Below the pieces are notes generated by a model. The model did not search any database. It saw only the letters and a program-made list of their open reading frames with translations, and was not told the DNA's origin. From Fibrella aestuarina BUZ 2 (GTDB taxonomy: Bacteria > Bacteroidota > Bacteroidia > Cytophagales > Spirosomataceae), in contig NC_020054.1 in assembly GCF_000331105.1 (NCBI RefSeq), positions 4,452,257 to 4,516,256 of the forward strand: 64,000 bases of DNA, read 5' to 3'. Below are positions 1 to 64,000 of the stretch, piece after piece. The first letter of the stretch is position 1. The number at the start of each line of letters is the position of its first letter. A program made the position numbers and the translations under genes.

Positions 1-2246
1 CGTTTTACCCGTTCTCGTTTTCCAACGGCTTGAAACAGACCACCAAATCGGCCGAAAACCCCACCGGCACGCGCGTCGATGACCTGTACGCAGAAACCGT
101 CAACGACCTGATCGAGACCTGGAAGCGGCGGCAGGATAGCCTGACGCTTACGCCCGCAACAACGTACCCGGTCAATGCGGAAAAAGCCGAAACGCCCCGA
201 CCGGTGTTCACCAACTACCGTTACCCCCAATACCTGACCGACAGCACCATCCTGTGCATCAAAAGCGGCCTTGGCGACATTCAGCAGGTGGTCTTGTTAA
301 GCCGCAACGGGCACGATCCGGCGCACCGGGAGAAACGCGTCTACACGCAGGGGTTGGTACTCAACGAGCCTACCTACTTCTCGGCCACGCCGCAGATGGC
401 CTGCTGGATCGAAAACCGCTACGACCCGCGCTGGCTGCAACGCATTTACGGCGAAATCAAACTGCTCGACCTCGCCACCGGCCGGGTACGTCGGCTGACG
501 ACCCGCAGCCGCTATACCGCCGTGGCCCTGTCGCCCGACAACAGCCGCCTCGTCGCCCTGCGCACCACCGACAGCTACCAGAATGAACTCGTTGTACTCG
601 ATAGCCAGACGGGGCGCGAGCTGGCGGTGCTGCCCAACCCGGCCAATGACTTCTATGTAAACCCGCGCTGGCACAATGGCCGCACGCTGGTCACGGTGAC
701 GCTGACGAAAGGGGGGAAAACCATTGAGTTCATCGACACCGAAACAGGACAAAAACGGGCGCTGCTCCCCCCTACCAACCTGAACCTGAGCCACCCGCAA
801 TCGTACGGGAACACGCACATACTGGTCAACTCGCCGCAGTCGGGTATCGACAACGTCTATGCTGTCGAGATTGCCTCGGGCACGGTCTCGCGGGTGACGT
901 CGCGGCCGTTTGGGGCTTACCATGCCACCGTCTCACCAACGGGTCGCTGGCTGGCCTTCGAAGATTTCGACACGCACGGCTACCGCGTCGCCGAAGCCCC
1001 ACTCGACCCCGCCGCCTGGCCCCCCGCCGACATTTCACGTGCGGATTCACCAGCCGAATCCACACGCTATTTTGGGCCCCTACTCAGCGCGGGCGCGCAA
1101 CGCCTGCCGCCCGTCGCCGCCGATTCGATTCCCAACCTGCCCACGTCGGCCCCCGGCCGGTTCCGGCGGCTTGCCCATGCCTTTAATCCGTACAGTTGGG
1201 GCCCAACGTTCGGGTCGACCGGGCAATCGCTCAACGTGGGTATTCAGTCGCGGGATTTGCTCAACACCACGCAGTTTACGGCGGGCTATACCTACAACCA
1301 AAGCGAACAAACGGGTGCGCTGGGCGTCAATGTGAGTTATCAGGGCTTGTATCCGGTCTTCGATGTGGGCTTCCAGACAGGCAACCGGCGCACCAGTATC
1401 CCCGCCAACCCAACCAGTCCGAGTTCGGGTATCCGCACCGATACGTGGCGGTACAACGAACTGACGGCGGGCATTCGCTTGCCCCTTCAACTCACCCGGT
1501 CGCGGTTTTTGCAAAGCGCCAATCTGTTTGCCTATTACGGGCTGCTGTCGGTGAGCGGCTACGAACTGCCGGGGCGCTATTTCACCGAGACGGGCAACGG
1601 CATCTTACACACGCTGCTCTACGGGGCCAGTTACAATTACCTGCTGCGCCAGAGTCGGCGCGACGTGGGCAACCGCCTGGGCGTGTCGGGCAGCACCAGC
1701 CTGCGCAGCACACCGTTTGCTCAAACGACGGGGCAACTGCGCGGCCTGCAATGGGCCAACACGCTGAACCTTTTCGTTCCCGGCCTGGGCAAACACCACA
1801 GCCTGCGCCTGCGGGGTGCCTACCAGTACCAATGGGGCGCACCCGACGCCAAAAACCTGTATCGGTTTGGGGCAGCGGTGCTCTACCCGCGCGGCGCGGC
1901 CTATACTTCGTTTGACAACCTGTGGGTAGCCGGGGCCGACTACCGCCTGCCCCTGGCCGATCTGCATCTGTCGATCACGCGTCTGCTGTACATTCAGCGC
2001 CTCAAAGGCAACCTCTTTTCCGATTACGCCTGGGGGAACAGCCGCTTTTTGCAGATCGACAGCCGAAACGTGGTGCGGGGCATCGTGCCCGTCAGCAGCT
2101 ACGACTGGACGGTCGGCGGCGATTTGTCGGTGGTGTTCAACCCCCTGCGGCTACGTACCCCGCTGGAGGTGGGCCTGCGGGCAGGCTACGACGTTCGGAA
2201 CCGGGCGGTGTTCGTCCAGCCGTTGGTCATTGACATTGGGTTTTAG
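1..2246 (+). CDS. Partial TolB-like beta-propeller protein with C-terminal outer-membrane barrel
   Basis: The reading frame is open to the left edge (codons from base 3), so the N-terminus is missing. A TTG at 30 is only an internal codon. The first half has repeated strand motifs of the PD40/TolB type, such as ALSPDNSRLVAL and TVSPTGRWLAFEDF, which form a beta-propeller. From about visible residue 390 the sequence becomes alternating aromatic/hydrophobic strands (NPYSWGPTFG, YNELTAGIRLPL, AGADYRLPLADLHL) and ends in IDIGF. That matches a BamA/surface-antigen style outer-membrane barrel with a C-terminal phenylalanine. Large Bacteroidota proteins of this kind often begin with a secreted peptidase-like domain, which here would lie outside the window. 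Function is unknown; I infer an outer-membrane protein with a periplasmic propeller. A stop codon followed by a hairpin ends the gene. Confidence 0.7.
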   Translation, partial: FYPFSFSNGLKQTTKSAENPTGTRVDDLYAETVNDLIETWKRRQDSLTLTPATTYPVNAEKAETPRPVFTNYRYPQYLTDSTILCIKSGLGDIQQVVLLSRNGHDPAHREKRVYTQGLVLNEPTYFSATPQMACWIENRYDPRWLQRIYGEIKLLDLATGRVRRLTTRSRYTAVALSPDNSRLVALRTTDSYQNELVVLDSQTGRELAVLPNPANDFYVNPRWHNGRTLVTVTLTKGGKTIEFIDTETGQKRALLPPTNLNLSHPQSYGNTHILVNSPQSGIDNVYAVEIASGTVSRVTSRPFGAYHATVSPTGRWLAFEDFDTHGYRVAEAPLDPAAWPPADISRADSPAESTRYFGPLLSAGAQRLPPVAADSIPNLPTSAPGRFRRLAHAFNPYSWGPTFGSTGQSLNVGIQSRDLLNTTQFTAGYTYNQSEQTGALGVNVSYQGLYPVFDVGFQTGNRRTSIPANPTSPSSGIRTDTWRYNELTAGIRLPLQLTRSRFLQSANLFAYYGLLSVSGYELPGRYFTETGNGILHTLLYGASYNYLLRQSRRDVGNRLGVSGSTSLRSTPFAQTTGQLRGLQWANTLNLFVPGLGKHHSLRLRGAYQYQWGAPDAKNLYRFGAAVLYPRGAAYTSFDNLWVAGADYRLPLADLHLSITRLLYIQRLKGNLFSDYAWGNSRFLQIDSRNVVRGIVPVSSYDWTVGGDLSVVFNPLRLRTPLEVGLRAGYDVRNRAVFVQPLVIDIGF

Positions 2247-2320
2247 CCAAACGGGCGCGCCGCAACGGGTGCGCTCCATAAGCCTCTCCACCAGTGTGTA
2301 ACCAACGTTCGTTTAGCGGG

Positions 2321-2352
2321 TGTCGGTCATTGGCAGCAACCAATGACCGACA
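2321..2352 (+). terminator. Perfect 13-bp hairpin after the barrel gene
   Basis: The arms TGTCGGTCATTGG (2321-2333) and CCAATGACCGACA (2340-2352) pair perfectly around a 6-base loop, about 75 bp after the stop codon. There is no long T-run, so this is a U-poor stem of the kind seen at several gene ends in this window. It probably terminates or stabilises the upstream transcript. Confidence 0.55.
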
Positions 2353-2398
2353 GAAAAGGCCAGTAATTGGTTTTTCCGCTAAAAAATTAGGAATATAT

Positions 2399-2429
2399 TT
2401 TGCCAATACGCAAAAAACGATAACATTTG
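2399..2429 (+). promoter_or_regulatory. Bacteroidota-type promoter of the GntR gene
   Basis: TTTG at 2399-2402 is followed after 18 bp by TAACATTTG at 2421-2429. This resembles the Bacteroidota -33 (TTTG) and -7 (TAnnTTTG) boxes, with one extra base in the -7 box. Transcription would start only a few bases before the ATG at 2439, giving a very short leader. Inference from pattern only. Confidence 0.4.
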
Positions 2430-2438
2430 CAGCAGAGT

Positions 2439-3197
2439 ATGTATAGACATTCGGACAAAGACTTGCAATTATTCACGATTGATCACGGCAGCCCCATTCC
2501 ACTCCACATTCAGGTGGAAACAATAATGAGGGAATTGATTGACAGAGAGGAGTATCAGCAGGGTAAGCTTTTTCCCAATGAGATCGACCTGGCCAAACGG
2601 TTCGGTATAGCCCGGAACACGGTCAGGCAGGCCATCAATAAATTAGTCAATGAACAGTTATTAATCCGCAAGAAGGGTGTCGGCACTAAGGTGGCCAAAA
2701 ACCGGATCACGACTAAACTCAACAACTGGTCGAGCTTTACGCTTGAGATGCACGACAAGGGCGTAGACTTTCAGAACTACGAAATTAAAGCAAGCTGGAC
2801 GCTGGCCGATCAGGATACGGCTGACGTCTTTGGGATTGATGTCGGCTCGAAAGTGCTGAAGCTGGAGCGGCTGCGTGGATTGGAGGCCGGGCCGATCGTC
2901 TACTTCATCTCGTACTTCCATCCTCGGGTGGGTTTGACGGGGGCCGAAGATTTTGCCAAACCGTTGTATGAAATGCTGGAAAAAGAGTATCACACCGTCG
3001 TGGTGCTCTCCAAAGAGGAAATTAGCGCGACACTAGCCGATGATGAGCTGGCAACCATTCTGCACACCAATCCGGGTGAACCCATTCTGTTGCGCAAACG
3101 GATTGTCTGCGATCCGGGTGAACGGGTCGTCGAGTTTAATGTAGGCTACTACCGGGCCGATCGTTTCACTTACGCCATCGACATAGCCCGCAAATAG
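2439..3197 (+). CDS. GntR-family regulator (HutC/UTRA type) of the mannan locus
   Basis: A 252-aa cytoplasmic transcription factor. Residues about 15-85 are a winged helix-turn-helix with typical GntR wording (FPNEIDLAKRFGIARNTVRQ). Residues about 95-245 fit a UTRA ligand-binding domain (LERLRGLEAGPIVYFISYFH). UTRA regulators usually bind a phosphorylated sugar or other small effector and release DNA. I chose the ATG at 2439 rather than the TTG at 2427, because a promoter -7 box overlaps the upstream codons. It lies just before the sugar porter and SusC/D genes on the same strand. A half-site TATAGACAT sits at 2442-2450, inside its own first codons, matching the palindrome before the next gene, so autoregulation is likely. 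The effector could be mannose-6-P or a mannose-derived sugar; this is inference. Confidence 0.9.
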   Translation: MYRHSDKDLQLFTIDHGSPIPLHIQVETIMRELIDREEYQQGKLFPNEIDLAKRFGIARNTVRQAINKLVNEQLLIRKKGVGTKVAKNRITTKLNNWSSFTLEMHDKGVDFQNYEIKASWTLADQDTADVFGIDVGSKVLKLERLRGLEAGPIVYFISYFHPRVGLTGAEDFAKPLYEMLEKEYHTVVVLSKEEISATLADDELATILHTNPGEPILLRKRIVCDPGERVVEFNVGYYRADRFTYAIDIARK

Positions 3198-3275
3198 CCG
3201 ATTCCTACCCCCTTATCCCACCCTGTCTGTATGTGATTGACGACTCACTCATCCTGGCAGTTTTTTTATCACTTA

Positions 3276-3299
3276 TTATGTCTATACATATAGACATAA
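3276..3299 (+). promoter_or_regulatory. Near-perfect palindrome, likely GntR operator
   Basis: TTATGTCTATA (3276-3286) and TATAGACATAA (3289-3299) are perfect inverted arms of 11 bp with a 2-bp centre. The site lies about 70 bp before the sugar-porter start and after the regulator gene. The same half-site occurs at the regulator's own start. Length and symmetry fit a GntR dimer operator. Confidence 0.7.
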
Positions 3300-3369
3300 A
3301 CGAATACCTTCTCTTATTCAATCATCAAGTCGAGCGGCTGGCAGCGACCGCTCATCAGCAGTAGTACCC

Positions 3370-4797
3370 ATGGCTATACAAATGGAGCAAGAATTGAAAA
3401 AGACCACCAACACGTACCTGTACCTGGTTTGTCTGGTAGCGGCGCTCGGTGGTTTTCTGTTTGGGTTTGATACCGCCGTCATCTCCGGTACGGTAGGTCT
3501 GGTCAAAACCGATTTTGGGCTGGACGCGATTCAGGAGGGCTGGTTTGTCAGCTGCGCCTTGCTGGGGTGCATCGTGGGCGTGAGTGTGTCGGGAAAACTG
3601 AGCGACACGTATGGCCGCAAACTAGTCCAGATTCTATCGGCGGTATTGTTTCTGGCGTCGGCTATCGGGTGCACGTTCTCAACGACGTTCGCCACCCTGA
3701 TCGCTTTCCGGCTGGTGGGGGGGCTGGGCATCGGTGTCGCCTCGATGGTGTCACCCCTGTACATCTCCGAATTTGCCCCACCCCGCTACCGGGGGATGAT
3801 GGTATCCCTCTACCAGTTGGCCCTGACCATTGGCATTGTTATCGCGTATTTCACCAATGCTTACCTGGCCAGTCACACCGATGATTTTGCCGCCAGCGAA
3901 GGCCTCAGCCCGATTCTATCGACGCAGGTATGGCGCGGGATGCTGGGCCTGGGCGCTGTACCGGCAGCCATCTTCCTGCTGGCCTTATTGGTGGTACCCG
4001 AATCACCCCGATGGCTGCTGCTGCACGGGAAGGAACAACAGGCGCGAGCCATACTCACCCGAATCGACGGGCCGGTTTCGGCTCAGAAAGAGATCGATGC
4101 ATTTACGGCCGCTGGCGACAAGCGCCAGGGTGACCTGAGCGACTTGTTCACGCCAACGTACCGCCGGGCCCTGTGGATTGGTTTGCTCCTGCCGTTTTTA
4201 TCGCAAGTCTGCGGTATCAACGCGGTCATCTATTACGGCCCCCGAATTCTGGAACAGGCTGGTTTCACCCTCAATAATGCGCTTGGGGGGCAGGTGACCA
4301 TTGGCCTGGTCAATGTGGCGTTCACGTTCGTGGCCATTTTCACCGTCGACAGATGGGGGCGTAAACCCCTGCTGTATGTGGGTGTAGGCGGGGCTGTGCT
4401 GTCGCTGCTGATCATTGGGGCGCTCTTCCAGATGGGCGTTTCATCGGGCCCCTGGATCCTGCTGTTTATTCTGGCCTTCATCGCCTGCTTCGCGTTTTCG
4501 TTCGGCCCGGTTTGCTGGGTTGTCGTCGGCGAAATCTTCCCCAATGCCATCCGGGGCAAAGCCATGGCCCTGGCTACGCTGTCGCTCTGGATCGGCAACT
4601 TTCTGGTCGGCCAGCTGACGCCCTTCCTGCTTGAAGAGGTGGGGTCTGCCTGGACCTTCTGGCTGTTTGCAGTATGCTGCTCCCCAGCCCTATGGCTCAC
4701 CTGGAAATTGATTCCCGAAACCAAAGGCCGGTCGCTGGAAGCCATCGAGGCGTACTGGAAAGATACCCAGGCGCTATCCAGAAACCCCTCCTTATAA
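3370..4797 (+). CDS. MFS sugar porter (sugar:H+ symporter family)
   Basis: A 475-aa inner-membrane transporter with about 12 hydrophobic segments. Sugar-porter signatures are clear: GFLFGFDTAVISG near residue 30, DTYGRKLVQ after TM2, PESPRWLL at about 213, DRWGRKPLL at about 325 and PETKGRSLE near the end. Length is normal for XylE-like or glucose/xylose/arabinose porters. Its place between the GntR regulator and SusC suggests that it takes a monosaccharide freed in the periplasm, here probably mannose, into the cytoplasm for the ROK kinase downstream. Substrate cannot be read from the sequence. Start at 3370; an in-frame ATG four codons later is also possible. The gene follows the palindromic operator. 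Confidence 0.92.
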   Translation: MAIQMEQELKKTTNTYLYLVCLVAALGGFLFGFDTAVISGTVGLVKTDFGLDAIQEGWFVSCALLGCIVGVSVSGKLSDTYGRKLVQILSAVLFLASAIGCTFSTTFATLIAFRLVGGLGIGVASMVSPLYISEFAPPRYRGMMVSLYQLALTIGIVIAYFTNAYLASHTDDFAASEGLSPILSTQVWRGMLGLGAVPAAIFLLALLVVPESPRWLLLHGKEQQARAILTRIDGPVSAQKEIDAFTAAGDKRQGDLSDLFTPTYRRALWIGLLLPFLSQVCGINAVIYYGPRILEQAGFTLNNALGGQVTIGLVNVAFTFVAIFTVDRWGRKPLLYVGVGGAVLSLLIIGALFQMGVSSGPWILLFILAFIACFAFSFGPVCWVVVGEIFPNAIRGKAMALATLSLWIGNFLVGQLTPFLLEEVGSAWTFWLFAVCCSPALWLTWKLIPETKGRSLEAIEAYWKDTQALSRNPSL

Positions 4798-4873
4798 CGC
4801 TTCACCCTTACTCCTTTCTCATCTAGTCATCTCTCAACAGTTCACTGAATTTGCCTAAACCAATTGTCATCGC

Positions 4874-7800
4874 ATGAACAGTTCAATACAGCTCCGAATC
4901 AGTCCGGTGCTCCACTCATGGGGCAGGCAGCGCTTGCTCCTCGCCTTGTTACTTCTGCTGCTAGGTGGTCGCTACGGGTTCGCCTTACCGTCCAACGGGA
5001 TACCGGTGTCTTTCGCACAAGTCAACATTGAGCTTACCGGTCAGGTGCTCGATGATCAGCAGAAGCCCTTACCAGGTGCCACGGTAAGCGTGGTGGGTAC
5101 GACCCAGGGGACCACCACCGATGAGAATGGGAAATACCGCTTATCGCTGCCGGATGACTACGTGGGGCGTAGCCTCGCCTTCTCGTACATCGGATTTACG
5201 AGCCAGACCGTCGTGATTGGGCAGGAGCGCACCGTCAACGTGACGCTGAAGACCGACAACAGCCGGTCGCTCAATGAAGTGGTGGTCGTTGGGTATGGTC
5301 AGCAGAACAAGCTGTCGGTGACGGGCGCGGTCGACCAGATTAAAGCCCAGAGCATCGAAGGCAAGCCCGTCACCAACGTGCTGCAGGCGCTACAGGGTGA
5401 GTCGCCCAACCTCATTATTCAACAGACCAACTTCACGCCGGGCAGCGGGGTCAATATCAACATTCGCGGCCTGGGTACGTTGGGCGACAATACCCCGCTC
5501 ATTGTCATCGACGGGATCATTGGGGGCGACATCAACCTGCTTAACCCCAACGACATTGCGAGTGTGTCGGTCCTGAAAGATGCCGGTTCGGCGGCGATTT
5601 ATGGCTCGCGCTCTGCCAATGGGGTCCTGCTGATTACGACAAAAGGCGGGAAGCTAAACCAGAAAGCCACGGTCACCTATAACGGCAGCTACGGGATGCA
5701 GTCGCCGTATGTCGGCCTGAAAAAGGTCAGTGCCTGGGATAATGCCTATTACAAAAACCTGTCGCTGATCAACTCGGGATTGCCGCCCATCTACACGCCG
5801 GACGACATTCAGGCGCTACGAGCACAGGGAAACGGCGACTGGGAGCGGCAGTCGATCCTGCAAAATGCGCCGCAGCAGTTGCACAACGTGTCGATTACCG
5901 GCGGTGGGGCCACAAGCAGTTACCTGATCTCGGCGGGGCTTCAGGATCAGCGCAGCAATTTTATTGGGCCTTCTTATGGCTACAAGAAATACAACCTGCG
6001 CCTAAATCAGCTATCGGTCATTGGCAAGCTACGGGTCAATACGATTCTGAACTACGTCAAATCGCAGAATAAGTCGCACAGCAATGCCGACTGGGTCATT
6101 TTTGCCGATGCGGACCGGGTCCCCCTCAACTACAGTTTCCAGGATGCGGCGGGTAATTACCTCACCAACCCGGTCGCTTCGCAGTACAACGTGAAGAGTG
6201 TGCTAGAACAGGGCGGCTACTATCAGTCAGACAACGACCAGTTTTTTGCCAACCTGAACGCGGCGCTAAGCATCACCAACGACCTTAAGCTTACGGGTAT
6301 CTTCGGCGGAACGCTGAACGCCAACAACGCCTTCTTCCGCCGCTTGCAGGTCAACAACTACCCAACCGGTGTGTATGGCAACGACCGTACCGTGTATGAC
6401 AACAGCTTCAAAAACTCGTTGCTCAACTCGCAGGTATTCGCCGATTACACCAAGCGGATCGGCGATCATAGCTTCAAAGTGTTGCTGGGCGCCTCCGACG
6501 AATATTACCGGTCCAACGGGTTCCAGTTGCAGAAAACCCTGACCGACCCGGCCCTGGGTACGCCCACCACCGGGACGATCCTTGACCCGGTTAACTCCTA
6601 CAACAGCAACACCAACACCAACGAAACGCGCATCAGCTCGGTGTTTGGTCGGGTCAACTACTCGTTCAAAGACCGCTACTTCCTGGAGGGCAATTTCCGG
6701 CAGGATGGCTCGTCCAAATTTGCGGCGGGTCGCCGGTGGGGCTTTTTCCCCTCGATAGCGGGCTCCTGGATTCTCTCCGAAGAGTCGTTCATGAAAGCGC
6801 AGAACGTGGTGGGCAGTCTGAAGGTAAGGGGCTCGTATGGGCTGGTGGGCAACCAGAACGTAAACGCCTATCAGTACCAGACCAACTACTTCAACTACGC
6901 CAACGCCTACGGGTTCAACAACACCGTTGTGGGTGGGGCGGGCTTCAGCCTCGGCAACCCGGACCTGACCTGGGAGAAATCGGCCATGTTGAACGTGGGG
7001 GCCGATGCCAGTTTCCTCCAGAACAAGCTCACCGTTTCGCTTGATTATTTCAACAAGGTAACCAGCGATATTCTGTACAGCCGGCAGGACATTCCGCTGC
7101 TGTTCGGGGCGGGCTTTCCCGACTTTAACGTAGCGAAGGTCAAAAACAAAGGCTGGGAAGTTAGTGCCACCTATAACCTGAACACTAACGCCACCAAGCA
7201 AAGCTTCAGCGTGAATCTGGCCGATAACCAGAACACCCTGCTGGCGCTGACCTACGGTTCTGATCAGCAGATTGCCAACGTCGATGCGTTTGGGTTCATC
7301 CGGAAAGTGGGGCAACCCATTACGCAGTACTGGGGCTACAAGACAAACGGCTATTTCCAGAATCAGGCTGACATCGATAATTCACCGAAACCGGACGGTG
7401 TCTTGGTGGGCCCCGGCGACATCAAGTTTACCGACTTTAACGGGGATGGCAAAATCGACGACAGCGACAAAATCGTGCTGGGCAACCCCTTCCCCCGCTA
7501 CACCTTCGGGTTCACGTACCGACTGGCGGTAAAGGGCTTTGACCTAAACCTGTTTATCCAGGGCGTGGGCAAGCGCGATGTCATGCTGCGGGGTGAAGAG
7601 GTCGAGCCCTTCCACTACAATTACGGCGCGACCATGTATGAGCACCAGACGGATTTCTGGACGCCCGACAACCCGAATGCGCGCTACCCCCGGCTGGCCG
7701 CTATCGGTTCCCCCTCGAACACCAACAACTGGCGTAACGGCTCCGATGTGTATCGCTACAATGCCGCCTATGCCCGCCTGAAGAACGTGCAGCTAGGCTA

Positions 7801-8014
7801 TACGCTCCCCGGTACGTTGACCCAGAAAGTGGGCGTGCAACGCCTGCGGGTGTCCCTGATCGGGCAGAACCTGCTGACGCTCTCCGAGCTCAACTTCATC
7901 GACCCCGAAACGTCTGAGTTCAATAACAACCTCAACCTGGGTGCGGCGTCGAACAGCGCCCGTAGCTACCCGCTGCCCGTTTTTTACGGGTTTGGCCTTG
8001 ACCTCAGTTTCTAA
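4874..8014 (+). CDS. SusC/RagA TonB-dependent outer-membrane transporter
   Basis: A 1046-aa protein. After a signal peptide (hydrophobic LLLALLLLLLGG) comes a carboxypeptidase-regulatory-like beta-sandwich at about 52-130 (GQVLDDQQKPLPGATVSVVG). A plug domain follows, with the SusC hallmark SVLKDAGSAAIYGSRSANG, and then a 22-strand barrel ending in GLDLSF. It forms the energised channel through which SusD-captured oligosaccharides pass the outer membrane. It lies 20 bp before the SusD gene. There is no N-terminal FecR-type signalling domain, so regulation presumably rests on the GntR protein rather than on an anti-sigma system. Substrate specificity for mannan oligosaccharides is inferred from the GH76/GH92 genes downstream. 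Confidence 0.96.
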   Translation: MNSSIQLRISPVLHSWGRQRLLLALLLLLLGGRYGFALPSNGIPVSFAQVNIELTGQVLDDQQKPLPGATVSVVGTTQGTTTDENGKYRLSLPDDYVGRSLAFSYIGFTSQTVVIGQERTVNVTLKTDNSRSLNEVVVVGYGQQNKLSVTGAVDQIKAQSIEGKPVTNVLQALQGESPNLIIQQTNFTPGSGVNINIRGLGTLGDNTPLIVIDGIIGGDINLLNPNDIASVSVLKDAGSAAIYGSRSANGVLLITTKGGKLNQKATVTYNGSYGMQSPYVGLKKVSAWDNAYYKNLSLINSGLPPIYTPDDIQALRAQGNGDWERQSILQNAPQQLHNVSITGGGATSSYLISAGLQDQRSNFIGPSYGYKKYNLRLNQLSVIGKLRVNTILNYVKSQNKSHSNADWVIFADADRVPLNYSFQDAAGNYLTNPVASQYNVKSVLEQGGYYQSDNDQFFANLNAALSITNDLKLTGIFGGTLNANNAFFRRLQVNNYPTGVYGNDRTVYDNSFKNSLLNSQVFADYTKRIGDHSFKVLLGASDEYYRSNGFQLQKTLTDPALGTPTTGTILDPVNSYNSNTNTNETRISSVFGRVNYSFKDRYFLEGNFRQDGSSKFAAGRRWGFFPSIAGSWILSEESFMKAQNVVGSLKVRGSYGLVGNQNVNAYQYQTNYFNYANAYGFNNTVVGGAGFSLGNPDLTWEKSAMLNVGADASFLQNKLTVSLDYFNKVTSDILYSRQDIPLLFGAGFPDFNVAKVKNKGWEVSATYNLNTNATKQSFSVNLADNQNTLLALTYGSDQQIANVDAFGFIRKVGQPITQYWGYKTNGYFQNQADIDNSPKPDGVLVGPGDIKFTDFNGDGKIDDSDKIVLGNPFPRYTFGFTYRLAVKGFDLNLFIQGVGKRDVMLRGEEVEPFHYNYGATMYEHQTDFWTPDNPNARYPRLAAIGSPSNTNNWRNGSDVYRYNAAYARLKNVQLGYTLPGTLTQKVGVQRLRVSLIGQNLLTLSELNFIDPETSEFNNNLNLGAASNSARSYPLPVFYGFGLDLSF

Positions 8015-8034
8015 CTTTCAACCCGTTACGAACC

Positions 8035-9672
8035 ATGACTTTTTTCAAAAAGATAAGTGCCCTGTGCGTGGTGTTGCTCACCGTCGTCGGGTGCGGCCCT
8101 TTAGACATAGCCCCCGTCAATCGCTTTACCGAACTCAACTTCTGGACCACGAGCGAGAACGTCGACAATGCCCTGAACAACATTTACAGTGGCATGTATA
8201 CCAGCACGTTATACTTCTATAACGAAGCCCTGTCCGACAATGCCTACACCGCCCAGGGGTCGGCCGCGGGTAACCCGGAGGCCATCGCGAGTGGCAGCTT
8301 CACCTCGACGCTGCCAAAATTCCAGAACGACTGGGCGTTTTATTACCAGGGCATCAAGTCCTGCAACATCTTTCTGGCCAACATCGACCAGAACAAAACG
8401 CTGCCGGCGGAGGTCCTGTCGCGGATGAAGGGCGAGGTACGTTTCGTGCGGGCCTGGCACCATTTTAACCTGATGAAATGGTATGGGGACGTACCCCTGC
8501 TCGACCGTGACCTGACGCCCGACGAGGCTAAAGTGATTCCCCGTTCGCCTCGCGCCACCGTCCTGAAGTTCATCACCGACGAACTGACGGCGGCTGAGAC
8601 CCTGCTCCCCACCAAAGACGCCTATTCGGCCGCCGATAACGGCCGGATCTCAAAAGGGGCGGCCATTGCGCTGCACGCCAGAGTCCTGCTCTACGAAGGC
8701 AACCGCATGGCCGAGGTCGTGACCCTGTGCGAAAAGCTGATCAACGATCAGGCGACCAACGGACAGTACGGGCTAGCGGCCAACTACAGCGATCTGTTCA
8801 GTAACGCAACGGTCAATAAAACCAGCAACGAGTCGATTCTGGCGCTGCAATACGTACCTGGCTTACGTACCTGGTCGGAGTTCTTTGATTTTGCGCCCCG
8901 GTCGGCCGGTGCCCGAACCAATAGCCTGGCCCCTACCCAGGAGCTGGTCAATGACTATGTGACGCTCAACGGCAAAGCGATCACCGAAGCGGGCTCGGGT
9001 TATTCGGAAAGCACGCCCTACGCCAACCGGGACCCCCGGCTGACCGCCACTGTCGTGTATGACCAGTATGTCTGGCGCAACGCGGATGGCAGCACCCAGA
9101 TCATCTACATCAAACCGGGCTCAGACCCCGTCCGGCCCGCCCTCAACGAGTACACGCTGAACGGGCAGGGCTCGCCCACGGGCTACTACTGGCGCAAATA
9201 CTATGACCCCAACAGCCTGGCCAATTTTACGTCGGGCCTGAATCTGCACCTGATCCGGTACGCCGATGTGCTGCTGATGTACGCCGAAGCCAAACAGAGC
9301 CTGGGGCAGCTGACCGCCGACGTGTGGAACAAAACGATCCGGCCACTGCGGCAACGGGCAGGCTTCACCAACACGGAAGCCCTGAACTTCCCGGCCAGCG
9401 GCGATTTGACGCAGACCATCCGCCGGGAGCGGCGGGCGGAGTTAGCGCTGGAAGGGCTACGGATTGACGATATCCGTCGGTGGAAGATCGCGGAGACGGT
9501 GCTCAATGGCTACGCCCACGGTGCCAAATTCGGCGATCCGACCGTTGACAATGGCTACATCCGCGCGCAACGACGCCAGTTTGACCCCGCCAAAAACTAC
9601 CTCTGGCCCTTACCAGCCTCCGAGTTGAACCTCAACAAGGCGTTGACACAAAACCCTGGCTATCAACTTTAA
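8035..9672 (+). CDS. SusD/RagB nutrient-binding outer-membrane lipoprotein
   Basis: A 545-aa protein with a lipoprotein signal (LTVVGCGPLDIAP; acylated Cys near residue 22). The helical TPR-rich SusD fold is recognisable from the N-terminal NRFTELNFWTTSENVDNALN and from C-terminal wording such as LIRYADVLLMYAEAKQ and RRERRAELALEGLRIDDIRRW. It sits on the SusC barrel as a lid and binds the glycan at the cell surface. It is translationally close to SusC upstream and to the SusE/F-like gene 12 bp downstream. Confidence 0.96.
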   Translation: MTFFKKISALCVVLLTVVGCGPLDIAPVNRFTELNFWTTSENVDNALNNIYSGMYTSTLYFYNEALSDNAYTAQGSAAGNPEAIASGSFTSTLPKFQNDWAFYYQGIKSCNIFLANIDQNKTLPAEVLSRMKGEVRFVRAWHHFNLMKWYGDVPLLDRDLTPDEAKVIPRSPRATVLKFITDELTAAETLLPTKDAYSAADNGRISKGAAIALHARVLLYEGNRMAEVVTLCEKLINDQATNGQYGLAANYSDLFSNATVNKTSNESILALQYVPGLRTWSEFFDFAPRSAGARTNSLAPTQELVNDYVTLNGKAITEAGSGYSESTPYANRDPRLTATVVYDQYVWRNADGSTQIIYIKPGSDPVRPALNEYTLNGQGSPTGYYWRKYYDPNSLANFTSGLNLHLIRYADVLLMYAEAKQSLGQLTADVWNKTIRPLRQRAGFTNTEALNFPASGDLTQTIRRERRAELALEGLRIDDIRRWKIAETVLNGYAHGAKFGDPTVDNGYIRAQRRQFDPAKNYLWPLPASELNLNKALTQNPGYQL

Positions 9673-9684
9673 ACAGCACTGTCA

Positions 9685-10803
9685 ATGAAATATGTATTAA
9701 AAACCGGTGGTATGGCTGTACTGGCTATGCTGTCGATCCTGTCCTGCAAACAGACGGTTCGGGAACTGAACCCGGCGGTCACCCCGGTCAGCACCCTGAC
9801 GGCCCCTGCCAACAACGCCAGTGTCAAGCTGGAACCGTCGACGCCCGCCAGTGTGCAGTTCAAATGGGAACCCACCCAGGCAATCGAAGGGGTGCTCTAC
9901 GAGGTGGCCTTCGACAAAACCGACGGCGATTTCAGCAAGCCCTTCTACAAGACCGTTTCCGACGGGCTGGGGGTGCAGCCGCAGCTAACGCTCAGCCACA
10001 ACGATCTGAAGAAAATTGCGGCGCTGGGCGGTATCGGCGCTTCGTCGACGGGCAGCGTCAAATGGACGGTCTTAGCGTCAGTTGCGTTCAATCGGCAGGC
10101 AGGTACGTCCACCCGCGTCCTGACCATGACCCGACCAGCCGGATTTACCGAGCTTCCAGACAGCTTGTACCTGACCGGTACGGCCACTGAAGGAGGCGAC
10201 GACGTGACCAAGGGGATCAGGCTGAAAAAAGTGGAAGACGGCATCTTTGAGGTGTATACCTCGCTGAAGGGAGGCACCTATCGGCTGACGGACAGGCTGA
10301 CGGGCACCGGCAAGAGCTACTATATCGCGAACGACACCATCCGGGAAGGCACCTCGCGCACCACCCTGACTGGTCCGGCGAAAACGTACCGCTTACGGTA
10401 TGATTTCAACGTAGCCTCCACGCAGGCAACCGAAATACAGTCGATCGGGCTGTTCATGTCGGCTTACAACAAAGAGATAGGTACGTTGACGTATGCGGGT
10501 AATGGCACCTGGACAGCCGCCAGCATTCCCGTCGAGTTCTATCCGTTCTCCTGGGGTCGAGATGAACGCTATAAGTTTGCGGTGCACACCGCGACCGGCA
10601 CGGAGTATATGGGCAGTTCGAACGTGAACAACAACAGCCCGGCCGGGGCCCCTGCCTCTTATTTCTACCTTCAGCCGGTGTCGAATAGCCAATGGGACAA
10701 CACCTACAAGTTCGACCCATCTGCCGATCTGAAGAAGGTGAAGGTAGACCTTTTCCTGCGGGCCACTGCCCCCTACAGCCATCAGGTAACCGTGCTGAAG
10801 TAA
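9685..10803 (+). CDS. SusE/SusF-like surface lipoprotein
   Basis: A 372-aa protein with a lipobox (LSILSCKQT). The N-terminal part (STLTAPANNASVKLEPSTPASVQFKWEP, split here: TAPANNASVKLE then SVQFKWEP) resembles the Ig-like SusE domain. Two beta-rich modules follow, with PDSLYLTGTATEGG-type openings as seen in SusE/SusF starch-binding modules. Such proteins add glycan-binding sites next to SusCD. No enzyme motif is visible. It is the last of the binding/transport group; a hairpin separates it from the enzymes. Confidence 0.8.
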   Translation: MKYVLKTGGMAVLAMLSILSCKQTVRELNPAVTPVSTLTAPANNASVKLEPSTPASVQFKWEPTQAIEGVLYEVAFDKTDGDFSKPFYKTVSDGLGVQPQLTLSHNDLKKIAALGGIGASSTGSVKWTVLASVAFNRQAGTSTRVLTMTRPAGFTELPDSLYLTGTATEGGDDVTKGIRLKKVEDGIFEVYTSLKGGTYRLTDRLTGTGKSYYIANDTIREGTSRTTLTGPAKTYRLRYDFNVASTQATEIQSIGLFMSAYNKEIGTLTYAGNGTWTAASIPVEFYPFSWGRDERYKFAVHTATGTEYMGSSNVNNNSPAGAPASYFYLQPVSNSQWDNTYKFDPSADLKKVKVDLFLRATAPYSHQVTVLK

Positions 10804-10846
10804 GCCCCGGCTTGCTGCCAGTACGCTGGTGATCCGCTTCCAACAC

Positions 10847-10880
10847 CCTGTGCCAGTTGCCTCACCGCAGCTGGCACAGG
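10847..10880 (+). promoter_or_regulatory. Intercistronic hairpin between binding and enzyme genes
   Basis: CCTGTGCCAG (10847-10856) and CTGGCACAGG (10871-10880) are perfect 10-bp arms with a 14-base loop, located 44 bp after the SusE/F-like stop and 15 bp before the GH76 ATG. No T-run follows. It may be a partial terminator or an mRNA processing/stability element that lets the SusCDE part be expressed more strongly than the enzymes. Confidence 0.5.
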
Positions 10881-10895
10881 TTAAAGACTCCCGTT

Positions 10896-12110
10896 ATGAA
10901 CCGCTTTCTTTTCACCGGGCTATCACTCGCCGTAGTCGTCACCCTCCTGTCGGCCTGCGAGGACAAGCAGCAGCCCGACCCCATTGCTGGTCCCGATACA
11001 ACCAAGCCCAACGTACCCAGCCCGACCGTGTCGCGGTACCTGACGGCGGCCCGGAAAACCCATGATTACGTGCTGGCTAACTTGCTGACGCCCTACAAGA
11101 GCTACCGGGTCAACGCCACCACCGACCCCAATTCGGCTTTTGAGTGGTACAACGTGAGTCAGATATACGCCGATGCCGCCATGGTGAAGCGGGGCGACAC
11201 GACGTACGCGACCTACATGAACGATAGCTTCAACTGGATGAGTCACTTCTGGGACGACGCCAGCCCCAACGGCGGCTACTTTGCCTTCGTGCGCATCGAC
11301 GGCACCGGGAAAGGCTCCGATCCGCTGAAATACATCGATGACAATTCCCTGTCTGGCGTAATCTACCTCGACGCCTACGCTGTCAGCACCGGGGCGATGA
11401 AAACAGCGTACCTGGACAAAGCGAAGGCCTGCGCCAACTGGCTGATCAAAAGCGGCACTTGGGATACCACCTTCGACGGGGGTTTCTGGTGGAACACCGC
11501 CAAAACGGTGAAGCCAACCCAGTCCAACGGGCTGGCGATGCAGTTATTCACGCGGTTGTACATGATCACCGGCGAGTCGATTTACCGCGACTGGGCGACA
11601 AACGTTAACAACTGGTTGTCAACTAAATTATACGAAAGCAGCACCGGCCTGTTCGTCTGGCAGATTGATCAGTCGGGCAAGCGGTTCACCGAAAAATTCA
11701 CCTACGACAACGCGATCATGGTCGAAGCGTTTCTGCTATACGGGGAAGCCATGAACGACCCGTCGTATCAGGTGAAGGCGCAGGCGCTGGGCAACGCCAT
11801 GAACCGGACGCTGTGGGATAAAACGCATAACGTATACATTTTCAACACGAGCGACCGCCGAATCAGCCCCGCCTGGTGCGGGTGGGGGTCGCAGGCTATG
11901 ATCAGGCTGTACGAATCGGATAAAAACGCGTCGTGGCTGGGCTACGCGCAGGGCAACATCGACGCCATTAACACGGTCCTGAGAGAGCCCAATTCAGGCG
12001 GTTATTACCAATTTGCCGGTCTGGACGGTGCCGGTCGATACACAAACATCGAAGGCGTCGACGTGGCCTGGATGCAGCGCCTGCAAGCCTTGCTCTCGAC
12101 GTATCGATAA
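10896..12110 (+). CDS. GH76 lipoprotein, likely surface endo-alpha-1,6-mannanase
   Basis: A 404-aa protein from the ATG at 10896. The upstream TTG at 10857 would lie inside the hairpin and spoil the signal peptide. A lipobox (TLLSACEDKQQPD) with acidic residues right after the Cys suggests outer-membrane, probably surface, anchoring. GH76 features are the paired aspartates IDDN (about residues 148-149), GGFWWNTAKTVK, SNGLAMQLFTRLY and FTYDNAIMVEAFLLY, on an (alpha/alpha) barrel. GH76 enzymes cleave the alpha-1,6-mannan backbone internally with retention. It probably makes the oligosaccharides that SusCD imports. A paralogue with a different export signal lies two genes downstream. Confidence 0.82.
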   Translation: MNRFLFTGLSLAVVVTLLSACEDKQQPDPIAGPDTTKPNVPSPTVSRYLTAARKTHDYVLANLLTPYKSYRVNATTDPNSAFEWYNVSQIYADAAMVKRGDTTYATYMNDSFNWMSHFWDDASPNGGYFAFVRIDGTGKGSDPLKYIDDNSLSGVIYLDAYAVSTGAMKTAYLDKAKACANWLIKSGTWDTTFDGGFWWNTAKTVKPTQSNGLAMQLFTRLYMITGESIYRDWATNVNNWLSTKLYESSTGLFVWQIDQSGKRFTEKFTYDNAIMVEAFLLYGEAMNDPSYQVKAQALGNAMNRTLWDKTHNVYIFNTSDRRISPAWCGWGSQAMIRLYESDKNASWLGYAQGNIDAINTVLREPNSGGYYQFAGLDGAGRYTNIEGVDVAWMQRLQALLSTYR

Positions 12111-12145
12111 CCCGTTAGAACAGCCTCCATTCAATTTATTCTGGA

Positions 12146-14506
12146 ATGAAACTACGCAAAAGCATCCCTTTCCTCCCGTCGCTGCTCCTCATTGCCCTGC
12201 TGACGCCCTGCGCGGTAAACGGGCAAAACGTGCTCCGGTACGTCGATCCGAACATCGGCACGGCCCACAGCCGCTGGTTCTTCTACACGCCCGCCGCCGT
12301 ACCCCACGGCATGGCCAAACTGGCGCCTTCGACCAATGGTCATTACGGCAACAATCAGGGCTGGGAAGCCGTGGGCTATGATACCCGGCACAATTCCATC
12401 GAAGGCTTTGTGCACTTTCACGAATGGCAGGTTGGGGGCGTAAGCTTCATGCCGACCACGGGTGAGCTGAAGGTTAAACCCGGTCTGCTTGACAACCCCA
12501 CCAGCGGTTACCGGTCCAGATTCGATCGCAAAAACCAGGTGGCCGAACCAGGCTACTACAAAGTCCTGCTCGACGATTACCAGATCACCGCTGAGCTCAC
12601 CGCGACCAGCCATGTCGGCTTCCACCGGTATACGTTCCCCAAAAACGACCAGTCGAGGGTGCTGTTAGACATTGGCAACGTGCAGGGTGAAAGTGGCGAA
12701 GTGCGGACCGCAGCCATCCGGATGACCGACGATACGCACTTCGAAGGTTCTGTTACCACGTACCCAAAATACGTAAGGACCTACGATGCGAACGGGCAGG
12801 TGTCGATGTACATCTGGGGGGAAGTGAGCAAAAAACCACGGTCGGTCGGGGCGTTTTCAGACAGCGGTATTCGCCCCAACAGCCGCGAAGCAACCGGAAA
12901 GGGAGCCGGGCTTTTTCTGGACTACGCCACTAATGCTAACGAAGCCATTGAGTTGAAAGTGGGGCTCTCGTACACCTCGATCGCCAATGCAAAAGCAAAT
13001 TTTGAGGCCGAAGCGTCGGGATTGACGTTTGAAAAAGCCAGAAAACAGGCCCAGCAAACGTGGCAAACCGAACTAGGAAAGTTAACTGTGGAGGGCAACG
13101 AAGCCAGTAAGGTCAAATTCTACACGGGACTGTTCCATGCGCTGTTGGGTCGTGGCATCGCCAACGACGTGAACGGCTCTTACCCCCGGCACGATGGGGG
13201 CATTGGTCAGTTACCCCGCGACAAAAACGGAAAATTCAGCTATAATTTTTACAACACGGATGCCATCTGGGGCGCCTATTGGAACCTGACGCAGTTGTGG
13301 GCGCTGTCGTATCCGGAGCGATATACCGATTTTGTGCAGACCCAACTGGCGGTTTACAAAGAGCGCGGTTGGTTTGGCGATGGCATTGCCAACAGCAACT
13401 TCGTCTCGGGCGTCGGCACCAATTTTGTCGGGCTGGCCATTGCCGGGGCGTATCAGGCAGGCATACGGGATTACGATACCAATCTGGCGTATCAGGCCAT
13501 CCGGGCCAACGAACGCAACGGACGCAACCGCCCCGTGGGTTCGGGCAAACTGGACGTAGAGGCCTTTGTGAAACGTGGGTACGTTCCCTACCTCGACGAA
13601 GATAAAACCGATTCGACGGGTTCGCACTTTGCCGCCTCCCACACGCTGGAGTACAGTTTCAGCGCGTTCGCCGCCGCCCAACTGGCCAAAGCGATGGGCA
13701 AACAGCCCGACTATCAGCAATTCCTGAAGGCCTCCAACGGTTGGAAGTTGCTGTATGAACCAGGTCAAAAACTGGTCCGGCCCAAAAAGGCGGATGGCAC
13801 GTTCATCAGTAAGTTCGATCCGTACGAACCCTGGCGCGGTTTTCAGGAAGGCAATGCCGTGCAATACACCTTTTTCGTGCCACAGAATCCCAAGGCGCTG
13901 ATCGAAGCCATCGGCGAAACCACGTTCAATAACCGCCTCGACAGCATCTTCACGGCAGCGCAGAAAAATGGCTTCGGCGGCGGCAAAGAGATCGATGCCT
14001 TTGCTGGCATCAAGTCGATTTATAACCACGGCAATCAGCCTAACCTGCACATCAGCTGGCTCTTCAACTTCTCGAAAAAGCCGTGGCTTACCCAAAAATG
14101 GACGCGTGCCATCTGCGACGAGTTCTACGGCACCGAACCCATCCACGGCTACGGTTACGGGCAGGATGAAGACCAGGGACAGTTGGGATCTTGGTACGTG
14201 ATGGCCGCCCTTGGCCTGTTCGACGTGAAAGGATTTACCGATCTACGACCAATTGTCGAGTTGGGAAGTCCCGTCTTCGACAAGGCCACCATTCGATTAG
14301 GCGATGGCAAACAGCTTCGGATTGAAGCCAAAAACAACTCGGCCCAGAACGTGTACGTGCAGTCGGCGACCTTCAACGGAAAACCCCTGACGAACTGCTG
14401 GCTCTACCGCGATGAACTGATGAAGGGTGGCAAACTCACCTTCGTGATGGGGAGCCAGCCCAATACGAACTGGGGGATTCAAACGCCCCCGCCTTCGGCC
14501 CAATAA
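12146..14506 (+). CDS. GH92 exo-alpha-mannosidase, secreted
   Basis: A 786-aa protein with a cleavable signal peptide (LLLIALLTPCAVNGQN). Family GH92 is clear from the opening YVDPNIGTAHSRWFF and AVPHGMAKLAPSTNG. The catalytic domain contains GNQPNLHISWLFNF and GYGYGQDEDQGQLGSWYVM (about residue 668), and the C-terminal sandwich completes it. GH92 enzymes are Ca2+-dependent inverting alpha-mannosidases that trim alpha-1,2/1,3/1,4/1,6-linked side chains. They are a signature of mannan or N-glycan utilisation loci. With no lipobox (the Cys has no proper context) it is likely periplasmic. The linkage cannot be told from the sequence. Confidence 0.93.
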   Translation: MKLRKSIPFLPSLLLIALLTPCAVNGQNVLRYVDPNIGTAHSRWFFYTPAAVPHGMAKLAPSTNGHYGNNQGWEAVGYDTRHNSIEGFVHFHEWQVGGVSFMPTTGELKVKPGLLDNPTSGYRSRFDRKNQVAEPGYYKVLLDDYQITAELTATSHVGFHRYTFPKNDQSRVLLDIGNVQGESGEVRTAAIRMTDDTHFEGSVTTYPKYVRTYDANGQVSMYIWGEVSKKPRSVGAFSDSGIRPNSREATGKGAGLFLDYATNANEAIELKVGLSYTSIANAKANFEAEASGLTFEKARKQAQQTWQTELGKLTVEGNEASKVKFYTGLFHALLGRGIANDVNGSYPRHDGGIGQLPRDKNGKFSYNFYNTDAIWGAYWNLTQLWALSYPERYTDFVQTQLAVYKERGWFGDGIANSNFVSGVGTNFVGLAIAGAYQAGIRDYDTNLAYQAIRANERNGRNRPVGSGKLDVEAFVKRGYVPYLDEDKTDSTGSHFAASHTLEYSFSAFAAAQLAKAMGKQPDYQQFLKASNGWKLLYEPGQKLVRPKKADGTFISKFDPYEPWRGFQEGNAVQYTFFVPQNPKALIEAIGETTFNNRLDSIFTAAQKNGFGGGKEIDAFAGIKSIYNHGNQPNLHISWLFNFSKKPWLTQKWTRAICDEFYGTEPIHGYGYGQDEDQGQLGSWYVMAALGLFDVKGFTDLRPIVELGSPVFDKATIRLGDGKQLRIEAKNNSAQNVYVQSATFNGKPLTNCWLYRDELMKGGKLTFVMGSQPNTNWGIQTPPPSAQ

Positions 14507-14551
14507 GGGTCGCGTTACAGGCGATTATGCTCAACAAACCAGGAATGACCT

Positions 14552-15766
14552 ATGATTTTGAGTCAAATATGGGCCAGGTACGTTGCCGGGCTGTCGGTAA
14601 TCAGCGGGCTTTTCGTGTGTCAGGCGGCGGTAGGGCAATCGCCTAAACCGTCGGCTGTTTACCTGAGCCGGGCGCGGGAAGCGTACGCTAACGTATGGAA
14701 CCGGTACCGGGTACCTGCCTACACGCTGTTCTCTGAAAACTACCCGTCGAATCACGCCGATTCGCTGACCTACATGCAGGGTGGTGGCGTCAAGGAGAAG
14801 GCGGTGAGTTTTCTGTGGCCCTTTTCGGGCCTGTTCTCCGCGACCAACGTGTTGCTGAAAACGCCATCGGAACGTAAACAGCAATTATTTTATCTGGACA
14901 GTCTGGTAGCCGGTATGGAGAAATACCGCGACACCAGCCGTTCGCCCGTTGGCTATCAGGCCTATCCGGTTCAGTTCGAAAAAGCAGACCGGTATTACGA
15001 TGACAACGGGCTGGTGGGTATCGACTACATGGAAGCGTACCTGAACACCCGGAACCCACTGTACCTAACGCGGGCAAAAGCCGTTTTTGCGTTCATTCTG
15101 AGTGGGTGGGACGACGAGCTGGGTGGTGGAGTCACCTGGCTGGAGGGGCATCGTGATCAGAAGCCGGCCTGTTCCAACGGCATGGCTACCCTTACGGCGC
15201 TAAAGCTGTATCAGGGCACAAAAGACCCATATTACCTTAAGTGGGGCCAGCAGTTTTACAACTGGATGCACGCCAACCTGCTTGATTCGACCGGCGTGTA
15301 TGCTAATGACCGCAAAGCGACGGGGGCGGTGAACCGGGTTTTCTACACGTATAACTCCGGCTCCATGCTCGAAGCGGCGGTGCTGCTGTACCAGTTTACC
15401 GGCGATAAGCAGTACCTCAAACAGGCCGAACAGCTGGCCCGAGACACGTTTGTTCACTTCGACAAGCGGCCGCATCCGGCTCCAATGGCTATCCAGATCG
15501 ACCTACCCTGGTTTGTTACCGTGCTCTTCAGAGGCTACGACGCGCTGTACCGGGTCAATGGCGATTACCAATACGTGGCCAAGATCAACGAAAGTCTGGA
15601 TTACGCCTGGCAGCATTCCCGCGATCAATACGGCTTGGTCACCCATAGCTGGATGCCCGATCCCAAGGAACTGGCGAAACCCAAATGGTTGCTGGATCAG
15701 GCGTGCATCGCCGAACTGTATGCGCGGCTAAGTCTGCTCGAAAAAGAACGAGAAACAAAACGATAA
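14552..15766 (+). CDS. Second GH76 alpha-1,6-mannanase, secreted
   Basis: A 404-aa protein with an N-terminal signal (GLSVISGLFVCQAAVGQS) that looks like signal peptidase I type rather than a lipobox. GH76 landmarks are stronger than in its paralogue: YYDDNGLVGIDYMEAY (paired Asp at about 150-151), GGGVTWLEGHRDQKPACSNG and YTYNSGSMLEAAVLLY. It probably cuts imported alpha-1,6-mannose chains in the periplasm, complementing the surface GH76 and the GH92 upstream. It ends 6 bp before the ROK kinase start. An alternative is a different (alpha/alpha)6 barrel activity, but the motif set favours GH76. Confidence 0.85.
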   Translation: MILSQIWARYVAGLSVISGLFVCQAAVGQSPKPSAVYLSRAREAYANVWNRYRVPAYTLFSENYPSNHADSLTYMQGGGVKEKAVSFLWPFSGLFSATNVLLKTPSERKQQLFYLDSLVAGMEKYRDTSRSPVGYQAYPVQFEKADRYYDDNGLVGIDYMEAYLNTRNPLYLTRAKAVFAFILSGWDDELGGGVTWLEGHRDQKPACSNGMATLTALKLYQGTKDPYYLKWGQQFYNWMHANLLDSTGVYANDRKATGAVNRVFYTYNSGSMLEAAVLLYQFTGDKQYLKQAEQLARDTFVHFDKRPHPAPMAIQIDLPWFVTVLFRGYDALYRVNGDYQYVAKINESLDYAWQHSRDQYGLVTHSWMPDPKELAKPKWLLDQACIAELYARLSLLEKERETKR

Positions 15767-15772
15767 GCCCAC

Positions 15773-16723
15773 ATGGAAGAAAAAGCGACCATCGCCATCG
15801 ACCTGGGAGGAACCCGTATCAAACTGGGGCTGGTCAGAGCCGGTACCGTTCTGTTGACGAGCCAGATGGAGTCGCAGTCGGGTCAGGGTTTGCAGGCCCG
15901 GCTACCCCAGCTTGAAACCGCCATCAACGCCATGCTGGCCCAGGCCCGCCTGACGGCCGCTGATCTGAGCGGCATCGGCATCGCCATACCGGGCATTGTT
16001 GACCCCATTAACAAACGCGTGCTGACGATCAACGGCAAATACAGCGATGCGCCTAACCTCGACCTGCCCGCCTGGGCCCACGAAACCTGGGGTTTACCGC
16101 TGTACCTGGAAAATGATACCCGCGCGGCCCTGCTCGGCGAATGGCAACACGGCAGCGGCCGGGGCTACGACAACGTCGTGCTGATGACGCTCGGTACCGG
16201 CATCGGCACATCGGCGGTGATCGAGGGTCGACTGCTGCGCGGCAGGCATTTTCAGGCGGGCATCCTGGGTGGGCACGTCGTCATCAACACCCAGGGTAAC
16301 CAATGCAACTGCGGCACCGTTGGCTGCGCCGAGGCTGAAGCGTCGACCTGGAGCCTGAACGAGCGGGCGACGGCGCATGCAACGTACCCACAGAGTTTAC
16401 TTTGCGGGTACGATACCGTTGATTACGAAGCCGTTTTTCGTTGTGCTCAGCAGGGTGATGCACTGGCTACCACCCTGCGCAACGACAGCATTGCCGTGTG
16501 GGCCGCCTGCGCCTACAACCTGGTGCAGGCGTACGACCCGGAAGTGCTCATCCTGGGCGGAGGCGTGATGGCCAGCCGCGACGCCATTATCCCCCCGATT
16601 CAGGAGCGACTGAATCAAAACGCCTGGGCAACCTGGGGCCATGTGGCCGTTGTGCCGGGCACCTTATCCGACTCCGCAGCCCTGCTGGGTGTCGCCACGT
16701 TAGCATACAACCTCCATATATGA
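15773..16723 (+). CDS. ROK-family sugar kinase (likely mannokinase)
   Basis: A 316-aa cytoplasmic kinase. It shows the ATP-binding AIDLGGTRIKLGLV at the N-terminus, LENDTRAALLGEW carrying the catalytic Asp region, TLGTGIGTSAV, and the ROK zinc motif CNCGTVGCAE near residue 178. There is no N-terminal helix-turn-helix, so it is an enzyme and not a NagC/Mlc type repressor. In this locus it should phosphorylate mannose delivered by the MFS porter, making mannose-6-P for the next enzyme. Its TGA overlaps the ATG of the isomerase gene by 4 bp (ATGA), which implies coupled translation. Glucose or fructose kinase activity is also possible. Confidence 0.88.
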   Translation: MEEKATIAIDLGGTRIKLGLVRAGTVLLTSQMESQSGQGLQARLPQLETAINAMLAQARLTAADLSGIGIAIPGIVDPINKRVLTINGKYSDAPNLDLPAWAHETWGLPLYLENDTRAALLGEWQHGSGRGYDNVVLMTLGTGIGTSAVIEGRLLRGRHFQAGILGGHVVINTQGNQCNCGTVGCAEAEASTWSLNERATAHATYPQSLLCGYDTVDYEAVFRCAQQGDALATTLRNDSIAVWAACAYNLVQAYDPEVLILGGGVMASRDAIIPPIQERLNQNAWATWGHVAVVPGTLSDSAALLGVATLAYNLHI

Positions 16724-18507
16724 ACGTTTTAACACCATCAATCTTCGACAAATTTCCCAGCATTCCGGTAGAAGGGGAAACCTGCACGACGGGTTGGGAG
16801 CCGATCGTTTCCCTCCTTCGGGGCCGCATCCGGTCGATGAATCAAGCCAAAACCGTCGTGGCCGTCGATACGTACCTGGGCGTGTATACCGACGAGGTCG
16901 TCACGGGCCTACGCGCCCTGTCGGACCAGCTAACCGTCGTCGACACAAGTCAGGCCCTGCGCAGTCCAGCCGAAATCAATGACCTGATCAATGATTTCGT
17001 CACGGATGATCCGGTGTTTGGGTACGTATGTCCGTATGAGTTGCCGACCTTTTTCGACGAAGCTAAACTGACGGCGTGCCAACAAACGATTCAGGCAGTT
17101 ACGGAAGGCGTGGTGCTGCTTATTGGCGCGGGGGCTGCGTTGTTTGTCGACCAGCCCGATCTGCTGCTGTACGCAGATATGCCCCGGTGGGAGATCCAGC
17201 TTCGGTTCCGGAAAAATCGGGCAGGTAATCTAGGGGCTTATAACGCCGACGCCCTGTTTGCCTACCAGTACAAACGGGCTTTCTACGTGGACTGGAAAGT
17301 GCTGGATCGCCACAAAAAGCAGTACATGGAGCGCTGGGATTATATGGTGGACACGACCCTGGAAGGAACACCCAAACTGATCAGCGGCACGGCCCTGCGC
17401 AAAGCCATGGCACTCACCGTTCAGCGACCTTTCCGGGTGGTTCCTTTCTTTGATCCGGGCCCGTGGGGTGGTCAGTGGCTGAAAGAAGTCTGCGACCTGG
17501 ACCGGTCGGCGGTAAACTACGCCTGGGGGTTCGATTGCGTGCCCGAAGAGAATAGCCTGCTCTACCAATTTGATGGCGAAACGGTTGAAATTCCGTCGAT
17601 CGACGTGGTCTTCAGCCACCCTGTCGAACTGCTGGGCGAAGCCGTGTTTAATGCGTTTGGCGCCGAATTTCCGATCCGATTTGACTTTCTGGACACCATT
17701 GAGGGGGGCAACCTTAGTTTACAGGTGCACCCCCTGCACGAGTACATGCGGGAGAAGTTCGGTATGGGCTATACCCAGAATGAGAGCTATTATTTCCTGG
17801 AAGCCAAAGAAGACGCCTGCGTGTATCTGGGCCTGAAAGAAGGCATCAGTCCAAACGCGATGATCGGTGATCTGGAAAAGGCGCAGCACGGCGGCATTGA
17901 TTTCGACGCCGAAAAGTACGTTGAGAAATGGCCGATCAAGAAGCACGACCATGCCTTGATTCCCGCCGGGACGGTTCACTGTTCGGGGGCCAATAGCGTT
18001 GTGCTCGAAATCAGCGCGACACCCTTCAACTTCACCTTCAAACTCTGGGATTGGGGCCGAACGGGACTAGACGGACAGCCCCGACCGATCTCTCTTGAAC
18101 ACGGCAAAAACAACATCCAGTGGGATCGGACGACCGGCTGGACAAAGGCTAACCTGCTCAATCAGATTGAAGAGATTGGCCACGGTGATGGCTGGCGGGA
18201 AGAGCGGACGGGACTGGATGCCGATTCGTTCATCGAAACCCGACGGCACTGGTTTTCATCGTCGGTCACGCACCACACGCAGGGCGTGGTGAATGTCATT
18301 AACCTGATTGAAGGCGATGAAGCCGTCGTTGAAAGCCCGACGGGGGCGTTTGCGCCCTTTGTGGTTCACTATGCCGAGACGTTCATCGTACCGGCCGCGG
18401 TGGGTGCCTACACGATCCGGCCGTTTGGCGGAAGCGAGGGCCAGACGATAGGTACGTTGAAAGCTTATATACGAACGGAAAAGCTGAACGACCAGACGCT
18501 CAAGTAA
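16720..18507 (+). CDS. Class I mannose-6-phosphate isomerase with extra N-terminal domain
   Basis: The true start is the ATG at 16720, overlapping the kinase stop by 4 bp, giving 595 aa. The catalytic part starts near residue 240 (PFFDPGPWGGQWLKEV) and carries the zinc-site motif SLQVHP (334-338) and IPAGTVHCSG, both diagnostic of type I phosphomannose isomerase. It interconverts mannose-6-P and fructose-6-P and so links the locus to glycolysis. About 230 residues precede this domain. They contain LLLYADMPRWEIQLRFRK and YKRAFYVDWKVLDRHKKQ, which remind me of a nucleoside/uridine-kinase-like fold, but no Walker A GxxxxGK[ST] is visible. A non-catalytic or regulatory role is a guess. Classic ManA is about 300-390 aa, so this is a long form. 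Confidence 0.9.
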   Translation: MNVLTPSIFDKFPSIPVEGETCTTGWEPIVSLLRGRIRSMNQAKTVVAVDTYLGVYTDEVVTGLRALSDQLTVVDTSQALRSPAEINDLINDFVTDDPVFGYVCPYELPTFFDEAKLTACQQTIQAVTEGVVLLIGAGAALFVDQPDLLLYADMPRWEIQLRFRKNRAGNLGAYNADALFAYQYKRAFYVDWKVLDRHKKQYMERWDYMVDTTLEGTPKLISGTALRKAMALTVQRPFRVVPFFDPGPWGGQWLKEVCDLDRSAVNYAWGFDCVPEENSLLYQFDGETVEIPSIDVVFSHPVELLGEAVFNAFGAEFPIRFDFLDTIEGGNLSLQVHPLHEYMREKFGMGYTQNESYYFLEAKEDACVYLGLKEGISPNAMIGDLEKAQHGGIDFDAEKYVEKWPIKKHDHALIPAGTVHCSGANSVVLEISATPFNFTFKLWDWGRTGLDGQPRPISLEHGKNNIQWDRTTGWTKANLLNQIEEIGHGDGWREERTGLDADSFIETRRHWFSSSVTHHTQGVVNVINLIEGDEAVVESPTGAFAPFVVHYAETFIVPAAVGAYTIRPFGGSEGQTIGTLKAYIRTEKLNDQTLK

Positions 18508-18522
18508 GGCGTAGACAGAGCG

Positions 18523-18607
18523 CGATCTGTAGCTATTGACCACTGAAACACCATCCACGCGGCAGCGGAGGAGGCAATTACGGGTCTGTAGCTACGGATC
18601 GTTTTTT
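18523..18607 (+). terminator. Terminator of the mannan locus
   Basis: The arms CGATCTGTAGCTA (18523-18535) and TAGCTACGGATCG (18589-18601) pair over 13 bp with one G-U pair, and six Ts follow at 18602-18607. The stem closes a 53-base loop. It lies 15 bp after the isomerase stop and ends the 16-kb locus. The rest of the 228-bp gap to the next gene shows no other clear signal. Confidence 0.6.
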
Positions 18608-18735
18608 GTTTCTCGTTCGGGCAGCCTACCCTAAGTAGTACTGCCCATGACCGTGTGGCGACGATGGGCCGCCACAAATCTTTTTGGGGGCTTGCAACGG
18701 CCCGTTGGGGAGCGACGTAATCTAAGGCAAAACGT

Positions 18736-19548
18736 ATGATGAAAACCATGAAAACGATTAGCCTTGCCAGTTTGATTGCCCTCGTTGGCCTGTTTGTGTG
18801 GGGATGTAACCCCTCGCAGAACGTCACGCCCGATGATTCGCTATCGGCCGCCCGCGCGGGTGCCGACACCACCGGCTTCTTCTGTAAAAGCAAGCTGACC
18901 AAGATTGCCACGACCGACTTACCCGCCGCCGTAACGAGCTACATTGCGGCTACCTACGCCGGGGCCACTGTCGACTACGCGGCGAAAGACGATACCGGAA
19001 ACTTCCTGGTGGGTATTACGCAAAATGGCACGCGCAAGAGTCTGCTCTTCAATGCCGATGGGTCGTTCAACAAAGAGTTTACGCACCGGGGCGGCGGTCC
19101 GGGTGGTCCCAAAGGGCCGGGTCATAGTCGTGACAGCATCACGCAGGTGGCCATCACCGATCTGCCCGCCGCTATTACCACCTACATCACGGCCAATTAT
19201 GCCGGGGCCACGATCAACGTAGCCGCCAAAGATGCCAACCGTGGGTACGTGGTGATGATCACGCAGAACGACGTGAAGAAAGCGTTGCTGTTTAACCTGG
19301 ATGGCTCGTTCAACCAGGAGGTTGTCCGCAAAATCAAGATGGATTACAGCATTGTCGCTGCCAGCACACTGCCCGCCAATGTGACGAGCTACATCACGAC
19401 CAACTACGCCGGATCGAGCGTGAAGCTAGCCGCCAAGAGCACGTCGGGCGCGTACAAGGTATTTATCCAGACGAGCACCGGCAAGCTGATCGAACTGTCG
19501 TTTGCCGCCGACGGCACATTTGTACAGGCCCGCCCCGGTCGCCGCTAG
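18736..19548 (+). CDS. Lipoprotein with three PepSY-like repeats
   Basis: A 270-aa protein with a lipoprotein-type signal (LVGLFVWGCNPSQN). Three homologous units of about 75 residues follow, each beginning with a phrase such as TDLPAAVTSYIAATYAGATV, TDLPAAITTYITANYAGATI or STLPANVTSYITTNYAGSSV. Each unit ends in a strand pair like KSLLFNADGSFNKEF. This is the pattern of the Bacteroidota PepSY-like (BLIP-like) domain. A glycine/proline-rich linker (RGGGPGGPKGPG) separates units 1 and 2. The proteins are periplasmic or surface-located with unknown function, possibly inhibitory or binding. It is a single-gene unit followed by a very long hairpin. Confidence 0.75.
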   Translation: MMKTMKTISLASLIALVGLFVWGCNPSQNVTPDDSLSAARAGADTTGFFCKSKLTKIATTDLPAAVTSYIAATYAGATVDYAAKDDTGNFLVGITQNGTRKSLLFNADGSFNKEFTHRGGGPGGPKGPGHSRDSITQVAITDLPAAITTYITANYAGATINVAAKDANRGYVVMITQNDVKKALLFNLDGSFNQEVVRKIKMDYSIVAASTLPANVTSYITTNYAGSSVKLAAKSTSGAYKVFIQTSTGKLIELSFAADGTFVQARPGRR

Positions 19549-19556
19549 TCCGCCAT

Positions 19557-19638
19557 TAACCTAAAAGCCAGTCTCCCCACAAGGAGCCAGCGATCAGCCG
19601 ATTGCGGGTTCCTTGTGGGGAGACTGGCTTTTAGGTTA
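19557..19638. repeat. 29-bp perfect inverted repeat after the PepSY gene
   Basis: The left arm 19557-19585 and the right arm 19610-19638 are exact reverse complements (29 bp, beginning TAACCTAAAAGCC), separated by 24 bases. Pairing continues inward by a few more bases with a G-U pair. It starts 9 bp after the stop codon and ends about 54 bp before fdhD. No T-run follows. It probably blocks read-through or protects the 3' end. Confidence 0.8.
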
Positions 19639-19691
19639 GACATAATGGGTCGATTCGTAGTTATCTTGCTACTAGCCTTTCGCTCGATCCG

Positions 19692-20579
19692 ATGAACCGC
19701 GTCGCCCCCGTAACCATACAGAAAATAAAGGCTTCCGCCGTAGGCGAGCCCCAACCCGATTTGCTGGCCGTGGAAGAGCCCATGGAAATCCGGCTGGGCT
19801 TTGGCGACGTGACCAACCGGCAGCAGCGTAGCCTCTCGGTCACGATGCGCACGCCGGGCCACGATTTCGAACTGGCACTGGGCTTTCTGCTGACCGAAGG
19901 CCTTATTCAAACACGGGAACAGGTGCACAGCCTGCGTCATTGCACCGATCTGGGTCGGCAGCAAGTCCTCGGCAACATCGTCCGGGTGGAGCTTCAACCC
20001 GACGTACCGGTCGAGCTGGGTACGTTGGCCCGAAATTTTTACACCACTTCCAGTTGCGGCGTTTGCGGCAAAGCATCCATCGACGCCGTGCGAAATACGG
20101 GCTGCCCCCTGCTGCCCGCGGTTCAGCCATTTGTAGCCGCCGACCTGATCCATCAATTGCCCGATCAGTTGCGGGCCGCGCAGGCTGTCTTCGACCACAC
20201 GGGCGGGCTCCACGCGGCGGCGCTGTTCGACCGATCCGGTATGTTGCGCCTGCTGCGCGAAGACGTGGGGCGGCACAACGCGCTCGACAAAGTGATCGGC
20301 GCGTCCCTGCAACAGGGCCTGCTTCCCCTGCATGATTCGGTACTCTTGCTCAGCGGTCGCATTAGTTTCGAACTGGTGCAGAAAGCGCTCATGGCCGGTA
20401 TCCCGCTGGTGGCGGCGGTGGGAGCCCCGTCGAGTCTGGCCGTGCAGATGGCCGACGAGGTGGGCATGACGCTGCTGGGCTTCGTGCGCAACGGGTCGTT
20501 CAACAGCTACACCCATCCCGGCCGACTTACCCTGCCCGAAACGGCGGCATCAACACTCAGTTACTCAACGTCGGCCTAG
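19692..20579 (+). CDS. fdhD: Formate dehydrogenase accessory sulfurtransferase FdhD
   Basis: A 295-aa cytoplasmic protein. The loop TSSCGVCGKASID (about residues 117-129) carries the CxxC pair that accepts sulfur from a cysteine desulfurase and passes it to the molybdenum bis-MGD cofactor. The C-terminal half has LREDVGRHNALDKVIG and LLSGRISFELVQKALMAGIPL, both typical of FdhD. Length is normal (about 270-300). It lies 17 bp before a molybdopterin oxidoreductase gene, its evident client, and the pair forms a two-gene operon. The start at 19692 is supported by the conserved N-terminal length; the long hairpin lies just upstream. Confidence 0.95.
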   Translation: MNRVAPVTIQKIKASAVGEPQPDLLAVEEPMEIRLGFGDVTNRQQRSLSVTMRTPGHDFELALGFLLTEGLIQTREQVHSLRHCTDLGRQQVLGNIVRVELQPDVPVELGTLARNFYTTSSCGVCGKASIDAVRNTGCPLLPAVQPFVAADLIHQLPDQLRAAQAVFDHTGGLHAAALFDRSGMLRLLREDVGRHNALDKVIGASLQQGLLPLHDSVLLLSGRISFELVQKALMAGIPLVAAVGAPSSLAVQMADEVGMTLLGFVRNGSFNSYTHPGRLTLPETAASTLSYSTSA

Positions 20580-20596
20580 CGCCGCCCCCCTTTTCT

Positions 20597-23125
20597 ATGA
20601 ATGACGCATCCAACAGCCCTAATACTTCTGGCAACGTACCCGGCCAGACACCCGATCAGCAGCCCAACGAGGCGCCCCCCCAGGCGGGACAGCCTTCGCC
20701 CGACAATAACTACGATCCGCACGGCCGAACCGACGCGGACAAACGCGTTTTTTCAGCCCCCACTACCACCATGTCACAAGCCAACGAGGCCATTCTGGCC
20801 CAACCGCCCCTCACCTTCACCGGCCTGAAACTCGGCGAGCCCTATCAGGTAGCCGCTGGCCTGACGGCCGTGCTCAAATCGGCCCAGTATAGCTGGGGCT
20901 GGGACGGCGTTGGCCGGGGCACCAAAGCGCTGCTGAACCTAAATCAGAAAGACGGCTTCGACTGCTCGTCCTGCGCCTGGCCCGACCCCGACGGGCACCG
21001 GTCGGTAGCCGAATTTTGCGAAAACGGGGCTAAGGCTACGGCCTCCGATGCTGATACCCGCCGCGCCGACCCCGATTTTTTCGCCAAACACAGCCTCGTC
21101 GACCTGTCGAACATGACCGACCGCGACCTGAACAACTCGGGGCGGCTTACGCACCCGCTGGTGCGGCGACCCGGCGATACGCACTACCGCCAGATTGAGT
21201 GGACCGAAGCTTTTCAGCTGGTCGCCAGCGAGTTGAACGCACTCCCCTCGCCCGACGAAGCGGTGTTTTACACCTCGGGAAAAGTGCCCAACGAGCCCGC
21301 CTACCTGTTCCAGTTGTTTGTGCGGCAGTTTGGTACCAACAACCTGCCCGACTGTTCCAACATGTGCCACGAAAGCTCGGGTTCGGCCCTCAGCCCGACG
21401 CTGGGGCTGGGCAAAGGGTCGGTGACGCTCGACGACATTCACGAGGCTGAGGTGATCCTGATTATGGGCCAGAACCCCGGCACCAACCACCCCCGGATGC
21501 TGACGGCCCTGCAAATCGCCAAGAAGAAAGGGGCTAAGATCATCGCGCTGAATCCCCTGCACGAAACCGGCCTGAGCCACTTCAAGAACCCGCAGGATTT
21601 CATGAACCCGATCAAGGCCGTGGGTACGTTGCTGGGCCGGGGCACGCCCATCGCCGATCTGTATTTACAGGTACGTATCAACGGTGATCTGGCGGCACTG
21701 CGGGGCATTATGAAACACCTACTCGAGGCCGATGCGGCCGCGCCGGGGTCGGTGATCGACCATGCGTTCATTGAGGAATACACCGACCATTACGACGACT
21801 TCGTGACAACCATCCGGCAAACAAGTTGGGCGGACATCGAGGCGATCAGCGGGCTCACCAAAGCGCAGTTGAAAGAAGCCGCCGACCTCATCGGGCCGAA
21901 GAAAAAATACGTCACCTGCTGGGCAATGGGCATCACGCAGCACAAAAACGGGGTGATGTGCATTCAGGAAATCGTGAACCTGCACCTGATGAAAGGGGCA
22001 ATCGGCATTCCCGGCGCGGGTACGTGTCCGGTGCGTGGCCATTCTAACGTGCAGGGCGACCGCACGATGGGTATCTGGGAACGGCCCGAAGCGGCCTTTC
22101 TCGACAGCCTGAAAAAAGAATTCAACTTTGAGCCGCCCCGCGAACACGGCCTCGACACCGTCGATTCGATCAAGGCGATGCACGAAGGCAAAACGAAGGT
22201 GTTCTTCAGCCTCGGCGGCAACCTGCTGGCGGCAGGACCCGACACGGAGTTTGTGGCCGAGGCGATGCGCAAACAGAGCCTGACGGTGTTTGTGAGCACA
22301 AAGCTGAACCGGGGCCACCTCACCACGGGGCGCACCTCGCTTATTCTGCCCTGCCTGACCCACGTCGACATCGACCGGCAAACATCAGGGCAGCAGTTTA
22401 CGTCCTGCGAAAACTCGATGGGCGTTGTCAGCCAGAACAAAGGCGTGCTGGAACCGCTGGATGGCCAGATGCTCAGCGAAGTAGCCATCATTTCGGGCGT
22501 TGCCATCGCCACGCTGGGCAGCCGCAGCACCGCCGACTGGGTGGGGTTCACCGAGAATTACGACACCATCCGCGACAGCGTGGCCCGCGTGATTCCCGGT
22601 TTCGAGGAGTTTAACAGAAAGATTCGCCAACCAGGCGGGTTCTACCTGCCCAACGGCCCCCGCGAGCGTAAGTTCACGACCGAAACGGGTAAGGCCAATT
22701 TTTCGGTAACCCAGCTGGAGCCGCACCGGCTTGAGCCCGGCCAACTGGTGCTGATGAGCATCCGCAGTCACGATCAGTTCAACACCACCATCTACGATTA
22801 TAACGACCGCTACCGTGGCGTGTATAATGAACGGCGGGTGATTTTTCTGAACCCGGACGACATGAAGACGCTGGGCATCGCCGAGCAGGAACTGGTCAAC
22901 ATCACGAGTCATTTTGAGGGGCAGCAGCGTCATCTGGCCAAGTTTGTGGCGATTCCCTACGCCATTCCGAAGGGCAATGCGGCGGCTTATTACCCCGAGG
23001 TAAACCCGCTGGTACCGGTGGGCAGCGTGGCCGACGTGAGCAACACGCCCACCTCGAAGTTTGTGGTGATCACCCTGACGCCAACCCGCGAAATGTACCC
23101 TTCAGCGAACTTCACATCCGCTTAA
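20597..23125 (+). CDS. FdhF/YdeP-family molybdopterin oxidoreductase
   Basis: An 842-aa cytoplasmic protein. The first 65 residues are proline/asparagine-rich and probably disordered. YdeP-type features follow: GFDCSSCAWPDP (Cys pair at about 121-124), EFCENGAKAT, LPDCSNMCHESSG, ILIMGQNPGTNHPRML and GAGTCPVRGHSNVQGDRTMG. A C-terminal molybdopterin dinucleotide-binding domain begins near LMSIRSHDQFNTTIYD. This subfamily resembles formate dehydrogenase H but its physiological substrate is uncertain; in E. coli YdeP is linked to acid resistance. FdhD next door supplies the sulfurated cofactor. No twin-arginine signal is present. No partner subunits are encoded nearby. Confidence 0.9.
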   Translation: MNDASNSPNTSGNVPGQTPDQQPNEAPPQAGQPSPDNNYDPHGRTDADKRVFSAPTTTMSQANEAILAQPPLTFTGLKLGEPYQVAAGLTAVLKSAQYSWGWDGVGRGTKALLNLNQKDGFDCSSCAWPDPDGHRSVAEFCENGAKATASDADTRRADPDFFAKHSLVDLSNMTDRDLNNSGRLTHPLVRRPGDTHYRQIEWTEAFQLVASELNALPSPDEAVFYTSGKVPNEPAYLFQLFVRQFGTNNLPDCSNMCHESSGSALSPTLGLGKGSVTLDDIHEAEVILIMGQNPGTNHPRMLTALQIAKKKGAKIIALNPLHETGLSHFKNPQDFMNPIKAVGTLLGRGTPIADLYLQVRINGDLAALRGIMKHLLEADAAAPGSVIDHAFIEEYTDHYDDFVTTIRQTSWADIEAISGLTKAQLKEAADLIGPKKKYVTCWAMGITQHKNGVMCIQEIVNLHLMKGAIGIPGAGTCPVRGHSNVQGDRTMGIWERPEAAFLDSLKKEFNFEPPREHGLDTVDSIKAMHEGKTKVFFSLGGNLLAAGPDTEFVAEAMRKQSLTVFVSTKLNRGHLTTGRTSLILPCLTHVDIDRQTSGQQFTSCENSMGVVSQNKGVLEPLDGQMLSEVAIISGVAIATLGSRSTADWVGFTENYDTIRDSVARVIPGFEEFNRKIRQPGGFYLPNGPRERKFTTETGKANFSVTQLEPHRLEPGQLVLMSIRSHDQFNTTIYDYNDRYRGVYNERRVIFLNPDDMKTLGIAEQELVNITSHFEGQQRHLAKFVAIPYAIPKGNAAAYYPEVNPLVPVGSVADVSNTPTSKFVVITLTPTREMYPSANFTSA

Positions 23126-23196
23126 CCGACATTGGTGTGCAACTCGCGGGGCTGGCTGTTATCTTTGACAAAATGCCCCGCGAGACCCCTCTACCG

Positions 23197-23832
23197 ATGA
23201 ATCCAGTTGAAACCTCATTGCCGATCAGCGACCTGACTCCCGCGCCGCTGCCCGACGAAATCGCCGGGAAAAAGGAGAAAAAGGACAAGGAGAAGAAAAA
23301 GAAGAAAAAAGCCAGTCGGGGTATCGAGACCATGTACCGCACGACGCTCGCCAACCACCTGCGGCTGAGCGAGATGGCCGACCAGAAAGCCAACCTGATG
23401 ATTTCGATCAACACCATTCTGGTGTCGATCATCATGTCGTCGTTTTTCAAGCCGGTGGGTGGCATGGAGAACCTGGTCATTCCCGAAATCATGCTGCTCG
23501 TGGTGAGCCTCGTCACGGTGGTTATTTCACTGTTTGCGACCAAGCCAAACTATGCCCCGCCCGCAACCCGCAACGTGGGCGACCGCCCGCTCGACCTGCT
23601 TTTCTTCGGCGATTATACGCAACTGACTGTCCAGGAATACCGCGAGGCCGTGCGTGACCTCACCAGCGACGAGAAGCGCCTGTACGAGAGCCTGAGTAAT
23701 AACATTTATGCGCAGGGCAAGGTATTACACAAGAAATACCGGCTGCTCACGGTGGCCTACACCTTCTTCATGATTGGCTTCTCCATCGTGGTCATCAGCA
23801 GCGTCATTGTGCTGCTAATGGGGAATAGATAG
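23197..23832 (+). CDS. Membrane protein resembling Pycsar effectors (DUF5706-like)
   Basis: 211 aa from the ATG at 23197; start codons at 23137 and 23173 are also in frame. A lysine/glutamate-rich stretch (GKKEKKDKEKKKKKKA) precedes the domain opening YRTTLANHLRLSEMADQKAN. Two hydrophobic hairpins follow (LMISINTILVSIIMSSFF, IMLLVVSLVTVVISLF), and there is a last transmembrane helix at the C-terminus. This arrangement is that of the PycTM/DUF5706 family, whose defence members depolarise the membrane when a cyclic pyrimidine nucleotide binds. No cyclase gene is adjacent; the neighbour upstream is the oxidoreductase. It may be a housekeeping relative instead of a defence effector. Confidence 0.65.
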   Translation: MNPVETSLPISDLTPAPLPDEIAGKKEKKDKEKKKKKKASRGIETMYRTTLANHLRLSEMADQKANLMISINTILVSIIMSSFFKPVGGMENLVIPEIMLLVVSLVTVVISLFATKPNYAPPATRNVGDRPLDLLFFGDYTQLTVQEYREAVRDLTSDEKRLYESLSNNIYAQGKVLHKKYRLLTVAYTFFMIGFSIVVISSVIVLLMGNR

Positions 23833-24000
23833 TTCGTTGTCATTTGGCTTCGCCGTCATTCGTTGTCATTGATGGTCATTCGTTGTGAAAAACAATAAAT
23901 GACTACCAATGGCCATGAATGACAACGAATGACCATCAATGACAACGAATGACAGCGCAGCGAATGACCATCAATGACGGCGAAGCCAAATGACAACGAA
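23833..24000. repeat. Composite palindrome made of 10-bp ATGAC units
   Basis: The outer arms 23833-23857 and 23976-24000 are exact 25-bp reverse complements. Inside, 23899-23999 reads as tandem units with consensus ATGAC-N-A-N-C-A (for example ATGACAACGA at 23919, 23939 and 23990; ATGACCATCA at 23929 and 23964), two of them lengthened to 15 and 16 bp. The left half carries the same units on the other strand. The element starts at the very stop codon of the upstream gene and ends 11 bp before the converging gene's stop. It probably acts as a bidirectional terminator. Confidence 0.8.
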
Positions 24001-24011
24001 TCCCATTTCTC

Positions 24012-25052
24012 CTACTTCAACCCTTTGATCTGCACACTGGCGCTTTCGTTGGGCGCAAATACCCGCTGCACGTATTTGGGATTGGTGATGGTTTCGTAAA
24101 ACTCATCGAGGTAGCGAAGCGTGTCGCGGATATAGGCCGGATCCAGATTCGGGTTGTTTTGGAAAAGCGCGTAGAACTGCGGCTTCAGGGCAACAAACCG
24201 GTCGAGCACTCGATTCAGGGCGGGCAGGGTGAACGCAGGCCCCCGATACACCCGGTCGCGCACCGATTCGATGTTCAGCTGTTCGGCGGGGCGGGCGTAG
24301 CGGGCATTTACGATGCCCGCGTGGTCGAAATCATAAGGAGCTACCAGCGGCCGGGGCTTCGTGGAATCGATCAGCGTGCGAATGTTGTGCTGAAACGGCA
24401 CCGACCAGTCGGTATTGCCAATCATATACTCAAACACCGACACCGTCGCCATCGCCATCGTATCGGCAAACTGGGCTTTTGTTTTAATCTTCGTGGTTCG
24501 GGCGTGGTTGCGTTTGGCCAGGTCGTCGGCGTCTTCCAGCAGAATACCCCAGTGGGTTTCCGGCGCTCGTTTCTGCGCCGAATCGACGTAGGTAACCTGC
24601 GCCAGCCGCGCGCGGAAACTCAGGTTGGTCAGCAGGTTATACATCCGGTAAACGAGGTATTCCCGCACCACGTATTCGTCGAGCTGGCAGTGCGTGACGA
24701 GCTTGAGCTTGTTCTGCCCCGCGAAAAGCGTGTTTTTCGTCGCCTTCTTGGGTACGTTCAGGTACAGGGGCGGAAACTTGCAATTGGCCCCGTCGCGTCG
24801 GAAATTACCCCGCACCGAGATCGTCACGGGCATGGTCTGCACCTCGGTGGGACTGTTGTAGGTGAGCCGGGCGGGGTGTTTAGTAGCCAGCGAGTCGGCC
24901 TTGGGCTTCACCCGATCCCGGTTGATGGCCACCATGCGGGCCGTGAGCGTCAGTGACAGCGGCGCATCGTCGGTGAAAAGCGGCTTCACTTTCTGCGCCA
25001 GCAACTCGGCCGGCAGCAACACAACAAACAGAAGGGCGAGCAGGCGGGTCAT
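24012..25052 (-). CDS. Secreted protein with kinase-like motifs, tandem copy 2
   Basis: A 346-aa protein with a signal peptide (LLALLFVVLLPAELLAQ). I do not recognise an exact family. Conserved with the neighbour upstream are RGNFRR, CKFPPLYL, NTLFAGQNKLKLVTHC, EYLVYR, EDADDLAKRN, GNTDWSVPFQHN (residues 212-223) and PYDFDHAG (240-246). The order D-W...H-N...D-F-D recalls the catalytic loop and metal-binding Asp of atypical kinases such as CotH, which phosphorylate proteins at the cell surface. That is inference, and the match is weak. Its paralogue starts 28 bp upstream on the same strand, so they form a duplicated pair. Confidence 0.65.
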   Translation of the reverse strand: MTRLLALLFVVLLPAELLAQKVKPLFTDDAPLSLTLTARMVAINRDRVKPKADSLATKHPARLTYNSPTEVQTMPVTISVRGNFRRDGANCKFPPLYLNVPKKATKNTLFAGQNKLKLVTHCQLDEYVVREYLVYRMYNLLTNLSFRARLAQVTYVDSAQKRAPETHWGILLEDADDLAKRNHARTTKIKTKAQFADTMAMATVSVFEYMIGNTDWSVPFQHNIRTLIDSTKPRPLVAPYDFDHAGIVNARYARPAEQLNIESVRDRVYRGPAFTLPALNRVLDRFVALKPQFYALFQNNPNLDPAYIRDTLRYLDEFYETITNPKYVQRVFAPNESASVQIKGLK

Positions 25053-25079
25053 AAACGGCGGGGTAAGGCAAACACGACT

Positions 25080-26177
25080 TTAGTTGAAACTCGCAAACAG
25101 CTTTCCACCCACATCGCCGTTGAAAAAATAGGCCTTCACCTGCGCCGGGTTGTTGATCAGGGCGTAGAACTTGTCCAGATGCCGGGTCGCCTGCTTCACA
25201 TACGAGCGCGTCAGGCGCTTGTCCGACTCATACAGGCCGTAGATCGCGGGTTTCAGTTCGTTGTAGCGGGCAAACACGCGCTTCATCAGCCAGCCCGGAT
25301 ACAACGCCCCCCGGTAGGTACGTCCCTCGTCGTCGGGTAGCGACGCGTAAGGCGCATCCACGATCACCGAGTGGTCAAAGTCGTAAGGGATGATCTTGGG
25401 GGCCTCGTCGCCCCGCGCCGCCATTAGCCTGACGTTGTGCCGATAGGGTACCGACCAGTCGATGTTACCGATCATGAATTCGAAGACCGCCATCGTGGCC
25501 ATATTCAACGAATCGATTTCGCTCGTCTGCACGGTCGTCTTCGTTTCACGCATGCCGTTGCGTTTGGCCACGTTGTCTTCGTCTTCGATCAGGAAGCCCC
25601 AGCGGATTTCGGTCGGGCGTTTTTGCAGGGAGTCGACGTAGGTCACGCGGGCCATCCGGGCGCGGTAGCTGTAGGGCGTCACGAGGTTATACACTTTGTA
25701 AACCAGGTACTCGCGGACTACGTATTCATCGCCCTGACAGTGCGTAACGAGCTTGAGCTTGTTCTGCCCCGCAAAGGGCGTGCTTTTCGCTTTTTTCTTC
25801 GGAAAGTCGATGTAGAGCGGCGGAAACGCGCAGTTGGTCTGGTTGCGCCGGAAATTGCCGCGTACCATCAGCGCAACCGGCAGAGGCTGCAACTCGCCAC
25901 TGGCATCCTGCCAGGAGAGGGTCGCCGGGTGCCGGGTAGCCAGGCTATCCGCTTTGGGCATAGTTCGGTCATCCACAACCACTTTCATCTGCGCGGCGAG
26001 CGTAAACGACAGCGGCGCGTCGGCGGCAAACAGATCGGCTTTTTTCACCGAGTCGGCCGGCACCGGTTGGGTTTGGGCCATACCCGGCTGGGCCGCACTC
26101 GGCTGGGCCACACTCGGCGAAGCGCTAAGCAGACCTGCCAGGCCCAGCAGCAACCAAATGGCGTTGATTCGTTCCAT
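25080..26177 (-). CDS. Secreted protein with kinase-like motifs, tandem copy 1
   Basis: 365 aa from the ATG at 26177, which begins a clear signal peptide (INAIWLLLGLAGLLSASPSVAQ). An upstream in-frame start at 26282 lies inside the neighbouring CBS gene and is unlikely. An Ala/Gln/Pro-rich linker with a small repeat (QPSAAQPGMAQTQP) follows. The body is paralogous to the downstream gene: RGNFRRNQTNCAFPPLY, AGQNKLKLVTHC, EDEDNVAKRN, GNIDWSVPYRHN and PYDFDHSV. As above, the last two resemble a kinase catalytic loop and metal-binding motif; a CotH-like role is possible but unproven. Confidence 0.65.
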   Translation of the reverse strand: MERINAIWLLLGLAGLLSASPSVAQPSAAQPGMAQTQPVPADSVKKADLFAADAPLSFTLAAQMKVVVDDRTMPKADSLATRHPATLSWQDASGELQPLPVALMVRGNFRRNQTNCAFPPLYIDFPKKKAKSTPFAGQNKLKLVTHCQGDEYVVREYLVYKVYNLVTPYSYRARMARVTYVDSLQKRPTEIRWGFLIEDEDNVAKRNGMRETKTTVQTSEIDSLNMATMAVFEFMIGNIDWSVPYRHNVRLMAARGDEAPKIIPYDFDHSVIVDAPYASLPDDEGRTYRGALYPGWLMKRVFARYNELKPAIYGLYESDKRLTRSYVKQATRHLDKFYALINNPAQVKAYFFNGDVGGKLFASFN

Positions 26178-26214
26178 AGGGCTTAAGTTACGACGTGCCG
26201 TGGAAAACAGCGAT

Positions 26215-27564
26215 TTACTCTTCCTGAATGGGGCGGACCAGCATTTTGTCGATGCGGTTTTTGTCCATGTCGATAATTTCAAAGTCGAACGCCTGCCAGC
26301 GGAAGGTCTCGCCTTCTTTGGGAATATCTTTCAGGATGTGCAGCGCAAAACCGCCCAGCGTGTCGAAATCGGTCAGATCCCGCCGGGCCTGCGCCGACAA
26401 CGTGATGTCGAAATACGACACAAAATCGTCGAAGGGCAGCGCGGCGTCGATCAGGTACGTGCCGTCGTCGCGCTGATGAATGTCGTAATTGAACTCACTC
26501 TCGTCGGAAATATCGCCCACGAGTGCGTCGAGAATGTCGTTGAGCGTAACGATGCCCAGCACACCGCCGTACTCGTCGACGATGATGCCAGCGTACTGCC
26601 GCCGTTCGCGAAAGCGCTCGAGCACCTGATAGGCCCGGTTATTTTCGGGGACAAACAGGGCGTCGCGTTTCAGGTCGATGAGCTTCGTCAGTTCGGTATC
26701 AAGGTCCTTCCCGAGCAAATCTTTCGAGTGAATGAGGCCCACTACTTCATCCACGCTGCCGTTGACCAGCGGATAAACGGCGTGCTTATATTCCAGAATC
26801 TGCGCCTTGTTTTCGGCTACGTCGGCTTCCAGATCCAGGTACACGATGCTCTGCCGGTTGGTCATCAGCGAGGTAATCTTGCGATCGCCCAGCTGAAATA
26901 CGTTCTGCACAATCTCGTGTTCGATCTCTTCGATGGCGCCCGCGGTGCTGCCTTCCTGCACCAGGCTTTTGATTTCCTCTTCCGTAACGGCGCTTTCGTT
27001 GGGCTTGATACCCAGCAACTTAATCAGCAGATCGCTCGATACGCTGAGCAGGCTGATAAACGGCGACGTCACTTTGGAAAGCAGAATCATGGGGGCGGCC
27101 ATGGTCTTGGCAATGCCTTCGGGGTTCGACAGGCCGATGCGTTTGGGCACCAGCTCGCCCAGTACCAGCGACACGTAGGTCAGCAGGAGCAACACCACCA
27201 CTACGGCCACCGACCGCGAATAGGGTTGCAGAAAGCTGATCTGCGCGATGAGCTCCTGCACGTCGGTCGTGAGTTTATCGCCCGAAAAAATACCGAGTAA
27301 GATGCCGATCAGCGTAATGCCAATCTGCACGGTCGACAGGAATCGGTTGGGGGCATTGGCCAGATCGAGAGCGGTTTGCGCCCGACTATCGCCGTTTTTT
27401 GCTGCTGTTTCGAGTTTGGAACGGCGCGATGATACCAACGCAATCTCCGACATCGAAAAGATGCCGTTCAGAATCGTCAGTACCAGGATGATAAGTATCT
27501 CCACGTAATAGACAAATAGTCCTGTCGCAAAAATAGCAGAACTATCGGGGCAGAAAAGGGCCAT
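26215..27564 (-). CDS. Hemolysin-family CNNM/CorC transporter with CBS pair
   Basis: A 449-aa membrane protein. An N-terminal CNNM (DUF21) domain has about four hydrophobic segments and the phrase GIFSMSEIALVSSRRSKLE. Two CBS domains follow (SLMTNRQSIVYLDLEADV to ILEYKHAVYPLV; RAYQVLERFRERRQYAGIIVDEYGG). A C-terminal CorC_HlyC domain contains DTLGGFALHILKDIPKEGETF. Family members move or sense Mg2+/Co2+ or other ions at the inner membrane; the hemolysin name is historical. The first 20 residues (ending ATGLFVYY) look non-conserved, so the real start may be an internal GTG around VEILIILVL. It is monocistronic, transcribed divergently from the Nudix gene. Confidence 0.9.
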   Translation of the reverse strand: MALFCPDSSAIFATGLFVYYVEILIILVLTILNGIFSMSEIALVSSRRSKLETAAKNGDSRAQTALDLANAPNRFLSTVQIGITLIGILLGIFSGDKLTTDVQELIAQISFLQPYSRSVAVVVVLLLLTYVSLVLGELVPKRIGLSNPEGIAKTMAAPMILLSKVTSPFISLLSVSSDLLIKLLGIKPNESAVTEEEIKSLVQEGSTAGAIEEIEHEIVQNVFQLGDRKITSLMTNRQSIVYLDLEADVAENKAQILEYKHAVYPLVNGSVDEVVGLIHSKDLLGKDLDTELTKLIDLKRDALFVPENNRAYQVLERFRERRQYAGIIVDEYGGVLGIVTLNDILDALVGDISDESEFNYDIHQRDDGTYLIDAALPFDDFVSYFDITLSAQARRDLTDFDTLGGFALHILKDIPKEGETFRWQAFDFEIIDMDKNRIDKMLVRPIQEE

Positions 27565-27616
27565 TGAATGCTATTTTTGCGCGGTTTCTCCGGGCCCCGT
27601 GCCTTCCCCCAACTCC

Positions 27617-28297
27617 ATGATTGTATTCATCGACGACCGCCCGCTGCGGTTAATTGGCCCCAAAGCCGTTGATAAACTGGCGTCGCTTACCGACTACGAC
27701 CGCATTATCGACGCGCGCCTCGAGACGCTGAAGGCCGATGCACTGCACGGTCACCTGCTCATTCTGAACGCTACGCCCGCCTCGGCCGAGCGCCTTATCG
27801 GGCTGCTCGAAGAAGCCGATAGCCGTCCGTTGCTGTCGGTAACGATGCAATGCCTGGATAAGGACGCCGTCGAAACGCGGATCAAAAGTCTCTACAAGGT
27901 GGTCAAAGCCGGTGGTGGCGTGGTGATGTCGGGTGGACGGCTGCTGCTGATTTTCCGGCGGGGCGTCTGGGATTTACCCAAAGGCAAACTCGACGACGGC
28001 GAATCGTCGAAAGACGGGGCCGTGCGCGAAGTGGAAGAAGAAACCGGCGCGGTGGTATCGCTCGGCGATAAAATCTGCACGACGTATCACACCTACACAC
28101 TCAACGGGAACCGTATCCTGAAACGGACGAAATGGTACCGGATGAACCTCGTCGACGCGACCAACCTGGCCCCGCAGGCCGAAGAAAATATCGAGAAAGT
28201 CGTGTTTATGGAGCCGAAGCAGGCGCAAATCGCCCTTGCCAGCTCCTTCAGTTCCATCCGCCACGTGGTCGAGCAGGCGCTGATCGCGGTGAAGTGA
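27617..28297 (+). CDS. Nudix hydrolase
   Basis: 226 aa from the ATG at 27617; a GTG at 27599 adds six residues. Residues about 1-100 form an N-terminal domain of unknown role (FIDDRPLRLIGPKAVDKL). The Nudix box GKLDDGESSKDGAVREVEEE and the following TGAVV match G-x5-E-x7-REUXEEXGU fully, so the fold should bind divalent metal and cleave a nucleoside diphosphate linked to another moiety. Substrate is not readable. It lies head-to-head with the CBS gene and tail-to-tail with aroK across a long hairpin. Confidence 0.88.
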   Translation: MIVFIDDRPLRLIGPKAVDKLASLTDYDRIIDARLETLKADALHGHLLILNATPASAERLIGLLEEADSRPLLSVTMQCLDKDAVETRIKSLYKVVKAGGGVVMSGGRLLLIFRRGVWDLPKGKLDDGESSKDGAVREVEEETGAVVSLGDKICTTYHTYTLNGNRILKRTKWYRMNLVDATNLAPQAEENIEKVVFMEPKQAQIALASSFSSIRHVVEQALIAVK

Positions 28298-28306
28298 CGT
28301 TAATTT

Positions 28307-28389
28307 GACGGCCAACGTTCAAGGTCCAATGTTCAAGGTGGTAGCCTCGTCGGCTTTTATTGAACATTGGACCTTGAACGTTGGCCGTC
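28307..28389. repeat. 30-bp perfect inverted repeat between converging genes
   Basis: 28307-28336 and 28360-28389 are exact 30-bp reverse complements (left arm begins GACGGCCAACGTTC) around a 23-base loop. Within each arm the word GTTCAAGGT occurs twice. It lies between the converging Nudix and aroK genes and almost touches the aroK stop. A two-way terminator is likely. Confidence 0.8.
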
Positions 28390-28392
28390 CTT

Positions 28393-28917
28393 TCAAAGCC
28401 AATCGCCCAGCCGGTCGAGGACGGCTTGCACGGTGGCGTCGCCGGTGATGGTGATGTCGGCCTGCCGGTAGATGTCGATACGGTCGTCGTATTTCTGGCG
28501 TAACGTACCCAGCAATTCATCGTCGTAGGGATTGTACAGTGGCCGGTCGGTGGCATCGGCGGGGTATTCCTGGGCGTGTACCTGCATCCGGGCCAGAATG
28601 GCTTCGGGCGAGACATCCAGAAAAATCGATACGCCCGTCGCTTTGATGTAGGCCATGTTGTCGTGAAAGCAGGGCATCCCGCCCCCCGTGGCAATTACCT
28701 GACTACCGCCCGGCCGGATCGACCGCAGCACCCGCGCCTCGGCCTCCCGGAAATACACTTCCCCCGACTGGCTGAAAATCTCAGGGATCGTCCGGCCTTC
28801 TTCCCGGATGATCATCCGGTCGGTATCCACAAAAAAATACATCAATTCGCGGGCCAGTCGCTTCCCCAGCGTACTCTTGCCCGACGACGGCATCCCGATC
28901 AGGTAAATATTCTTCAT
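28393..28917 (-). CDS. aroK: Shikimate kinase
   Basis: A 174-aa cytoplasmic enzyme that uses ATP to phosphorylate shikimate at O-3 in the chorismate pathway. It has the Walker A GMPSSGKST (residues 8-16), FVDTDRMI with the shikimate/Mg2+ Asp, the FREAEARVLRS region, and the GGG substrate motif VIATGGGMPC. Length is usual for AroK. It begins right at the initiating ATG that follows a hairpin-rich gap, 100 bp from the next gene. It is a stand-alone gene here, not in an aro operon. Confidence 0.95.
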   Translation of the reverse strand: MKNIYLIGMPSSGKSTLGKRLARELMYFFVDTDRMIIREEGRTIPEIFSQSGEVYFREAEARVLRSIRPGGSQVIATGGGMPCFHDNMAYIKATGVSIFLDVSPEAILARMQVHAQEYPADATDRPLYNPYDDELLGTLRQKYDDRIDIYRQADITITGDATVQAVLDRLGDWL

Positions 28918-28964
28918 GTAAAGAGTGAAAGAGCGAACGAGTCAAAGAGCGGTCCGCCGCTGCT

Positions 28965-29010
28965 GTGAAAGAGCTGACGCGCGAATCGTATCTGGCGTCA
29001 GCTCTTTCAC
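28965..29010 (-). terminator. Hairpin after the DoxX/MauE gene
   Basis: GTGAAAGAGCTGACGC (28965-28980) and GCGTCAGCTCTTTCAC (28995-29010) are perfect 16-bp arms with a 14-base loop. They lie 7 bp beyond the stop of the leftward gene. A second copy of AAAGAGTGAAAGAGC at 28919-28933 could pair alternatively with the right arm. It fits termination before aroK. Confidence 0.6.
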
Positions 29011-29017
29011 TCTTTGG

Positions 29018-30166
29018 TTATTTCACCAGTTCCAGCACGTCTTCCTTCGTGGGCGTTTGCGTGTGGGCCCATTTGCCTTTAACGACCCCATCTTTGAGCA
29101 ACCACGTACCCGGATCGGCCCGCATAATGGTTTTCAGCACCGTGGCGTCGCCTTTGTACACCGGCAGGTCGAGCAAAAACTTCTGTTTGAAGGCGTTGAT
29201 GGTCTCGTCGCCGGTTGAGGTCAGCAGAATCGGCGTCACCGTCGTACCCTTCAGTTCGTTTACCAGCGCCCGGATCGCCGGGATACTGCCCGCGTCGATC
29301 ACGTTGGCATCTTTCACAATCACAAACAGCTTGTTGCCCTGAAAGCTCTGTTCGGTAAAGTCCCCTTCAGCATCGTTCCAGAGGCGATAATCCGTGATTT
29401 TGGGCTTCGCCGACTCGTTCAGGGTGATCATCTCCTTGAACTTGTAGGTCGTGTCGGTGGGGTACTTCTCGAAGCGCTCTTCCTTGCCATTCTTGGTCAT
29501 GATGTAGGCAAATCGCAGCGGTTCCGATGGCTTCAGTTGCGCCGGAATGCTCTTCCCAACGGCGTAGGGCAGCATATCCCAGGGCGGGAGGTAGCGCACG
29601 GCATACACACCCAGCCCCACCGACAGCGCGAAGGCCGTAAACACCAGCCAGCCCGTCGGGCGGTTTTTCATGCGGTTGCGGTGGCCAATGATAAACAGGA
29701 TCAGCACCATCAGCACCACGTCTTTGGTAAACGAGGTCCAGGGTTTGAGCTTCAGTGCCTCGCCGAAACAGCCGCAGTCGGTCACCTTGTTGAAATAGGC
29801 CGAATAAAAGGTCAGGAACGTGAAGAATCCAACCAGTAGCAGCAGCAGCCAGGTGGTGAGCTTGGGCCGGTACGACACCAGCAGCGCTACGCCCAGCACG
29901 ACCTCGGCGGCGCACATCAGCACCGAGAAATAGAGCATGTAGGGAATGAGGCCGTGGAAGAGCGGCGCAAACGAGGGCAGATCCTGCGCGAACACCTCGA
30001 AGTATTCGGTCATTTTGATCTGCGTCCCCACGGGGTCGTTCATTTTGATCAGCCCCGACGCGATGAAAATGAGCCCGACCAGCACCCGGGCAATCCGGGC
30101 GATGAGCAGCATCGTGGGCGTACCGGATTTAACGGGCGGCTGTTGAGTGGAAGAAGGCGTGTTCAT
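29018..30166 (-). CDS. DoxX/MauE-type membrane protein with C-terminal thioredoxin-like part
   Basis: 382 aa from the ATG at 30166. Longer readings to 30265 translate a repeat array (IVHYS-type periodicity) and are rejected. Residues 1-200 hold four to five membrane helices (IARVLVGLIFIASGLIKMNDP, VVLGVALLVSY, LLLLLVGFFTFLTFY) and the Cys pair FNKVTDCGCFGEALKL, as in MauE/DoxX relatives in Bacteroidota (BT_3928 group). The remainder is soluble, with KLFVIVKDANVIDAGSIPAI and ADPGTWLLKDGVV, and looks like a thioredoxin fold without a CxxC. A role in periplasmic redox or quinone chemistry is inferred, not shown. Confidence 0.75.
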   Translation of the reverse strand: MNTPSSTQQPPVKSGTPTMLLIARIARVLVGLIFIASGLIKMNDPVGTQIKMTEYFEVFAQDLPSFAPLFHGLIPYMLYFSVLMCAAEVVLGVALLVSYRPKLTTWLLLLLVGFFTFLTFYSAYFNKVTDCGCFGEALKLKPWTSFTKDVVLMVLILFIIGHRNRMKNRPTGWLVFTAFALSVGLGVYAVRYLPPWDMLPYAVGKSIPAQLKPSEPLRFAYIMTKNGKEERFEKYPTDTTYKFKEMITLNESAKPKITDYRLWNDAEGDFTEQSFQGNKLFVIVKDANVIDAGSIPAIRALVNELKGTTVTPILLTSTGDETINAFKQKFLLDLPVYKGDATVLKTIMRADPGTWLLKDGVVKGKWAHTQTPTKEDVLELVK

Positions 30167-30176
30167 AAGTTTTAGA

Positions 30177-30336
30177 ATGCACGATGAATAATGGACAATG
30201 AACGATGGATAATGTACGATGCACAATGAATAGTGCACAATGCGGTCTGAAAAGCGGCTAGCCACGGCGGTACAATGGCCCGGTGCAGACTAAATGTGCC
30301 TCCTACTTAGTTCATGGTACATCGTGCATTGTCCAT
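30177..30336. repeat. Facing arrays of 7-bp ATG units forming a hairpin
   Basis: 30177-30242 is an unbroken run of nine heptamers of the form RTG-N-A-Y-R: ATGCACG, ATGAATA, ATGGACA, ATGAACG, ATGGATA, ATGTACG, ATGCACA, ATGAATA, GTGCACA, then ATG. On the other strand 30336-30316 holds ATGGACA, ATGCACG, ATGTACC. The two arrays pair (for example 30186-30200 with 30327-30341), making a long imperfect stem. The right array overlaps the last codon of the DUF1599 gene. Between them (30243-30308) I see no gene. Confidence 0.8.
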
Positions 30337-30896
30337 TATTCCTGCATCTTGATCAGGCAGAAGACAGCGTAATTGATCATGTCCATATAATTGGCCTCAA
30401 CGCCTTCCGACACCAGCGTATTGCCACCATGATCTTCGATTTGTTTGGTACGAAGCAGTTTCATCAGAATGATGTCGGTCATCGAGCTCACCCGCATGTC
30501 GCGCCAGGCTTCGCCGTAGTCGTGGTTTTTGGCAAACAGCAAATGCATCACCCGGTTCATCTGCTCGTCGTAGCGGCGTTCCAGGTCATCAATCGGCAGG
30601 TCGAGGCTGGCGGGTTTGTCATCGCCGGACGTCGTGGGGCTGGCGAGTTCGAGCTGAATCAACGCCATCACGCAGTAGTTGATGATGCCGACAAACTCAG
30701 GTTCGATGCCCTCTCCTACCTTGCTGACGCCTTTTTCCTGTAGGGTTCGGATGCGCTGTGCCTTGATGAAAATCTGATCGGTGATGCTCGGCAGCCGCAA
30801 AATGCGCCATGACGTGCCGTAATCGTGGTTCTTTTTCAGGAACAGGTCTTTGCAGCGTTGAACAACCTGCCGATATTGGGTTTCTGTAGTGGACAT
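30336..30896 (-). CDS. DUF1599 protein
   Basis: A 186-aa soluble protein made of two similar halves. Each half has KNHDYG[TE][AS]WR followed by SSMTD/SITDQI and a later conserved E-x-N/IINY segment (FLKKNHDYGTSWRILRL; FAKNHDYGEAWRDMRV). This two-repeat pattern is DUF1599, common in Bacteroidota and grouped with nucleotide-modification-associated domains; its biochemical role is unknown. It is transcribed away from folP, with which it shares a hairpin-containing promoter region. A folate/nucleotide link from this neighbourhood is only a suggestion. Confidence 0.85.
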   Translation of the reverse strand: MSTTETQYRQVVQRCKDLFLKKNHDYGTSWRILRLPSITDQIFIKAQRIRTLQEKGVSKVGEGIEPEFVGIINYCVMALIQLELASPTTSGDDKPASLDLPIDDLERRYDEQMNRVMHLLFAKNHDYGEAWRDMRVSSMTDIILMKLLRTKQIEDHGGNTLVSEGVEANYMDMINYAVFCLIKMQE

Positions 30897-30903
30897 CTAT
30901 CTC

Positions 30904-30988
30904 TAACGCAAAGGCGCGAAGGGCAACGCAAGGGACGCAGCGAAAAAAGACGTTGTGATCGTTGCGTCGTCTTTGCGCCTTTGCGTTA
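30904..30988. repeat. 14-bp inverted repeat between DUF1599 and folP
   Basis: TAACGCAAAGGCGC (30904-30917) and GCGCCTTTGCGTTA (30975-30988) are perfect arms 57 bases apart, with further GCGAAG/GACG words between. It occupies the divergent promoter region and ends 8 bp before the folP ATG. A long-loop stem may regulate one of the genes or be a dispersed repeat. Confidence 0.6.
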
Positions 30989-30996
30989 CCAAATCA

Positions 30997-31845
30997 ATGC
31001 TTAAAATTAAGAAGAAAACGCTGAACTGCCGGGGCCGATTGGTTGATCTGACCGAACCTAAGGTGATGGGCATCCTCAACATCACACCCGATTCGTTCTA
31101 CGCAGGCAGCCGGTATTCAGTGGGTCAGGAGGTGGAAACCGCCGCCCGCATGCTCGACGAAGGCGCCACGTTTCTCGACGTAGGGGGCTACTCGACCCGC
31201 CCCGGTGCCGCCGATATCAGCCCCGCCGAAGAAGCCGACCGGGTGCTTCCCGTGATCGAAGGCATCCTCGACAGTTTCCCCGACGCGCTCATCTCGGTAG
31301 ATACCTTCCGGGCCGATGTGGCGCGGCAGGCCGTGGAGCAGGGCGCGGCGCTGATCAACGACGTGGCCGGCGGCACCCTCGACCCGGCCATGTTCGCGAC
31401 GGTGGCCGAACTGGGCGTACCCTACGTGCTGATGCACCTGCGCGGAACGCCCCAAACCATGCAGGCACAGGCGCAGTACACGAACGTACCTGTAGAGGTG
31501 ATCGACGAACTCGCCACGCAACTCGCCCGGCTGCGGTCCTTCGGGCCCGTTGCCGATATTATCCTTGATCCGGGCTTTGGGTTTGCTAAAACACCCGCCC
31601 ACAACTTTCAGCTTCTGAACGAACTCGACGCGCTCGTAACGACCTTCGACGAACCCCTGCTTGTAGGGCTCTCGCGCAAGACAACCATCTGGAAAACACT
31701 GCACACCACCGCCGACCAGGCCCTCAACGGCACCACCGTGCTGAACACTGTAGCGTTGCTGCATGGGGCGTCGATTTTGCGGGTTCATGACGTCCGGGAG
31801 GCTGTAGAGGCCGTTATGCTGACGCAGGCATTAAAAAAAGTTTGA
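30997..31845 (+). CDS. folP: Dihydropteroate synthase
   Basis: 282 aa from the ATG at 30997; an upstream start at 30955 would translate the hairpin. The enzyme joins para-aminobenzoate to 6-hydroxymethyl-dihydropterin diphosphate in folate synthesis. Signatures are MGILNITPDSFY, GATFLDVGGYSTRPGA, LISVDTFRADVA, INDVAGG, DPGFGFAKTPAHN and LLVGLSRKTTI. Together they give a TIM-barrel of normal length. It is the last host protein gene before the tRNA at which the prophage is inserted. No folate operon partner is adjacent. Confidence 0.95.
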   Translation: MLKIKKKTLNCRGRLVDLTEPKVMGILNITPDSFYAGSRYSVGQEVETAARMLDEGATFLDVGGYSTRPGAADISPAEEADRVLPVIEGILDSFPDALISVDTFRADVARQAVEQGAALINDVAGGTLDPAMFATVAELGVPYVLMHLRGTPQTMQAQAQYTNVPVEVIDELATQLARLRSFGPVADIILDPGFGFAKTPAHNFQLLNELDALVTTFDEPLLVGLSRKTTIWKTLHTTADQALNGTTVLNTVALLHGASILRVHDVREAVEAVMLTQALKKV

Positions 31846-31927
31846 CCCAGGTATTGCGTTAGTCAATCTGAATTACGACTTTTGCAGTCCCAAAACGCAC
31901 CGCCCGGTGCGGCTAACTGGGGAAACC

Positions 31928-32000
31928 GATCTGGTAGCTCAGCTGGTAGAGCAATACACTTTTAATGTATGGGTCCTGGGTTCGAATCCCAGCCGGATCA
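31928..32000 (+). tRNA. tRNA-Lys (anticodon TTT)
   Basis: The 7-bp acceptor stem GATCTGG/CCGGATC (one G-U pair) closes a cloverleaf with D-arm TAGCTCAGCTGGTAGAGCA, anticodon loop CTTTTAA (anticodon TTT) and T-arm GGGTTCGAATCCC. The discriminator base is A at 32000 and CCA is not encoded. The prophage recombinase gene follows about 300 bp downstream, so the 3' part of this gene is the likely attachment core. Confidence 0.96.
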
Positions 32001-32019
32001 CAACCCGAGTTTGATTTCA

Positions 32020-32051
32020 GTCCGTTGACGCACATCAACGGACTTTTTTTT
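32020..32051 (+). terminator. Rho-independent terminator after tRNA-Lys
   Basis: GTCCGTTGA (32020-32028) pairs perfectly with TCAACGGAC (32035-32043) around a 6-base loop and is followed by eight Ts (32044-32051). It is a classic terminator placed 20 bp after the tRNA. Confidence 0.9.
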
Positions 32052-32114
32052 GCTCCCGTCCGTCGTAGCGCCCCCCAAAAGCCGGTTTGCAGCCCCGAAT
32101 GGCTGTCAAACTTT

Positions 32115-32228
32115 AGGCCACGCCCCAGGCCACGCCGTTTCCATCAGGCCACGTCTGTGTTACCCAGAAGTCACATCATAGTTACTTCATGGGCCCATAC
32201 AATCACATTCAAGTTACCATAAAGTTAC
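32115..32228. promoter_or_regulatory. Repeat cluster in the attachment region
   Basis: AGGCCACGYC occurs three times in direct orientation (32115-32124, 32127-32136, 32146-32155). The word GTTAC follows four times (32159, 32181, 32213, 32224). The cluster lies between the tRNA terminator and the recombinase start. Short direct repeats here are what arm-type integrase or excisionase sites look like. The rest of this roughly 300-bp gap shows no gene. Confidence 0.45.
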
Positions 32229-32295
32229 GTTAGGCAACTGGGTGCGATGTAAGCGTTTCGCTTATCTCAATCTCAATAACCATGTTAAAAAACAC

Positions 32296-33666
32296 ATGAA
32301 TGTGCGGTTTCTTTTCCGCCCTTCCAGTAGCCACCCCACCCGTGGCACTATTCAATGCCGGATCACCGTGGCCGGCAAACGAGCTACCCCCTTCGCTACC
32401 GGTGTCGGTTTAAGCCGATCCGACTGGAACGCCCGGCTTCAGCAGCTCAAAGGCCGATCCGAACGAGCCCAGATCGACAACACCAGGCTGGAGCGTATCC
32501 GGGGCAAGCTGATGAACATCTTTAACTACTACGATACCCACAATATGCAGGTGTCGGCCGAGCTGATCAAAGAGGTCTATGCCGGTAAGCGGTCAGTTCA
32601 GTACTCCCTGACGCAGATCGTGCAGATGTTTCTGGATTCAGAGCAGGGGCGCGTCGGCGACGGCGACAAACAGATCAGCCAGGAAACGTTTAACGGCAAA
32701 AAGAACAGGCTGAGCCACCTGACCAACTGGCTGAAGGCTCACGGCCGGCAGCATCTGCTCGGTGCCGAGCTAAAAAAAGGCCACGTCATTGAGTGGGTTA
32801 ATGATATGCAGGGTAGTTATAAACACAACTACATTGCCAAGCACATCGATCTGCTGCACGAGGTGCTCGACTGGGCCGTGTTGCACGAGCATATCGGGGC
32901 CAACAAATTAGGCGACTTCCGCTACAGCCGCGAAAAGCCAGAACGCCCGGAATACCTCAGCACGGAGGAAATTGAACGCCTGGAGAAACTGACCTTTCCC
33001 CGATCGCTGAGTTTGGCCTACTCGGGCCGGTTAGAGAAAGTGCGCGATATGCTGATGATGATGTGCGCGGTCGGTATGCACTATTCCGATTACGCCAAAC
33101 TGTCGAGCAGTGATCTGCGCACGTACCCGGAGGGCAAATACATTGTGGTGCTCCGGAAGAAAACCAAAAAGGAGGCAATCATTCCGCTCTCGCCGCTGGC
33201 CCAGCGCATTATCGACATATATGGCAGCCTGGAGGCCCTCCCCAGGCCCGGCAATGCCCAGTCGAATAAGCTGCTGAAAATGATCGTGGCCTGCGCCAAG
33301 ATCGATAAGCCGAAGATCTGCACCAAGTACGGCCGTCGATCGTTTACGGATTTCTATCTGAATGAAATGGGCTGGCCAATGGAGAAGTTATTGAAAATGT
33401 TAGGCCTCACCAGCAGCCAGTACATTGCCCACTATGGCCAGATTGATCACCGCTCGCTGCGCCTGGAGGATCGGAGCCAGAAAGAGCTGACCGAACGCGA
33501 GCAACTGGAGGTTTTCGAAGGGGCCATTGGTGGCCGTTTCCGCCTGAAGGCCGGCCAGGGTAATGCCCTGGAAGATGAAATTGCAGGCGTTGACTGGAAA
33601 TACCTGCACGTGCAGAGTAGGCAGTACGGTAACTTTCATGTCAGCCTCTGCGAACTAATAAAATAG
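32296..33666 (+). CDS. int: Tyrosine recombinase (phage integrase)
   Basis: 456 aa from the ATG at 32296. The N-terminal arm-binding domain (RFLFRPSSSHPTRGTIQCR) and core-binding SAM-like domain (residues about 105-210) precede a catalytic domain from about 225. The box I position reads CAVGMHYSDYAKL, with His where the first catalytic Arg normally stands; several Bacteroidota recombinases are known to lack that Arg. Box II reads TKYGRRSFTDFYL, and the nucleophile Tyr is probably in SQYIAHYGQID. It inserts and excises the prophage at the tRNA-Lys. A GTG at 32242 would add a non-conserved extension. A two-way terminator separates it from the next, converging gene. Confidence 0.88.
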   Translation: MNVRFLFRPSSSHPTRGTIQCRITVAGKRATPFATGVGLSRSDWNARLQQLKGRSERAQIDNTRLERIRGKLMNIFNYYDTHNMQVSAELIKEVYAGKRSVQYSLTQIVQMFLDSEQGRVGDGDKQISQETFNGKKNRLSHLTNWLKAHGRQHLLGAELKKGHVIEWVNDMQGSYKHNYIAKHIDLLHEVLDWAVLHEHIGANKLGDFRYSREKPERPEYLSTEEIERLEKLTFPRSLSLAYSGRLEKVRDMLMMMCAVGMHYSDYAKLSSSDLRTYPEGKYIVVLRKKTKKEAIIPLSPLAQRIIDIYGSLEALPRPGNAQSNKLLKMIVACAKIDKPKICTKYGRRSFTDFYLNEMGWPMEKLLKMLGLTSSQYIAHYGQIDHRSLRLEDRSQKELTEREQLEVFEGAIGGRFRLKAGQGNALEDEIAGVDWKYLHVQSRQYGNFHVSLCELIK

Positions 33667-33673
33667 TGCTCCC

Positions 33674-33700
33674 CCCCCGTTATTTTAACGGGGGATTTTT
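33674..33700. terminator. Terminator between integrase and the HEPN gene
   Basis: CCCCCGTTA (33674-33682) pairs with TAACGGGGG (33686-33694) around TTT and is followed by ATTTTT on the + strand, with A-rich sequence on the far side. It lies just after the integrase stop and 17 bp before the converging gene's stop, so it can serve both. Confidence 0.75.
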
Positions 33701-33716
33701 CAAAATCAACATTATA

Positions 33717-34937
33717 TTATTTAAACTTTACATCATCTATATATTTCCTAAGGTCTTCAACGGTATTCATATCCACAAAATCTTTATCCGTGAGAAGTAT
33801 ATGAATTGTTATCTTTATAAGATAATTCGCAATATGCAGGTCCCCTTTAGTAACTTCAACACTTCCTCCATGTGCAACAGCAGATCGCTTCCTGTAAATA
33901 TCTTTGAAATATTTCACTATATCTTTTCTAGCTTCTAATTCCTCTGACATTATAAACGCTAACCACTCACTTATCTGACTTACTATTGATGAAGTTATAA
34001 AGTCTTTACTATTCAATTGCAACAAACCTTCAATTGCAAATACATATTTTACGATAGCTTCCAAATTATTTTTTTCATAGTTTGCTTTCCCTGTCCATTC
34101 AACGGCACGGAGAATTCTTTGTTTTAATTCCCCTTTATTATGATCTGTTATAAGATCCCAAAGATAATATGTACCAAATTCTATATTTTTACATAACTTA
34201 TCGTTCAGATTCACAGGTAAAGATATATCCAATGTACGGCCACTGAATCCCAATCCATCACTAGTGATTGAAAGACTATTTATGTTTTTGCTACCTCTAT
34301 AACTAAAGATTCCCGGACAGCGTTGTTGTTTGATATCCCCAACACAGTATTTTAAAACATTCTCGAAGACACCAAAATATTCAAATGCAGTTTCTACAGC
34401 CTTTTCTTGGGAACGGGCTTTGACTTGCAAGCCAACCATATAATCTGAATCGATAGAATTCAGATGAAATTGGGATCTTCTTGGATCATCATTTTTAGCC
34501 TTTTCATTTTCAATATATGACTTTTTATAAACCTTGAATTGCCCTAGCTCATATACATCATGATCACATTCTACTCCATATAATGGCACTAAAATCTCAT
34601 AGTCCTGTCGCTTCAAATCTAGAAAATAGCTGTACAGCTCATCAACATCATGATCACTACAGAATCTCCCTTCTACCCACAATTCACTCAGTAAACTCAT
34701 TAATCTTTTCTCGAAAGACTCTATCGTTATATCTCTATGTAAGTATTTAAAATTAAGGAGTTCCCTTCGAATATTCTCAAATTTTTTAATATTATTATCA
34801 CCCAAGAAATTTATAGCAGTTTCACCAAAACCAAAAGTACGACAACTCTGCCTTTTATGTGCTGTCTCTTCATAAATCCCATATATGGAAATATCCTTCA
34901 AAGAATTAATTAATTCTTTTTGTTTATTGTAGTTCAT
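33717..34937 (-). CDS. AT-rich HEPN-domain protein (Apea-like), putative abortive-infection RNase
   Basis: A 406-aa soluble protein. The last 130 residues match the Apea-type HEPN domain: FAIEGLLQLN, then SQISEWLAFIM, then DIYRKRSAVAHGG, where R351-x4-H356 is the RNase motif of HEPN toxins. The N-terminal 250 residues are strand-rich with no motif I recognise and may sense the trigger. HEPN/ApeA proteins defend bacteria by degrading RNA on phage infection. The gene is visibly AT-rich (sampled lines about 28-45% G+C) against a G+C-rich phage and host, so it was acquired separately. It lies beside the integrase at the edge of the prophage, a usual site for cargo genes, and reads leftward. Whether it is a defence gene is inference. 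Confidence 0.72.
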   Translation of the reverse strand: MNYNKQKELINSLKDISIYGIYEETAHKRQSCRTFGFGETAINFLGDNNIKKFENIRRELLNFKYLHRDITIESFEKRLMSLLSELWVEGRFCSDHDVDELYSYFLDLKRQDYEILVPLYGVECDHDVYELGQFKVYKKSYIENEKAKNDDPRRSQFHLNSIDSDYMVGLQVKARSQEKAVETAFEYFGVFENVLKYCVGDIKQQRCPGIFSYRGSKNINSLSITSDGLGFSGRTLDISLPVNLNDKLCKNIEFGTYYLWDLITDHNKGELKQRILRAVEWTGKANYEKNNLEAIVKYVFAIEGLLQLNSKDFITSSIVSQISEWLAFIMSEELEARKDIVKYFKDIYRKRSAVAHGGSVEVTKGDLHIANYLIKITIHILLTDKDFVDMNTVEDLRKYIDDVKFK

Positions 34938-34967
34938 TTAATCAATGAGTTATTACAATATAATGGT

Positions 34968-35153
34968 CTACCTAGAACTAGTTATTCGACATATCTCCAT
35001 CAGCCTGTTAGCCCAAGGCAATAGATGCTCTGGAAAACGGGAGTCAAAAACCACTGCTTCAATATCAGTCAGATGTAATATACGTTTTCCGTCCTGCTCG
35101 ATTGAACGAGTAGCTAATTGGTTATAAACCTCCTGATCAGTCCATTCGACCAT
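34968..35153 (-). CDS. Small ORF upstream of the HEPN gene
   Basis: A 61-aa hydrophilic product (begins MVEWTDQEVYNQLATRSIEQ). It ends 30 bp before the HEPN start on the same strand, in the same AT-rich stretch. No family is recognised and the ribosome-binding region is not informative. The composition looks protein-like, not random, and the pairing suggests an operon. It could be a regulator or antitoxin, or a spurious ORF. Confidence 0.35.
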   Translation of the reverse strand: MVEWTDQEVYNQLATRSIEQDGKRILHLTDIEAVVFDSRFPEHLLPWANRLMEICRITSSR

Positions 35154-35193
35154 AGTAGCAACCGACAGCCAACAGGCGGCGCTGCCTTTCCCG

Positions 35194-35309
35194 CTGCTAA
35201 GTTCATCTACAAGGAGGTGACTAACTGAGCCATTACAGCACAGATACGGGGGTGCAGCACCGCCTACTGGCGACGGTGCCCACCTCCTTGTAAAAAATGA
35301 ACTTAGCAG
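35194..35309. repeat. 116-bp palindromic element with inner stem-loops
   Basis: The ends pair in two blocks: CTGCTAAGTTCAT (35194-35206) with ATGAACTTAGCAG (35297-35309), and TACAAGGAGGTG (35208-35219) with CACCTCCTTGTA (35281-35292). Only a small bulge lies between the blocks. Inside, GCACCG and CGGTGC form a further short stem. It begins 37 bp past the tape-measure stop. It could be a late-transcript terminator, a structured RNA or a small mobile element. The 408-bp gap holds only this and the small ORF. Confidence 0.7.
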
Positions 35310-35345
35310 TGCAAAAGTAAGGCCTTAACCGAAACGTTATGCAAC

Positions 35346-38300
35346 CTACAGACTGGTTTCAGTACGCACCTGGCCGAGTTGATCTTCGTATTCCTCCAGC
35401 AGCCGGTAGTTCAGCATGACGGGCCGGTTAGCCAGGCCCGTCATGTCAGCCCGCAGCTGATTCAGCTGTCCGTTCATCGCCAGCAGCTGGGGGCCGTAGT
35501 CCGGGCCAGCCGGTGCGCTCGTCGCCGCGCGGGCCTGCTCGCCCATGATCTGACCGAAGGGCGCATAATCGCCACGTCGCTGCACGGCATCGAGCGCGAG
35601 CGCCAGGTTGGCAAACACCGGATTTTCCAGCATGGCCCCACCCATGATAAACTCCCGCCGGCGCTCGCCGACGATATAGCTGCGGCGGCCGGCGTTGACC
35701 CGCGTGGGCTGGCTGTAAAAACCCGACGGATCACCGTACAGATCGGCAATGCCGGTAAAGCCCCCATCATCTTTTTTAGCCAGGGCCGTACCCGGCGCGG
35801 CCAGCTCCTGCACACCCTGGGCGGCAATAGTGCCGATGCCCACGCCGGCGCGCACCTTGGCGGCCACCGTCTGAGCCGTCAGGATGCTGGCGCCCTGATC
35901 GGGTAGCAGCCAGTAATACGGCGGTCGGTTGGTCCACATCTGGGAAATTTCCCGCTGGGTGTTGACGATGATCTCCGCAATAGCGAAGGCTTTCATGGCC
36001 ACCACCATCGCTTTATAGGCGACGGTGTGCTGGCCCAGAAACGATTGAAGCACACTCAGGCCCTGCGACATAGCCTCCCGGCGGGCTTCGTTCACGGCCC
36101 ACTGCGCCTCGCGCATGGCGTCGCTTGCATCCTTTTCGGCCTGGGCCCGCAGCCAAACCTGCCGGTTATGGTTCTCCGTTAGGGCCGCTTCGGTGTCGGC
36201 CGACTCCTGCGAATAGGCCTGTTGCACCAGCAGTTTGGCGTTCAGGTACGTTTCTTCCTCCTGAAGCTCCAGCAGGCGCAGATCCTGCGCGGCGTTGATC
36301 TTACCGTCTGGGGTCAGGCCCAGTTTGCCCTGACGCCCCTCGTGTTCCTGATCAACACCACCCATCACCAGGTCATAGCTGCGTTTGTCGGATTCCCGCT
36401 GTTCCCGCAGTTGCTTTTCCTGTTTGATTCGTTCCTTCTCGGCCTTCTGTTCCTCCAGCTTTTCTTTCCGATCGATTTCGCGCTGCTGGATCTGGGTCAG
36501 CTCGTCGCTCATCAACTGCTGCACCTCGGCCTGGCGTTCCTTATTGGAACCCGCCATCTTCAGCAGCTTCGCATAGTGTTCGCCAAACTGCAATTGCTCC
36601 CGCTCGAAGGTTTTATCACGGCCCTTCGCCTGACGCTCCAGGGCATCCTCAACTAGTTTTTCGTAGGTCTCCTGCTCTTTCTGTACCGTTCTGGCCTCGC
36701 GCTGGCTCTTCTTCTCCCGTTTTTCGCGCTCCTTTCGTTCATGATCCGACTCGGTATAGGTGTCCTCGGTAGGGGCCGATTTGGCACTGGGTAGCAGATC
36801 CACGCGCTGACGCCGTTCATTGCGCCGGCGCGTCGATTCTTTTTCCTCCAGATAATCCCCGCTCAGCCCGGAGCGGCGCGTTTCCAGATCGGCGATCGCC
36901 TTGTTTTTGGCGGCAATATCAGCGTCGAGCTGCTGCAATTCGGCCGTCGTGTACACCCGCTCCTGCACGCTCCCGCTGTTGCCCTTCGACACGACGACCT
37001 CCTTGCCGGCTTTCCGTTTGTTAATTAGAAACTGAAGACCAGAGCGCGCATTGGTCAGCTCCTCATCCGTATCGGCGATCGCCTGGCGGTTAGTGTATTT
37101 GAGCACCTCTTTCTGCTGCTTGACGTACTCGCGGGCTTTCTCGGTGCTGATGGCCATCGCGTTACCCATTGCATCGAACTGAGTCACGGCCTGGGGAATA
37201 CTGCCGGCCACGGCCTTGATAATCTTATCGAGTTCCTGCTGCTCGGTGGTGGTCAGCTTGGTTTTCGCTTTTAGCTCATCGTGGCGTTTCAGCAACGGCT
37301 CGGTATCTTTCTGAAGTGATTTGATGCTATCCCGCTGGCTTTCGAAGGCCTTCATAGACGACTCTGAGGCACTGGTCAGGCCCAGCACTTTGGTGGCGGC
37401 GGTGACCAGCCACTCGGCAAACCCCGGCAGTCCGGATTTTGACAACAAACCACCGAACCACTCGCTGAGCTTCTTGAGGTTCACGGCTAGGTCATAGTTC
37501 TTTTTGTTGAACTCGCCCATGACCGAATCCGTCGACAGAATGGTATCCTGGGCCAGCCCGATGCGTTTGTCGAGCATATCGGTGTTGCTGGCCAGCTTCA
37601 TGAACACTTCCATCACGCCGTTGCCGTTCATGCCCATCTCGTCGAGCTTGTGGGCCATGCCGGTGGCGGTGGCGTCGCCTTCGCCAAATCCTTTAATGAC
37701 GGCCCTCAGCGCGCCCATCATGTCGGTGTTCACCAGGTGCGCAAACTCCTTCGTGCTGAGCGTAGTGCCATCGGCCGCGCGGGCATATTTGGCGAAGGCG
37801 TCGGGCGCTTTGGCCATCCCATTCAGGATGTCGACCACGGCCGTGCTGCCCCGTTCCGACGTTACGTTCAGTTCCTGAAGCGTCGCCGACAGGCCCAGCA
37901 CCTGGGCGGAGGTCAGCCCCAGCGGCACGGCCACGCCCCCGATCCGGCTGGTCATGTCGGCCAGTACCGGCGCGGTCGCCGCCCCGGCTGACTCCAGGGC
38001 GTTGATGGTGTTGGCAATGTGGAGCATGTCGGTGCCCACGTCGTCGGTTTTGATATCGCCGAGCACGTTCCGCAGGCCCGTCATTTCGGTGGCCACGGCC
38101 TCGGCGTTCTCGAACTGATCGCCCAGCGCTACGTTGGCAATGTCGGTAGCTTTCACAAACCCGCTGATCTGCTCCTTGGCCACCCCAAACTGACCACCCA
38201 CAGCCGCCATATCGCGCAACTCTTTGGTGGGCGTACGGGTGTTGATGTCTTTCAGATCTTTGTTCAGGGCCTGAATCTCGCTATCGGCCATACCGGTCGT

Positions 38301-38681
38301 TTTGGCGATGTCAGCGAACTGATCCCGCAGTTTCACCGACTTGTCGATCGCCATCGGAATCAGCCCGACCAACGTTTCCAGCCCCCAGGTGGCGATGTTG
38401 CCACCGGCCACGCCGGCCAGGATCGTGCCTCCTTCCTTGAGGAACGTCTGCCAGCCCGAAGCTGTCTCCTTCAGCCGGTCGCCCATCGACCTGGCTGCGC
38501 TCTCCAGCAATTTAACCTGCTCGGCTTTTTTGGCGTAGGCAGCCGGATCGTCAGCCTCAGCCATCCGGTTGAACTCCTTGCGGGCGTCGATGGCCTCGGC
38601 CTTGATTTGCTTTAACGAGGCCTTCGCCTGCTCGCCATTGATCACTAAATCAATGACGGCGCGTTCCTGTTGATTGGCCAT
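35346..38681 (-). CDS. Phage tail tape measure protein
   Basis: A 1111-aa protein that sets tail length and leaves the tail during DNA ejection. Residues about 70-430 carry the TP901-type core (GVAKEQISGFVKATDIANVALGDQ shortened: GVAKEQISGFVKATD; later GLTSAQVLGLSATLQELNVT and GSTAVVDILNGMAKAPDAF). Charged coiled coils fill about 440-800 (KEKLEEQKAEKERIKQEK region), and a hydrophobic segment near 880 (VAYKAMVVAMKAFAIAEIIV) may span the membrane. It is the last late gene; its start overlaps the upstream stop by one base. Confidence 0.93.
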   Translation of the reverse strand: MANQQERAVIDLVINGEQAKASLKQIKAEAIDARKEFNRMAEADDPAAYAKKAEQVKLLESAARSMGDRLKETASGWQTFLKEGGTILAGVAGGNIATWGLETLVGLIPMAIDKSVKLRDQFADIAKTTGMADSEIQALNKDLKDINTRTPTKELRDMAAVGGQFGVAKEQISGFVKATDIANVALGDQFENAEAVATEMTGLRNVLGDIKTDDVGTDMLHIANTINALESAGAATAPVLADMTSRIGGVAVPLGLTSAQVLGLSATLQELNVTSERGSTAVVDILNGMAKAPDAFAKYARAADGTTLSTKEFAHLVNTDMMGALRAVIKGFGEGDATATGMAHKLDEMGMNGNGVMEVFMKLASNTDMLDKRIGLAQDTILSTDSVMGEFNKKNYDLAVNLKKLSEWFGGLLSKSGLPGFAEWLVTAATKVLGLTSASESSMKAFESQRDSIKSLQKDTEPLLKRHDELKAKTKLTTTEQQELDKIIKAVAGSIPQAVTQFDAMGNAMAISTEKAREYVKQQKEVLKYTNRQAIADTDEELTNARSGLQFLINKRKAGKEVVVSKGNSGSVQERVYTTAELQQLDADIAAKNKAIADLETRRSGLSGDYLEEKESTRRRNERRQRVDLLPSAKSAPTEDTYTESDHERKEREKREKKSQREARTVQKEQETYEKLVEDALERQAKGRDKTFEREQLQFGEHYAKLLKMAGSNKERQAEVQQLMSDELTQIQQREIDRKEKLEEQKAEKERIKQEKQLREQRESDKRSYDLVMGGVDQEHEGRQGKLGLTPDGKINAAQDLRLLELQEEETYLNAKLLVQQAYSQESADTEAALTENHNRQVWLRAQAEKDASDAMREAQWAVNEARREAMSQGLSVLQSFLGQHTVAYKAMVVAMKAFAIAEIIVNTQREISQMWTNRPPYYWLLPDQGASILTAQTVAAKVRAGVGIGTIAAQGVQELAAPGTALAKKDDGGFTGIADLYGDPSGFYSQPTRVNAGRRSYIVGERRREFIMGGAMLENPVFANLALALDAVQRRGDYAPFGQIMGEQARAATSAPAGPDYGPQLLAMNGQLNQLRADMTGLANRPVMLNYRLLEEYEDQLGQVRTETSL

Positions 38682-39181
38682 TAGAGGCTACGGTTAAGGG
38701 TCAGTGTAAGGGCGTTCTCGACCAGATCGAGCGGCACCCGGATGGTCATATCGGCCAGAATCTCGCGCAGCCGTTTTACTTCGTAGGCTTTGCGTTTGGC
38801 GTACCAGCGTTTGGCCGTGCGGCCGGCCCGACCTTCGCGCAGCTGGCGGCTCACCAGCCGGTCGGTGTGGGACGTACCCCGGCCCACACCCATGTCCACG
38901 AAGCGGCCGTAGAGCAGAAATTCCAGCACCACGTTGTTGGCACCGGGAGCCTGCCACCAGCGCTGTTTGAGCGCATTGGTGCGCGCCGGCCGGCCGCGCC
39001 CGAAGCGGTAGCCCGCGCCCAGTACCGACCGCTGAACCCCGCTCTTTCGGGCCGTCCTGAGCCCGTAGAGGTTTTTGTCGAGCGACTCCCCAAAGTGGGC
39101 CACGGCATAACGGGACCAGGCCGCCAGCGCCGCCTTGAAGTTGATCCGCTCGTTGATGTCCAGATCCTGGTAGCTGTTCAT
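38681..39181 (-). CDS. HK97 gp10-like tail/head-closure protein
   Basis: A 166-aa basic protein. RFVDMGVGRGTSHTD followed by a Lys/Arg-rich helix (AKRWYAKRKAYEVKRL) resembles the HK97-gp10 group of tail-completion or connector proteins in Bacteroidota phages. The position immediately before the tape measure is unusual for gp10, so a minor tail role is also possible. Both ends overlap neighbouring genes by one base, showing tight coupling. Confidence 0.5.
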   Translation of the reverse strand: MNSYQDLDINERINFKAALAAWSRYAVAHFGESLDKNLYGLRTARKSGVQRSVLGAGYRFGRGRPARTNALKQRWWQAPGANNVVLEFLLYGRFVDMGVGRGTSHTDRLVSRQLREGRAGRTAKRWYAKRKAYEVKRLREILADMTIRVPLDLVENALTLTLNRSL

Positions 39182-41229
39182 TAGAAAAGGTTGTAGTCGT
39201 CACCCGGATCGAGCGCGTATTCCCAGACGGTGGTCTGGTTGTCGGCCCCGTTGGTCGTGCTCTCGTTGATGGTGCGCACCAGGCCGGTGTAGATCACCGC
39301 CCGATCGCCACTACTGGTGAGCGTCATGGGGTATTCGTTGTAGCTTAGCAGCTGACCACCGCCGGCATTGGGCAGAGTGATAAAACTCCAGCTGCGCACG
39401 CGCACCTGCACGCTGACCGGGGTGCCCGCCAGCGGCTGGGTCCGGGCCTTGTCGCCCCACACCCGCAGGCTCAGCGTCCCGCCCCAGCGCGTCGAGCGGC
39501 GCTCCCCGATCGTTTCCACCACGGGGGCCACGTCGGTGGTGCTCGTCAGCTGCACCCACACCACGGCCGGCTGCACGAAGGGCGCCAGCTCCAGCGCCGG
39601 GGGAATCGTCAGCAACTGAAGACGGGCCAGGCAGTAGCCGTCCTCGCCGGTGTCTTCGGCCTGGATCTTCTCGATCAGGTAGCGGGCCATGCCCAGCCGG
39701 TCCAGATTCAGCCGGGCGGGCTGGTGCAGCCGCAGCTGACCGAAAAGGGGAACCGGCAGCCGCAGGCGCACCGTCAGCGGCCGGGTCTGATCCCGGAAGT
39801 AGTAATACAGCCTGAGCGTGTCCTGCCATTGACCACCAGGCCCCGTCAGGCCCACGCCCGCCCGGCCCAGCGACTCCCAGCGGGCATTGCGCACGCCCGG
39901 CGAGCCAAACGGATAGAGTCGCCCACCCGAATCGGGCTGCATGCCCCAGTAGGTCAGCAGCACGAGCGACATGGGGTTTTTCTGACGGCCGTTCGCATCC
40001 AGGTACCGCTCCGAGGCATTATAGGCCACGTCCAGCACGTTGCCCGGCTGGCGCAGGGTGGGCACGATCCATTTAGCCTGGCCGTCCTGACTGTCTTCCC
40101 AGATCTGCTGGGTGGTGGCCACCGGCAGCGTGGCGGCCGTGGCCGGAATCTGGCCGTCGAGGCCCGGCAGCGTCACCTCTTCCGAGGCAATGGGCTGCAT
40201 GCCCCCGTCGGCCGTGCGCTGCTGGTAGAGCTCGTCGGCGCTGTTGCGGCCTGCCTGCAACCGCACCCCTTCGTTTTTCCCCGTTTCGATGCCCCAGGGG
40301 CCCGACACGTACGGCGTCAGGTCGACGGGCTGGGGCGCTGCGGCCACGTCGACGCAGCGGCTGATGGTGCAATAACGGGTCGTCGAATCGTACTCGAACA
40401 GCAGTCCGAACTGCGCCCGGATCGCTTTAAGAAATTCGCTGCACTTGATGGGCGGCAGATGGTCGCCCGGCACGATGTGGTAGCCGGCCGCCGAGAAACT
40501 ACGGCCCCGGATGCTTGTCTGGTTGACGATCACCCGGCGGCGGGTTTCAGCCAGATCGAGCCAGTCGCCGGCCACGCGGTAGCCCACGTGGGCCAGGATC
40601 TGCTCCAGCACCCAGCCCAGGTAAAAGAAGGGTACGACGGGATAGCCCGGCCCCGTCAGAAAGCGACCGTTCCAGGTGTTGACCTTCCGATGCCCGTAGT
40701 AGATGGTCTGCCCCAGCCGCTCGACCTCGTTATCGGGAAAAAACAGCTCGTTGCGGATTGGGAAGAACGTCAGCGGCTGCGTGCCGATCGGGGCCTGGGC
40801 AGCGGCCAACATCCGGCCGGCCAGGTCGTAGACGTTACCCGACGCCGCCGGGGGTAGCACCACCGGCTCGGTGAGCACCTCTTGAAGCGTGAGCCGTTTC
40901 AGATCGGGGATTACCTCGCCCCCGTTGAAGCGCAGGGTGCCCTCCCCCATCCCGGCGCTGATGCGGTAGCTCAGCACGCAGCTGCGTTGCAGCAGGCCGT
41001 AGTTGAGCGTAACGGGCAGTTGCTGGGTCGGCCGGGCGGCGTTGGGCAGAAACCCGGCCCCCAGAAAGCGGCGGTTCCCCTCGTTGATGGGAAATTTGAC
41101 GGGGTAGGAATAGCCGCTGGGCGGCAGGGCGTCGCCGTCAGCCAGCCAGCCCGCTGCCACTTCGGTCAGCAGTTTCTGGCCGGCTACCAGCAACAGCCCC
41201 AGCCCGGCGGTATTGGTGATGCGGATCAT
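39181..41229 (-). CDS. Putative tail hub/baseplate protein
   Basis: A 682-aa protein without a family I can name firmly. The N-terminal third is strand-rich with repeated YPVKFPINEGNRRFLG-like segments. The middle has FLKAIRAQFGLLFEYDSTTRY, a phrase type found in phage tail-hub proteins, where a domain lines up beside the tape-measure complex. A C-terminal sandwich follows (WGGTLSLRVWGDKARTQPL). It lies between the fibre gene and the gp10-like gene, which supports a distal-tail role. The call is inferred mainly from position and size. Confidence 0.45.
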   Translation of the reverse strand: MIRITNTAGLGLLLVAGQKLLTEVAAGWLADGDALPPSGYSYPVKFPINEGNRRFLGAGFLPNAARPTQQLPVTLNYGLLQRSCVLSYRISAGMGEGTLRFNGGEVIPDLKRLTLQEVLTEPVVLPPAASGNVYDLAGRMLAAAQAPIGTQPLTFFPIRNELFFPDNEVERLGQTIYYGHRKVNTWNGRFLTGPGYPVVPFFYLGWVLEQILAHVGYRVAGDWLDLAETRRRVIVNQTSIRGRSFSAAGYHIVPGDHLPPIKCSEFLKAIRAQFGLLFEYDSTTRYCTISRCVDVAAAPQPVDLTPYVSGPWGIETGKNEGVRLQAGRNSADELYQQRTADGGMQPIASEEVTLPGLDGQIPATAATLPVATTQQIWEDSQDGQAKWIVPTLRQPGNVLDVAYNASERYLDANGRQKNPMSLVLLTYWGMQPDSGGRLYPFGSPGVRNARWESLGRAGVGLTGPGGQWQDTLRLYYYFRDQTRPLTVRLRLPVPLFGQLRLHQPARLNLDRLGMARYLIEKIQAEDTGEDGYCLARLQLLTIPPALELAPFVQPAVVWVQLTSTTDVAPVVETIGERRSTRWGGTLSLRVWGDKARTQPLAGTPVSVQVRVRSWSFITLPNAGGGQLLSYNEYPMTLTSSGDRAVIYTGLVRTINESTTNGADNQTTVWEYALDPGDDYNLF

Positions 41230-44200
41230 TAATTGAACGAAATACCTTTGATGGTGCCCCCCTGGTTGACGTACAGCTTCAGGGTGTTATCGGACGTGTT
41301 GTTCCACAGCAGCAGGTCGCCTGAGCCAGGCAGCTGCGTGGTGGTGGGCGGACCAGCGCCCGACAGCAGCGTAAGCGTGAGCTTGTCGGTGCGCACGTTG
41401 TCGGCCCCCAGCCCGCCGGTTACCTGCATCTTTGCCGTCCCGTTGAGGGTGTAGCTCCCCACCAGCCAGGTGTAGCCGCTGCTGACGGTGAAGACGTTGG
41501 TCAGGTTGCCCGCCCCGTTGAGCACATCAGACCCCAGCGCTATGACGCCGGAGTAAGTAGTGCCCGCCGCGTTACGTCCGGCTTGCTGGCCAATTAATAT
41601 GGCATTCGTCACCGTTTTACCAGGGGCAGCCATGGTGCCGGCATTATGGCCTAAGACAACGGTTTGGTTATAGGTGGCGTTCTGACCCGTCGAGTAGCCG
41701 ATGAACTGGTTGGAGTTGCCGACGTTGTTGAGCCCCGCCGAGGTACCAATGTTGATGTTGGCCGAATTGGCCGAAGCCGACGTAGGGCCGTTACCCGCCT
41801 GGACGCCCAGGCTGATGTTATCGTTCCCGGACTGAATGGCGCCGTTGGCCAGGTAGCCCATCGACACATTCCCCGATCCGGTCGAGATATTGGCGCCCGC
41901 AATGTGAAACGAGGCGTTGTTACTACCGGTACTGACCTTGTTGAGGGCCACCGGCCCGAACCCCACATTTTTAACACCCGTCATCGCGTAGTTGCCGGCG
42001 CTGTTACCCACGAACAGATTATCGGTGCCGTACGAGTGAAACACCCTGGCCCCGTTCTGGCTGATGGTGCCGTTGCCGGCCGCATCGGTCGGGGTCAGAC
42101 TGAATCCCGTGGTGGGTATTCCCGGCCGCAGGTAGCGAACATCATTCTGCGCCTGGGTCGTATACCGGCTGTCGTTCTGCGTCTGGGTTGTATACCGGGA
42201 ATCATTCTGGCTCTGGGTGGTGTAGGTGGCCGCTGCCTGGCTGGTCGACAGCAAACCCGACAGATCCGGCGCGGGGGGCACGATGGTTTTCTGCACCTGC
42301 ACGTCGCCGACCTGGAGGCTGTTGGTATTCAGCGGCTCGCTCGTATTGAATACCCCCACGTTCCACAGCCGCGTATTGAAGAGCTGAAACCCCGTCTGGT
42401 TGTTGTTGTCGGTAATGCGCCCGCCCGCGCTGAAGTCGTTGTTATCGAAGCGGAAATTAACCAGGCCCGGCCCGTCCATCAGCAGGTAGGTGGTGCCCAC
42501 GGTCGAGGCCCTGGTCGGCAATCCAGACCGGGAATACAGCGGCTCTTTGGTAGGCCCGGAGGCGTAGGGGAAAATATCGGTGACGGGCGAGAAGAGCCAG
42601 GCGCTGCCAGTCCATTTGGCCAGCTTCCATTTCTGACCGGCCCAGTCCCCGGTGGGGGTGTCACCCAGCCAGTAGGTGGCGTTCGTCGCCGGCGAGACGG
42701 GCGGCGTGGTCTGCACCGAGGCGGCCGCCAGCGGGGTGGTCACGAACGCCGTACCGGTCCAGACGTAGCTGTAGAGCCCGGCCAGCGGGTAGTGCAGCAC
42801 GTCAAAGACATTGAAGCGCATCCGGAACGGCGCGTCGGTCTTCACCCGAAAATTCCGGATGGTCGAGTTGCGGTTATAGTTGAGCGAAATAATACCCGCC
42901 AGCGAATCACTGGGGTAGCCCGTCAGCTCCAGCTGGTCGCCGTCCGCCGTCAGATTAACGTTCCCCCCAAAATTCCAGAAGTTATACATAAAGGGGTAGC
43001 TGGCCTTGATGCGGTTGTTGCGCACCACGGCATTGAGGCAGTTCTGCACCTGGATGGGTGAGCGCAGGCCCAGCACGTTGGCCCGCCGCTCGATGAGATC
43101 CAGCGTATTTTCCTCGATGACGATACCCTCGCTGTAGGTGGCCTCGATCAGCTGCATCTGCCAGCTGCGCTGCTTGAACGAATTTTGGCGCACGATCAGG
43201 TTATTGCGGTCATCGGCCGGGTAAGCACCCCGGTCGTTGGAGGTCGTCGAAAAGCCCACCCCGTCGAGTATATTTTTTTCGACGATGGTGCCGTTACCCA
43301 GCATTTCGATGTAATCGGTATGCCAGTTCGACAGCGAGTTGCGGGCGATGTAGTTATAGTTGCCCTGCTGGCTCAGGTCAAAATAGCCGCAGTTGCTGAT
43401 GCGGTTGCCCACGATCTGAAGGCCATAGTTGTACCAGCCTTTGAGGTGGACATGGTCGCCGGGCAGAAACAGCTCCACGCCCATGCGGCCGCAGGAGTCG
43501 ACGGTGTTGTTCAGCAGCTTCAGGTTTTTCAGCTGGCCCCAGCCCACCAGCCCGTTGCCGGTGCCTTCGCTGAGGTTGAAGCTCAGGCCCGGAATGCCCA
43601 TCGCCGTCTGCCGGATGGTGTTATCGGTCACCACCGCATCGACCATGTGTTCGGGGTTGTCGAGGTTGTTGAGGTGAATGCCGTGGTAACACTCCCGGAT
43701 GTCGTTACCCACGATGTTGATTGAGCGAAAGCGGTTGCCGGGCCGGCTCTGCTGGGTAACGACGATGGCCCAGTCACCGGCGCGCCGAAACTTGATGCCC
43801 CGGATGTCCACATCGATCATCCGGTCGTTGGGCGCCTCGACGCGCACCAGGTCCTGACTGCTGATCTGGCTGTTTTTGACGGCGGCCGAAAACTGGCCGG
43901 TTTTACTCCAGGAGCCCGTCAGGTGGCCCGATCCGGTCAGGCTCAGGCTATAGCCCGTGTAGATAAGTCGTTTGGCGGGGCTGGTATTGTCGAGCCAGAT
44001 TTCCGAGCCGGACTCCATCACCATCGTCAGCGAGCCGGGCAGCGTCCACTGATCAGTGATGCGGCCCCGGTAGTCGGCCGGAATTAGCACCGGTTTACCC
44101 AGGATGGTGCCGGCCACACCCAGCCGGCGCAGGGCGTCCACGTCGTCGGTGGTGCGGTCACCTTTGGCGCCGAACATGGCCGGCGTCAGGGCCGGAGCCT

Positions 44201-44573
44201 GCATGGCGTAGTAATAGCCGTTCTGGGAGACCGAATAGATGTAGCCTACGCCGGTCTGACCGGGGGTTTTCACGCCGGGCAGCTGCTTCCAGAGGTAGCC
44301 ATTGCACTGCACCATCGGGGCCGTCAGGGCGGTTAGCCCGGCGGGCGAAGCTACGTAGGGCAGTTGCAAAAGGGCGACGGCCTCCACGTCGGCCATGGTG
44401 GGCAGGTTGGTGGTCGTCGATATGGGCCGGCTGAATTCGGTATACTGAAGCCGGCCGGTGGCCGGATCGCGTTTCCAGCGTTGAGCCTGAGCCGATGGCA
44501 GGGTAGCAAACAGGAGGAGAATGAAGCCAATAAGGCTACGAACATGGAACATATAGAGGGATTGGTTAGTCAA
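41229..44573 (-). CDS. Tail fibre/spike with beta-helix and a signal-peptide-like N-terminus
   Basis: 1114 aa, or 1107 from an ATG at 44552. The N-terminus SLIGFILLLFATLPSAQAQ looks like a cleavable signal peptide, which is odd for a phage structural protein. Residues about 130-620 read as a right-handed beta-helix (MFGAKGDRTTDD, then many N-x-I turns such as IVGNDIREC and VVTDNTIRQ), as in polysaccharide-binding or -degrading spikes. Three YTTQ-x-QNDSR repeats near residue 790-820 form a fibre stalk. The C-terminus has hexapeptide-like turns (GNSAGNYAM, GTSAGLNNVGN). It probably contacts and perhaps cuts the host capsule. Confidence 0.75.
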   Translation of the reverse strand: MTNQSLYMFHVRSLIGFILLLFATLPSAQAQRWKRDPATGRLQYTEFSRPISTTTNLPTMADVEAVALLQLPYVASPAGLTALTAPMVQCNGYLWKQLPGVKTPGQTGVGYIYSVSQNGYYYAMQAPALTPAMFGAKGDRTTDDVDALRRLGVAGTILGKPVLIPADYRGRITDQWTLPGSLTMVMESGSEIWLDNTSPAKRLIYTGYSLSLTGSGHLTGSWSKTGQFSAAVKNSQISSQDLVRVEAPNDRMIDVDIRGIKFRRAGDWAIVVTQQSRPGNRFRSINIVGNDIRECYHGIHLNNLDNPEHMVDAVVTDNTIRQTAMGIPGLSFNLSEGTGNGLVGWGQLKNLKLLNNTVDSCGRMGVELFLPGDHVHLKGWYNYGLQIVGNRISNCGYFDLSQQGNYNYIARNSLSNWHTDYIEMLGNGTIVEKNILDGVGFSTTSNDRGAYPADDRNNLIVRQNSFKQRSWQMQLIEATYSEGIVIEENTLDLIERRANVLGLRSPIQVQNCLNAVVRNNRIKASYPFMYNFWNFGGNVNLTADGDQLELTGYPSDSLAGIISLNYNRNSTIRNFRVKTDAPFRMRFNVFDVLHYPLAGLYSYVWTGTAFVTTPLAAASVQTTPPVSPATNATYWLGDTPTGDWAGQKWKLAKWTGSAWLFSPVTDIFPYASGPTKEPLYSRSGLPTRASTVGTTYLLMDGPGLVNFRFDNNDFSAGGRITDNNNQTGFQLFNTRLWNVGVFNTSEPLNTNSLQVGDVQVQKTIVPPAPDLSGLLSTSQAAATYTTQSQNDSRYTTQTQNDSRYTTQAQNDVRYLRPGIPTTGFSLTPTDAAGNGTISQNGARVFHSYGTDNLFVGNSAGNYAMTGVKNVGFGPVALNKVSTGSNNASFHIAGANISTGSGNVSMGYLANGAIQSGNDNISLGVQAGNGPTSASANSANINIGTSAGLNNVGNSNQFIGYSTGQNATYNQTVVLGHNAGTMAAPGKTVTNAILIGQQAGRNAAGTTYSGVIALGSDVLNGAGNLTNVFTVSSGYTWLVGSYTLNGTAKMQVTGGLGADNVRTDKLTLTLLSGAGPPTTTQLPGSGDLLLWNNTSDNTLKLYVNQGGTIKGISFN

Positions 44574-45201
44574 AAGTGTCCGTTACGTCGACGCCCGTCA
44601 GGGCCAGAATGCGGATACCGATCTTGACATAGACGATCTCGCGCTCGGCTACGTAAGCCAGTTTCGGGCTGGGGGCCGCCAGTGCTTTCAGTCCGGCCGC
44701 CGTGGTCACGTCGACGAAGGCATCGGAACCCCGGATGCCCTCGTAGATGGTGCTGACCGACGGCACGTTGTTGGGGGGCAGCAGGTCGTAAACCAGCACG
44801 GCGGGCTCCAGCGGTGCGTTCGCCGTGAAGTTCTCGGGCTCGATTTTCCAGTTGAACGTGTAGCAGACCAGCGGATTTTTCTTACCCGAAGTCGTTTCCG
44901 ACAGCCAGAGCCGGTAACTGGAATCGATCAGTTTCGCCTTGTCGGTGGGATTGAGCCAGAGGCCCACCCGGCAGGGCCGGGCGGGCTCGCGCAGCACCAG
45001 CGCGTTGGGAATGGACACGACGATCTGGAGCGCTGCCGCCCCGCCGCCGGTCGTGTTGCGGGCGACGAAATCCCAGTGAAAGGTGCGGCCCGATACATCT
45101 TTGGGCGCTCCGTTTTCGAACAGATCGACCCATACCTCGCCGGTTTCGTCGAGTACGTACCGGTAGATCTCATCGGTAGCAATGTTGCTTCTTGAGGCCA
45201 T
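44566..45201 (-). CDS. Phage tail protein, baseplate-upper-like
   Basis: A 211-aa protein overlapping the fibre gene by 8 bp. The first 125 residues (VWVDLFENGAPKDVSGRTFH, then VLREPARPCRVGLWLNP) have the beta-sandwich feel of baseplate upper proteins such as BppU, which connect fibres to the tail tip. The C-terminal part ends near TGVDVTDTFD. Not recognised with certainty; position before the fibre supports an adaptor role. Confidence 0.45.
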   Translation of the reverse strand: MASRSNIATDEIYRYVLDETGEVWVDLFENGAPKDVSGRTFHWDFVARNTTGGGAAALQIVVSIPNALVLREPARPCRVGLWLNPTDKAKLIDSSYRLWLSETTSGKKNPLVCYTFNWKIEPENFTANAPLEPAVLVYDLLPPNNVPSVSTIYEGIRGSDAFVDVTTAAGLKALAAPSPKLAYVAEREIVYVKIGIRILALTGVDVTDTFD

Positions 45202-45208
45202 AGCCGGA

Positions 45209-46756
45209 TCAGGTTGTCGAGAAGGGAATAAAATAGAACCAAGACCCGCGCAGCGCCTCGGTGATTACCAGTTCGCCGCCAGCGGTATTAAACTTCACCT
45301 GCTCGCTGTCGCTGGCCGACAGACTGTAGTTGCCGTACAGGATGGCTCCCCGGCCCGTCTGGGCGTTATAATACTCGTAGCCCATACCCCGGTTTGCCAC
45401 GTAGCGGGTGCGCACGTAGGTACGTTCATTGCTTGCATCGCAGTAGGCTGAATCACCCGCCCCCCACACCGAGGCATAGCGCCAGGGCGTTTCCGAGCCT
45501 ACCCACGCATCGATGCGATCGAGGATGTTGCGGGCCTCGTAGGCGATGTCGTGGTTGCCCTGGGGACGCAGGGGCCAGGCGGCCGTATAACCCGCGACAT
45601 ACGTACCCGGCATATGGGCCGACAGGGCCGGATTTTCCGGGCCGAAAAACCCTTCAGGGTTGCCATTGCGCAGGCCGTTTTTCTTCTCGAAGGCCGTGGA
45701 GCCGTAGGGTGTCGGCTCGTTGTTGCTTTGGTAGCCACGCACGACGCCCGGATTGAAGCCGGTGCGGTCGCCGTCGTCCCAGCCAAAGAAATGGCCCGTT
45801 TCAACCATGCCTGCCAGCGTACCGCCGAACTGGGGCCGGAAGGGTGCCGGCGCCAGCATGTGCGTCAGGTTGAAACCTGACAGGCCCGGAGCCGGGGTTT
45901 TCAACTCACCCGACGCGCTGAACTGCTCGAAAAAGGTCGGCCAGGAAAAGATCAGGGCCTTCCGGCTGAGGATCTTCGCTTTCCGGGCGGGCTCGCTCAC
46001 TTCAGCCGCCAGGGCGATCAGGCCACGCCGCACCATCATGCCCGCCAGCGCCGTGCCACTGACAATCTCGGCCGGCGTCGATGACTGGGTGTAATAGCAC
46101 TTGATGACAATGTGCATGTACTCGGCCGCGCCGACCACATACGTGCCATCGGGCAGGTAATGGGGGATGAACGCGCGCTTCCCAAACGGCGAGTTGCGCC
46201 GCAGCCAGGCCAGGATCGCCGCATCCGAGGCTAAATCATCCGGGCCTACATTCTGCATGAAAATTGCGCCCAGATCCCCGTCGTAAGTGCCGGAATACTC
46301 CAGGCCTGCCGCCTCGCAGCGGTCGGCAATGCCTTTCTCCACCTGCCAGCACTTGGGCTCGGCGTGGTTCATGTTTACGTTGGGGTCCTTGCCTTCCCCG
46401 ATCTCATTGGCCTGAGAGGTGAAGAATAAGGCTTTACCGACCTGAAATAGATGCTCGGCGAGCTGATCACAATCCGCCACGCTCATGGTGGCCCAGGTCT
46501 TACTATGATCGTGCATCCAGGTTTCGCAGATGCTCGGACCCAGACAGGAGCCGCGTTGCTGGGTGGGCAGGGTACTCACCCCGCTGATCTCGATAGCATC
46601 AGCCCCCTGCTCGATGAAAACCGATTCAGGAATATGCGTTTTAGCCTCTACACACAGCCGTACCCGGTTGGATTTGGGATATTGGCGCTTGCCCAGCCGG
46701 GCGTAACTCATCAGGTGGCCGAAGCCCCGACTAGGCTTATAGATTCGGTATTGCAT
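45209..46756 (-). CDS. Unrecognised 515-aa phage protein in the tail-tip module
   Basis: No family recognised. The sequence is rich in aromatic and glycine residues, with phrases such as FTSQANEIGEGKDPNVNMNH, GLEYSGTYDGDLGAIFMQNV, FFGWDDGDRTGFNP and ILDRIDAWVGSETPW. The alternation of strands and acidic loops would fit a TIM-barrel glycosidase-like domain, but no catalytic motif is certain. It lies between the Ig-domain protein and the fibre-adaptor gene, so it may be a tail-tip adhesin or capsule-degrading enzyme. Inference from position and composition only. Confidence 0.4.
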   Translation of the reverse strand: MQYRIYKPSRGFGHLMSYARLGKRQYPKSNRVRLCVEAKTHIPESVFIEQGADAIEISGVSTLPTQQRGSCLGPSICETWMHDHSKTWATMSVADCDQLAEHLFQVGKALFFTSQANEIGEGKDPNVNMNHAEPKCWQVEKGIADRCEAAGLEYSGTYDGDLGAIFMQNVGPDDLASDAAILAWLRRNSPFGKRAFIPHYLPDGTYVVGAAEYMHIVIKCYYTQSSTPAEIVSGTALAGMMVRRGLIALAAEVSEPARKAKILSRKALIFSWPTFFEQFSASGELKTPAPGLSGFNLTHMLAPAPFRPQFGGTLAGMVETGHFFGWDDGDRTGFNPGVVRGYQSNNEPTPYGSTAFEKKNGLRNGNPEGFFGPENPALSAHMPGTYVAGYTAAWPLRPQGNHDIAYEARNILDRIDAWVGSETPWRYASVWGAGDSAYCDASNERTYVRTRYVANRGMGYEYYNAQTGRGAILYGNYSLSASDSEQVKFNTAGGELVITEALRGSWFYFIPFSTT

Positions 46757-46761
46757 CGGTG

Positions 46762-48888
46762 CTAGTTTTCAGCGTCAGCGAAATAGAATTGTTGGAAAGC
46801 CACCCAATCGACGGGGCAGAACGGATACGGGTCCCAGTCCTGGGGCTTGCTGCTCACGAACATCCGCCGCCAGTAGGGCAGGCCTGACAGCCCTTTGCTC
46901 TTGACGATCTGGGTGGGTTGGCCCTTGACGAACGTGCGGCCCACGATCGAATCGACAGGCACCTTGTCCATGAAGTAGTAGAACGCCTTGCCGCCCTCCA
47001 GGCCTTCGGTGGCGCTGTCGCCGGTGATGGTGATGATGTCGCCCTGCTCGGTGTAGGTCAAGGCCAGCCGGGCCGGGTTGGGGATGTAGACCCCACTGGG
47101 CGAGGGGTAGGTCATCTGCTGGTTGGCGATGGCGTCGAGCGTGATATCGCCCCCACTCGGTGGCGGCGGGGTATCGTCGAGCATAACCGTCCAGTCCGGC
47201 ATCGACACCCGATCGACGCCGGTGATCTGGTAGTAGTTCTCCCCGTTGATCAGCAGCTTCCAGGTGTAGTATTGGTCGTTGCCGGTGCCGAACTGAATCA
47301 CATCGCTCGCCACGTGCGTGTACCAGTCGCCGGCGGAGGCGGTCAGGTTGACGGTCAGGGCAGGCATACCCGCGCGGGTACGTTCCAGCACCAGCGTGGC
47401 GCCAGCAGGTACGTTGCTGATCTTGAAACGCCAGTAGTTTTTCAGCGCCTGCATGGTGCCGCCACCCCCCAGCTGGAAGTTGTCGATCTTCTCGTTTTTG
47501 TAATCGACCCGGATCAGGGAGGCGCGGCCGCCACTAATGGGCGAGACCTTGACCACACACTCGATGGTCTGGGCGCCGTTTGAGGAAATACCATCACTGG
47601 CCGTCACCTGGAACGTACCTGCGCCGGTGATTTTCACTCTATTGCCGGTACGGGTGTAGGCCGCTGCCGTCTGGGAGGTGATGACCGTCAGCGTCAGGGC
47701 ATCGCCGTCGATGTCCGTAAATAGCGTATCCAGGTCGATTTCACGGTAGCCGCCCTGCTCGATGGTAATCTCGGCGGGCAGCTTATCGGTAGCCGTTGGC
47801 GGATGGTTAACCGGCGTGGTCGACTCAGGATAGACCTGGGCCTCAGAGCCGCCGGCGTCCAGGGTGAAGAGGCTCACCCGAACCAGATCCGAGCCGCGCT
47901 TGCGGGTAGTGAGCCGCAAGGGTTTGCCGGTAGGCGGGATGCTGTTGACCCCGTTTACGTCGCCCCACAGCATGCCGTATTTGACGGTACCCGAAAACAG
48001 GCTCGGCTTTTCAAAGCCTTTACCGCCGTTGGTATCGCCTACGCGCGTCTGTGGCCCATAAACGCCAGCCTCGACGCTTTCCAGCACACTCTCCATGATG
48101 CCCCCCTCGCCGGCGTCACCGTCGACGTACACCGACAAGCTGCCCCCCGGATTGGTGGCCCGAAAAATCCGGTTAATGTTAAAATTCTGCCCGGCGGGTT
48201 TGACCACCAGCACGATCTCGACCACCAGTTCACGGCCGCCGCTCGTGGTGGCCAGCAGTGAGATCCGGTACGTACCGGCCGTGGTAGGCTTGCCCGCGAT
48301 CGTGCGCGTCGGGCCGTCGAACGACAGACCACCGGGTAGCGGGCCGTTGGCCTGCCAGCGCAGGATCGGATTGTCGGTTGCGGTGACCGTACCGGTCGGC
48401 ACAACGTAGGAAAAGGCCCCACCAACGGTGCCGATCTGATCCGGCGGCTGCGACAGGATAAGCGGGGCGGCCCCGGCCAGTGCCATTACGGCCAGCATCT
48501 TTTTGCCGTTCACCAGTTTGATCACCAGCTGCTCGGCGGCACTGGTGACCGTGGGCCAATCGCCCGACAAACCACCCACGTGCAGGCTCTGTTTGGTCGT
48601 GCGGCCCCGGCCGGCTACCTGGTCGAGCGTGGGAATCATGGCCGGGTGCAGCAGAATAGCGTCGCCCAGTTCAGCCACGAACATACAGGGCCAACTTTGC
48701 ATCGTGTCGGTGGTCGGGTCATAGGCCCGCACCGTGTAGATCTGCCCATCGACGAAGGGCGACCCGTCATAATTGGCAAGAAACTGCCGATTGGCCCCGA
48801 AGGCCTCCGGGGCAGCGGCCGGGTCGAGCGAGAAAAGCCACTCGGGCCCGGCCGGATAATCGATGGTAATGGCGTTGTTGAGGGGCAT
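46762..48888 (-). CDS. Ig/cadherin-domain tail protein
   Basis: A 708-aa protein. Residues about 140-240 match a putative Ig domain (PLPGGLSFDGPTRTIAGKPT, typical He_PIG wording). About 370-455 match a cadherin-like domain (EIDLDTLFTDIDGDALTLTV, then FQVTASDGISSNG). Such modules are common adhesive decorations on phage tails and bind surface glycans. The N-terminus (TIDYPAGPEWLFSL) may attach it to the tail. It is sandwiched between two other large tail proteins with 2-5 bp gaps. Confidence 0.65.
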   Translation of the reverse strand: MPLNNAITIDYPAGPEWLFSLDPAAAPEAFGANRQFLANYDGSPFVDGQIYTVRAYDPTTDTMQSWPCMFVAELGDAILLHPAMIPTLDQVAGRGRTTKQSLHVGGLSGDWPTVTSAAEQLVIKLVNGKKMLAVMALAGAAPLILSQPPDQIGTVGGAFSYVVPTGTVTATDNPILRWQANGPLPGGLSFDGPTRTIAGKPTTAGTYRISLLATTSGGRELVVEIVLVVKPAGQNFNINRIFRATNPGGSLSVYVDGDAGEGGIMESVLESVEAGVYGPQTRVGDTNGGKGFEKPSLFSGTVKYGMLWGDVNGVNSIPPTGKPLRLTTRKRGSDLVRVSLFTLDAGGSEAQVYPESTTPVNHPPTATDKLPAEITIEQGGYREIDLDTLFTDIDGDALTLTVITSQTAAAYTRTGNRVKITGAGTFQVTASDGISSNGAQTIECVVKVSPISGGRASLIRVDYKNEKIDNFQLGGGGTMQALKNYWRFKISNVPAGATLVLERTRAGMPALTVNLTASAGDWYTHVASDVIQFGTGNDQYYTWKLLINGENYYQITGVDRVSMPDWTVMLDDTPPPPSGGDITLDAIANQQMTYPSPSGVYIPNPARLALTYTEQGDIITITGDSATEGLEGGKAFYYFMDKVPVDSIVGRTFVKGQPTQIVKSKGLSGLPYWRRMFVSSKPQDWDPYPFCPVDWVAFQQFYFADAEN

Positions 48889-48890
48889 AG

Positions 48891-50837
48891 TTACGCGTTT
48901 GTTGGCGGCACGGTTGGCGCGACGTAGGTGGCACGGGCCCGAATAGGTTGGAGGCGGGCCAGCTGCTGGGCCAGCGCGCTCAGGCGGGTGCCGGTTTCAC
49001 TCTGCTGCTGGGTAGCCTGGGCTTTGGGGACGTACAGCTGATCGCCCAGCTGCTGGTTCAGGTAGCCCTGGGTGGCGTGGTTGCCGAAGGCGGCCACCTG
49101 CTTCATGGTCGTCAGATCGGCGGCGGTCAGCTGGCGGGCCACGGCCGGCACGGTGGCGTCGACCGAGTTGATTACCTGCGGCAGGGAGATGCTTACCGCG
49201 CCTACGGGCTGAAAGCCCGGCGGTGGCGGGGCATCGCCGGGCTCGTCATCACCCCAGTAGCTTTCCCGGTAGCGATAGACGTAGCTGAAGGCGTGGGCGT
49301 ACAGCGTTTCGCCGTCCTTGGCTTCCTTGATCGATTTACTGGCCAGGGCAATGGGCAGGGGCAGCAGGGCCGCGCCCTGACGGGCCAGCCGCAGCTTGTG
49401 GGGCGAGCGGTAGAAGTCGAACCAGCCGCGCAAATCGGCCTTCGTTCGAAACCCCGTCACCACCTCGACGCTCTGTTGCAGGGCCACGTCGTACTCGCTG
49501 TATTCGCCCTCCTGAAGGGCATAGTCGGCGGGCAGCGCCCGCTCGGCCAGTTCGCCGAAACGGTTCCACTCCGAGGCTCCTTTGCCCCAGCCGGTCAGGG
49601 TGGCCACCGCTCCGAGCGAATTCAGGTAGGCAAAGGGCCGACTCCAGGGGCGGCGGGCGTAGTCAAGCACGTAGCGATACGCCTGGCTAATGGGGCTGGA
49701 GCCACTGTAGAGGCGAACGCTGTACTCCCGCAGGTAGCGGCCGGCGGGCACCTTAGCCAGCAGGCCCAACTGAAGAGGCCCCACCGGTAGCGTGAGCTTT
49801 TCGCCCCGCGCCCAGGCTGAGGGGGCCAGCAGGTTGGTAAAGGTGGCGGTACTGTTATCGTCGAAGGTGAGGGTGCAGTCGAGCCGGACCGATGCCAGAA
49901 ACACCCGCGTGTTGAGAAACGTCAGGTACTCGGTCGCATCGGGGGCCAGGTACCGGGCGCCATCGGTACCCAGCCGCAGCGCCCGATCGGCGCCGGCCGT
50001 GGCCCCCACCAGCCGCCCGGTGAGCGAAAAACCACCGTCGGCCCGTCGGCGGTAGTCGGCTCCACCCAAGTAGGCCCAGAAGGGCTCCGTGCGCTGCATG
50101 CAGCCGGGGCGCATCGGATTGCCCCAGGCCTCACTGAAGGCCAGAAAATAGGCGCGGCCCGAGTTTTTTGAGCGCTCCAGGGCCGGCACGTTCCAGGTGG
50201 GCCAGTCCACGTCCAGCAGCGGGTGCAGCACCTCGCCCACGTCGATGGAGGCCAGCCCGGCCGCGTCCACGTCGAGCCGCTGCTCGGTGACGCGCACAAA
50301 GTCGTCAGGGTTAGTGGAGCCGCCGGGCGTTTGCATCCAGACCTCCACGTAGACGCTGTACAGGTCACGGTAGGTGGGATTGACGCCGGCCAGTGGTTGC
50401 AGCGTTAAGACGTTACCCTGCTGACCCGCGACCAGCATGTAGGCCGTACCAGGCTGGCGGGCGTCGAAGCGGATGCCGCGAAAGCGCAGAAACCCCTCGG
50501 TATCGACGTGAATACGAAAGTTGGTGAAGGCCTCCCGCAGTGGGTAGTAGTCCTTCAGGATGGCGATAATGGCCGTCAGGTGGGCGTCGGACACGTCGCC
50601 GGCCGGAATCTCGTAGGGCTCCACGGGGGTGGTGCGTACGATGAGCTCCACCAGCTGACTGCCCCAGCGCAGCACGATGTGCTGGCCCTCGACCAGGGGC
50701 GTGCCACCGAAAGCGATTTTATTGATCGCTTTGGTGCCGGTGCTGATCAGGCGGCCGTCCGCCGAAAACGTAGCCTCCATGCGGCCACCCTGGGTGAGGG
50801 CAAACAGATCGGGCGGGGTCAGCAGCGTAACGGACAT
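48891..50837 (-). CDS. Large putative tail protein
   Basis: A 648-aa protein; no family firmly recognised. The first 60 residues form a small strand domain (LLTPPDLFALTQGGRMEATF). The middle is aromatic-rich (VYVEVWMQTPGG, YRYRESYWGDDEPGDAPPPP). The C-terminal 100 residues are helical with LADLTTMKQ-like and QLGDQLYVPKAQATQQQSET segments, reminiscent of stalk/trimerisation regions. It probably belongs to the distal tail. It starts 45 bp downstream of the tail-terminator-like gene. Confidence 0.45.
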   Translation of the reverse strand: MSVTLLTPPDLFALTQGGRMEATFSADGRLISTGTKAINKIAFGGTPLVEGQHIVLRWGSQLVELIVRTTPVEPYEIPAGDVSDAHLTAIIAILKDYYPLREAFTNFRIHVDTEGFLRFRGIRFDARQPGTAYMLVAGQQGNVLTLQPLAGVNPTYRDLYSVYVEVWMQTPGGSTNPDDFVRVTEQRLDVDAAGLASIDVGEVLHPLLDVDWPTWNVPALERSKNSGRAYFLAFSEAWGNPMRPGCMQRTEPFWAYLGGADYRRRADGGFSLTGRLVGATAGADRALRLGTDGARYLAPDATEYLTFLNTRVFLASVRLDCTLTFDDNSTATFTNLLAPSAWARGEKLTLPVGPLQLGLLAKVPAGRYLREYSVRLYSGSSPISQAYRYVLDYARRPWSRPFAYLNSLGAVATLTGWGKGASEWNRFGELAERALPADYALQEGEYSEYDVALQQSVEVVTGFRTKADLRGWFDFYRSPHKLRLARQGAALLPLPIALASKSIKEAKDGETLYAHAFSYVYRYRESYWGDDEPGDAPPPPGFQPVGAVSISLPQVINSVDATVPAVARQLTAADLTTMKQVAAFGNHATQGYLNQQLGDQLYVPKAQATQQQSETGTRLSALAQQLARLQPIRARATYVAPTVPPTNA

Positions 50838-50882
50838 GGGGGCGAAATTGCCCCGCTTGCTCCCGCCCGGAAAGGAGGGCGA

Positions 50883-51389
50883 TTAGTCAACCACCGGCAG
50901 TGGGAGCGGCTCTTCGACGACCCAGCGGAACGTGTAAGCCCAGCCATACCAGTGCGTGGCCAGCGCTGGAGTTCCTTCCCCGGCCAGATTACGCATCGGC
51001 ACTTTGATGCACTCAGCTTCCAGCGGGCCCGAAATGGCATCGATCATCAGTTTGCCCAGCACCTGCTGACAGATGGCCCGGCATTCAGCGTAGGCCTTTA
51101 ACTTGTCGCTGGGTGTTTTGTCCGTCTTACGGCAGACGACAAACGAGCCCTCCAGTAGCGAGTGGTGGTAATCGGCGCCGGCGTCGTCGAAGGCGTCGGT
51201 AAACATTTCCCAAACGAGCACGTAGCCCGTGTCCGGCAGTTCCGTCTGCGCGGCGCGCTCAAACTCCTGGGGGCTGCCCAGATCCGTCACTTTCACGAAG
51301 CGGCGACGGCCGGGGCCGTGGGCGATAGAAGAAATGGCGCTGGCCACGGCTTCGCCATAGCTGAAGTAAAAGTCGATCAGGTTCGTCAT
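50883..51389 (-). CDS. Putative tail terminator-like protein
   Basis: A 168-aa alpha/beta protein (begins MTNLIDFYFSYGEAVASAIS). The size, the position between head-side genes and the tail genes, and the strands such as GYVLVWEMFTDAFDDAG would fit a tail-completion or terminator protein. This is inferred from position; no motif proves it. It starts 3 bp after the stop of the preceding gene. Confidence 0.35.
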   Translation of the reverse strand: MTNLIDFYFSYGEAVASAISSIAHGPGRRRFVKVTDLGSPQEFERAAQTELPDTGYVLVWEMFTDAFDDAGADYHHSLLEGSFVVCRKTDKTPSDKLKAYAECRAICQQVLGKLMIDAISGPLEAECIKVPMRNLAGEGTPALATHWYGWAYTFRWVVEEPLPLPVVD

Positions 51390-51391
51390 GG

Positions 51392-52180
51392 CTAGGTGTT
51401 ATAAGCCTGTTTGAGTCGTTCATTTTCGCCGATCAGGGCGTCGAGCATGGTCAGTACCAGAAACGTGGGCTGCTTTTCGAGTTCGGCGAACGTGCCCAGC
51501 GCGCCGGTTTTGCTGGCCAGATTCAGGCCCACGTCGAGCCAGCTGGTCGACTCGCCACCGGACCCGCCCGGCTTTGGTGGTTTAAAGAGGTGAGTAAACT
51601 GGTCGGGGAAGGGCTGACGGGCTCCGACGTAGCACAGATAAACGCCCTTCAATACTGCCTCGGGTAGCTGCTCCATGACGGCCTCGTGAGCAGGCAGCCG
51701 CAGCCGATCGAAGCCCAATCGTCCCCCTTCGGTTTTTTGCTGCCAGAACCGGGCGCGTGGTGCGTAGAGGGACGCCGCCAGATCGACCAGGTGTTTAGGC
51801 TGCGGTTCGTCGGTGTAGGCCAGTAGGGCGCTTTCGGCAAACATAAACGCCCCGAAGGGCAGGTAACGCAGCCCGTCGCCGGGTCCGATCCACAGCCGGC
51901 CGCCGCGAACCAGCCGTGGCAGCAGCCAGCGATCGGGCAGCGTCAGTGTCCAGTCGAGCAGCTCGCAAAGGCTGGCCAGCTGCTCAGGAGCCAGCTGCCG
52001 CAGGGCCAGATACGGGATCTTGTACCAGAGTTGCAGCAGCGCAAACTTGCCCGCCGGCGCGCCGTCGAGTTTCAGCTGCCAGGCCATGAACTGAAGAAAC
52101 TGCTTCGGGTTCAGATCAGCCCAACCAGACGGGCCCCGGTAGCGCAGTTGCCGCCGGGCCTGCATGACTACATGGTGCAT
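51392..52180 (-). CDS. Unrecognised 262-aa phage protein
   Basis: The likely start is the ATG at 52180 (or 52165), since further upstream codons translate the preceding membrane-protein gene in another frame. It is a helical protein with aromatic-rich N-terminal half (FLQFMAWQLKLDG, LLQLWYKIPYLALRQL) and a Gly/Ser linker (PPKPGGSGGESTSW) before a C-terminal helix. A structural or assembly-chaperone role is possible. It overlaps the membrane-protein gene by about 13 bp if the first ATG is used. Confidence 0.45.
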   Translation of the reverse strand: MHHVVMQARRQLRYRGPSGWADLNPKQFLQFMAWQLKLDGAPAGKFALLQLWYKIPYLALRQLAPEQLASLCELLDWTLTLPDRWLLPRLVRGGRLWIGPGDGLRYLPFGAFMFAESALLAYTDEPQPKHLVDLAASLYAPRARFWQQKTEGGRLGFDRLRLPAHEAVMEQLPEAVLKGVYLCYVGARQPFPDQFTHLFKPPKPGGSGGESTSWLDVGLNLASKTGALGTFAELEKQPTFLVLTMLDALIGENERLKQAYNT

Positions 52181-52542
52181 AGGGTCAGCAGCGACAGGCC
52201 CAGCGCAATCAGGATGCCCAATACCCCCACCGTTAGCAGCCGCGTGCGCATCTGCTGCTTTTCGGCATCCGTCGACTGGGAGTAATTGATGGCCACCACC
52301 ACGCCGGCAAACAGGGGCAGCGTCCACCAGGAGGCCGTCGTGGCGTAGTCGACGATCTGGCGGGGCATGGTTTTCGGCTGAAACAAACAGAACCAGGCCG
52401 CGATGGCGGCAAACAGCACCGTGACGGTAAACACGGTGAGCATCACCAGGTATACCCGGTTCTGGTGCGTCGAAAGCATAACCGCTACCAGCAGTAGCGT
52501 CGAGAGTGTCAGGCCGATGGCCTCAAGATGGAGTTGTGTCAT
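52168..52542 (-). CDS. Small membrane protein in the lysis region
   Basis: A 124-aa protein with four hydrophobic segments (LTLSTLLLVAVMLS, VYLVMLTVFTVTVLFAAIAAW split, LPLFAGVVVAINY, VLGILIALGLSLLTL). It overlaps the holin-like gene by 20 bp. It may be a second holin or an antiholin, or a membrane accessory protein; no family is recognised. Confidence 0.5.
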   Translation of the reverse strand: MTQLHLEAIGLTLSTLLLVAVMLSTHQNRVYLVMLTVFTVTVLFAAIAAWFCLFQPKTMPRQIVDYATTASWWTLPLFAGVVVAINYSQSTDAEKQQMRTRLLTVGVLGILIALGLSLLTLCTM

Positions 52543-52930
52543 TGGTTTTGCGAAGAGCTTGCAGCGCCGCCGCGCCTTTCAGGAGTACGTTGGTGAGCAG
52601 ATCGATCAGGAACGGAATGGGCTTCTGGCGAAACTCCGAGCCCACGGCATCGGCGCCCCCCAGCACGTCGTTGGCCCAGTAGCCACCCCAGAAGGTGGCC
52701 AGCCACATGTCGTCCCACTCCAGGTGCAGATCGAGGTAGGCGTTGGCCATGAGCATGAACCCTTTGGTCAGCGTCAGGGCGACCGGCGCGCCGGTGAGAA
52801 AGCCCAGCAGGCCCTCGACGACGGCTACCTGCCGGTTACGGGCCGCGTGGGTGCCCGACCCCAGAAAGGAGAACAGCACGGCGTAGAACAGGCCAGGCAG
52901 GGCCAGCAGCACCCGGATGAATTCATGCAT
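52523..52930 (-). CDS. Holin-like membrane protein
   Basis: A 135-aa protein with an N-terminal hydrophobic helix (VLLALPGLFYAVLFSFLGSG), a second around VVEGLLGFLTGAPVALTL and possibly a third at FLIDLLTNVLLKGAAAL. Small size and the place directly after the M15 endolysin (1-bp overlap) point to a holin, which opens the inner membrane for the endolysin. No sequence motif proves it. Confidence 0.5.
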   Translation of the reverse strand: MHEFIRVLLALPGLFYAVLFSFLGSGTHAARNRQVAVVEGLLGFLTGAPVALTLTKGFMLMANAYLDLHLEWDDMWLATFWGGYWANDVLGGADAVGSEFRQKPIPFLIDLLTNVLLKGAAALQALRKTNDTTPS

Positions 52931-53490
52931 CAGATTGGATCGTAGACGGTCGTTTCGACCAGTTTTTTGCCTTGTTTGACCAGTGTCTTCCGGGCGCGCA
53001 GCACCTGTTTCCGGTTGATGCCATTCGCCCGGTAGCTGACGTGGACCCAGCTGGGTTTGCCGTTTTTGTCGGGGTATTCCAAGATCAGCTGGTCGAAAAT
53101 GAAATTGGCCCGGATGTAGGCCAGCAGGGCGTCGTTACTCAGCTGCGGCAATCCATCACAGTCGATGTCGACGGCCTGACCCAGCATATGGGCCGACGTG
53201 CGCGAAGCCCCTTTGATACTCCGGTTCAGGGCCGGGGAGCGAAAAAAGGAGCTGATGGGCAGCTTAAACCCGTAATGATCACAAAGAGGGCCATAGATGC
53301 GGTTATACAGTACCTGCATGTTAGCCAGCTGGGCCGCGTTGGGTACGTTGGGGATACCCAGACTTTTGGCCGTGTCAGAGTGAATGGCCCGTTCGTAGGT
53401 ACACCAGGGGCCCAGATCGTCCGGTGCTGGTGGCTGAGCCATAGCCGGCTTAGGGGCTAGTGGCTCCGTAGAGGCGGTTTGCGGGCTCAT
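52930..53490 (-). CDS. M15-family endolysin (D-Ala-D-Ala/L-Ala-D-Glu peptidase)
   Basis: A 186-aa protein with a proline-rich N-terminus followed by a peptidase M15 domain. The metal-binding signature SAHMLGQAVDID supplies His and Asp, and WVHVSY supplies the third ligand His; FFRSPALNRSIKG is the usual upstream strand. It cleaves peptidoglycan stem peptides to lyse the host. No signal peptide is seen, so it depends on a holin. It overlaps the coiled-coil spanin-like gene by 4 bp. Confidence 0.88.
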   Translation of the reverse strand: MSPQTASTEPLAPKPAMAQPPAPDDLGPWCTYERAIHSDTAKSLGIPNVPNAAQLANMQVLYNRIYGPLCDHYGFKLPISSFFRSPALNRSIKGASRTSAHMLGQAVDIDCDGLPQLSNDALLAYIRANFIFDQLILEYPDKNGKPSWVHVSYRANGINRKQVLRARKTLVKQGKKLVETTVYDPI

Positions 53491-54026
53491 AGCAGCACGA
53501 TCAGCGTTAGAATGGCCCCTACAATCATTCCACCCAAACCGAAGCGCAGGGGGGCTTTCTGGCCTTTTTCCAGTTCCTCGACAATAAACTGCGCCAGCAG
53601 CTGCGGGGTAATGGCCTTTTTGCGCAGCCGTGCGGACAGGGCCGCGCGGGCCGCATCGATGACGCGCTGCGCCTCGGCCAGCTGTGCCTGGTAGGCGTCA
53701 CGTTCAGCCTTCAGGTTTTCCACGTCGCGTTGCAGCGCACGTTGCCGATCGTCGAGGTAGCTGCTTTCGGACTGCAATTCACGCTGGAGCGTTTCGTGCG
53801 CCTGGATCTGCTCATTCAGGCCGGCAATGGCCTGCTGTGAGCTGGTACGTACCGCGTCGGCCAGCGTCAACTTGGCTTTCAGCTGCTCGTAGAGGCCTTG
53901 ATCGAGGGCCATGCCCACCGTGTAGGGGAACGGCTGGCCCCGCTTCATAGCAACGGCTGGGGCGGGTTGGGCCTGACTAAGGCAGATCGACATCGACAGT
54001 GTCATAAGCAGCAGCAGCGGCTTCAT
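53487..54026 (-). CDS. Coiled-coil protein with signal peptide and C-terminal TM (spanin-like)
   Basis: A 179-aa protein. A signal peptide (LLLLMTLSMSICLSQAQ), then a long heptad coil (residues about 45-140, LQRELQSESSYLDDRQRALQ) and a final membrane helix (GGMIVGAILTLIVLL). A membrane-spanning coil beside an endolysin gene suggests a spanin that fuses inner and outer membranes in the last lysis step. The topology (C-terminal anchor) differs from lambda Rz. It overlaps the next upstream gene by about 50 bp, as Rz/Rz1 pairs do. Confidence 0.5.
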   Translation of the reverse strand: MKPLLLLMTLSMSICLSQAQPAPAVAMKRGQPFPYTVGMALDQGLYEQLKAKLTLADAVRTSSQQAIAGLNEQIQAHETLQRELQSESSYLDDRQRALQRDVENLKAERDAYQAQLAEAQRVIDAARAALSARLRKKAITPQLLAQFIVEELEKGQKAPLRFGLGGMIVGAILTLIVLL

Positions 54027-54270
54027 AGGCGTTGGTTGTTGGTTGGTTGCGTTCTTTCAGGACCTGCACGCGGGTGCGGGCCTCATCGACGCGGTGCAGG
54101 ATCTGCACGCGGGTCGTATCGATGATCAGGATAGTGCGGGTCGGGGCCGGTTTTTCAGCTGGTTTGGCTTTACAGGCCGACAGCAAACAGATCATTAGCC
54201 AGGTGAGCATGGTGAGTACGGTGGCGGCCACCAGCCACTCCCGGCGCTCTCGTTTGAGGAATTCGTCCAT
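53977..54270 (-). CDS. Small membrane/lipoprotein-like protein (spanin-like partner)
   Basis: 97 aa from the ATG at 54270; longer readings to 54330 lie inside the upstream gene. A basic N-terminus (FLKRERREW) precedes a hydrophobic helix ending LMICLLSACKAKPAEKPAP, which could be a lipobox or a plain anchor, then a helical tail. It overlaps the coiled-coil gene in another frame, the usual architecture of spanin genes. The exact role is inferred. Confidence 0.45.
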   Translation of the reverse strand: MDEFLKRERREWLVAATVLTMLTWLMICLLSACKAKPAEKPAPTRTILIIDTTRVQILHRVDEARTRVQVLKERNQPTTNAYEAAAAAYDTVDVDLP

Positions 54271-54283
54271 GATAGATTGGGGG

Positions 54284-55189
54284 TTAAAAGCCAACGACGG
54301 CATTACCGGTGACGCGGTTTCGCGTGCCACCCGAAGCGGCCGGCCGCATGAGTTTGGCGATTTTGTTAAGGCCTTTTTCGGCCTGTAGATCGAAGTGGTC
54401 GAGCGTATTGCTCAGCCGTTCCTTGTCGGCGGGGCTGGCGTAGGTGCGGGCCGAAAACTCCGAAATGCCGCGCACCTGAATGCCCTGCTCGGTCACGTCG
54501 ACGGCCCGCTCCCGAAGGGCCAGCGCCAGGGTGGCGTAAACCAGCGCCCGGCGGGCTTCATCTTGCAGATCCACCAGCTCCGGGCTGAGCGGGCTGGCCA
54601 GCAGCTGCGCGTGGCGATCCCCCAGCAATGGACGGATTCGGTCTTTCTCGGCCGTGCGCAGCGAGGGTTGCAGCGAGGCAAACGTGAGCCGGCTCCCGGC
54701 GATGTAGTAGTAGTGATCGAACACCTCGGCCGACCGAATCAGGTACGTCTGATCGGCCTGGTACATGGCCGACTGGGCGTATTCCGGAAAGCTCGACAGG
54801 TTGATTTCCAGGTAGCGCAGCAGCGCTTCCAGCCCGTCCCAGGCCTCGGCCTGAAGGGCGGCAATGAGTTTATCGTGTTGCCACTCGAACGCGTCTTTCT
54901 GGTCGGTCGACACCGAGCGCAGCACGCCCGTGTCGGTGACCTGCCCCACGCCCGATGCAGCCTGTTTCATTACCGTCAGGTTGGCGACGGGTACGCGCAT
55001 CAACTCGGCCAGCTCGGCGTGCTGGGAAGGTGACGAACTAACCATGTTCATCAGCGGGGTGCCGACGTAGCGTTCGACAAACGCCTGGGCCACGCGCACC
55101 TTGGCGGCCAGCGATGAAAAGGCAATATCATTGGCCAGCACCGGCACGATCAGCCGGATTTCCGACGTGGCATTGAACAGCAGGGGCAT
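54284..55189 (-). CDS. DUF6712-like head protein
   Basis: A 301-aa protein. The opening LLFNATSEIRLIVPVLANDI and the helical pattern (SAKVRVAQAFVERYVGTPLM-like) match the DUF6712 group found next to portal and capsid genes in Bacteroidota phages, whose role is probably head completion. It overlaps the portal stop by one base. Function of the family is not known precisely. Confidence 0.6.
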   Translation of the reverse strand: MPLLFNATSEIRLIVPVLANDIAFSSLAAKVRVAQAFVERYVGTPLMNMVSSSPSQHAELAELMRVPVANLTVMKQAASGVGQVTDTGVLRSVSTDQKDAFEWQHDKLIAALQAEAWDGLEALLRYLEINLSSFPEYAQSAMYQADQTYLIRSAEVFDHYYYIAGSRLTFASLQPSLRTAEKDRIRPLLGDRHAQLLASPLSPELVDLQDEARRALVYATLALALRERAVDVTEQGIQVRGISEFSARTYASPADKERLSNTLDHFDLQAEKGLNKIAKLMRPAASGGTRNRVTGNAVVGF

Positions 55190-56541
55190 CAGGCGGCGGG
55201 GGTGTTTAGCTCGGCGGTCGAGTGGCCGGTGTCGAGCGTAGTGGGTACGGTATCCCGGAAGCGGAACGTCAGGCGGGGGTGGCGGGCTTTCCAGCCGTTA
55301 TACTCGGCCACGAAGTCCAGCAATTCCAGCAGGCAGTCCCGGAACAGGGACGACTTGGCCAAGAAGATCCAGAAGGCCTCCCGTTTGTCGCTACCGCCTG
55401 AGCGGCCGCCTTCCTTGCCGGAGGTATAGCCGATCATGGTGGGGTCCAGGCCCAGCGCGTACAGCAGCTGGCTGACGCCCTCGGAATAGTCTTCGTTGTA
55501 TTTGCCTTCCTTGTGCTTGTCGTCGAGGGTTTTGATAACTACCCCGGTCGGCTTGCCATCCCGGCCCACCCAGGACTCGGTCATGACGGCCTTGTGGGCG
55601 TTTTTTACGCCGGTGAGCCGGTCCATGACTTCCTGCAGAAAGGCATCGCGGATGGCCATTTTGCCGTCGAAATCGGCCTCTTCCCACTTCTCCTGGTAAT
55701 AGTTGGGCCAGTAGTCCATCGGCACCTCGATGTGGTAGCGAATCGTCATCTGATTCTGCATGGCCGCCTTCTTGAACTCCGGAATGGCTTCCAGCACGTC
55801 GAGCCAGCCACTGGAGCGCACGGCATCCCAGGCCGCCAGGGCATAATAACTGCGGTCTTCCGAGGGGAACGACAGCGGGTAAACGTATTTGTAGTCTTTG
55901 GCTGAGCGGACCCAGTCGACCAGATCGAAGCGTTCGGGGTTGACGGCCGGCAGGCTGATGGTCGTCGGGTCGGTGGTGCTGGCCTCGGGCCAGTTGGCCG
56001 ACACGTACACGCGGTTGAGCTCGCCGGTTTTCTCATCCATCCGGCCCCAGCGGCAATAGGCCGTTTTGTTATGGTGCAATTGCACCACCTTCCGACGGTC
56101 CTTGCTCAGAATGAACTCAGGGAACGAGTTCCACCAAGTGGCGATGGCCAGCGCCGAATCGCGTAGGTACTTTTTGGTGCTGCGGCTGGCCAGAAACGTT
56201 TCGATCTCGGCATCGTCGATGGCGGTATCGTCGGTTTTGGATACGGAGGCATACACGCCCCCACCTACCCACAGTGAGGCAATTTCGACCAGGCCCCGGC
56301 GAATGATGGGGTTTTTGTCGATGCGCTGGCTGACCATCTGGGGAAAGCTGTTATCATCGCCCCAGTAGACCACGTCACCCTGACCAGGTGCACGGTCCTT
56401 TTTGACCACGGGCCTCGTCACGTTAGCCCCCACCGTGGCAACGGGTGCCGCAGGCATTCCTTTAAAGGAAACGACCGCCTGCACACCAGGCAGGTAAGCC
56501 GCCCGGCCAGAGGAGGCGAAGAAAATGCGGCTATCGCTCAT
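55189..56541 (-). CDS. Phage portal protein
   Basis: A 450-aa protein forming the dodecameric DNA gate at the capsid vertex. Portal-type wording includes VVYWGDDNSFPQMVSQRIDK at the start, DSALAIATWWNSFPEFIL in the wing region and QLLYALGLDPTMIGYTSGKE toward the end, followed by the stem/crown region and a disordered tail. It overlaps its upstream neighbour by 4 bp (ATGA). It is separated from the large terminase by the regulatory block, whereas these genes are normally neighbours. Confidence 0.82.
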   Translation of the reverse strand: MSDSRIFFASSGRAAYLPGVQAVVSFKGMPAAPVATVGANVTRPVVKKDRAPGQGDVVYWGDDNSFPQMVSQRIDKNPIIRRGLVEIASLWVGGGVYASVSKTDDTAIDDAEIETFLASRSTKKYLRDSALAIATWWNSFPEFILSKDRRKVVQLHHNKTAYCRWGRMDEKTGELNRVYVSANWPEASTTDPTTISLPAVNPERFDLVDWVRSAKDYKYVYPLSFPSEDRSYYALAAWDAVRSSGWLDVLEAIPEFKKAAMQNQMTIRYHIEVPMDYWPNYYQEKWEEADFDGKMAIRDAFLQEVMDRLTGVKNAHKAVMTESWVGRDGKPTGVVIKTLDDKHKEGKYNEDYSEGVSQLLYALGLDPTMIGYTSGKEGGRSGGSDKREAFWIFLAKSSLFRDCLLELLDFVAEYNGWKARHPRLTFRFRDTVPTTLDTGHSTAELNTPAA

Positions 56542-56912
56542 CGGATGGGTTGGCCGTTAAGGGTCAGAATCAGATCCAGATGCACCTGCCGAACCTGATC
56601 GGAGTCAACAGCCCGGATTTTGCGGGTCCAGCGGCTGCGCTCGCTCCGGCCCTCGTCGGCCGGCGGGCAGTCGCCGCCTTTCTGGAACTGCCCAGAGCGA
56701 CGGACCCGGTTACCAGGTACGTGCCAGATGGCCCTATCGAGGGTGACGATTTCGCCGCCGGTGCCTCTTCCTTCATCGGCCGTGCAGAAGGTGATGGCAA
56801 AAGGCGTGGGTACGCCCTTCGCATCACAGCGTTCGATGAGGGCCAGTGCGTCCTGACGGGACAGCACTGGCTGATTGAAGGGCATTACATAGGCGTGAGA
56901 GTTGGTGCGCAT
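56538..56912 (-). CDS. Small phage protein at the head of the late operon
   Basis: A 124-aa protein, unrecognised. Phrases include MPFNQPVLSRQDALALIERC and ITFCTADEGRGTGGEIVTLD, so a compact alpha/beta protein. It is the first gene of the leftward late operon, overlapping the portal by 4 bp. Its upstream region holds the divergent operator at 56987-57000. A frame on the opposite strand is also open but lacks the operon overlap. Confidence 0.55.
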   Translation of the reverse strand: MRTNSHAYVMPFNQPVLSRQDALALIERCDAKGVPTPFAITFCTADEGRGTGGEIVTLDRAIWHVPGNRVRRSGQFQKGGDCPPADEGRSERSRWTRKIRAVDSDQVRQVHLDLILTLNGQPIR

Positions 56913-56986
56913 TGGACCCGAAAGAAGGGCCGCAAATTGCTCCGGGTGCGGGGGGAGAGAAAGGAGGGCAGTTAGTTAAACAAGTG

Positions 56987-57000
56987 TGGCATATTTGCCA
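56987..57000. promoter_or_regulatory. Phage operator, site 1 (TGGCA-N4-TGCCA)
   Basis: TGGCA-TATT-TGCCA is an inverted repeat 22 bp before the + strand regulator ATG and 75 bp before the leftward late operon. The same palindrome with a different centre recurs at 59602-59625. It overlaps the promoter of the regulator, so binding there should repress or autoregulate. Confidence 0.6.
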
Positions 57001-57009
57001 TAAATACCC

Positions 57010-57017
57010 TATCTTTG
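57010..57017 (+). promoter_or_regulatory. -7 promoter box of the phage regulator
   Basis: TATCTTTG matches the Bacteroidota TAnnTTTG consensus exactly and lies only 5 bp before the ATG, implying a leaderless or nearly leaderless transcript. A TTTG at 56994 inside the operator is 12 bp upstream, closer than the usual spacing, so the -33 element is uncertain. Confidence 0.5.
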
Positions 57018-57021
57018 TTCT

Positions 57022-57228
57022 ATGACAACCCAGCAGGCGATTACGCTCTTACTGACTTCGGATGAGTACCTGGCCGACTGGCTGCGCGCCGGGCATTCCC
57101 GGATGGACCGAAGCAACTACAAACGGCGGTTAAAGGAGGGAAAGTTATCGCTGGAAAAGCAGGATGAACTGCTCGAATCAGTGGGCTTCGTTGTCAAACA
57201 GGTCAAGATTTGGACCAAACCAAGTTAA
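57022..57228 (+). CDS. Small putative DNA-binding regulator
   Basis: A 68-aa basic, helical protein. The stretch RSNYKRRLKEGKLSLEKQDE followed by LLESVGFVVKQVK resembles short Cro-like helix-turn-helix proteins in Bacteroidota. Its start is fixed by an ATG right after a good -7 box and the operator. It probably binds the TGGCA-N4-TGCCA sites and acts as the phage switch protein, but the fold assignment is inference. It is cotranscribed with the next + strand gene. Confidence 0.5.
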   Translation: MTTQQAITLLLTSDEYLADWLRAGHSRMDRSNYKRRLKEGKLSLEKQDELLESVGFVVKQVKIWTKPS

Positions 57229-57253
57229 GTGTAACTCGACAATTTATATAGCC

Positions 57254-57577
57254 ATGCCACACACCTTAAAATCGTCCTCACTTGACCTAATCAACCTAGC
57301 TATAGTCATACAATATGCGCTTGCTAGTAAAGATTTCGCCGTACAGATGTACGAGAGATTTGACGAAAGAAAACGTCTAGAAACACATTCAGCTCTTGTC
57401 GATGTAATTAAATACGAGTCAGATAGGAATGACCTATTTAAGGCAAAATATGCCCAGCAACTCGCCCTATCTGACCAAAAAAGGCCTTGGACGTTCGCAT
57501 TTTTTGCATTTGACAACGCAGAAGAATTGTATGCTTTGCTCGAAAAGCTACGGCGCGAAAAGGATAGTCGGCAGTAA
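57254..57577 (+). CDS. Small hydrophilic helical protein
   Basis: 107 aa from the ATG at 57254, 25 bp after the regulator stop. An N-terminal hydrophobic helix (LDLINLAIVIQYALASK) is followed by a charged helical body (YERFDERKRLETHSALVDV). It is AT-richer than the late genes. It has no recognised family. As the second gene of the + strand regulatory operon, ended by a good terminator, it may modulate the switch. The opposite strand is also open but Ser/Arg/Cys-rich and rejected. Confidence 0.5.
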   Translation: MPHTLKSSSLDLINLAIVIQYALASKDFAVQMYERFDERKRLETHSALVDVIKYESDRNDLFKAKYAQQLALSDQKRPWTFAFFAFDNAEELYALLEKLRREKDSRQ

Positions 57578-57579
57578 AC

Positions 57580-57594
57580 TTTATAAGTGATAGT
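57580..57594 (+). repeat. 15-bp repeat TTTATAAGTGATAGT, copy 1
   Basis: This exact 15-mer lies 2 bp after the stop of the + strand operon. A second copy occurs at 59531-59545, just before the start of the leftward operon, in the same orientation. It could be a regulatory site or the scar of a module exchange. Confidence 0.7.
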
Positions 57595-57595
57595 C

Positions 57596-57628
57596 AAAAA
57601 CCGATTTGGCCCTGCTGAATCGGTTTTT
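57596..57628 (+). terminator. Terminator of the + strand regulatory operon
   Basis: AAAAACCGATT (57596-57606) pairs with AATCGGTTTTT (57618-57628) around 11 bases, with a terminal T-run. The roughly 170 bp from here to the next leftward stop (57800) contain G/C-rich short repeats but no gene I can see. Confidence 0.85.
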
Positions 57629-57799
57629 TGTTGTAGCTCGACGATACTCGTCCTGGCTATTGTGCTGATTCGGTCTGGTCCCCTTTTTCGGGGGCCGGGG
57701 CGGATCAGGCTAAGGGCAGTCCATAAGGGGGCCGCGCCGATCCGGCTCCTTCGTCCCCAGTGACAGGGCCGACCGTATATTTTTCCGATATGTGTACTA

Positions 57800-58159
57800 C
57801 TAACTAGCTGCCTCGCTCGTCGGCTCGGCTGGTGCTAACTCGGTCGCTGGGGCTTCCTGTGGGCTGTGTCGGATAAACGCAATCTTTCGGCACTCAAATA
57901 AGGCGGCATCCATTACGCCCGCTGGGGTGTCGATGCGTGGCACATAGCGCGGCGCGTCGATAGGGCTGGTTTTTTCCAGATACAGGGCACCCATTAACAG
58001 GCCGTACTTTGTCTCAAAAACCGTGTAATAGTCCCAACCGGCGGGGGTTTCCTCTTGGCTGTAGCTAGGCGCAAAATCGTACCAGATAAGCCCGTTTTTT
58101 ACGGCTCTATTGTCGCAGTCTTCCAGACTGTCCGACAGCAATTTTAACACTTCCTCCAT
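57800..58159 (-). CDS. Hypothetical early-operon protein (119 aa)
   Basis: No family recognised. It is acidic, with WYDFAPSYSQEETPAGWDYY and an Ala/Pro/Glu-rich C-terminal tail. It is the last gene of the five-gene leftward operon and overlaps the preceding gene by 16 bp, which supports it being expressed. It could be a regulatory or anti-host protein; nothing in the sequence says which. Confidence 0.5.
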   Translation of the reverse strand: MEEVLKLLSDSLEDCDNRAVKNGLIWYDFAPSYSQEETPAGWDYYTVFETKYGLLMGALYLEKTSPIDAPRYVPRIDTPAGVMDAALFECRKIAFIRHSPQEAPATELAPAEPTSEAAS

Positions 58160-58374
58160 ATGGCTAGGCGTTGTTTGCGTAAGTAGTCCAAGGCTTGCCG
58201 GTACTCGTCGGCGGCTTGGGGGTCGTTGTTCTGTTCAAAGTGTAACCGAAGTTCTTCTATGCCGGGAATAACGCGCGCGATCGCATCAGCACGATAAAAA
58301 CCAACGTCCGTGTATTCAGCAATGAGGTATTCCATTACCTCCACCATCTGACTATAAAAGTCCATCGTCGGCAA
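58144..58374 (-). CDS. Hypothetical early-operon protein (76 aa)
   Basis: A small helical protein (FYSQMVEVMEYLIAEYTD, then RQALDYLRKQRLAIWRKC). It overlaps both neighbours in the leftward operon (23 bp with the RadC-like gene). Unrecognised; translational coupling suggests it is real. Confidence 0.5.
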   Translation of the reverse strand: MPTMDFYSQMVEVMEYLIAEYTDVGFYRADAIARVIPGIEELRLHFEQNNDPQAADEYRQALDYLRKQRLAIWRKC

Positions 58375-58819
58375 AGCTTAGGTACGTCGTTGATGTCAAA
58401 ATCAAATGGTCTAGCACCTTAATATTTAGCAGGTTACCAGCGTCCCTAATTTTTCTGGTCTCGTCTTTGTCTGGCTGAGAGGGCGTAAGGTTGCCCGATG
58501 GGTGATTATGCGCCAAAATCACGCCGGTCGCATTTACGCCCAGTGCTACCTGAAAAATTACGCGTAGGTCCGTGCAGGTATAGGAAATTCCACCTTCTGA
58601 CACTCGATAAACGGCTAGTACTTCGTTGGCCTGATTAAGAAGCAGAATGTAAAATTCTTCCCGCCATTCCATATGCCCACTCCAATAATGGCGCAATACA
58701 TCACAGGCTACCTCACTCTTAGTAATACGGGGCCGGGGGCGGTTCACGTCATTTGTTGCCCTATAGGCAACTTCAATTTCACCCACTGAAAAGACAGGCG
58801 TAACGGTTTGGGGAATCAT
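58352..58819 (-). CDS. RadC-like JAB-domain protein
   Basis: 155 aa from the ATG at 58819, overlapping the preceding gene by 4 bp; longer starts read through that gene. The JAB metal site is intact: ILAHNHPSGNLTPSQPDKDE (H-x-H and downstream Asp), with the usual KVLDHLILT end. The N-terminal helix-hairpin-helix of full RadC is absent. RadC-like proteins ride on many phages and genomic islands; despite the name, a repair role is unproven. Here it belongs to the early operon beside the switch. Confidence 0.85.
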   Translation of the reverse strand: MIPQTVTPVFSVGEIEVAYRATNDVNRPRPRITKSEVACDVLRHYWSGHMEWREEFYILLLNQANEVLAVYRVSEGGISYTCTDLRVIFQVALGVNATGVILAHNHPSGNLTPSQPDKDETRKIRDAGNLLNIKVLDHLILTSTTYLSFADDGLL

Positions 58820-59049
58820 AAAGGGAGTAGTAAAGTGATTGTGTAACCGCGCCAAAAAATCGGGCTGTGATAGGGCGCGTCTACTGTTTTGCGCTTCCAG
58901 ATAATGCGGTAGCCCTCGCGGCGGTCGGGCCTGATTACATGACAGATACAAGGCTCAAAATGAGCGGCGGCGAGCATCGCAGGGGGCGGTTGCGCGCGGC
59001 GAAACTCCGCGCGCAACTCGTCCACCATCAAGGCTTGAAAATCCGTCAT
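58816..59049 (-). CDS. Small early-operon protein (77 aa)
   Basis: It overlaps both the upstream (59046) and downstream (58819) genes by 4 bp in ATGA arrangement, which argues strongly for translation. The product has CICHVIRPDRREGYRIIWKR and a hydrophobic end (GYTITLLLPL). Two Cys and the basic strand give no recognised family. Confidence 0.5.
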   Translation of the reverse strand: MTDFQALMVDELRAEFRRAQPPPAMLAAAHFEPCICHVIRPDRREGYRIIWKRKTVDAPYHSPIFWRGYTITLLLPL

Positions 59050-59519
59050 ACGAGCGGGATTTCCAGTAGAGCGTTTTCTACCTCCTTGATTTTAGCGGTT
59101 AGAATCGTGTCCAACTCGTTCACCAATAACCGGCTAAGAACAGGGTTCTTCGTGTTGAACTCCTTGCCCCGATCGTCTTTAATGGTGATACCCTGATAAT
59201 AGCGGTTGGCTTCGGCCCCGTCAGAATCGAAGATAAATTCCTGAATCTGGGCCTTAGTCGCCTTCAACTGATTCAGGTTCGTATTCAACTTCCGCAATTG
59301 CTCGTAATGCTCGAAGTGCTTTTCAAGCTGCTGAATCCGCACGACTTTAGGATTAACGGGGGCGGGCTGCTCGGCGGCTGGCTCCGGGTTGGGCTGCTGC
59401 TCCGGGTTAGTCTTCGGCTCGTCCTGCGGCGGGGTCGAGGGGTGAGCAATAACGGAGGCAGACTCGTTTACTTCGCTTTTGGGCGCGTTGTTTTGGGCCA
59501 CTTTTGGGGTGGTTTTCAT
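59046..59519 (-). CDS. First gene of the phage early operon, coiled-coil protein
   Basis: A 157-aa protein. The first 60 residues are Pro/Glu/Gln/Ala-rich (PEQQPNPEPAAEQPAPVNPK) and probably disordered. A helical segment follows (IQQLEKHFEHYEQLRKLNTN, then LNQLKATKAQIQEFIF). No recognised family. The start lies 12 bp downstream of the 15-mer repeat and about 80 bp from operator site 2, so it should be under switch control. Confidence 0.55.
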   Translation of the reverse strand: MKTTPKVAQNNAPKSEVNESASVIAHPSTPPQDEPKTNPEQQPNPEPAAEQPAPVNPKVVRIQQLEKHFEHYEQLRKLNTNLNQLKATKAQIQEFIFDSDGAEANRYYQGITIKDDRGKEFNTKNPVLSRLLVNELDTILTAKIKEVENALLEIPLV

Positions 59520-59530
59520 GGTAAATTGTG

Positions 59531-59545
59531 TTTATAAGTGATAGT
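59531..59545 (+). repeat. 15-bp repeat TTTATAAGTGATAGT, copy 2
   Basis: An exact match to 57580-57594. Read on the minus strand it is ACTATCACTTATAAA, 11 bp before the ATG at 59519, where a promoter -7 region or an mRNA leader signal would be. Confidence 0.7.
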
Positions 59546-59580
59546 TTGAAAAAATTGCCTTTGAGATGTAACTCCCTCAT

Positions 59581-59625
59581 TTGCAGTAGCTAAGTTACTG
59601 CAACTATGGCACATTTGCCATAGTT
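59581..59625. promoter_or_regulatory. Phage operator, site 2, with a second palindrome
   Basis: AACTATGGCA (59602-59611) and TGCCATAGTT (59616-59625) are perfect 10-bp arms around CATT and contain the TGGCA-N4-TGCCA core of site 1. Directly abutting is a different palindrome, TTGCAGTA (59581-59588) and TACTGCAA (59596-59603). Two overlapping dyads suggest competition between two regulators in front of the leftward early operon. The 354-bp gap to the terminase also has AT-rich DNA (59626-59680), a G-run cluster and a terminator, but no convincing gene. Confidence 0.65.
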
Positions 59626-59785
59626 TTTTGATGTATTTTTTATCATTTTTTTCTATAACTACCTGATTTACATAGGCATTAGGGTAGATGGGCAAAAACG
59701 GCGAAGCCGGAAGCTGTCAGCAGACCCCGCCACGCACTGCGGAGGGGGTGCAATTGCAGGGGGTCGGGCCGTCATATATGATCGA

Positions 59786-59808
59786 GGGTGGGGGCCGGTG
59801 GGTGGGGG
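59786..59808 (+). other. G-quadruplex-like G-run cluster
   Basis: Four G-runs on the + strand are spaced G3-T-G5-CCGGT-G3-T-G5, which meets the usual quadruplex pattern with loops of 1, 5 and 1. On the minus strand, which is transcribed from the terminase, it would be C-rich. Significance unknown. Confidence 0.5.
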
Positions 59809-59819
59809 CCGTGCATCAA

Positions 59820-59849
59820 AACGCCCGACTGCGGCGGCGGTCGGGCGTT
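59820..59849 (-). terminator. Terminator after the large terminase
   Basis: AACGCCCGAC (59820-59829) and GTCGGGCGTT (59840-59849) are perfect 10-bp arms around 10 bases, 25 bp beyond the terminase stop, with TTTT following on the minus strand. It isolates the packaging operon from the regulatory block. Confidence 0.7.
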
Positions 59850-59873
59850 GGGCAAAGGGGCGGCGGGGCTGGC

Positions 59874-61628
59874 CTACACAATGGCCGGTAACAGGTGGGT
59901 CAGCTGCGGCTTGCTGATGGTGAGGTAATAAAACACCGTGTCGCAGGCGTCGGTTAAGTGGGTGGTCTGGTGCTGGGGTATCTCCCGGTTTTTTTCGTCG
60001 GCTTTGTCCTTCTCAAAACCGTTGCGGCCCTCCTTAGCCTCGGCGTCGGCCATTGCCTCAAAGGTGTACTTTGTATTCTCCCGGTTGAAGCGTTGAATGG
60101 CGAACCGGTCGTCGGCTTCCCTCAGGGCCACGCCCCACCCTAGATAGCGGGTCATGTGGCCGGGCACCTCCCCGATATAAATTTGGCGAATCTTCCAGCC
60201 CCGGCGCTTGAGTACCTTGATAACCTCATCGGCATAGGTCAGGTCTGACTTCCCATCCTTACCCACAGCGGTCTGGTCATAAACGTAATGCACCTCCTTT
60301 CGATGCCAGTACTCGTAGTAATCACAAAAGGCCTCGGTCACTGAGCTAATCTTGGCCGGTGAAGGGGCATAGAAGCTTTTGAGGTGCCGTACCATGTCCT
60401 TACCCGTCAGGTTACCCTTGGCAAACCGACTATGGCGCTGGGCTACGTGCAGACAGTTGAAGGAGGCCCCATAGTCACCGCCGAGCGTCAGGGCCTGCGC
60501 GTTGTCGATGTCGGCATCCTTCCTACAGTCGTTAAACGCGCGGGTGCCAAAATCAAATTTATCGACGTAGCTATAGTCGACTGCGTCATAGTAGTGCAGC
60601 TGCTCGTTAAGATCCGGGTAGTACTTGTTTTCACCTCCTGTATCCCGTTTGTTCAGAATCGAGGTGTTGAAGATTGAGCGGGGCATGGTGCGGTACATAT
60701 CCCGGAAATACTTCAGGCCCAATACATGCACGTTGACAAACGACGAAAAATCCAGAAAGTGGGTCAACTCCTTACGGAGTTCATTGATCTGTCCCTCATA
60801 GTGGGCAATACGGCGCAACCGGCCGTTGTTATTGGCTGAGGTGGGCAGCTTCTGCTTTTCTCGCCAGATTTCCAGTTGCAGGGCCAGTATGAGTCGGATG
60901 GCTTCCTGATTGTGGGGTTTATTGCATTCGTCTTCGGCCTCGAAGACCCAGCGGCCGCCCTTGGTGGTCGGCATGTCGGTGGTGAATACCTCCCCGTGGT
61001 GCTCGGCCAGATGACCGAACCGCTCTTTGTTGCCCCGGTTGATGGGCCGGGTTTCCTCGTCGAGCTTTTTCTTGTTTAAAAATTTGACCTCATCCCCGAT
61101 GATCCAGTCGACCGACAGACCGTTCGACGTGCCGGGCCGGTCCTGGCTCACCAGCCGCATGGCGGCGGCCGTGTTGCCGTTGCGGATGAAGATGCTATGC
61201 TCCGGGCTAAGGGGCGCGTTAAAGGGCAATTGCAGCTTGTATTTGGGATCAGGGAACCGACGTACCCAAAAATCGCGGTCCCGCTCGTAGCCCAGCCGTT
61301 GAAAGCCCTGAAACAGGGCGGGCAGCGTGCGGTCCAGCAGCTGAATGTACGTGGTACCCAAGGCCACACCCGACGAGCGCGGCATCACCTCTACGTTCCG
61401 ATGCACGCGCGGGGCCAGAATACCGTCTGATTTACCACCCGCCCGGCCGATCACCGCCGTGCAGTTCGCGGCGCCGACCGTCAAAGCCAGCAATTGAGCC
61501 TTGTTCATGTGGCCCTCGGCCACTTCGATGCTTTCCTGGGCCAGCGCCTCGGTGTTGGGCTGAAGGCTTGACAGGACTTTATACAGCGCTTGTTCCATCG
61601 GCTGGGGGTACGTCTTCGAAGTCGACAT
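59874..61628 (-). CDS. terL: Terminase large subunit
   Basis: A 584-aa DNA-packaging motor. The ATPase half has a Walker A-like GRAGGKSDG (residues 61-69) and Walker B LSVDWIIGDEVKF (about 170-182). The C-terminal RuvC-like nuclease has LTLGGDYGASFN and HYVYDQTAVGKDGKSD with conserved acids. It cuts concatemeric phage DNA and drives it into the capsid through the portal. Its start overlaps the small-subunit gene by 50 bp. Confidence 0.9.
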   Translation of the reverse strand: MSTSKTYPQPMEQALYKVLSSLQPNTEALAQESIEVAEGHMNKAQLLALTVGAANCTAVIGRAGGKSDGILAPRVHRNVEVMPRSSGVALGTTYIQLLDRTLPALFQGFQRLGYERDRDFWVRRFPDPKYKLQLPFNAPLSPEHSIFIRNGNTAAAMRLVSQDRPGTSNGLSVDWIIGDEVKFLNKKKLDEETRPINRGNKERFGHLAEHHGEVFTTDMPTTKGGRWVFEAEDECNKPHNQEAIRLILALQLEIWREKQKLPTSANNNGRLRRIAHYEGQINELRKELTHFLDFSSFVNVHVLGLKYFRDMYRTMPRSIFNTSILNKRDTGGENKYYPDLNEQLHYYDAVDYSYVDKFDFGTRAFNDCRKDADIDNAQALTLGGDYGASFNCLHVAQRHSRFAKGNLTGKDMVRHLKSFYAPSPAKISSVTEAFCDYYEYWHRKEVHYVYDQTAVGKDGKSDLTYADEVIKVLKRRGWKIRQIYIGEVPGHMTRYLGWGVALREADDRFAIQRFNRENTKYTFEAMADAEAKEGRNGFEKDKADEKNREIPQHQTTHLTDACDTVFYYLTISKPQLTHLLPAIV

Positions 61629-62163
61629 CTTCGATGATGAGTTCTTTTTTGGCTTTTTCGCCCAGGAACCGCTGTACGGCCCGATCCAGATTCGGCACGT
61701 CCTTGGCCCCGACCAGCGCCGGATTAAACGACAGGTTCAGAATGATCTGTTTAGCACCGGCGGCTTCCTCGTCTTCGGGCTTATCGAAGCCGCCCAGCTT
61801 GATCAGATTGGCGTGGCACATGGCCTTTACCGAATCTTTATTGGTGGTGTGGGCCAGCTTCTCGATCCGGGCGCGCAGGCGGATTTTTTCGAATTCGCTG
61901 TTGATCTGCTCCATCGAGCCGAAAAACCGTTTACAGTCGCGCACGTCGTTCCAGGCCGTGCCTTCGCTGATTGTGAATTCTTCCACCAGCAATTGCACCA
62001 CGTCGTAATCGGTGCGGGGCTGTAGGTCGAGCAGGTACGAGCGGGCAATCTTCCAGCGCATGACCCGCCCGGCCAGTTCGTCGGGTAGGTCTTCGCCTTT
62101 GTTAAAGTGGCGCATGATCTTGTCATAGATCACGTCGTAACGCGCCGCATCGGTTCGTTTCAT
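61579..62163 (-). CDS. Terminase small subunit-like protein
   Basis: A 194-aa protein. The helical N-terminal half (TISEGTAWNDVRDCKRFFGS) resembles the DNA-recognition part of small terminases of Bacteroidota phages. The acidic C-terminus (LIIEDVDFEDVPPADG) would contact the large subunit. The 50-bp overlap with terL supports the pairing. Confidence 0.6.
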   Translation of the reverse strand: MKRTDAARYDVIYDKIMRHFNKGEDLPDELAGRVMRWKIARSYLLDLQPRTDYDVVQLLVEEFTISEGTAWNDVRDCKRFFGSMEQINSEFEKIRLRARIEKLAHTTNKDSVKAMCHANLIKLGGFDKPEDEEAAGAKQIILNLSFNPALVGAKDVPNLDRAVQRFLGEKAKKELIIEDVDFEDVPPADGTSAV

Positions 62164-62447
62164 GAGGGTTCAGTTTGGCGTTGCTGCTCCCGCAATTGCA
62201 GCATGAGCGTCTGGGCCGGGCTGCTGCCCTGGCGGGCAAGCGAGCGGCCGGCTTTGCGGATCTCCAGTTCGGCGGTAATGGTGCCTTTCTGGTAGGCCTG
62301 CCAGAGTTCGCCCTGGCGCAGGTACTCGGCCGTTACGTGATGGGGCCGCAGTTGCAGGAACGCGGCAATCTGTTCAAGGGAAAAGAAGTGGCCGGCCAGC
62401 TCTTCCACGGCTGCCAGCTGGGTGTCGTCGAGTGTAATCGGGTTCAT
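62160..62447 (-). CDS. Small helix-turn-helix-like packaging-module protein
   Basis: 95 aa from the ATG at 62447, overlapping the PLD-like gene by 4 bp; a longer start to 62486 reads through that gene. The stretch FFSLEQIAAFLQLRPHHVTA looks like a helix-turn-helix and may recognise DNA for packaging. Ends in a Gln-rich helix. Not assigned to a family. Confidence 0.5.
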   Translation of the reverse strand: MNPITLDDTQLAAVEELAGHFFSLEQIAAFLQLRPHHVTAEYLRQGELWQAYQKGTITAELEIRKAGRSLARQGSSPAQTLMLQLREQQRQTEPS

Positions 62448-63028
62448 GTCAACGGATGGGCTTTGCGCAACTCGGCATCGATCCACTGGCGGTGCAGCTG
62501 GGCCGCCTGCGCGTCGACGGCCACGACCGAGGCCTCGTAGCGGGGGTTATTGGTGAAATTGGCACTGGATACCACGGCGATCTGCCAGGTCTCGTTCTCG
62601 ATCACGGTAACTTTGGCGTGGTTGGCCGTAATGCGCACCCTGGCCGCCTGGCAGGTCAGGAAGGCGAGCACCTCCGGGGTACGTACCCGGACGCGGCCGT
62701 CGAGCAAGGCGTGCAGGCTTGTGATCACACCGGCGTCGAGCCCGCGCACCAGCTGACGCACGGCCGTTTCCGACATCGACCAGGTTGCCAGCGTCACGCG
62801 GGCCGGACCAGTCAGGGCCAGCAGGTGAAACAGTAGCTCGTGCATGGCCCACAAACCAGCTGAAGCCAGGTGATAATGGGTGCCAGGCTTAATGCAGGGA
62901 AGCACGTCGAGCAGATCGCTGTTCGGCGGGCAGATCACGCCGTCGACGGGGGTTTCCAGGGCAACGCCAACCGCCTGTTTTACCTGCGGCTGCGTCAGAT
63001 CGGTGACGGCGGCGGGGTCAAACAGCAT
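62444..63028 (-). CDS. PLD-like single-HKD protein
   Basis: A 194-aa protein. NHAKVTVIENETWQIAVVSS followed by ANFTNNPRYE matches the phospholipase-D superfamily HxKx4(D/E) motif with the usual SANFT tail; Glu stands for the last Asp. Only one HKD is present, so a dimer would be needed for catalysis, as in PLD-type nucleases. The N-terminal half has a Trp-containing sheet region (ARVTLATWSMSETAVRQL). In the packaging module a DNA-end or nuclease role is possible; substrate unknown. Confidence 0.7.
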   Translation of the reverse strand: MLFDPAAVTDLTQPQVKQAVGVALETPVDGVICPPNSDLLDVLPCIKPGTHYHLASAGLWAMHELLFHLLALTGPARVTLATWSMSETAVRQLVRGLDAGVITSLHALLDGRVRVRTPEVLAFLTCQAARVRITANHAKVTVIENETWQIAVVSSANFTNNPRYEASVVAVDAQAAQLHRQWIDAELRKAHPLT

Positions 63029-63758
63029 CGGCGGGCGGAGTTGAGCCCGTCAGGGCGGCTTCCAGTAGCTCCCGCTGCGCCTCGTACTCCCGCAGCTTAT
63101 CGGCGGCGGCCTGCCGGGTCTGGGGCGTGGTGGCTGCCTTTAGCTTCTTTTTGTAGCGGGAGATGTAGGTACGCACGTTGAGCAGCGTGGCGCGGTCGTC
63201 GACCGAATTACTAACCAGCTTGGTCTGCACTATCGGTAGAAAGCCGTGCTCGTCCAGATAAGCCACCCGCGCATACACCTGATCGATCTGTAGAGTCAGC
63301 TCCTTGATGCGGTAGGCAACCTGCAAACGCATTTGCCGGGCGGGTTCGTCGTCCTGCACCAGCGCGGCTAATGTCCGCAGCCGTGCCTTCTGTTCGGTGC
63401 GCCGGTCCATCAGCCCGTAGGCCTGTTGCAACAGCGCCGCGCGGGCGTTTGCCGACGTGGCAGCAGCCGGCGGGGCTGGTTCGATCGCTGGTGCATCCAC
63501 GTCAGCCAGACTACTGGCCACCGTGGATGCGGCCGACGTGGATGCGGCCGACGCCACTGGTTCGGCCTGGGGGCTGTGTTCGCTTAATTGCGCCGTTAAC
63601 GCTCCGCTTAATTTGCCGCGGGTAAACCGGTCTTCGCCCCGCTTCAGTACACGCAGCAGCAGGCCCTCGTAACCCGATTGCACAAGCAACGCCAGGCCTC
63701 GATCGTACTCGGCCAGTTCGTCGGCCAGCCATTCCCGTATGGCATCGTGTAGGGTCAT
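63018..63758 (-). CDS. Coiled-coil phage protein of unknown role
   Basis: 246 aa from the ATG at 63758. The N-terminus has a compact helical segment (LHDAIREWLADELAEYDRG), then an Ala/Ser/Pro linker with the repeated word SAAST, then a long coil (IKELTLQIDQVYARVAYLDE and YISRYKKKLKAATTPQTR). It overlaps the PLD-like gene by 11 bp. A scaffold or DNA-binding accessory is conceivable; no family recognised. Confidence 0.55.
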   Translation of the reverse strand: MTLHDAIREWLADELAEYDRGLALLVQSGYEGLLLRVLKRGEDRFTRGKLSGALTAQLSEHSPQAEPVASAASTSAASTVASSLADVDAPAIEPAPPAAATSANARAALLQQAYGLMDRRTEQKARLRTLAALVQDDEPARQMRLQVAYRIKELTLQIDQVYARVAYLDEHGFLPIVQTKLVSNSVDDRATLLNVRTYISRYKKKLKAATTPQTRQAAADKLREYEAQRELLEAALTGSTPPADAV

Positions 63759-63774
63759 TGTTTGGCTAGAAAAA

Positions 63775-63802
63775 AAGGACGGACCGACTAGGGCCCGTCC
63801 TT
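63775..63802 (-). terminator. Leftward rho-independent terminator
   Basis: AAGGACGG (63775-63782) pairs with CCGTCCTT (63795-63802). On the minus strand the stem is followed by a T-run (seven As at 63770-63776 on the + strand). It ends the transcript of the partial gene at the right edge. Confidence 0.75.
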
Positions 63803-63829
63803 CGTTGTTCGATCCGGTTTGTTCTGGTT

Positions 63830-64000
63830 TTACACTTTGCGAATGTGGGGCCACTCGATACCGAGCAGGTAGTCGACCTGCTCGGGGCTGAGCTCGTTCA
63901 CGTTAAACGAGCGCGCGGCGGCTGGCACGTAGTGCTCACCTGGAAGCAAATCGATCAGCTCGTAGCCCGACGTGGCGGATGGGGTCACCTCTGCCACTGG
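63830..64000 (-). CDS. C-terminal end of an unrecognised phage gene
   Basis: A leftward frame is open from the right edge to TAA at 63830-63832. The visible 56 residues include ATSGYELIDLLPGEHYVPAA and FNVNELSPEQVDYLLGIEWP, and the protein ends HIRKV. Only the tail is in the window, so no family can be given. It is the next gene upstream of the packaging module and is followed by a terminator. Confidence 0.5.
   Translation of the reverse strand, partial: PVAEVTPSATSGYELIDLLPGEHYVPAAARSFNVNELSPEQVDYLLGIEWPHIRKV

What the first reader, a model, noticed from the sequence alone, without database searches (positions are those of the whole stretch)
33717..34937. Prophage-borne Apea-type HEPN protein, likely a single-gene defence system
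The gene is strongly AT-rich, monocistronic or paired with one small ORF, lies at the integrase edge of the prophage, reads against the integrase, and encodes R-x4-H within a HEPN domain. The 250-residue N-terminal part has no family I recognise, so the trigger-sensing part could be new. This is the best candidate for an undescribed system in the window.
Basis: partly seen in the sequence, partly recalled or inferred. Interest (0 to 1): 0.72.

Follow-up and report, generated by a model that had tools for sequence, protein, structure and literature searches.

The report
Prophage HEPN nuclease, probable phage defence
A prophage carries a rare gene whose product ends in a HEPN-type RNA-cutting domain joined to an unfamiliar front half; it lies where some related prophages keep anti-virus genes, so it is most likely a one-gene defence against competing phages.

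Summary
The gene is real: 406 codons on the minus strand, 32% GC in a 58% GC window, with R351-x4-H356 as stated. Pfam, PADLOC, PHROGs and NCBIfam give the query no significant match, but R351, S352, H356 and E303 are invariant in ten aligned proteins (query and nine relatives). An AlphaFold2 model (pLDDT 80.8) resembles solved HEPN proteins at residues 265-391. It is therefore a HEPN protein, but not a canonical ApeA: ApeA_NTD1 is absent and HEPN_Apea stays below its cut-off. It lies in a 43.7-kb prophage in tRNA-Lys, between tape-measure gene and integrase; in this area some related prophages carry TIR-effector-like, PDC-S45, DUF4062 or DUF4238 genes. Best reading: a phage-borne single-gene abortive-infection RNase with a variable front sensor, working like Tha of Staphylococcus phages but without detectable sequence kinship. 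RNase activity, defence and trigger are inferred, not shown; the 61-aa neighbour has no supported role. In passing: a covarying structured RNA without a convincing Rfam match lies just upstream. It recurs in six other phage-type places, four of them checked and without a HEPN relative beside it, so it is probably a separate phage RNA family.

The parts
33717..34937 (-). HEPN protein gene, 406 aa
33765..34145 (-). HEPN domain, residues 265-391
   Evidence: range aligned to solved HEPN structures
33870..33887 (-). R351-S-A-V-A-H356, predicted catalytic motif
   Evidence: R, S and H invariant in 10 of 10 aligned proteins
34176..34937 (-). N-terminal region, residues 1-254: mostly helical part (1-108) and mixed alpha/beta part (109-240); candidate sensor
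   Evidence: model secondary structure; no significant family match; role inferred
33674..33694 (+). terminator-like stem-loop between integrase and HEPN gene
   Evidence: 1 found; shuffles give 1.2 on average
32242..33666 (+). tyrosine integrase, convergent with the HEPN gene
31978..32001 (+). attL, 3' end of tRNA-Lys (31928-32001); attR outside the window at window-equivalent 75642-75665
34968..35153 (-). 61-codon ORF upstream of the HEPN gene; no relatives found; coding status uncertain
35190..35312 (-). structured RNA element of the prophage (probably a separate family, not part of the HEPN system)
35312..35344 (-). promoter-like TTG-N22-TACTTTTG directly before the RNA element; could also drive the HEPN gene
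   Evidence: one of two such matches in the window, both strands; consensus TAnnTTTG recalled
35346..38681 (-). tape-measure-like gene, other border of the cargo area
   Evidence: function read from sequence (recalled)

Best explanation
A prophage-borne, single-gene abortive-infection effector. The C-terminal HEPN domain (265-391) most likely forms a homodimer whose paired R-x4-H motifs make an RNase centre. The N-terminal ~255 residues hold it inactive until they meet a component or consequence of infection by another phage; the freed RNase then cuts cellular RNA and stops growth and phage production. Shown here: the gene, the conserved motif, the predicted HEPN fold, the prophage location, and defence-type genes in the corresponding area of some related prophages. 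Inferred: dimerisation, RNase activity, the sensor role of the front part, the trigger, and defence itself.
Confidence: 0.62

Rival explanations
1. Toxin of a toxin-antitoxin pair that keeps the prophage or the cell, with the 61-aa ORF as antitoxin.
For: The small ORF lies 30 bp upstream on the same strand; HEPN toxins of HEPN-MNT pairs are structural neighbours.
Against: The small ORF has no family match or significant phage relative. No comparable small partner stands out at four annotated relatives: divergent neighbour in L002, recombinase and hypothetical proteins in L003 and L004, TPR gene in L005 (small hypothetical genes do follow in L003). No Pfam match for a nucleotidyltransferase in the small ORF.
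Confidence: 0.12
2. RNA-regulated HEPN toxin, as AbiF: the structured RNA upstream (35190-35312) neutralises the protein.
For: A strongly structured RNA with a promoter-like site lies upstream on the same strand; AbiF uses an associated RNA (PMC12373285, abstract).
Against: The RNA recurs in six other places (five genomes and one IMG/VR contig). In the four whose surroundings were compared with the HEPN gene no HEPN relative was recognised; the other two were not examined that way. The second RNA model matches none of eight other HEPN-family loci at E <= 1, though L031 holds no DNA upstream of its gene.
Confidence: 0.06
3. A catalytically inactive or non-nuclease HEPN protein with a regulatory role in the prophage.
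For: Only sequence evidence for catalysis; no RNase test.
Against: R and H of the motif are invariant in 10 of 10 aligned proteins, unlike non-catalytic HEPN families (recalled).
Confidence: 0.1
4. A phage gene needed for this phage's own lysogeny or lytic growth, not cargo.
For: Lies at the integrase edge.
Against: GC 0.32 in a 0.58 window; no relative of it was found downstream of the tape-measure gene in 13 related prophage areas; relatives occur on plasmids.
Confidence: 0.08

Closest known systems
Tha (tail-activated HEPN anti-phage system, S. aureus phages 80alpha and PhiNM2; PMC11087260, abstract and sections 7, 9, 10, 12 read)
   Same: Prophage-borne near the integrase, one effector protein, C-terminal HEPN with R-x4-H, N-terminal part of no known family.
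   Different: 301 aa against 406; no significant sequence or profile similarity to Tha-1. In 80alpha tha lies in the lysogeny region with the antisense inhibitor ith (annotated xis); here only an unconvincing antisense ORF (33666-33938) is seen.
ApeA / Pfam HEPN_Apea (PF18739) with ApeA_NTD1 (PF18862)
   Same: Single protein, C-terminal HEPN with R-x4-H; weak PF18739 similarity in 3 of 10 members.
   Different: No ApeA_NTD1; HEPN below the family cut-off; RSAVAH here, where 6 of the 10 ApeA proteins used for the comparison have RNxxTH. ApeA-NTD1 is described as about 300 aa, mostly beta strands (PMC3710099, passage); the front part here is helical then alpha/beta in the model. The same genome has a separate canonical ApeA at C2:1683423-1684634.
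DS-11 and other single-protein HEPN defences (DefensePredictor, PMC13092281, passages read)
   Same: One-protein HEPN defence with another domain.
   Different: DS-11 has CBS domains; no CBS match here.
AbiF / Abi_2 (PMC12373285, abstract and outline read)
   Same: Phage-borne toxic protein (HEPN link recalled) with a nearby structured RNA.
   Different: No Abi_2 match; the RNA here does not go with HEPN genes elsewhere.
phrog_28161 (phage protein family of unknown function, 315 positions)
   Same: 6 of 10 family members match at E <= 0.1 (best 9.2e-5); the query weakly (E 0.039) over residues 316-371.
   Different: In the query only the stretch around the HEPN motif is shared.

Membership tests
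HEPN superfamily | R-x4-6-H motif in the C-terminal helical bundle | tested here: met
   RSAVAH 351-356, R, S and H invariant in 10 of 10 aligned proteins
HEPN superfamily | HEPN fold | tested here: met
HEPN superfamily | dimeric RNase centre and RNA cleavage | not testable with these tools
   needs biochemistry
Pfam HEPN_Apea (PF18739) | score above the gathering cut-off | tested here: not met
   no hit for the query; nearest relative 19.8 bits, cut-off 24.4
ApeA defence protein | ApeA_NTD1 (PF18862) N-terminal domain | tested here: not met
   absent in 10 of 10 members at E <= 1; hhalign of N-terminal parts E 0.22
Tha | sequence kinship with Tha-1 of 80alpha | tested here: not met
   BLASTP best E 6.7; hhalign prob 0.2, E 0.26
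Tha | HEPN gene near the prophage integrase | tested here: met
Tha | antisense overlapping inhibitor gene | tested here: inconclusive
   an AT-rich 90-codon antisense ORF overlaps the 3' end, no Pfam match; possibly chance
Tha | activation by a tail protein | not testable with these tools
   needs phage experiments
HEPN/MNT toxin-antitoxin | adjacent nucleotidyltransferase antitoxin gene | tested here: not met
   neighbours are integrase, 61-aa ORF without Pfam match and tape-measure-like gene
AbiF / type III toxin-antitoxin | RNA partner tied to the toxin gene | tested here: not met
   RNA found without a recognised HEPN relative in four places examined and not matched at eight HEPN loci, one of them without upstream DNA

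The most novel reading that the evidence does not exclude
Residues 1-254 are a new phage-sensing module coupled to a HEPN RNase. The family is a new prophage-, virus- and plasmid-borne immune system spread across Bacteroidota and Bacillota, here carried in a variable cargo area between tape-measure gene and integrase that in related prophages also houses TIR and other defence-type genes.
Probability: 0.4. Interest if true: 0.6.

Novelty: new variant of a known kind. Interest (0 to 1): 0.45.

Why it matters
If it defends, it adds a prophage immune protein with an unfamiliar sensor to the Tha-like class and makes a concrete question testable: what does the variable front part of such HEPN proteins recognise, and how does the prophage avoid triggering it on its own induction? 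It also points to a cargo area with defence-type genes in a group of related prophages where further systems could be sought.

Tried and rejected
Rejected: canonical ApeA membership; Tha membership; RNA antitoxin reading; small-ORF antitoxin. Weak hints the other way: hhalign against four ApeA proteins gave E 0.034 at prob 1.5%, and the 24 HEPN-like proteins against ApeA HEPN parts E 0.0076 at prob 5.2% with the motifs near each other, so a distant link to ApeA stays possible. Foldseek against PDB and BFVD gave nothing at E <= 0.001. Prediction of residues 1-265 alone, without an alignment, failed (pLDDT 38.9) and was not searched, so 'no known fold' for the front part is not claimed. Folding windows upstream of the HEPN gene in seven relatives gave z down to -4.2 (L004), compared by z-score only. 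hhalign of the family's N-terminal part against 24 HEPN-like proteins gave nothing firm. First locus scans with A3 found nothing; relatives came from A4. For one search I dropped two of twelve ApeA-search ORFs: L056, which looked like a wrong ORF, and L054, whose motif match was unclear. A viral scan with the integrase found nothing. Rfam gave only matches far below the gathering scores. The first RNA pattern scan found nothing.

Full report
Observation. The ORF at 33717-34937 (-) is intact, 406 codons. Its GC is 0.324 against 0.582 for the window; in 10-base steps the minimum of all stretches of that size lies at it. It is convergent with the integrase (32242-33666 +), with a terminator-like stem between them.

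The element. A 24-nt repeat of the tRNA-Lys 3' end occurs at 31978-32001 and at window-equivalent 75642-75665, where, read by eye, it is followed by a stem-loop and T run like a tRNA gene's own terminator. This gives a prophage of about 43.7 kb. The HEPN gene lies between the tape-measure-like gene (35346-38681 -) and the integrase.

Families. Pfam, PADLOC, PHROGs and NCBIfam give the query nothing significant. Protein search: one relative over its full length (P0003, 43-44%), then eight further relatives by profile, seven of them named Listeria, one of these labelled 'Apea-like HEPN domain-containi...' by a source. tblastn on plasmids: 16 of 72,556 records at E <= 1, 12 of the 16 annotated 'HEPN domain-containing protein'; phages: none of 50,697 at E <= 1. 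Locus scans gave a 406-aa relative in a Prolixibacteraceae genome (L030), one cut by a contig edge (L031) and a 414-aa relative in an IMG/VR contig (L032). By my reading of the ORFs (recalled motifs, no family call), L030 lies beside type I restriction-modification genes and L032 beside a DNA methyltransferase and before terminase and portal genes. Whole genomes, own genome included in each count: the query is in 1 of 198 (its own); the profile finds 8 of 395 (phylum), 13 of 390 (order) and 7 of 395 (class). Apart from the own gene, L009 (positions 111-408) and L033 (159-393), these matches cover the C-terminal part only.

Not a canonical ApeA. HEPN_Apea matches 3 of 10 members at E <= 1, best 0.0012 and below its cut-off; ApeA_NTD1 matches none; hhalign against ten ApeA proteins gives no meaningful match, against four others or some of the same E 0.034 at prob 1.5%. 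The genome holds a separate canonical ApeA elsewhere.

Front half. Residues 1-108 are mostly helical, 109-240 alpha/beta, with low confidence at 206-209, 212-218 and 230-240. It matches no family in the four libraries significantly (best phrog_13074, E 0.011, residues 147-179). The N-terminal parts of other HEPN-like proteins do not match it firmly. Its sensor role is inferred from this variable-front, constant-effector pattern and from Tha.

Cargo area. Of 149 genomes (own included), 35 hold a tape-measure relative. I fetched the DNA downstream of 14 such genes; one piece was too short, leaving 13. These areas differ from genome to genome and often hold AT-rich genes; no relative of the HEPN gene or the small ORF was found in them, and an integrase similar to this one was recognised in 4 of 13 (L098, L100, L103 weakly, L106). 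I scanned 10 proteins that I chose from 8 of the 13: PADLOC E <= 0.01 for 4 of 10 (TIR 'Effector' in L099 and L102, PDC-S45 in L109, DEDDh/PDC-S48 in L106). Pfam gives DUF4062 (L098), DUF4238 (L107), DUF5677 (L101), Trypsin_2 (L109), and in L106 a second integrase, an exonuclease and a YbjQ protein. The choice favours long AT-rich ORFs, so the share is not a rate.

Comparison with known systems. Tha (PMC11087260; abstract and sections 7, 9, 10 and 12 read) is the best functional model: prophage-borne, C-terminal HEPN, no known N-terminal domain, RNase on activation by a tail protein. Our protein shows no kinship with Tha-1. HEPN parts are common in defence systems, some of them single-gene (PMC9519451, PMC13092281, PMC10952713; passages read). 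Paper searches for this family showed no description in their listings; the library lacks most subscription journals.

Side finding. A structured RNA (35190-35312 -) lies between the tape-measure gene and the small ORF (z -7.1). A model from this copy and one in a related prophage finds 5 of 59 genomes, own included; a second model finds 3 of 148 in the order, two of them already known. One IMG/VR contig carries it too. In all, seven places. It lies within about 35 nt after the tape-measure gene in the window, L098 and L120, and 84 nt after a tape-measure match in G042. In five sequences 12 of 33 pairs show changes on both sides, and 95.4% of cells pair against at most 50% when slid (the alignment was fitted to the structure, which favours it). 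A TAnnTTTG box (Bacteroidota -7 consensus, recalled) precedes four of these five. Rfam has no match near a gathering score. No HEPN relative was recognised beside the four other copies examined, and eight HEPN loci, one without upstream DNA, give no match.

Noticed in passing
window 35190-35312 (-); L098:230-352; L117, L118, L119; L120:224-358; G042:C22:892022-892158: A ~125-nt structured RNA without a convincing Rfam match, seen in seven phage-type places, in four of them directly or within 84 nt after a tape-measure gene or match. Pairing is supported by changes on both sides in 12 of 33 pairs, and a TAnnTTTG box precedes four of the five aligned copies. Looks like an undescribed phage RNA family.
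   Followed up: partly
window 35208-35219 and 35281-35292: The inner stem of that RNA pairs a Shine-Dalgarno-like AAGGAGGTG with its anti-SD-like complement CACCTCCTT; chance or function unknown.
   Followed up: no
L098-L111, downstream of tape-measure genes in related prophages: Variable, often AT-rich cargo area with TIR-effector-like, PDC-S45, DUF4062, DUF4238 and DUF5677 genes; a place to look for further prophage defences.
   Followed up: partly
G000:C2:1683423-1684634 (L029, L048): The host genome has a separate canonical ApeA (PF18739 + PF18862) outside this prophage.
   Followed up: no
window 33666-33938 (+): A 90-codon AT-rich ORF antisense to the 3' end of the HEPN gene recalls the ith/tha layout of 80alpha, but has no Pfam match and may be chance.
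   Followed up: partly
L107 cargo and L028:6048-7151: A DUF4238 protein is cargo in L107; a similar-looking protein (motif recalled, not scanned) lies in the neighbourhood of the HEPN relative in L028.
   Followed up: no
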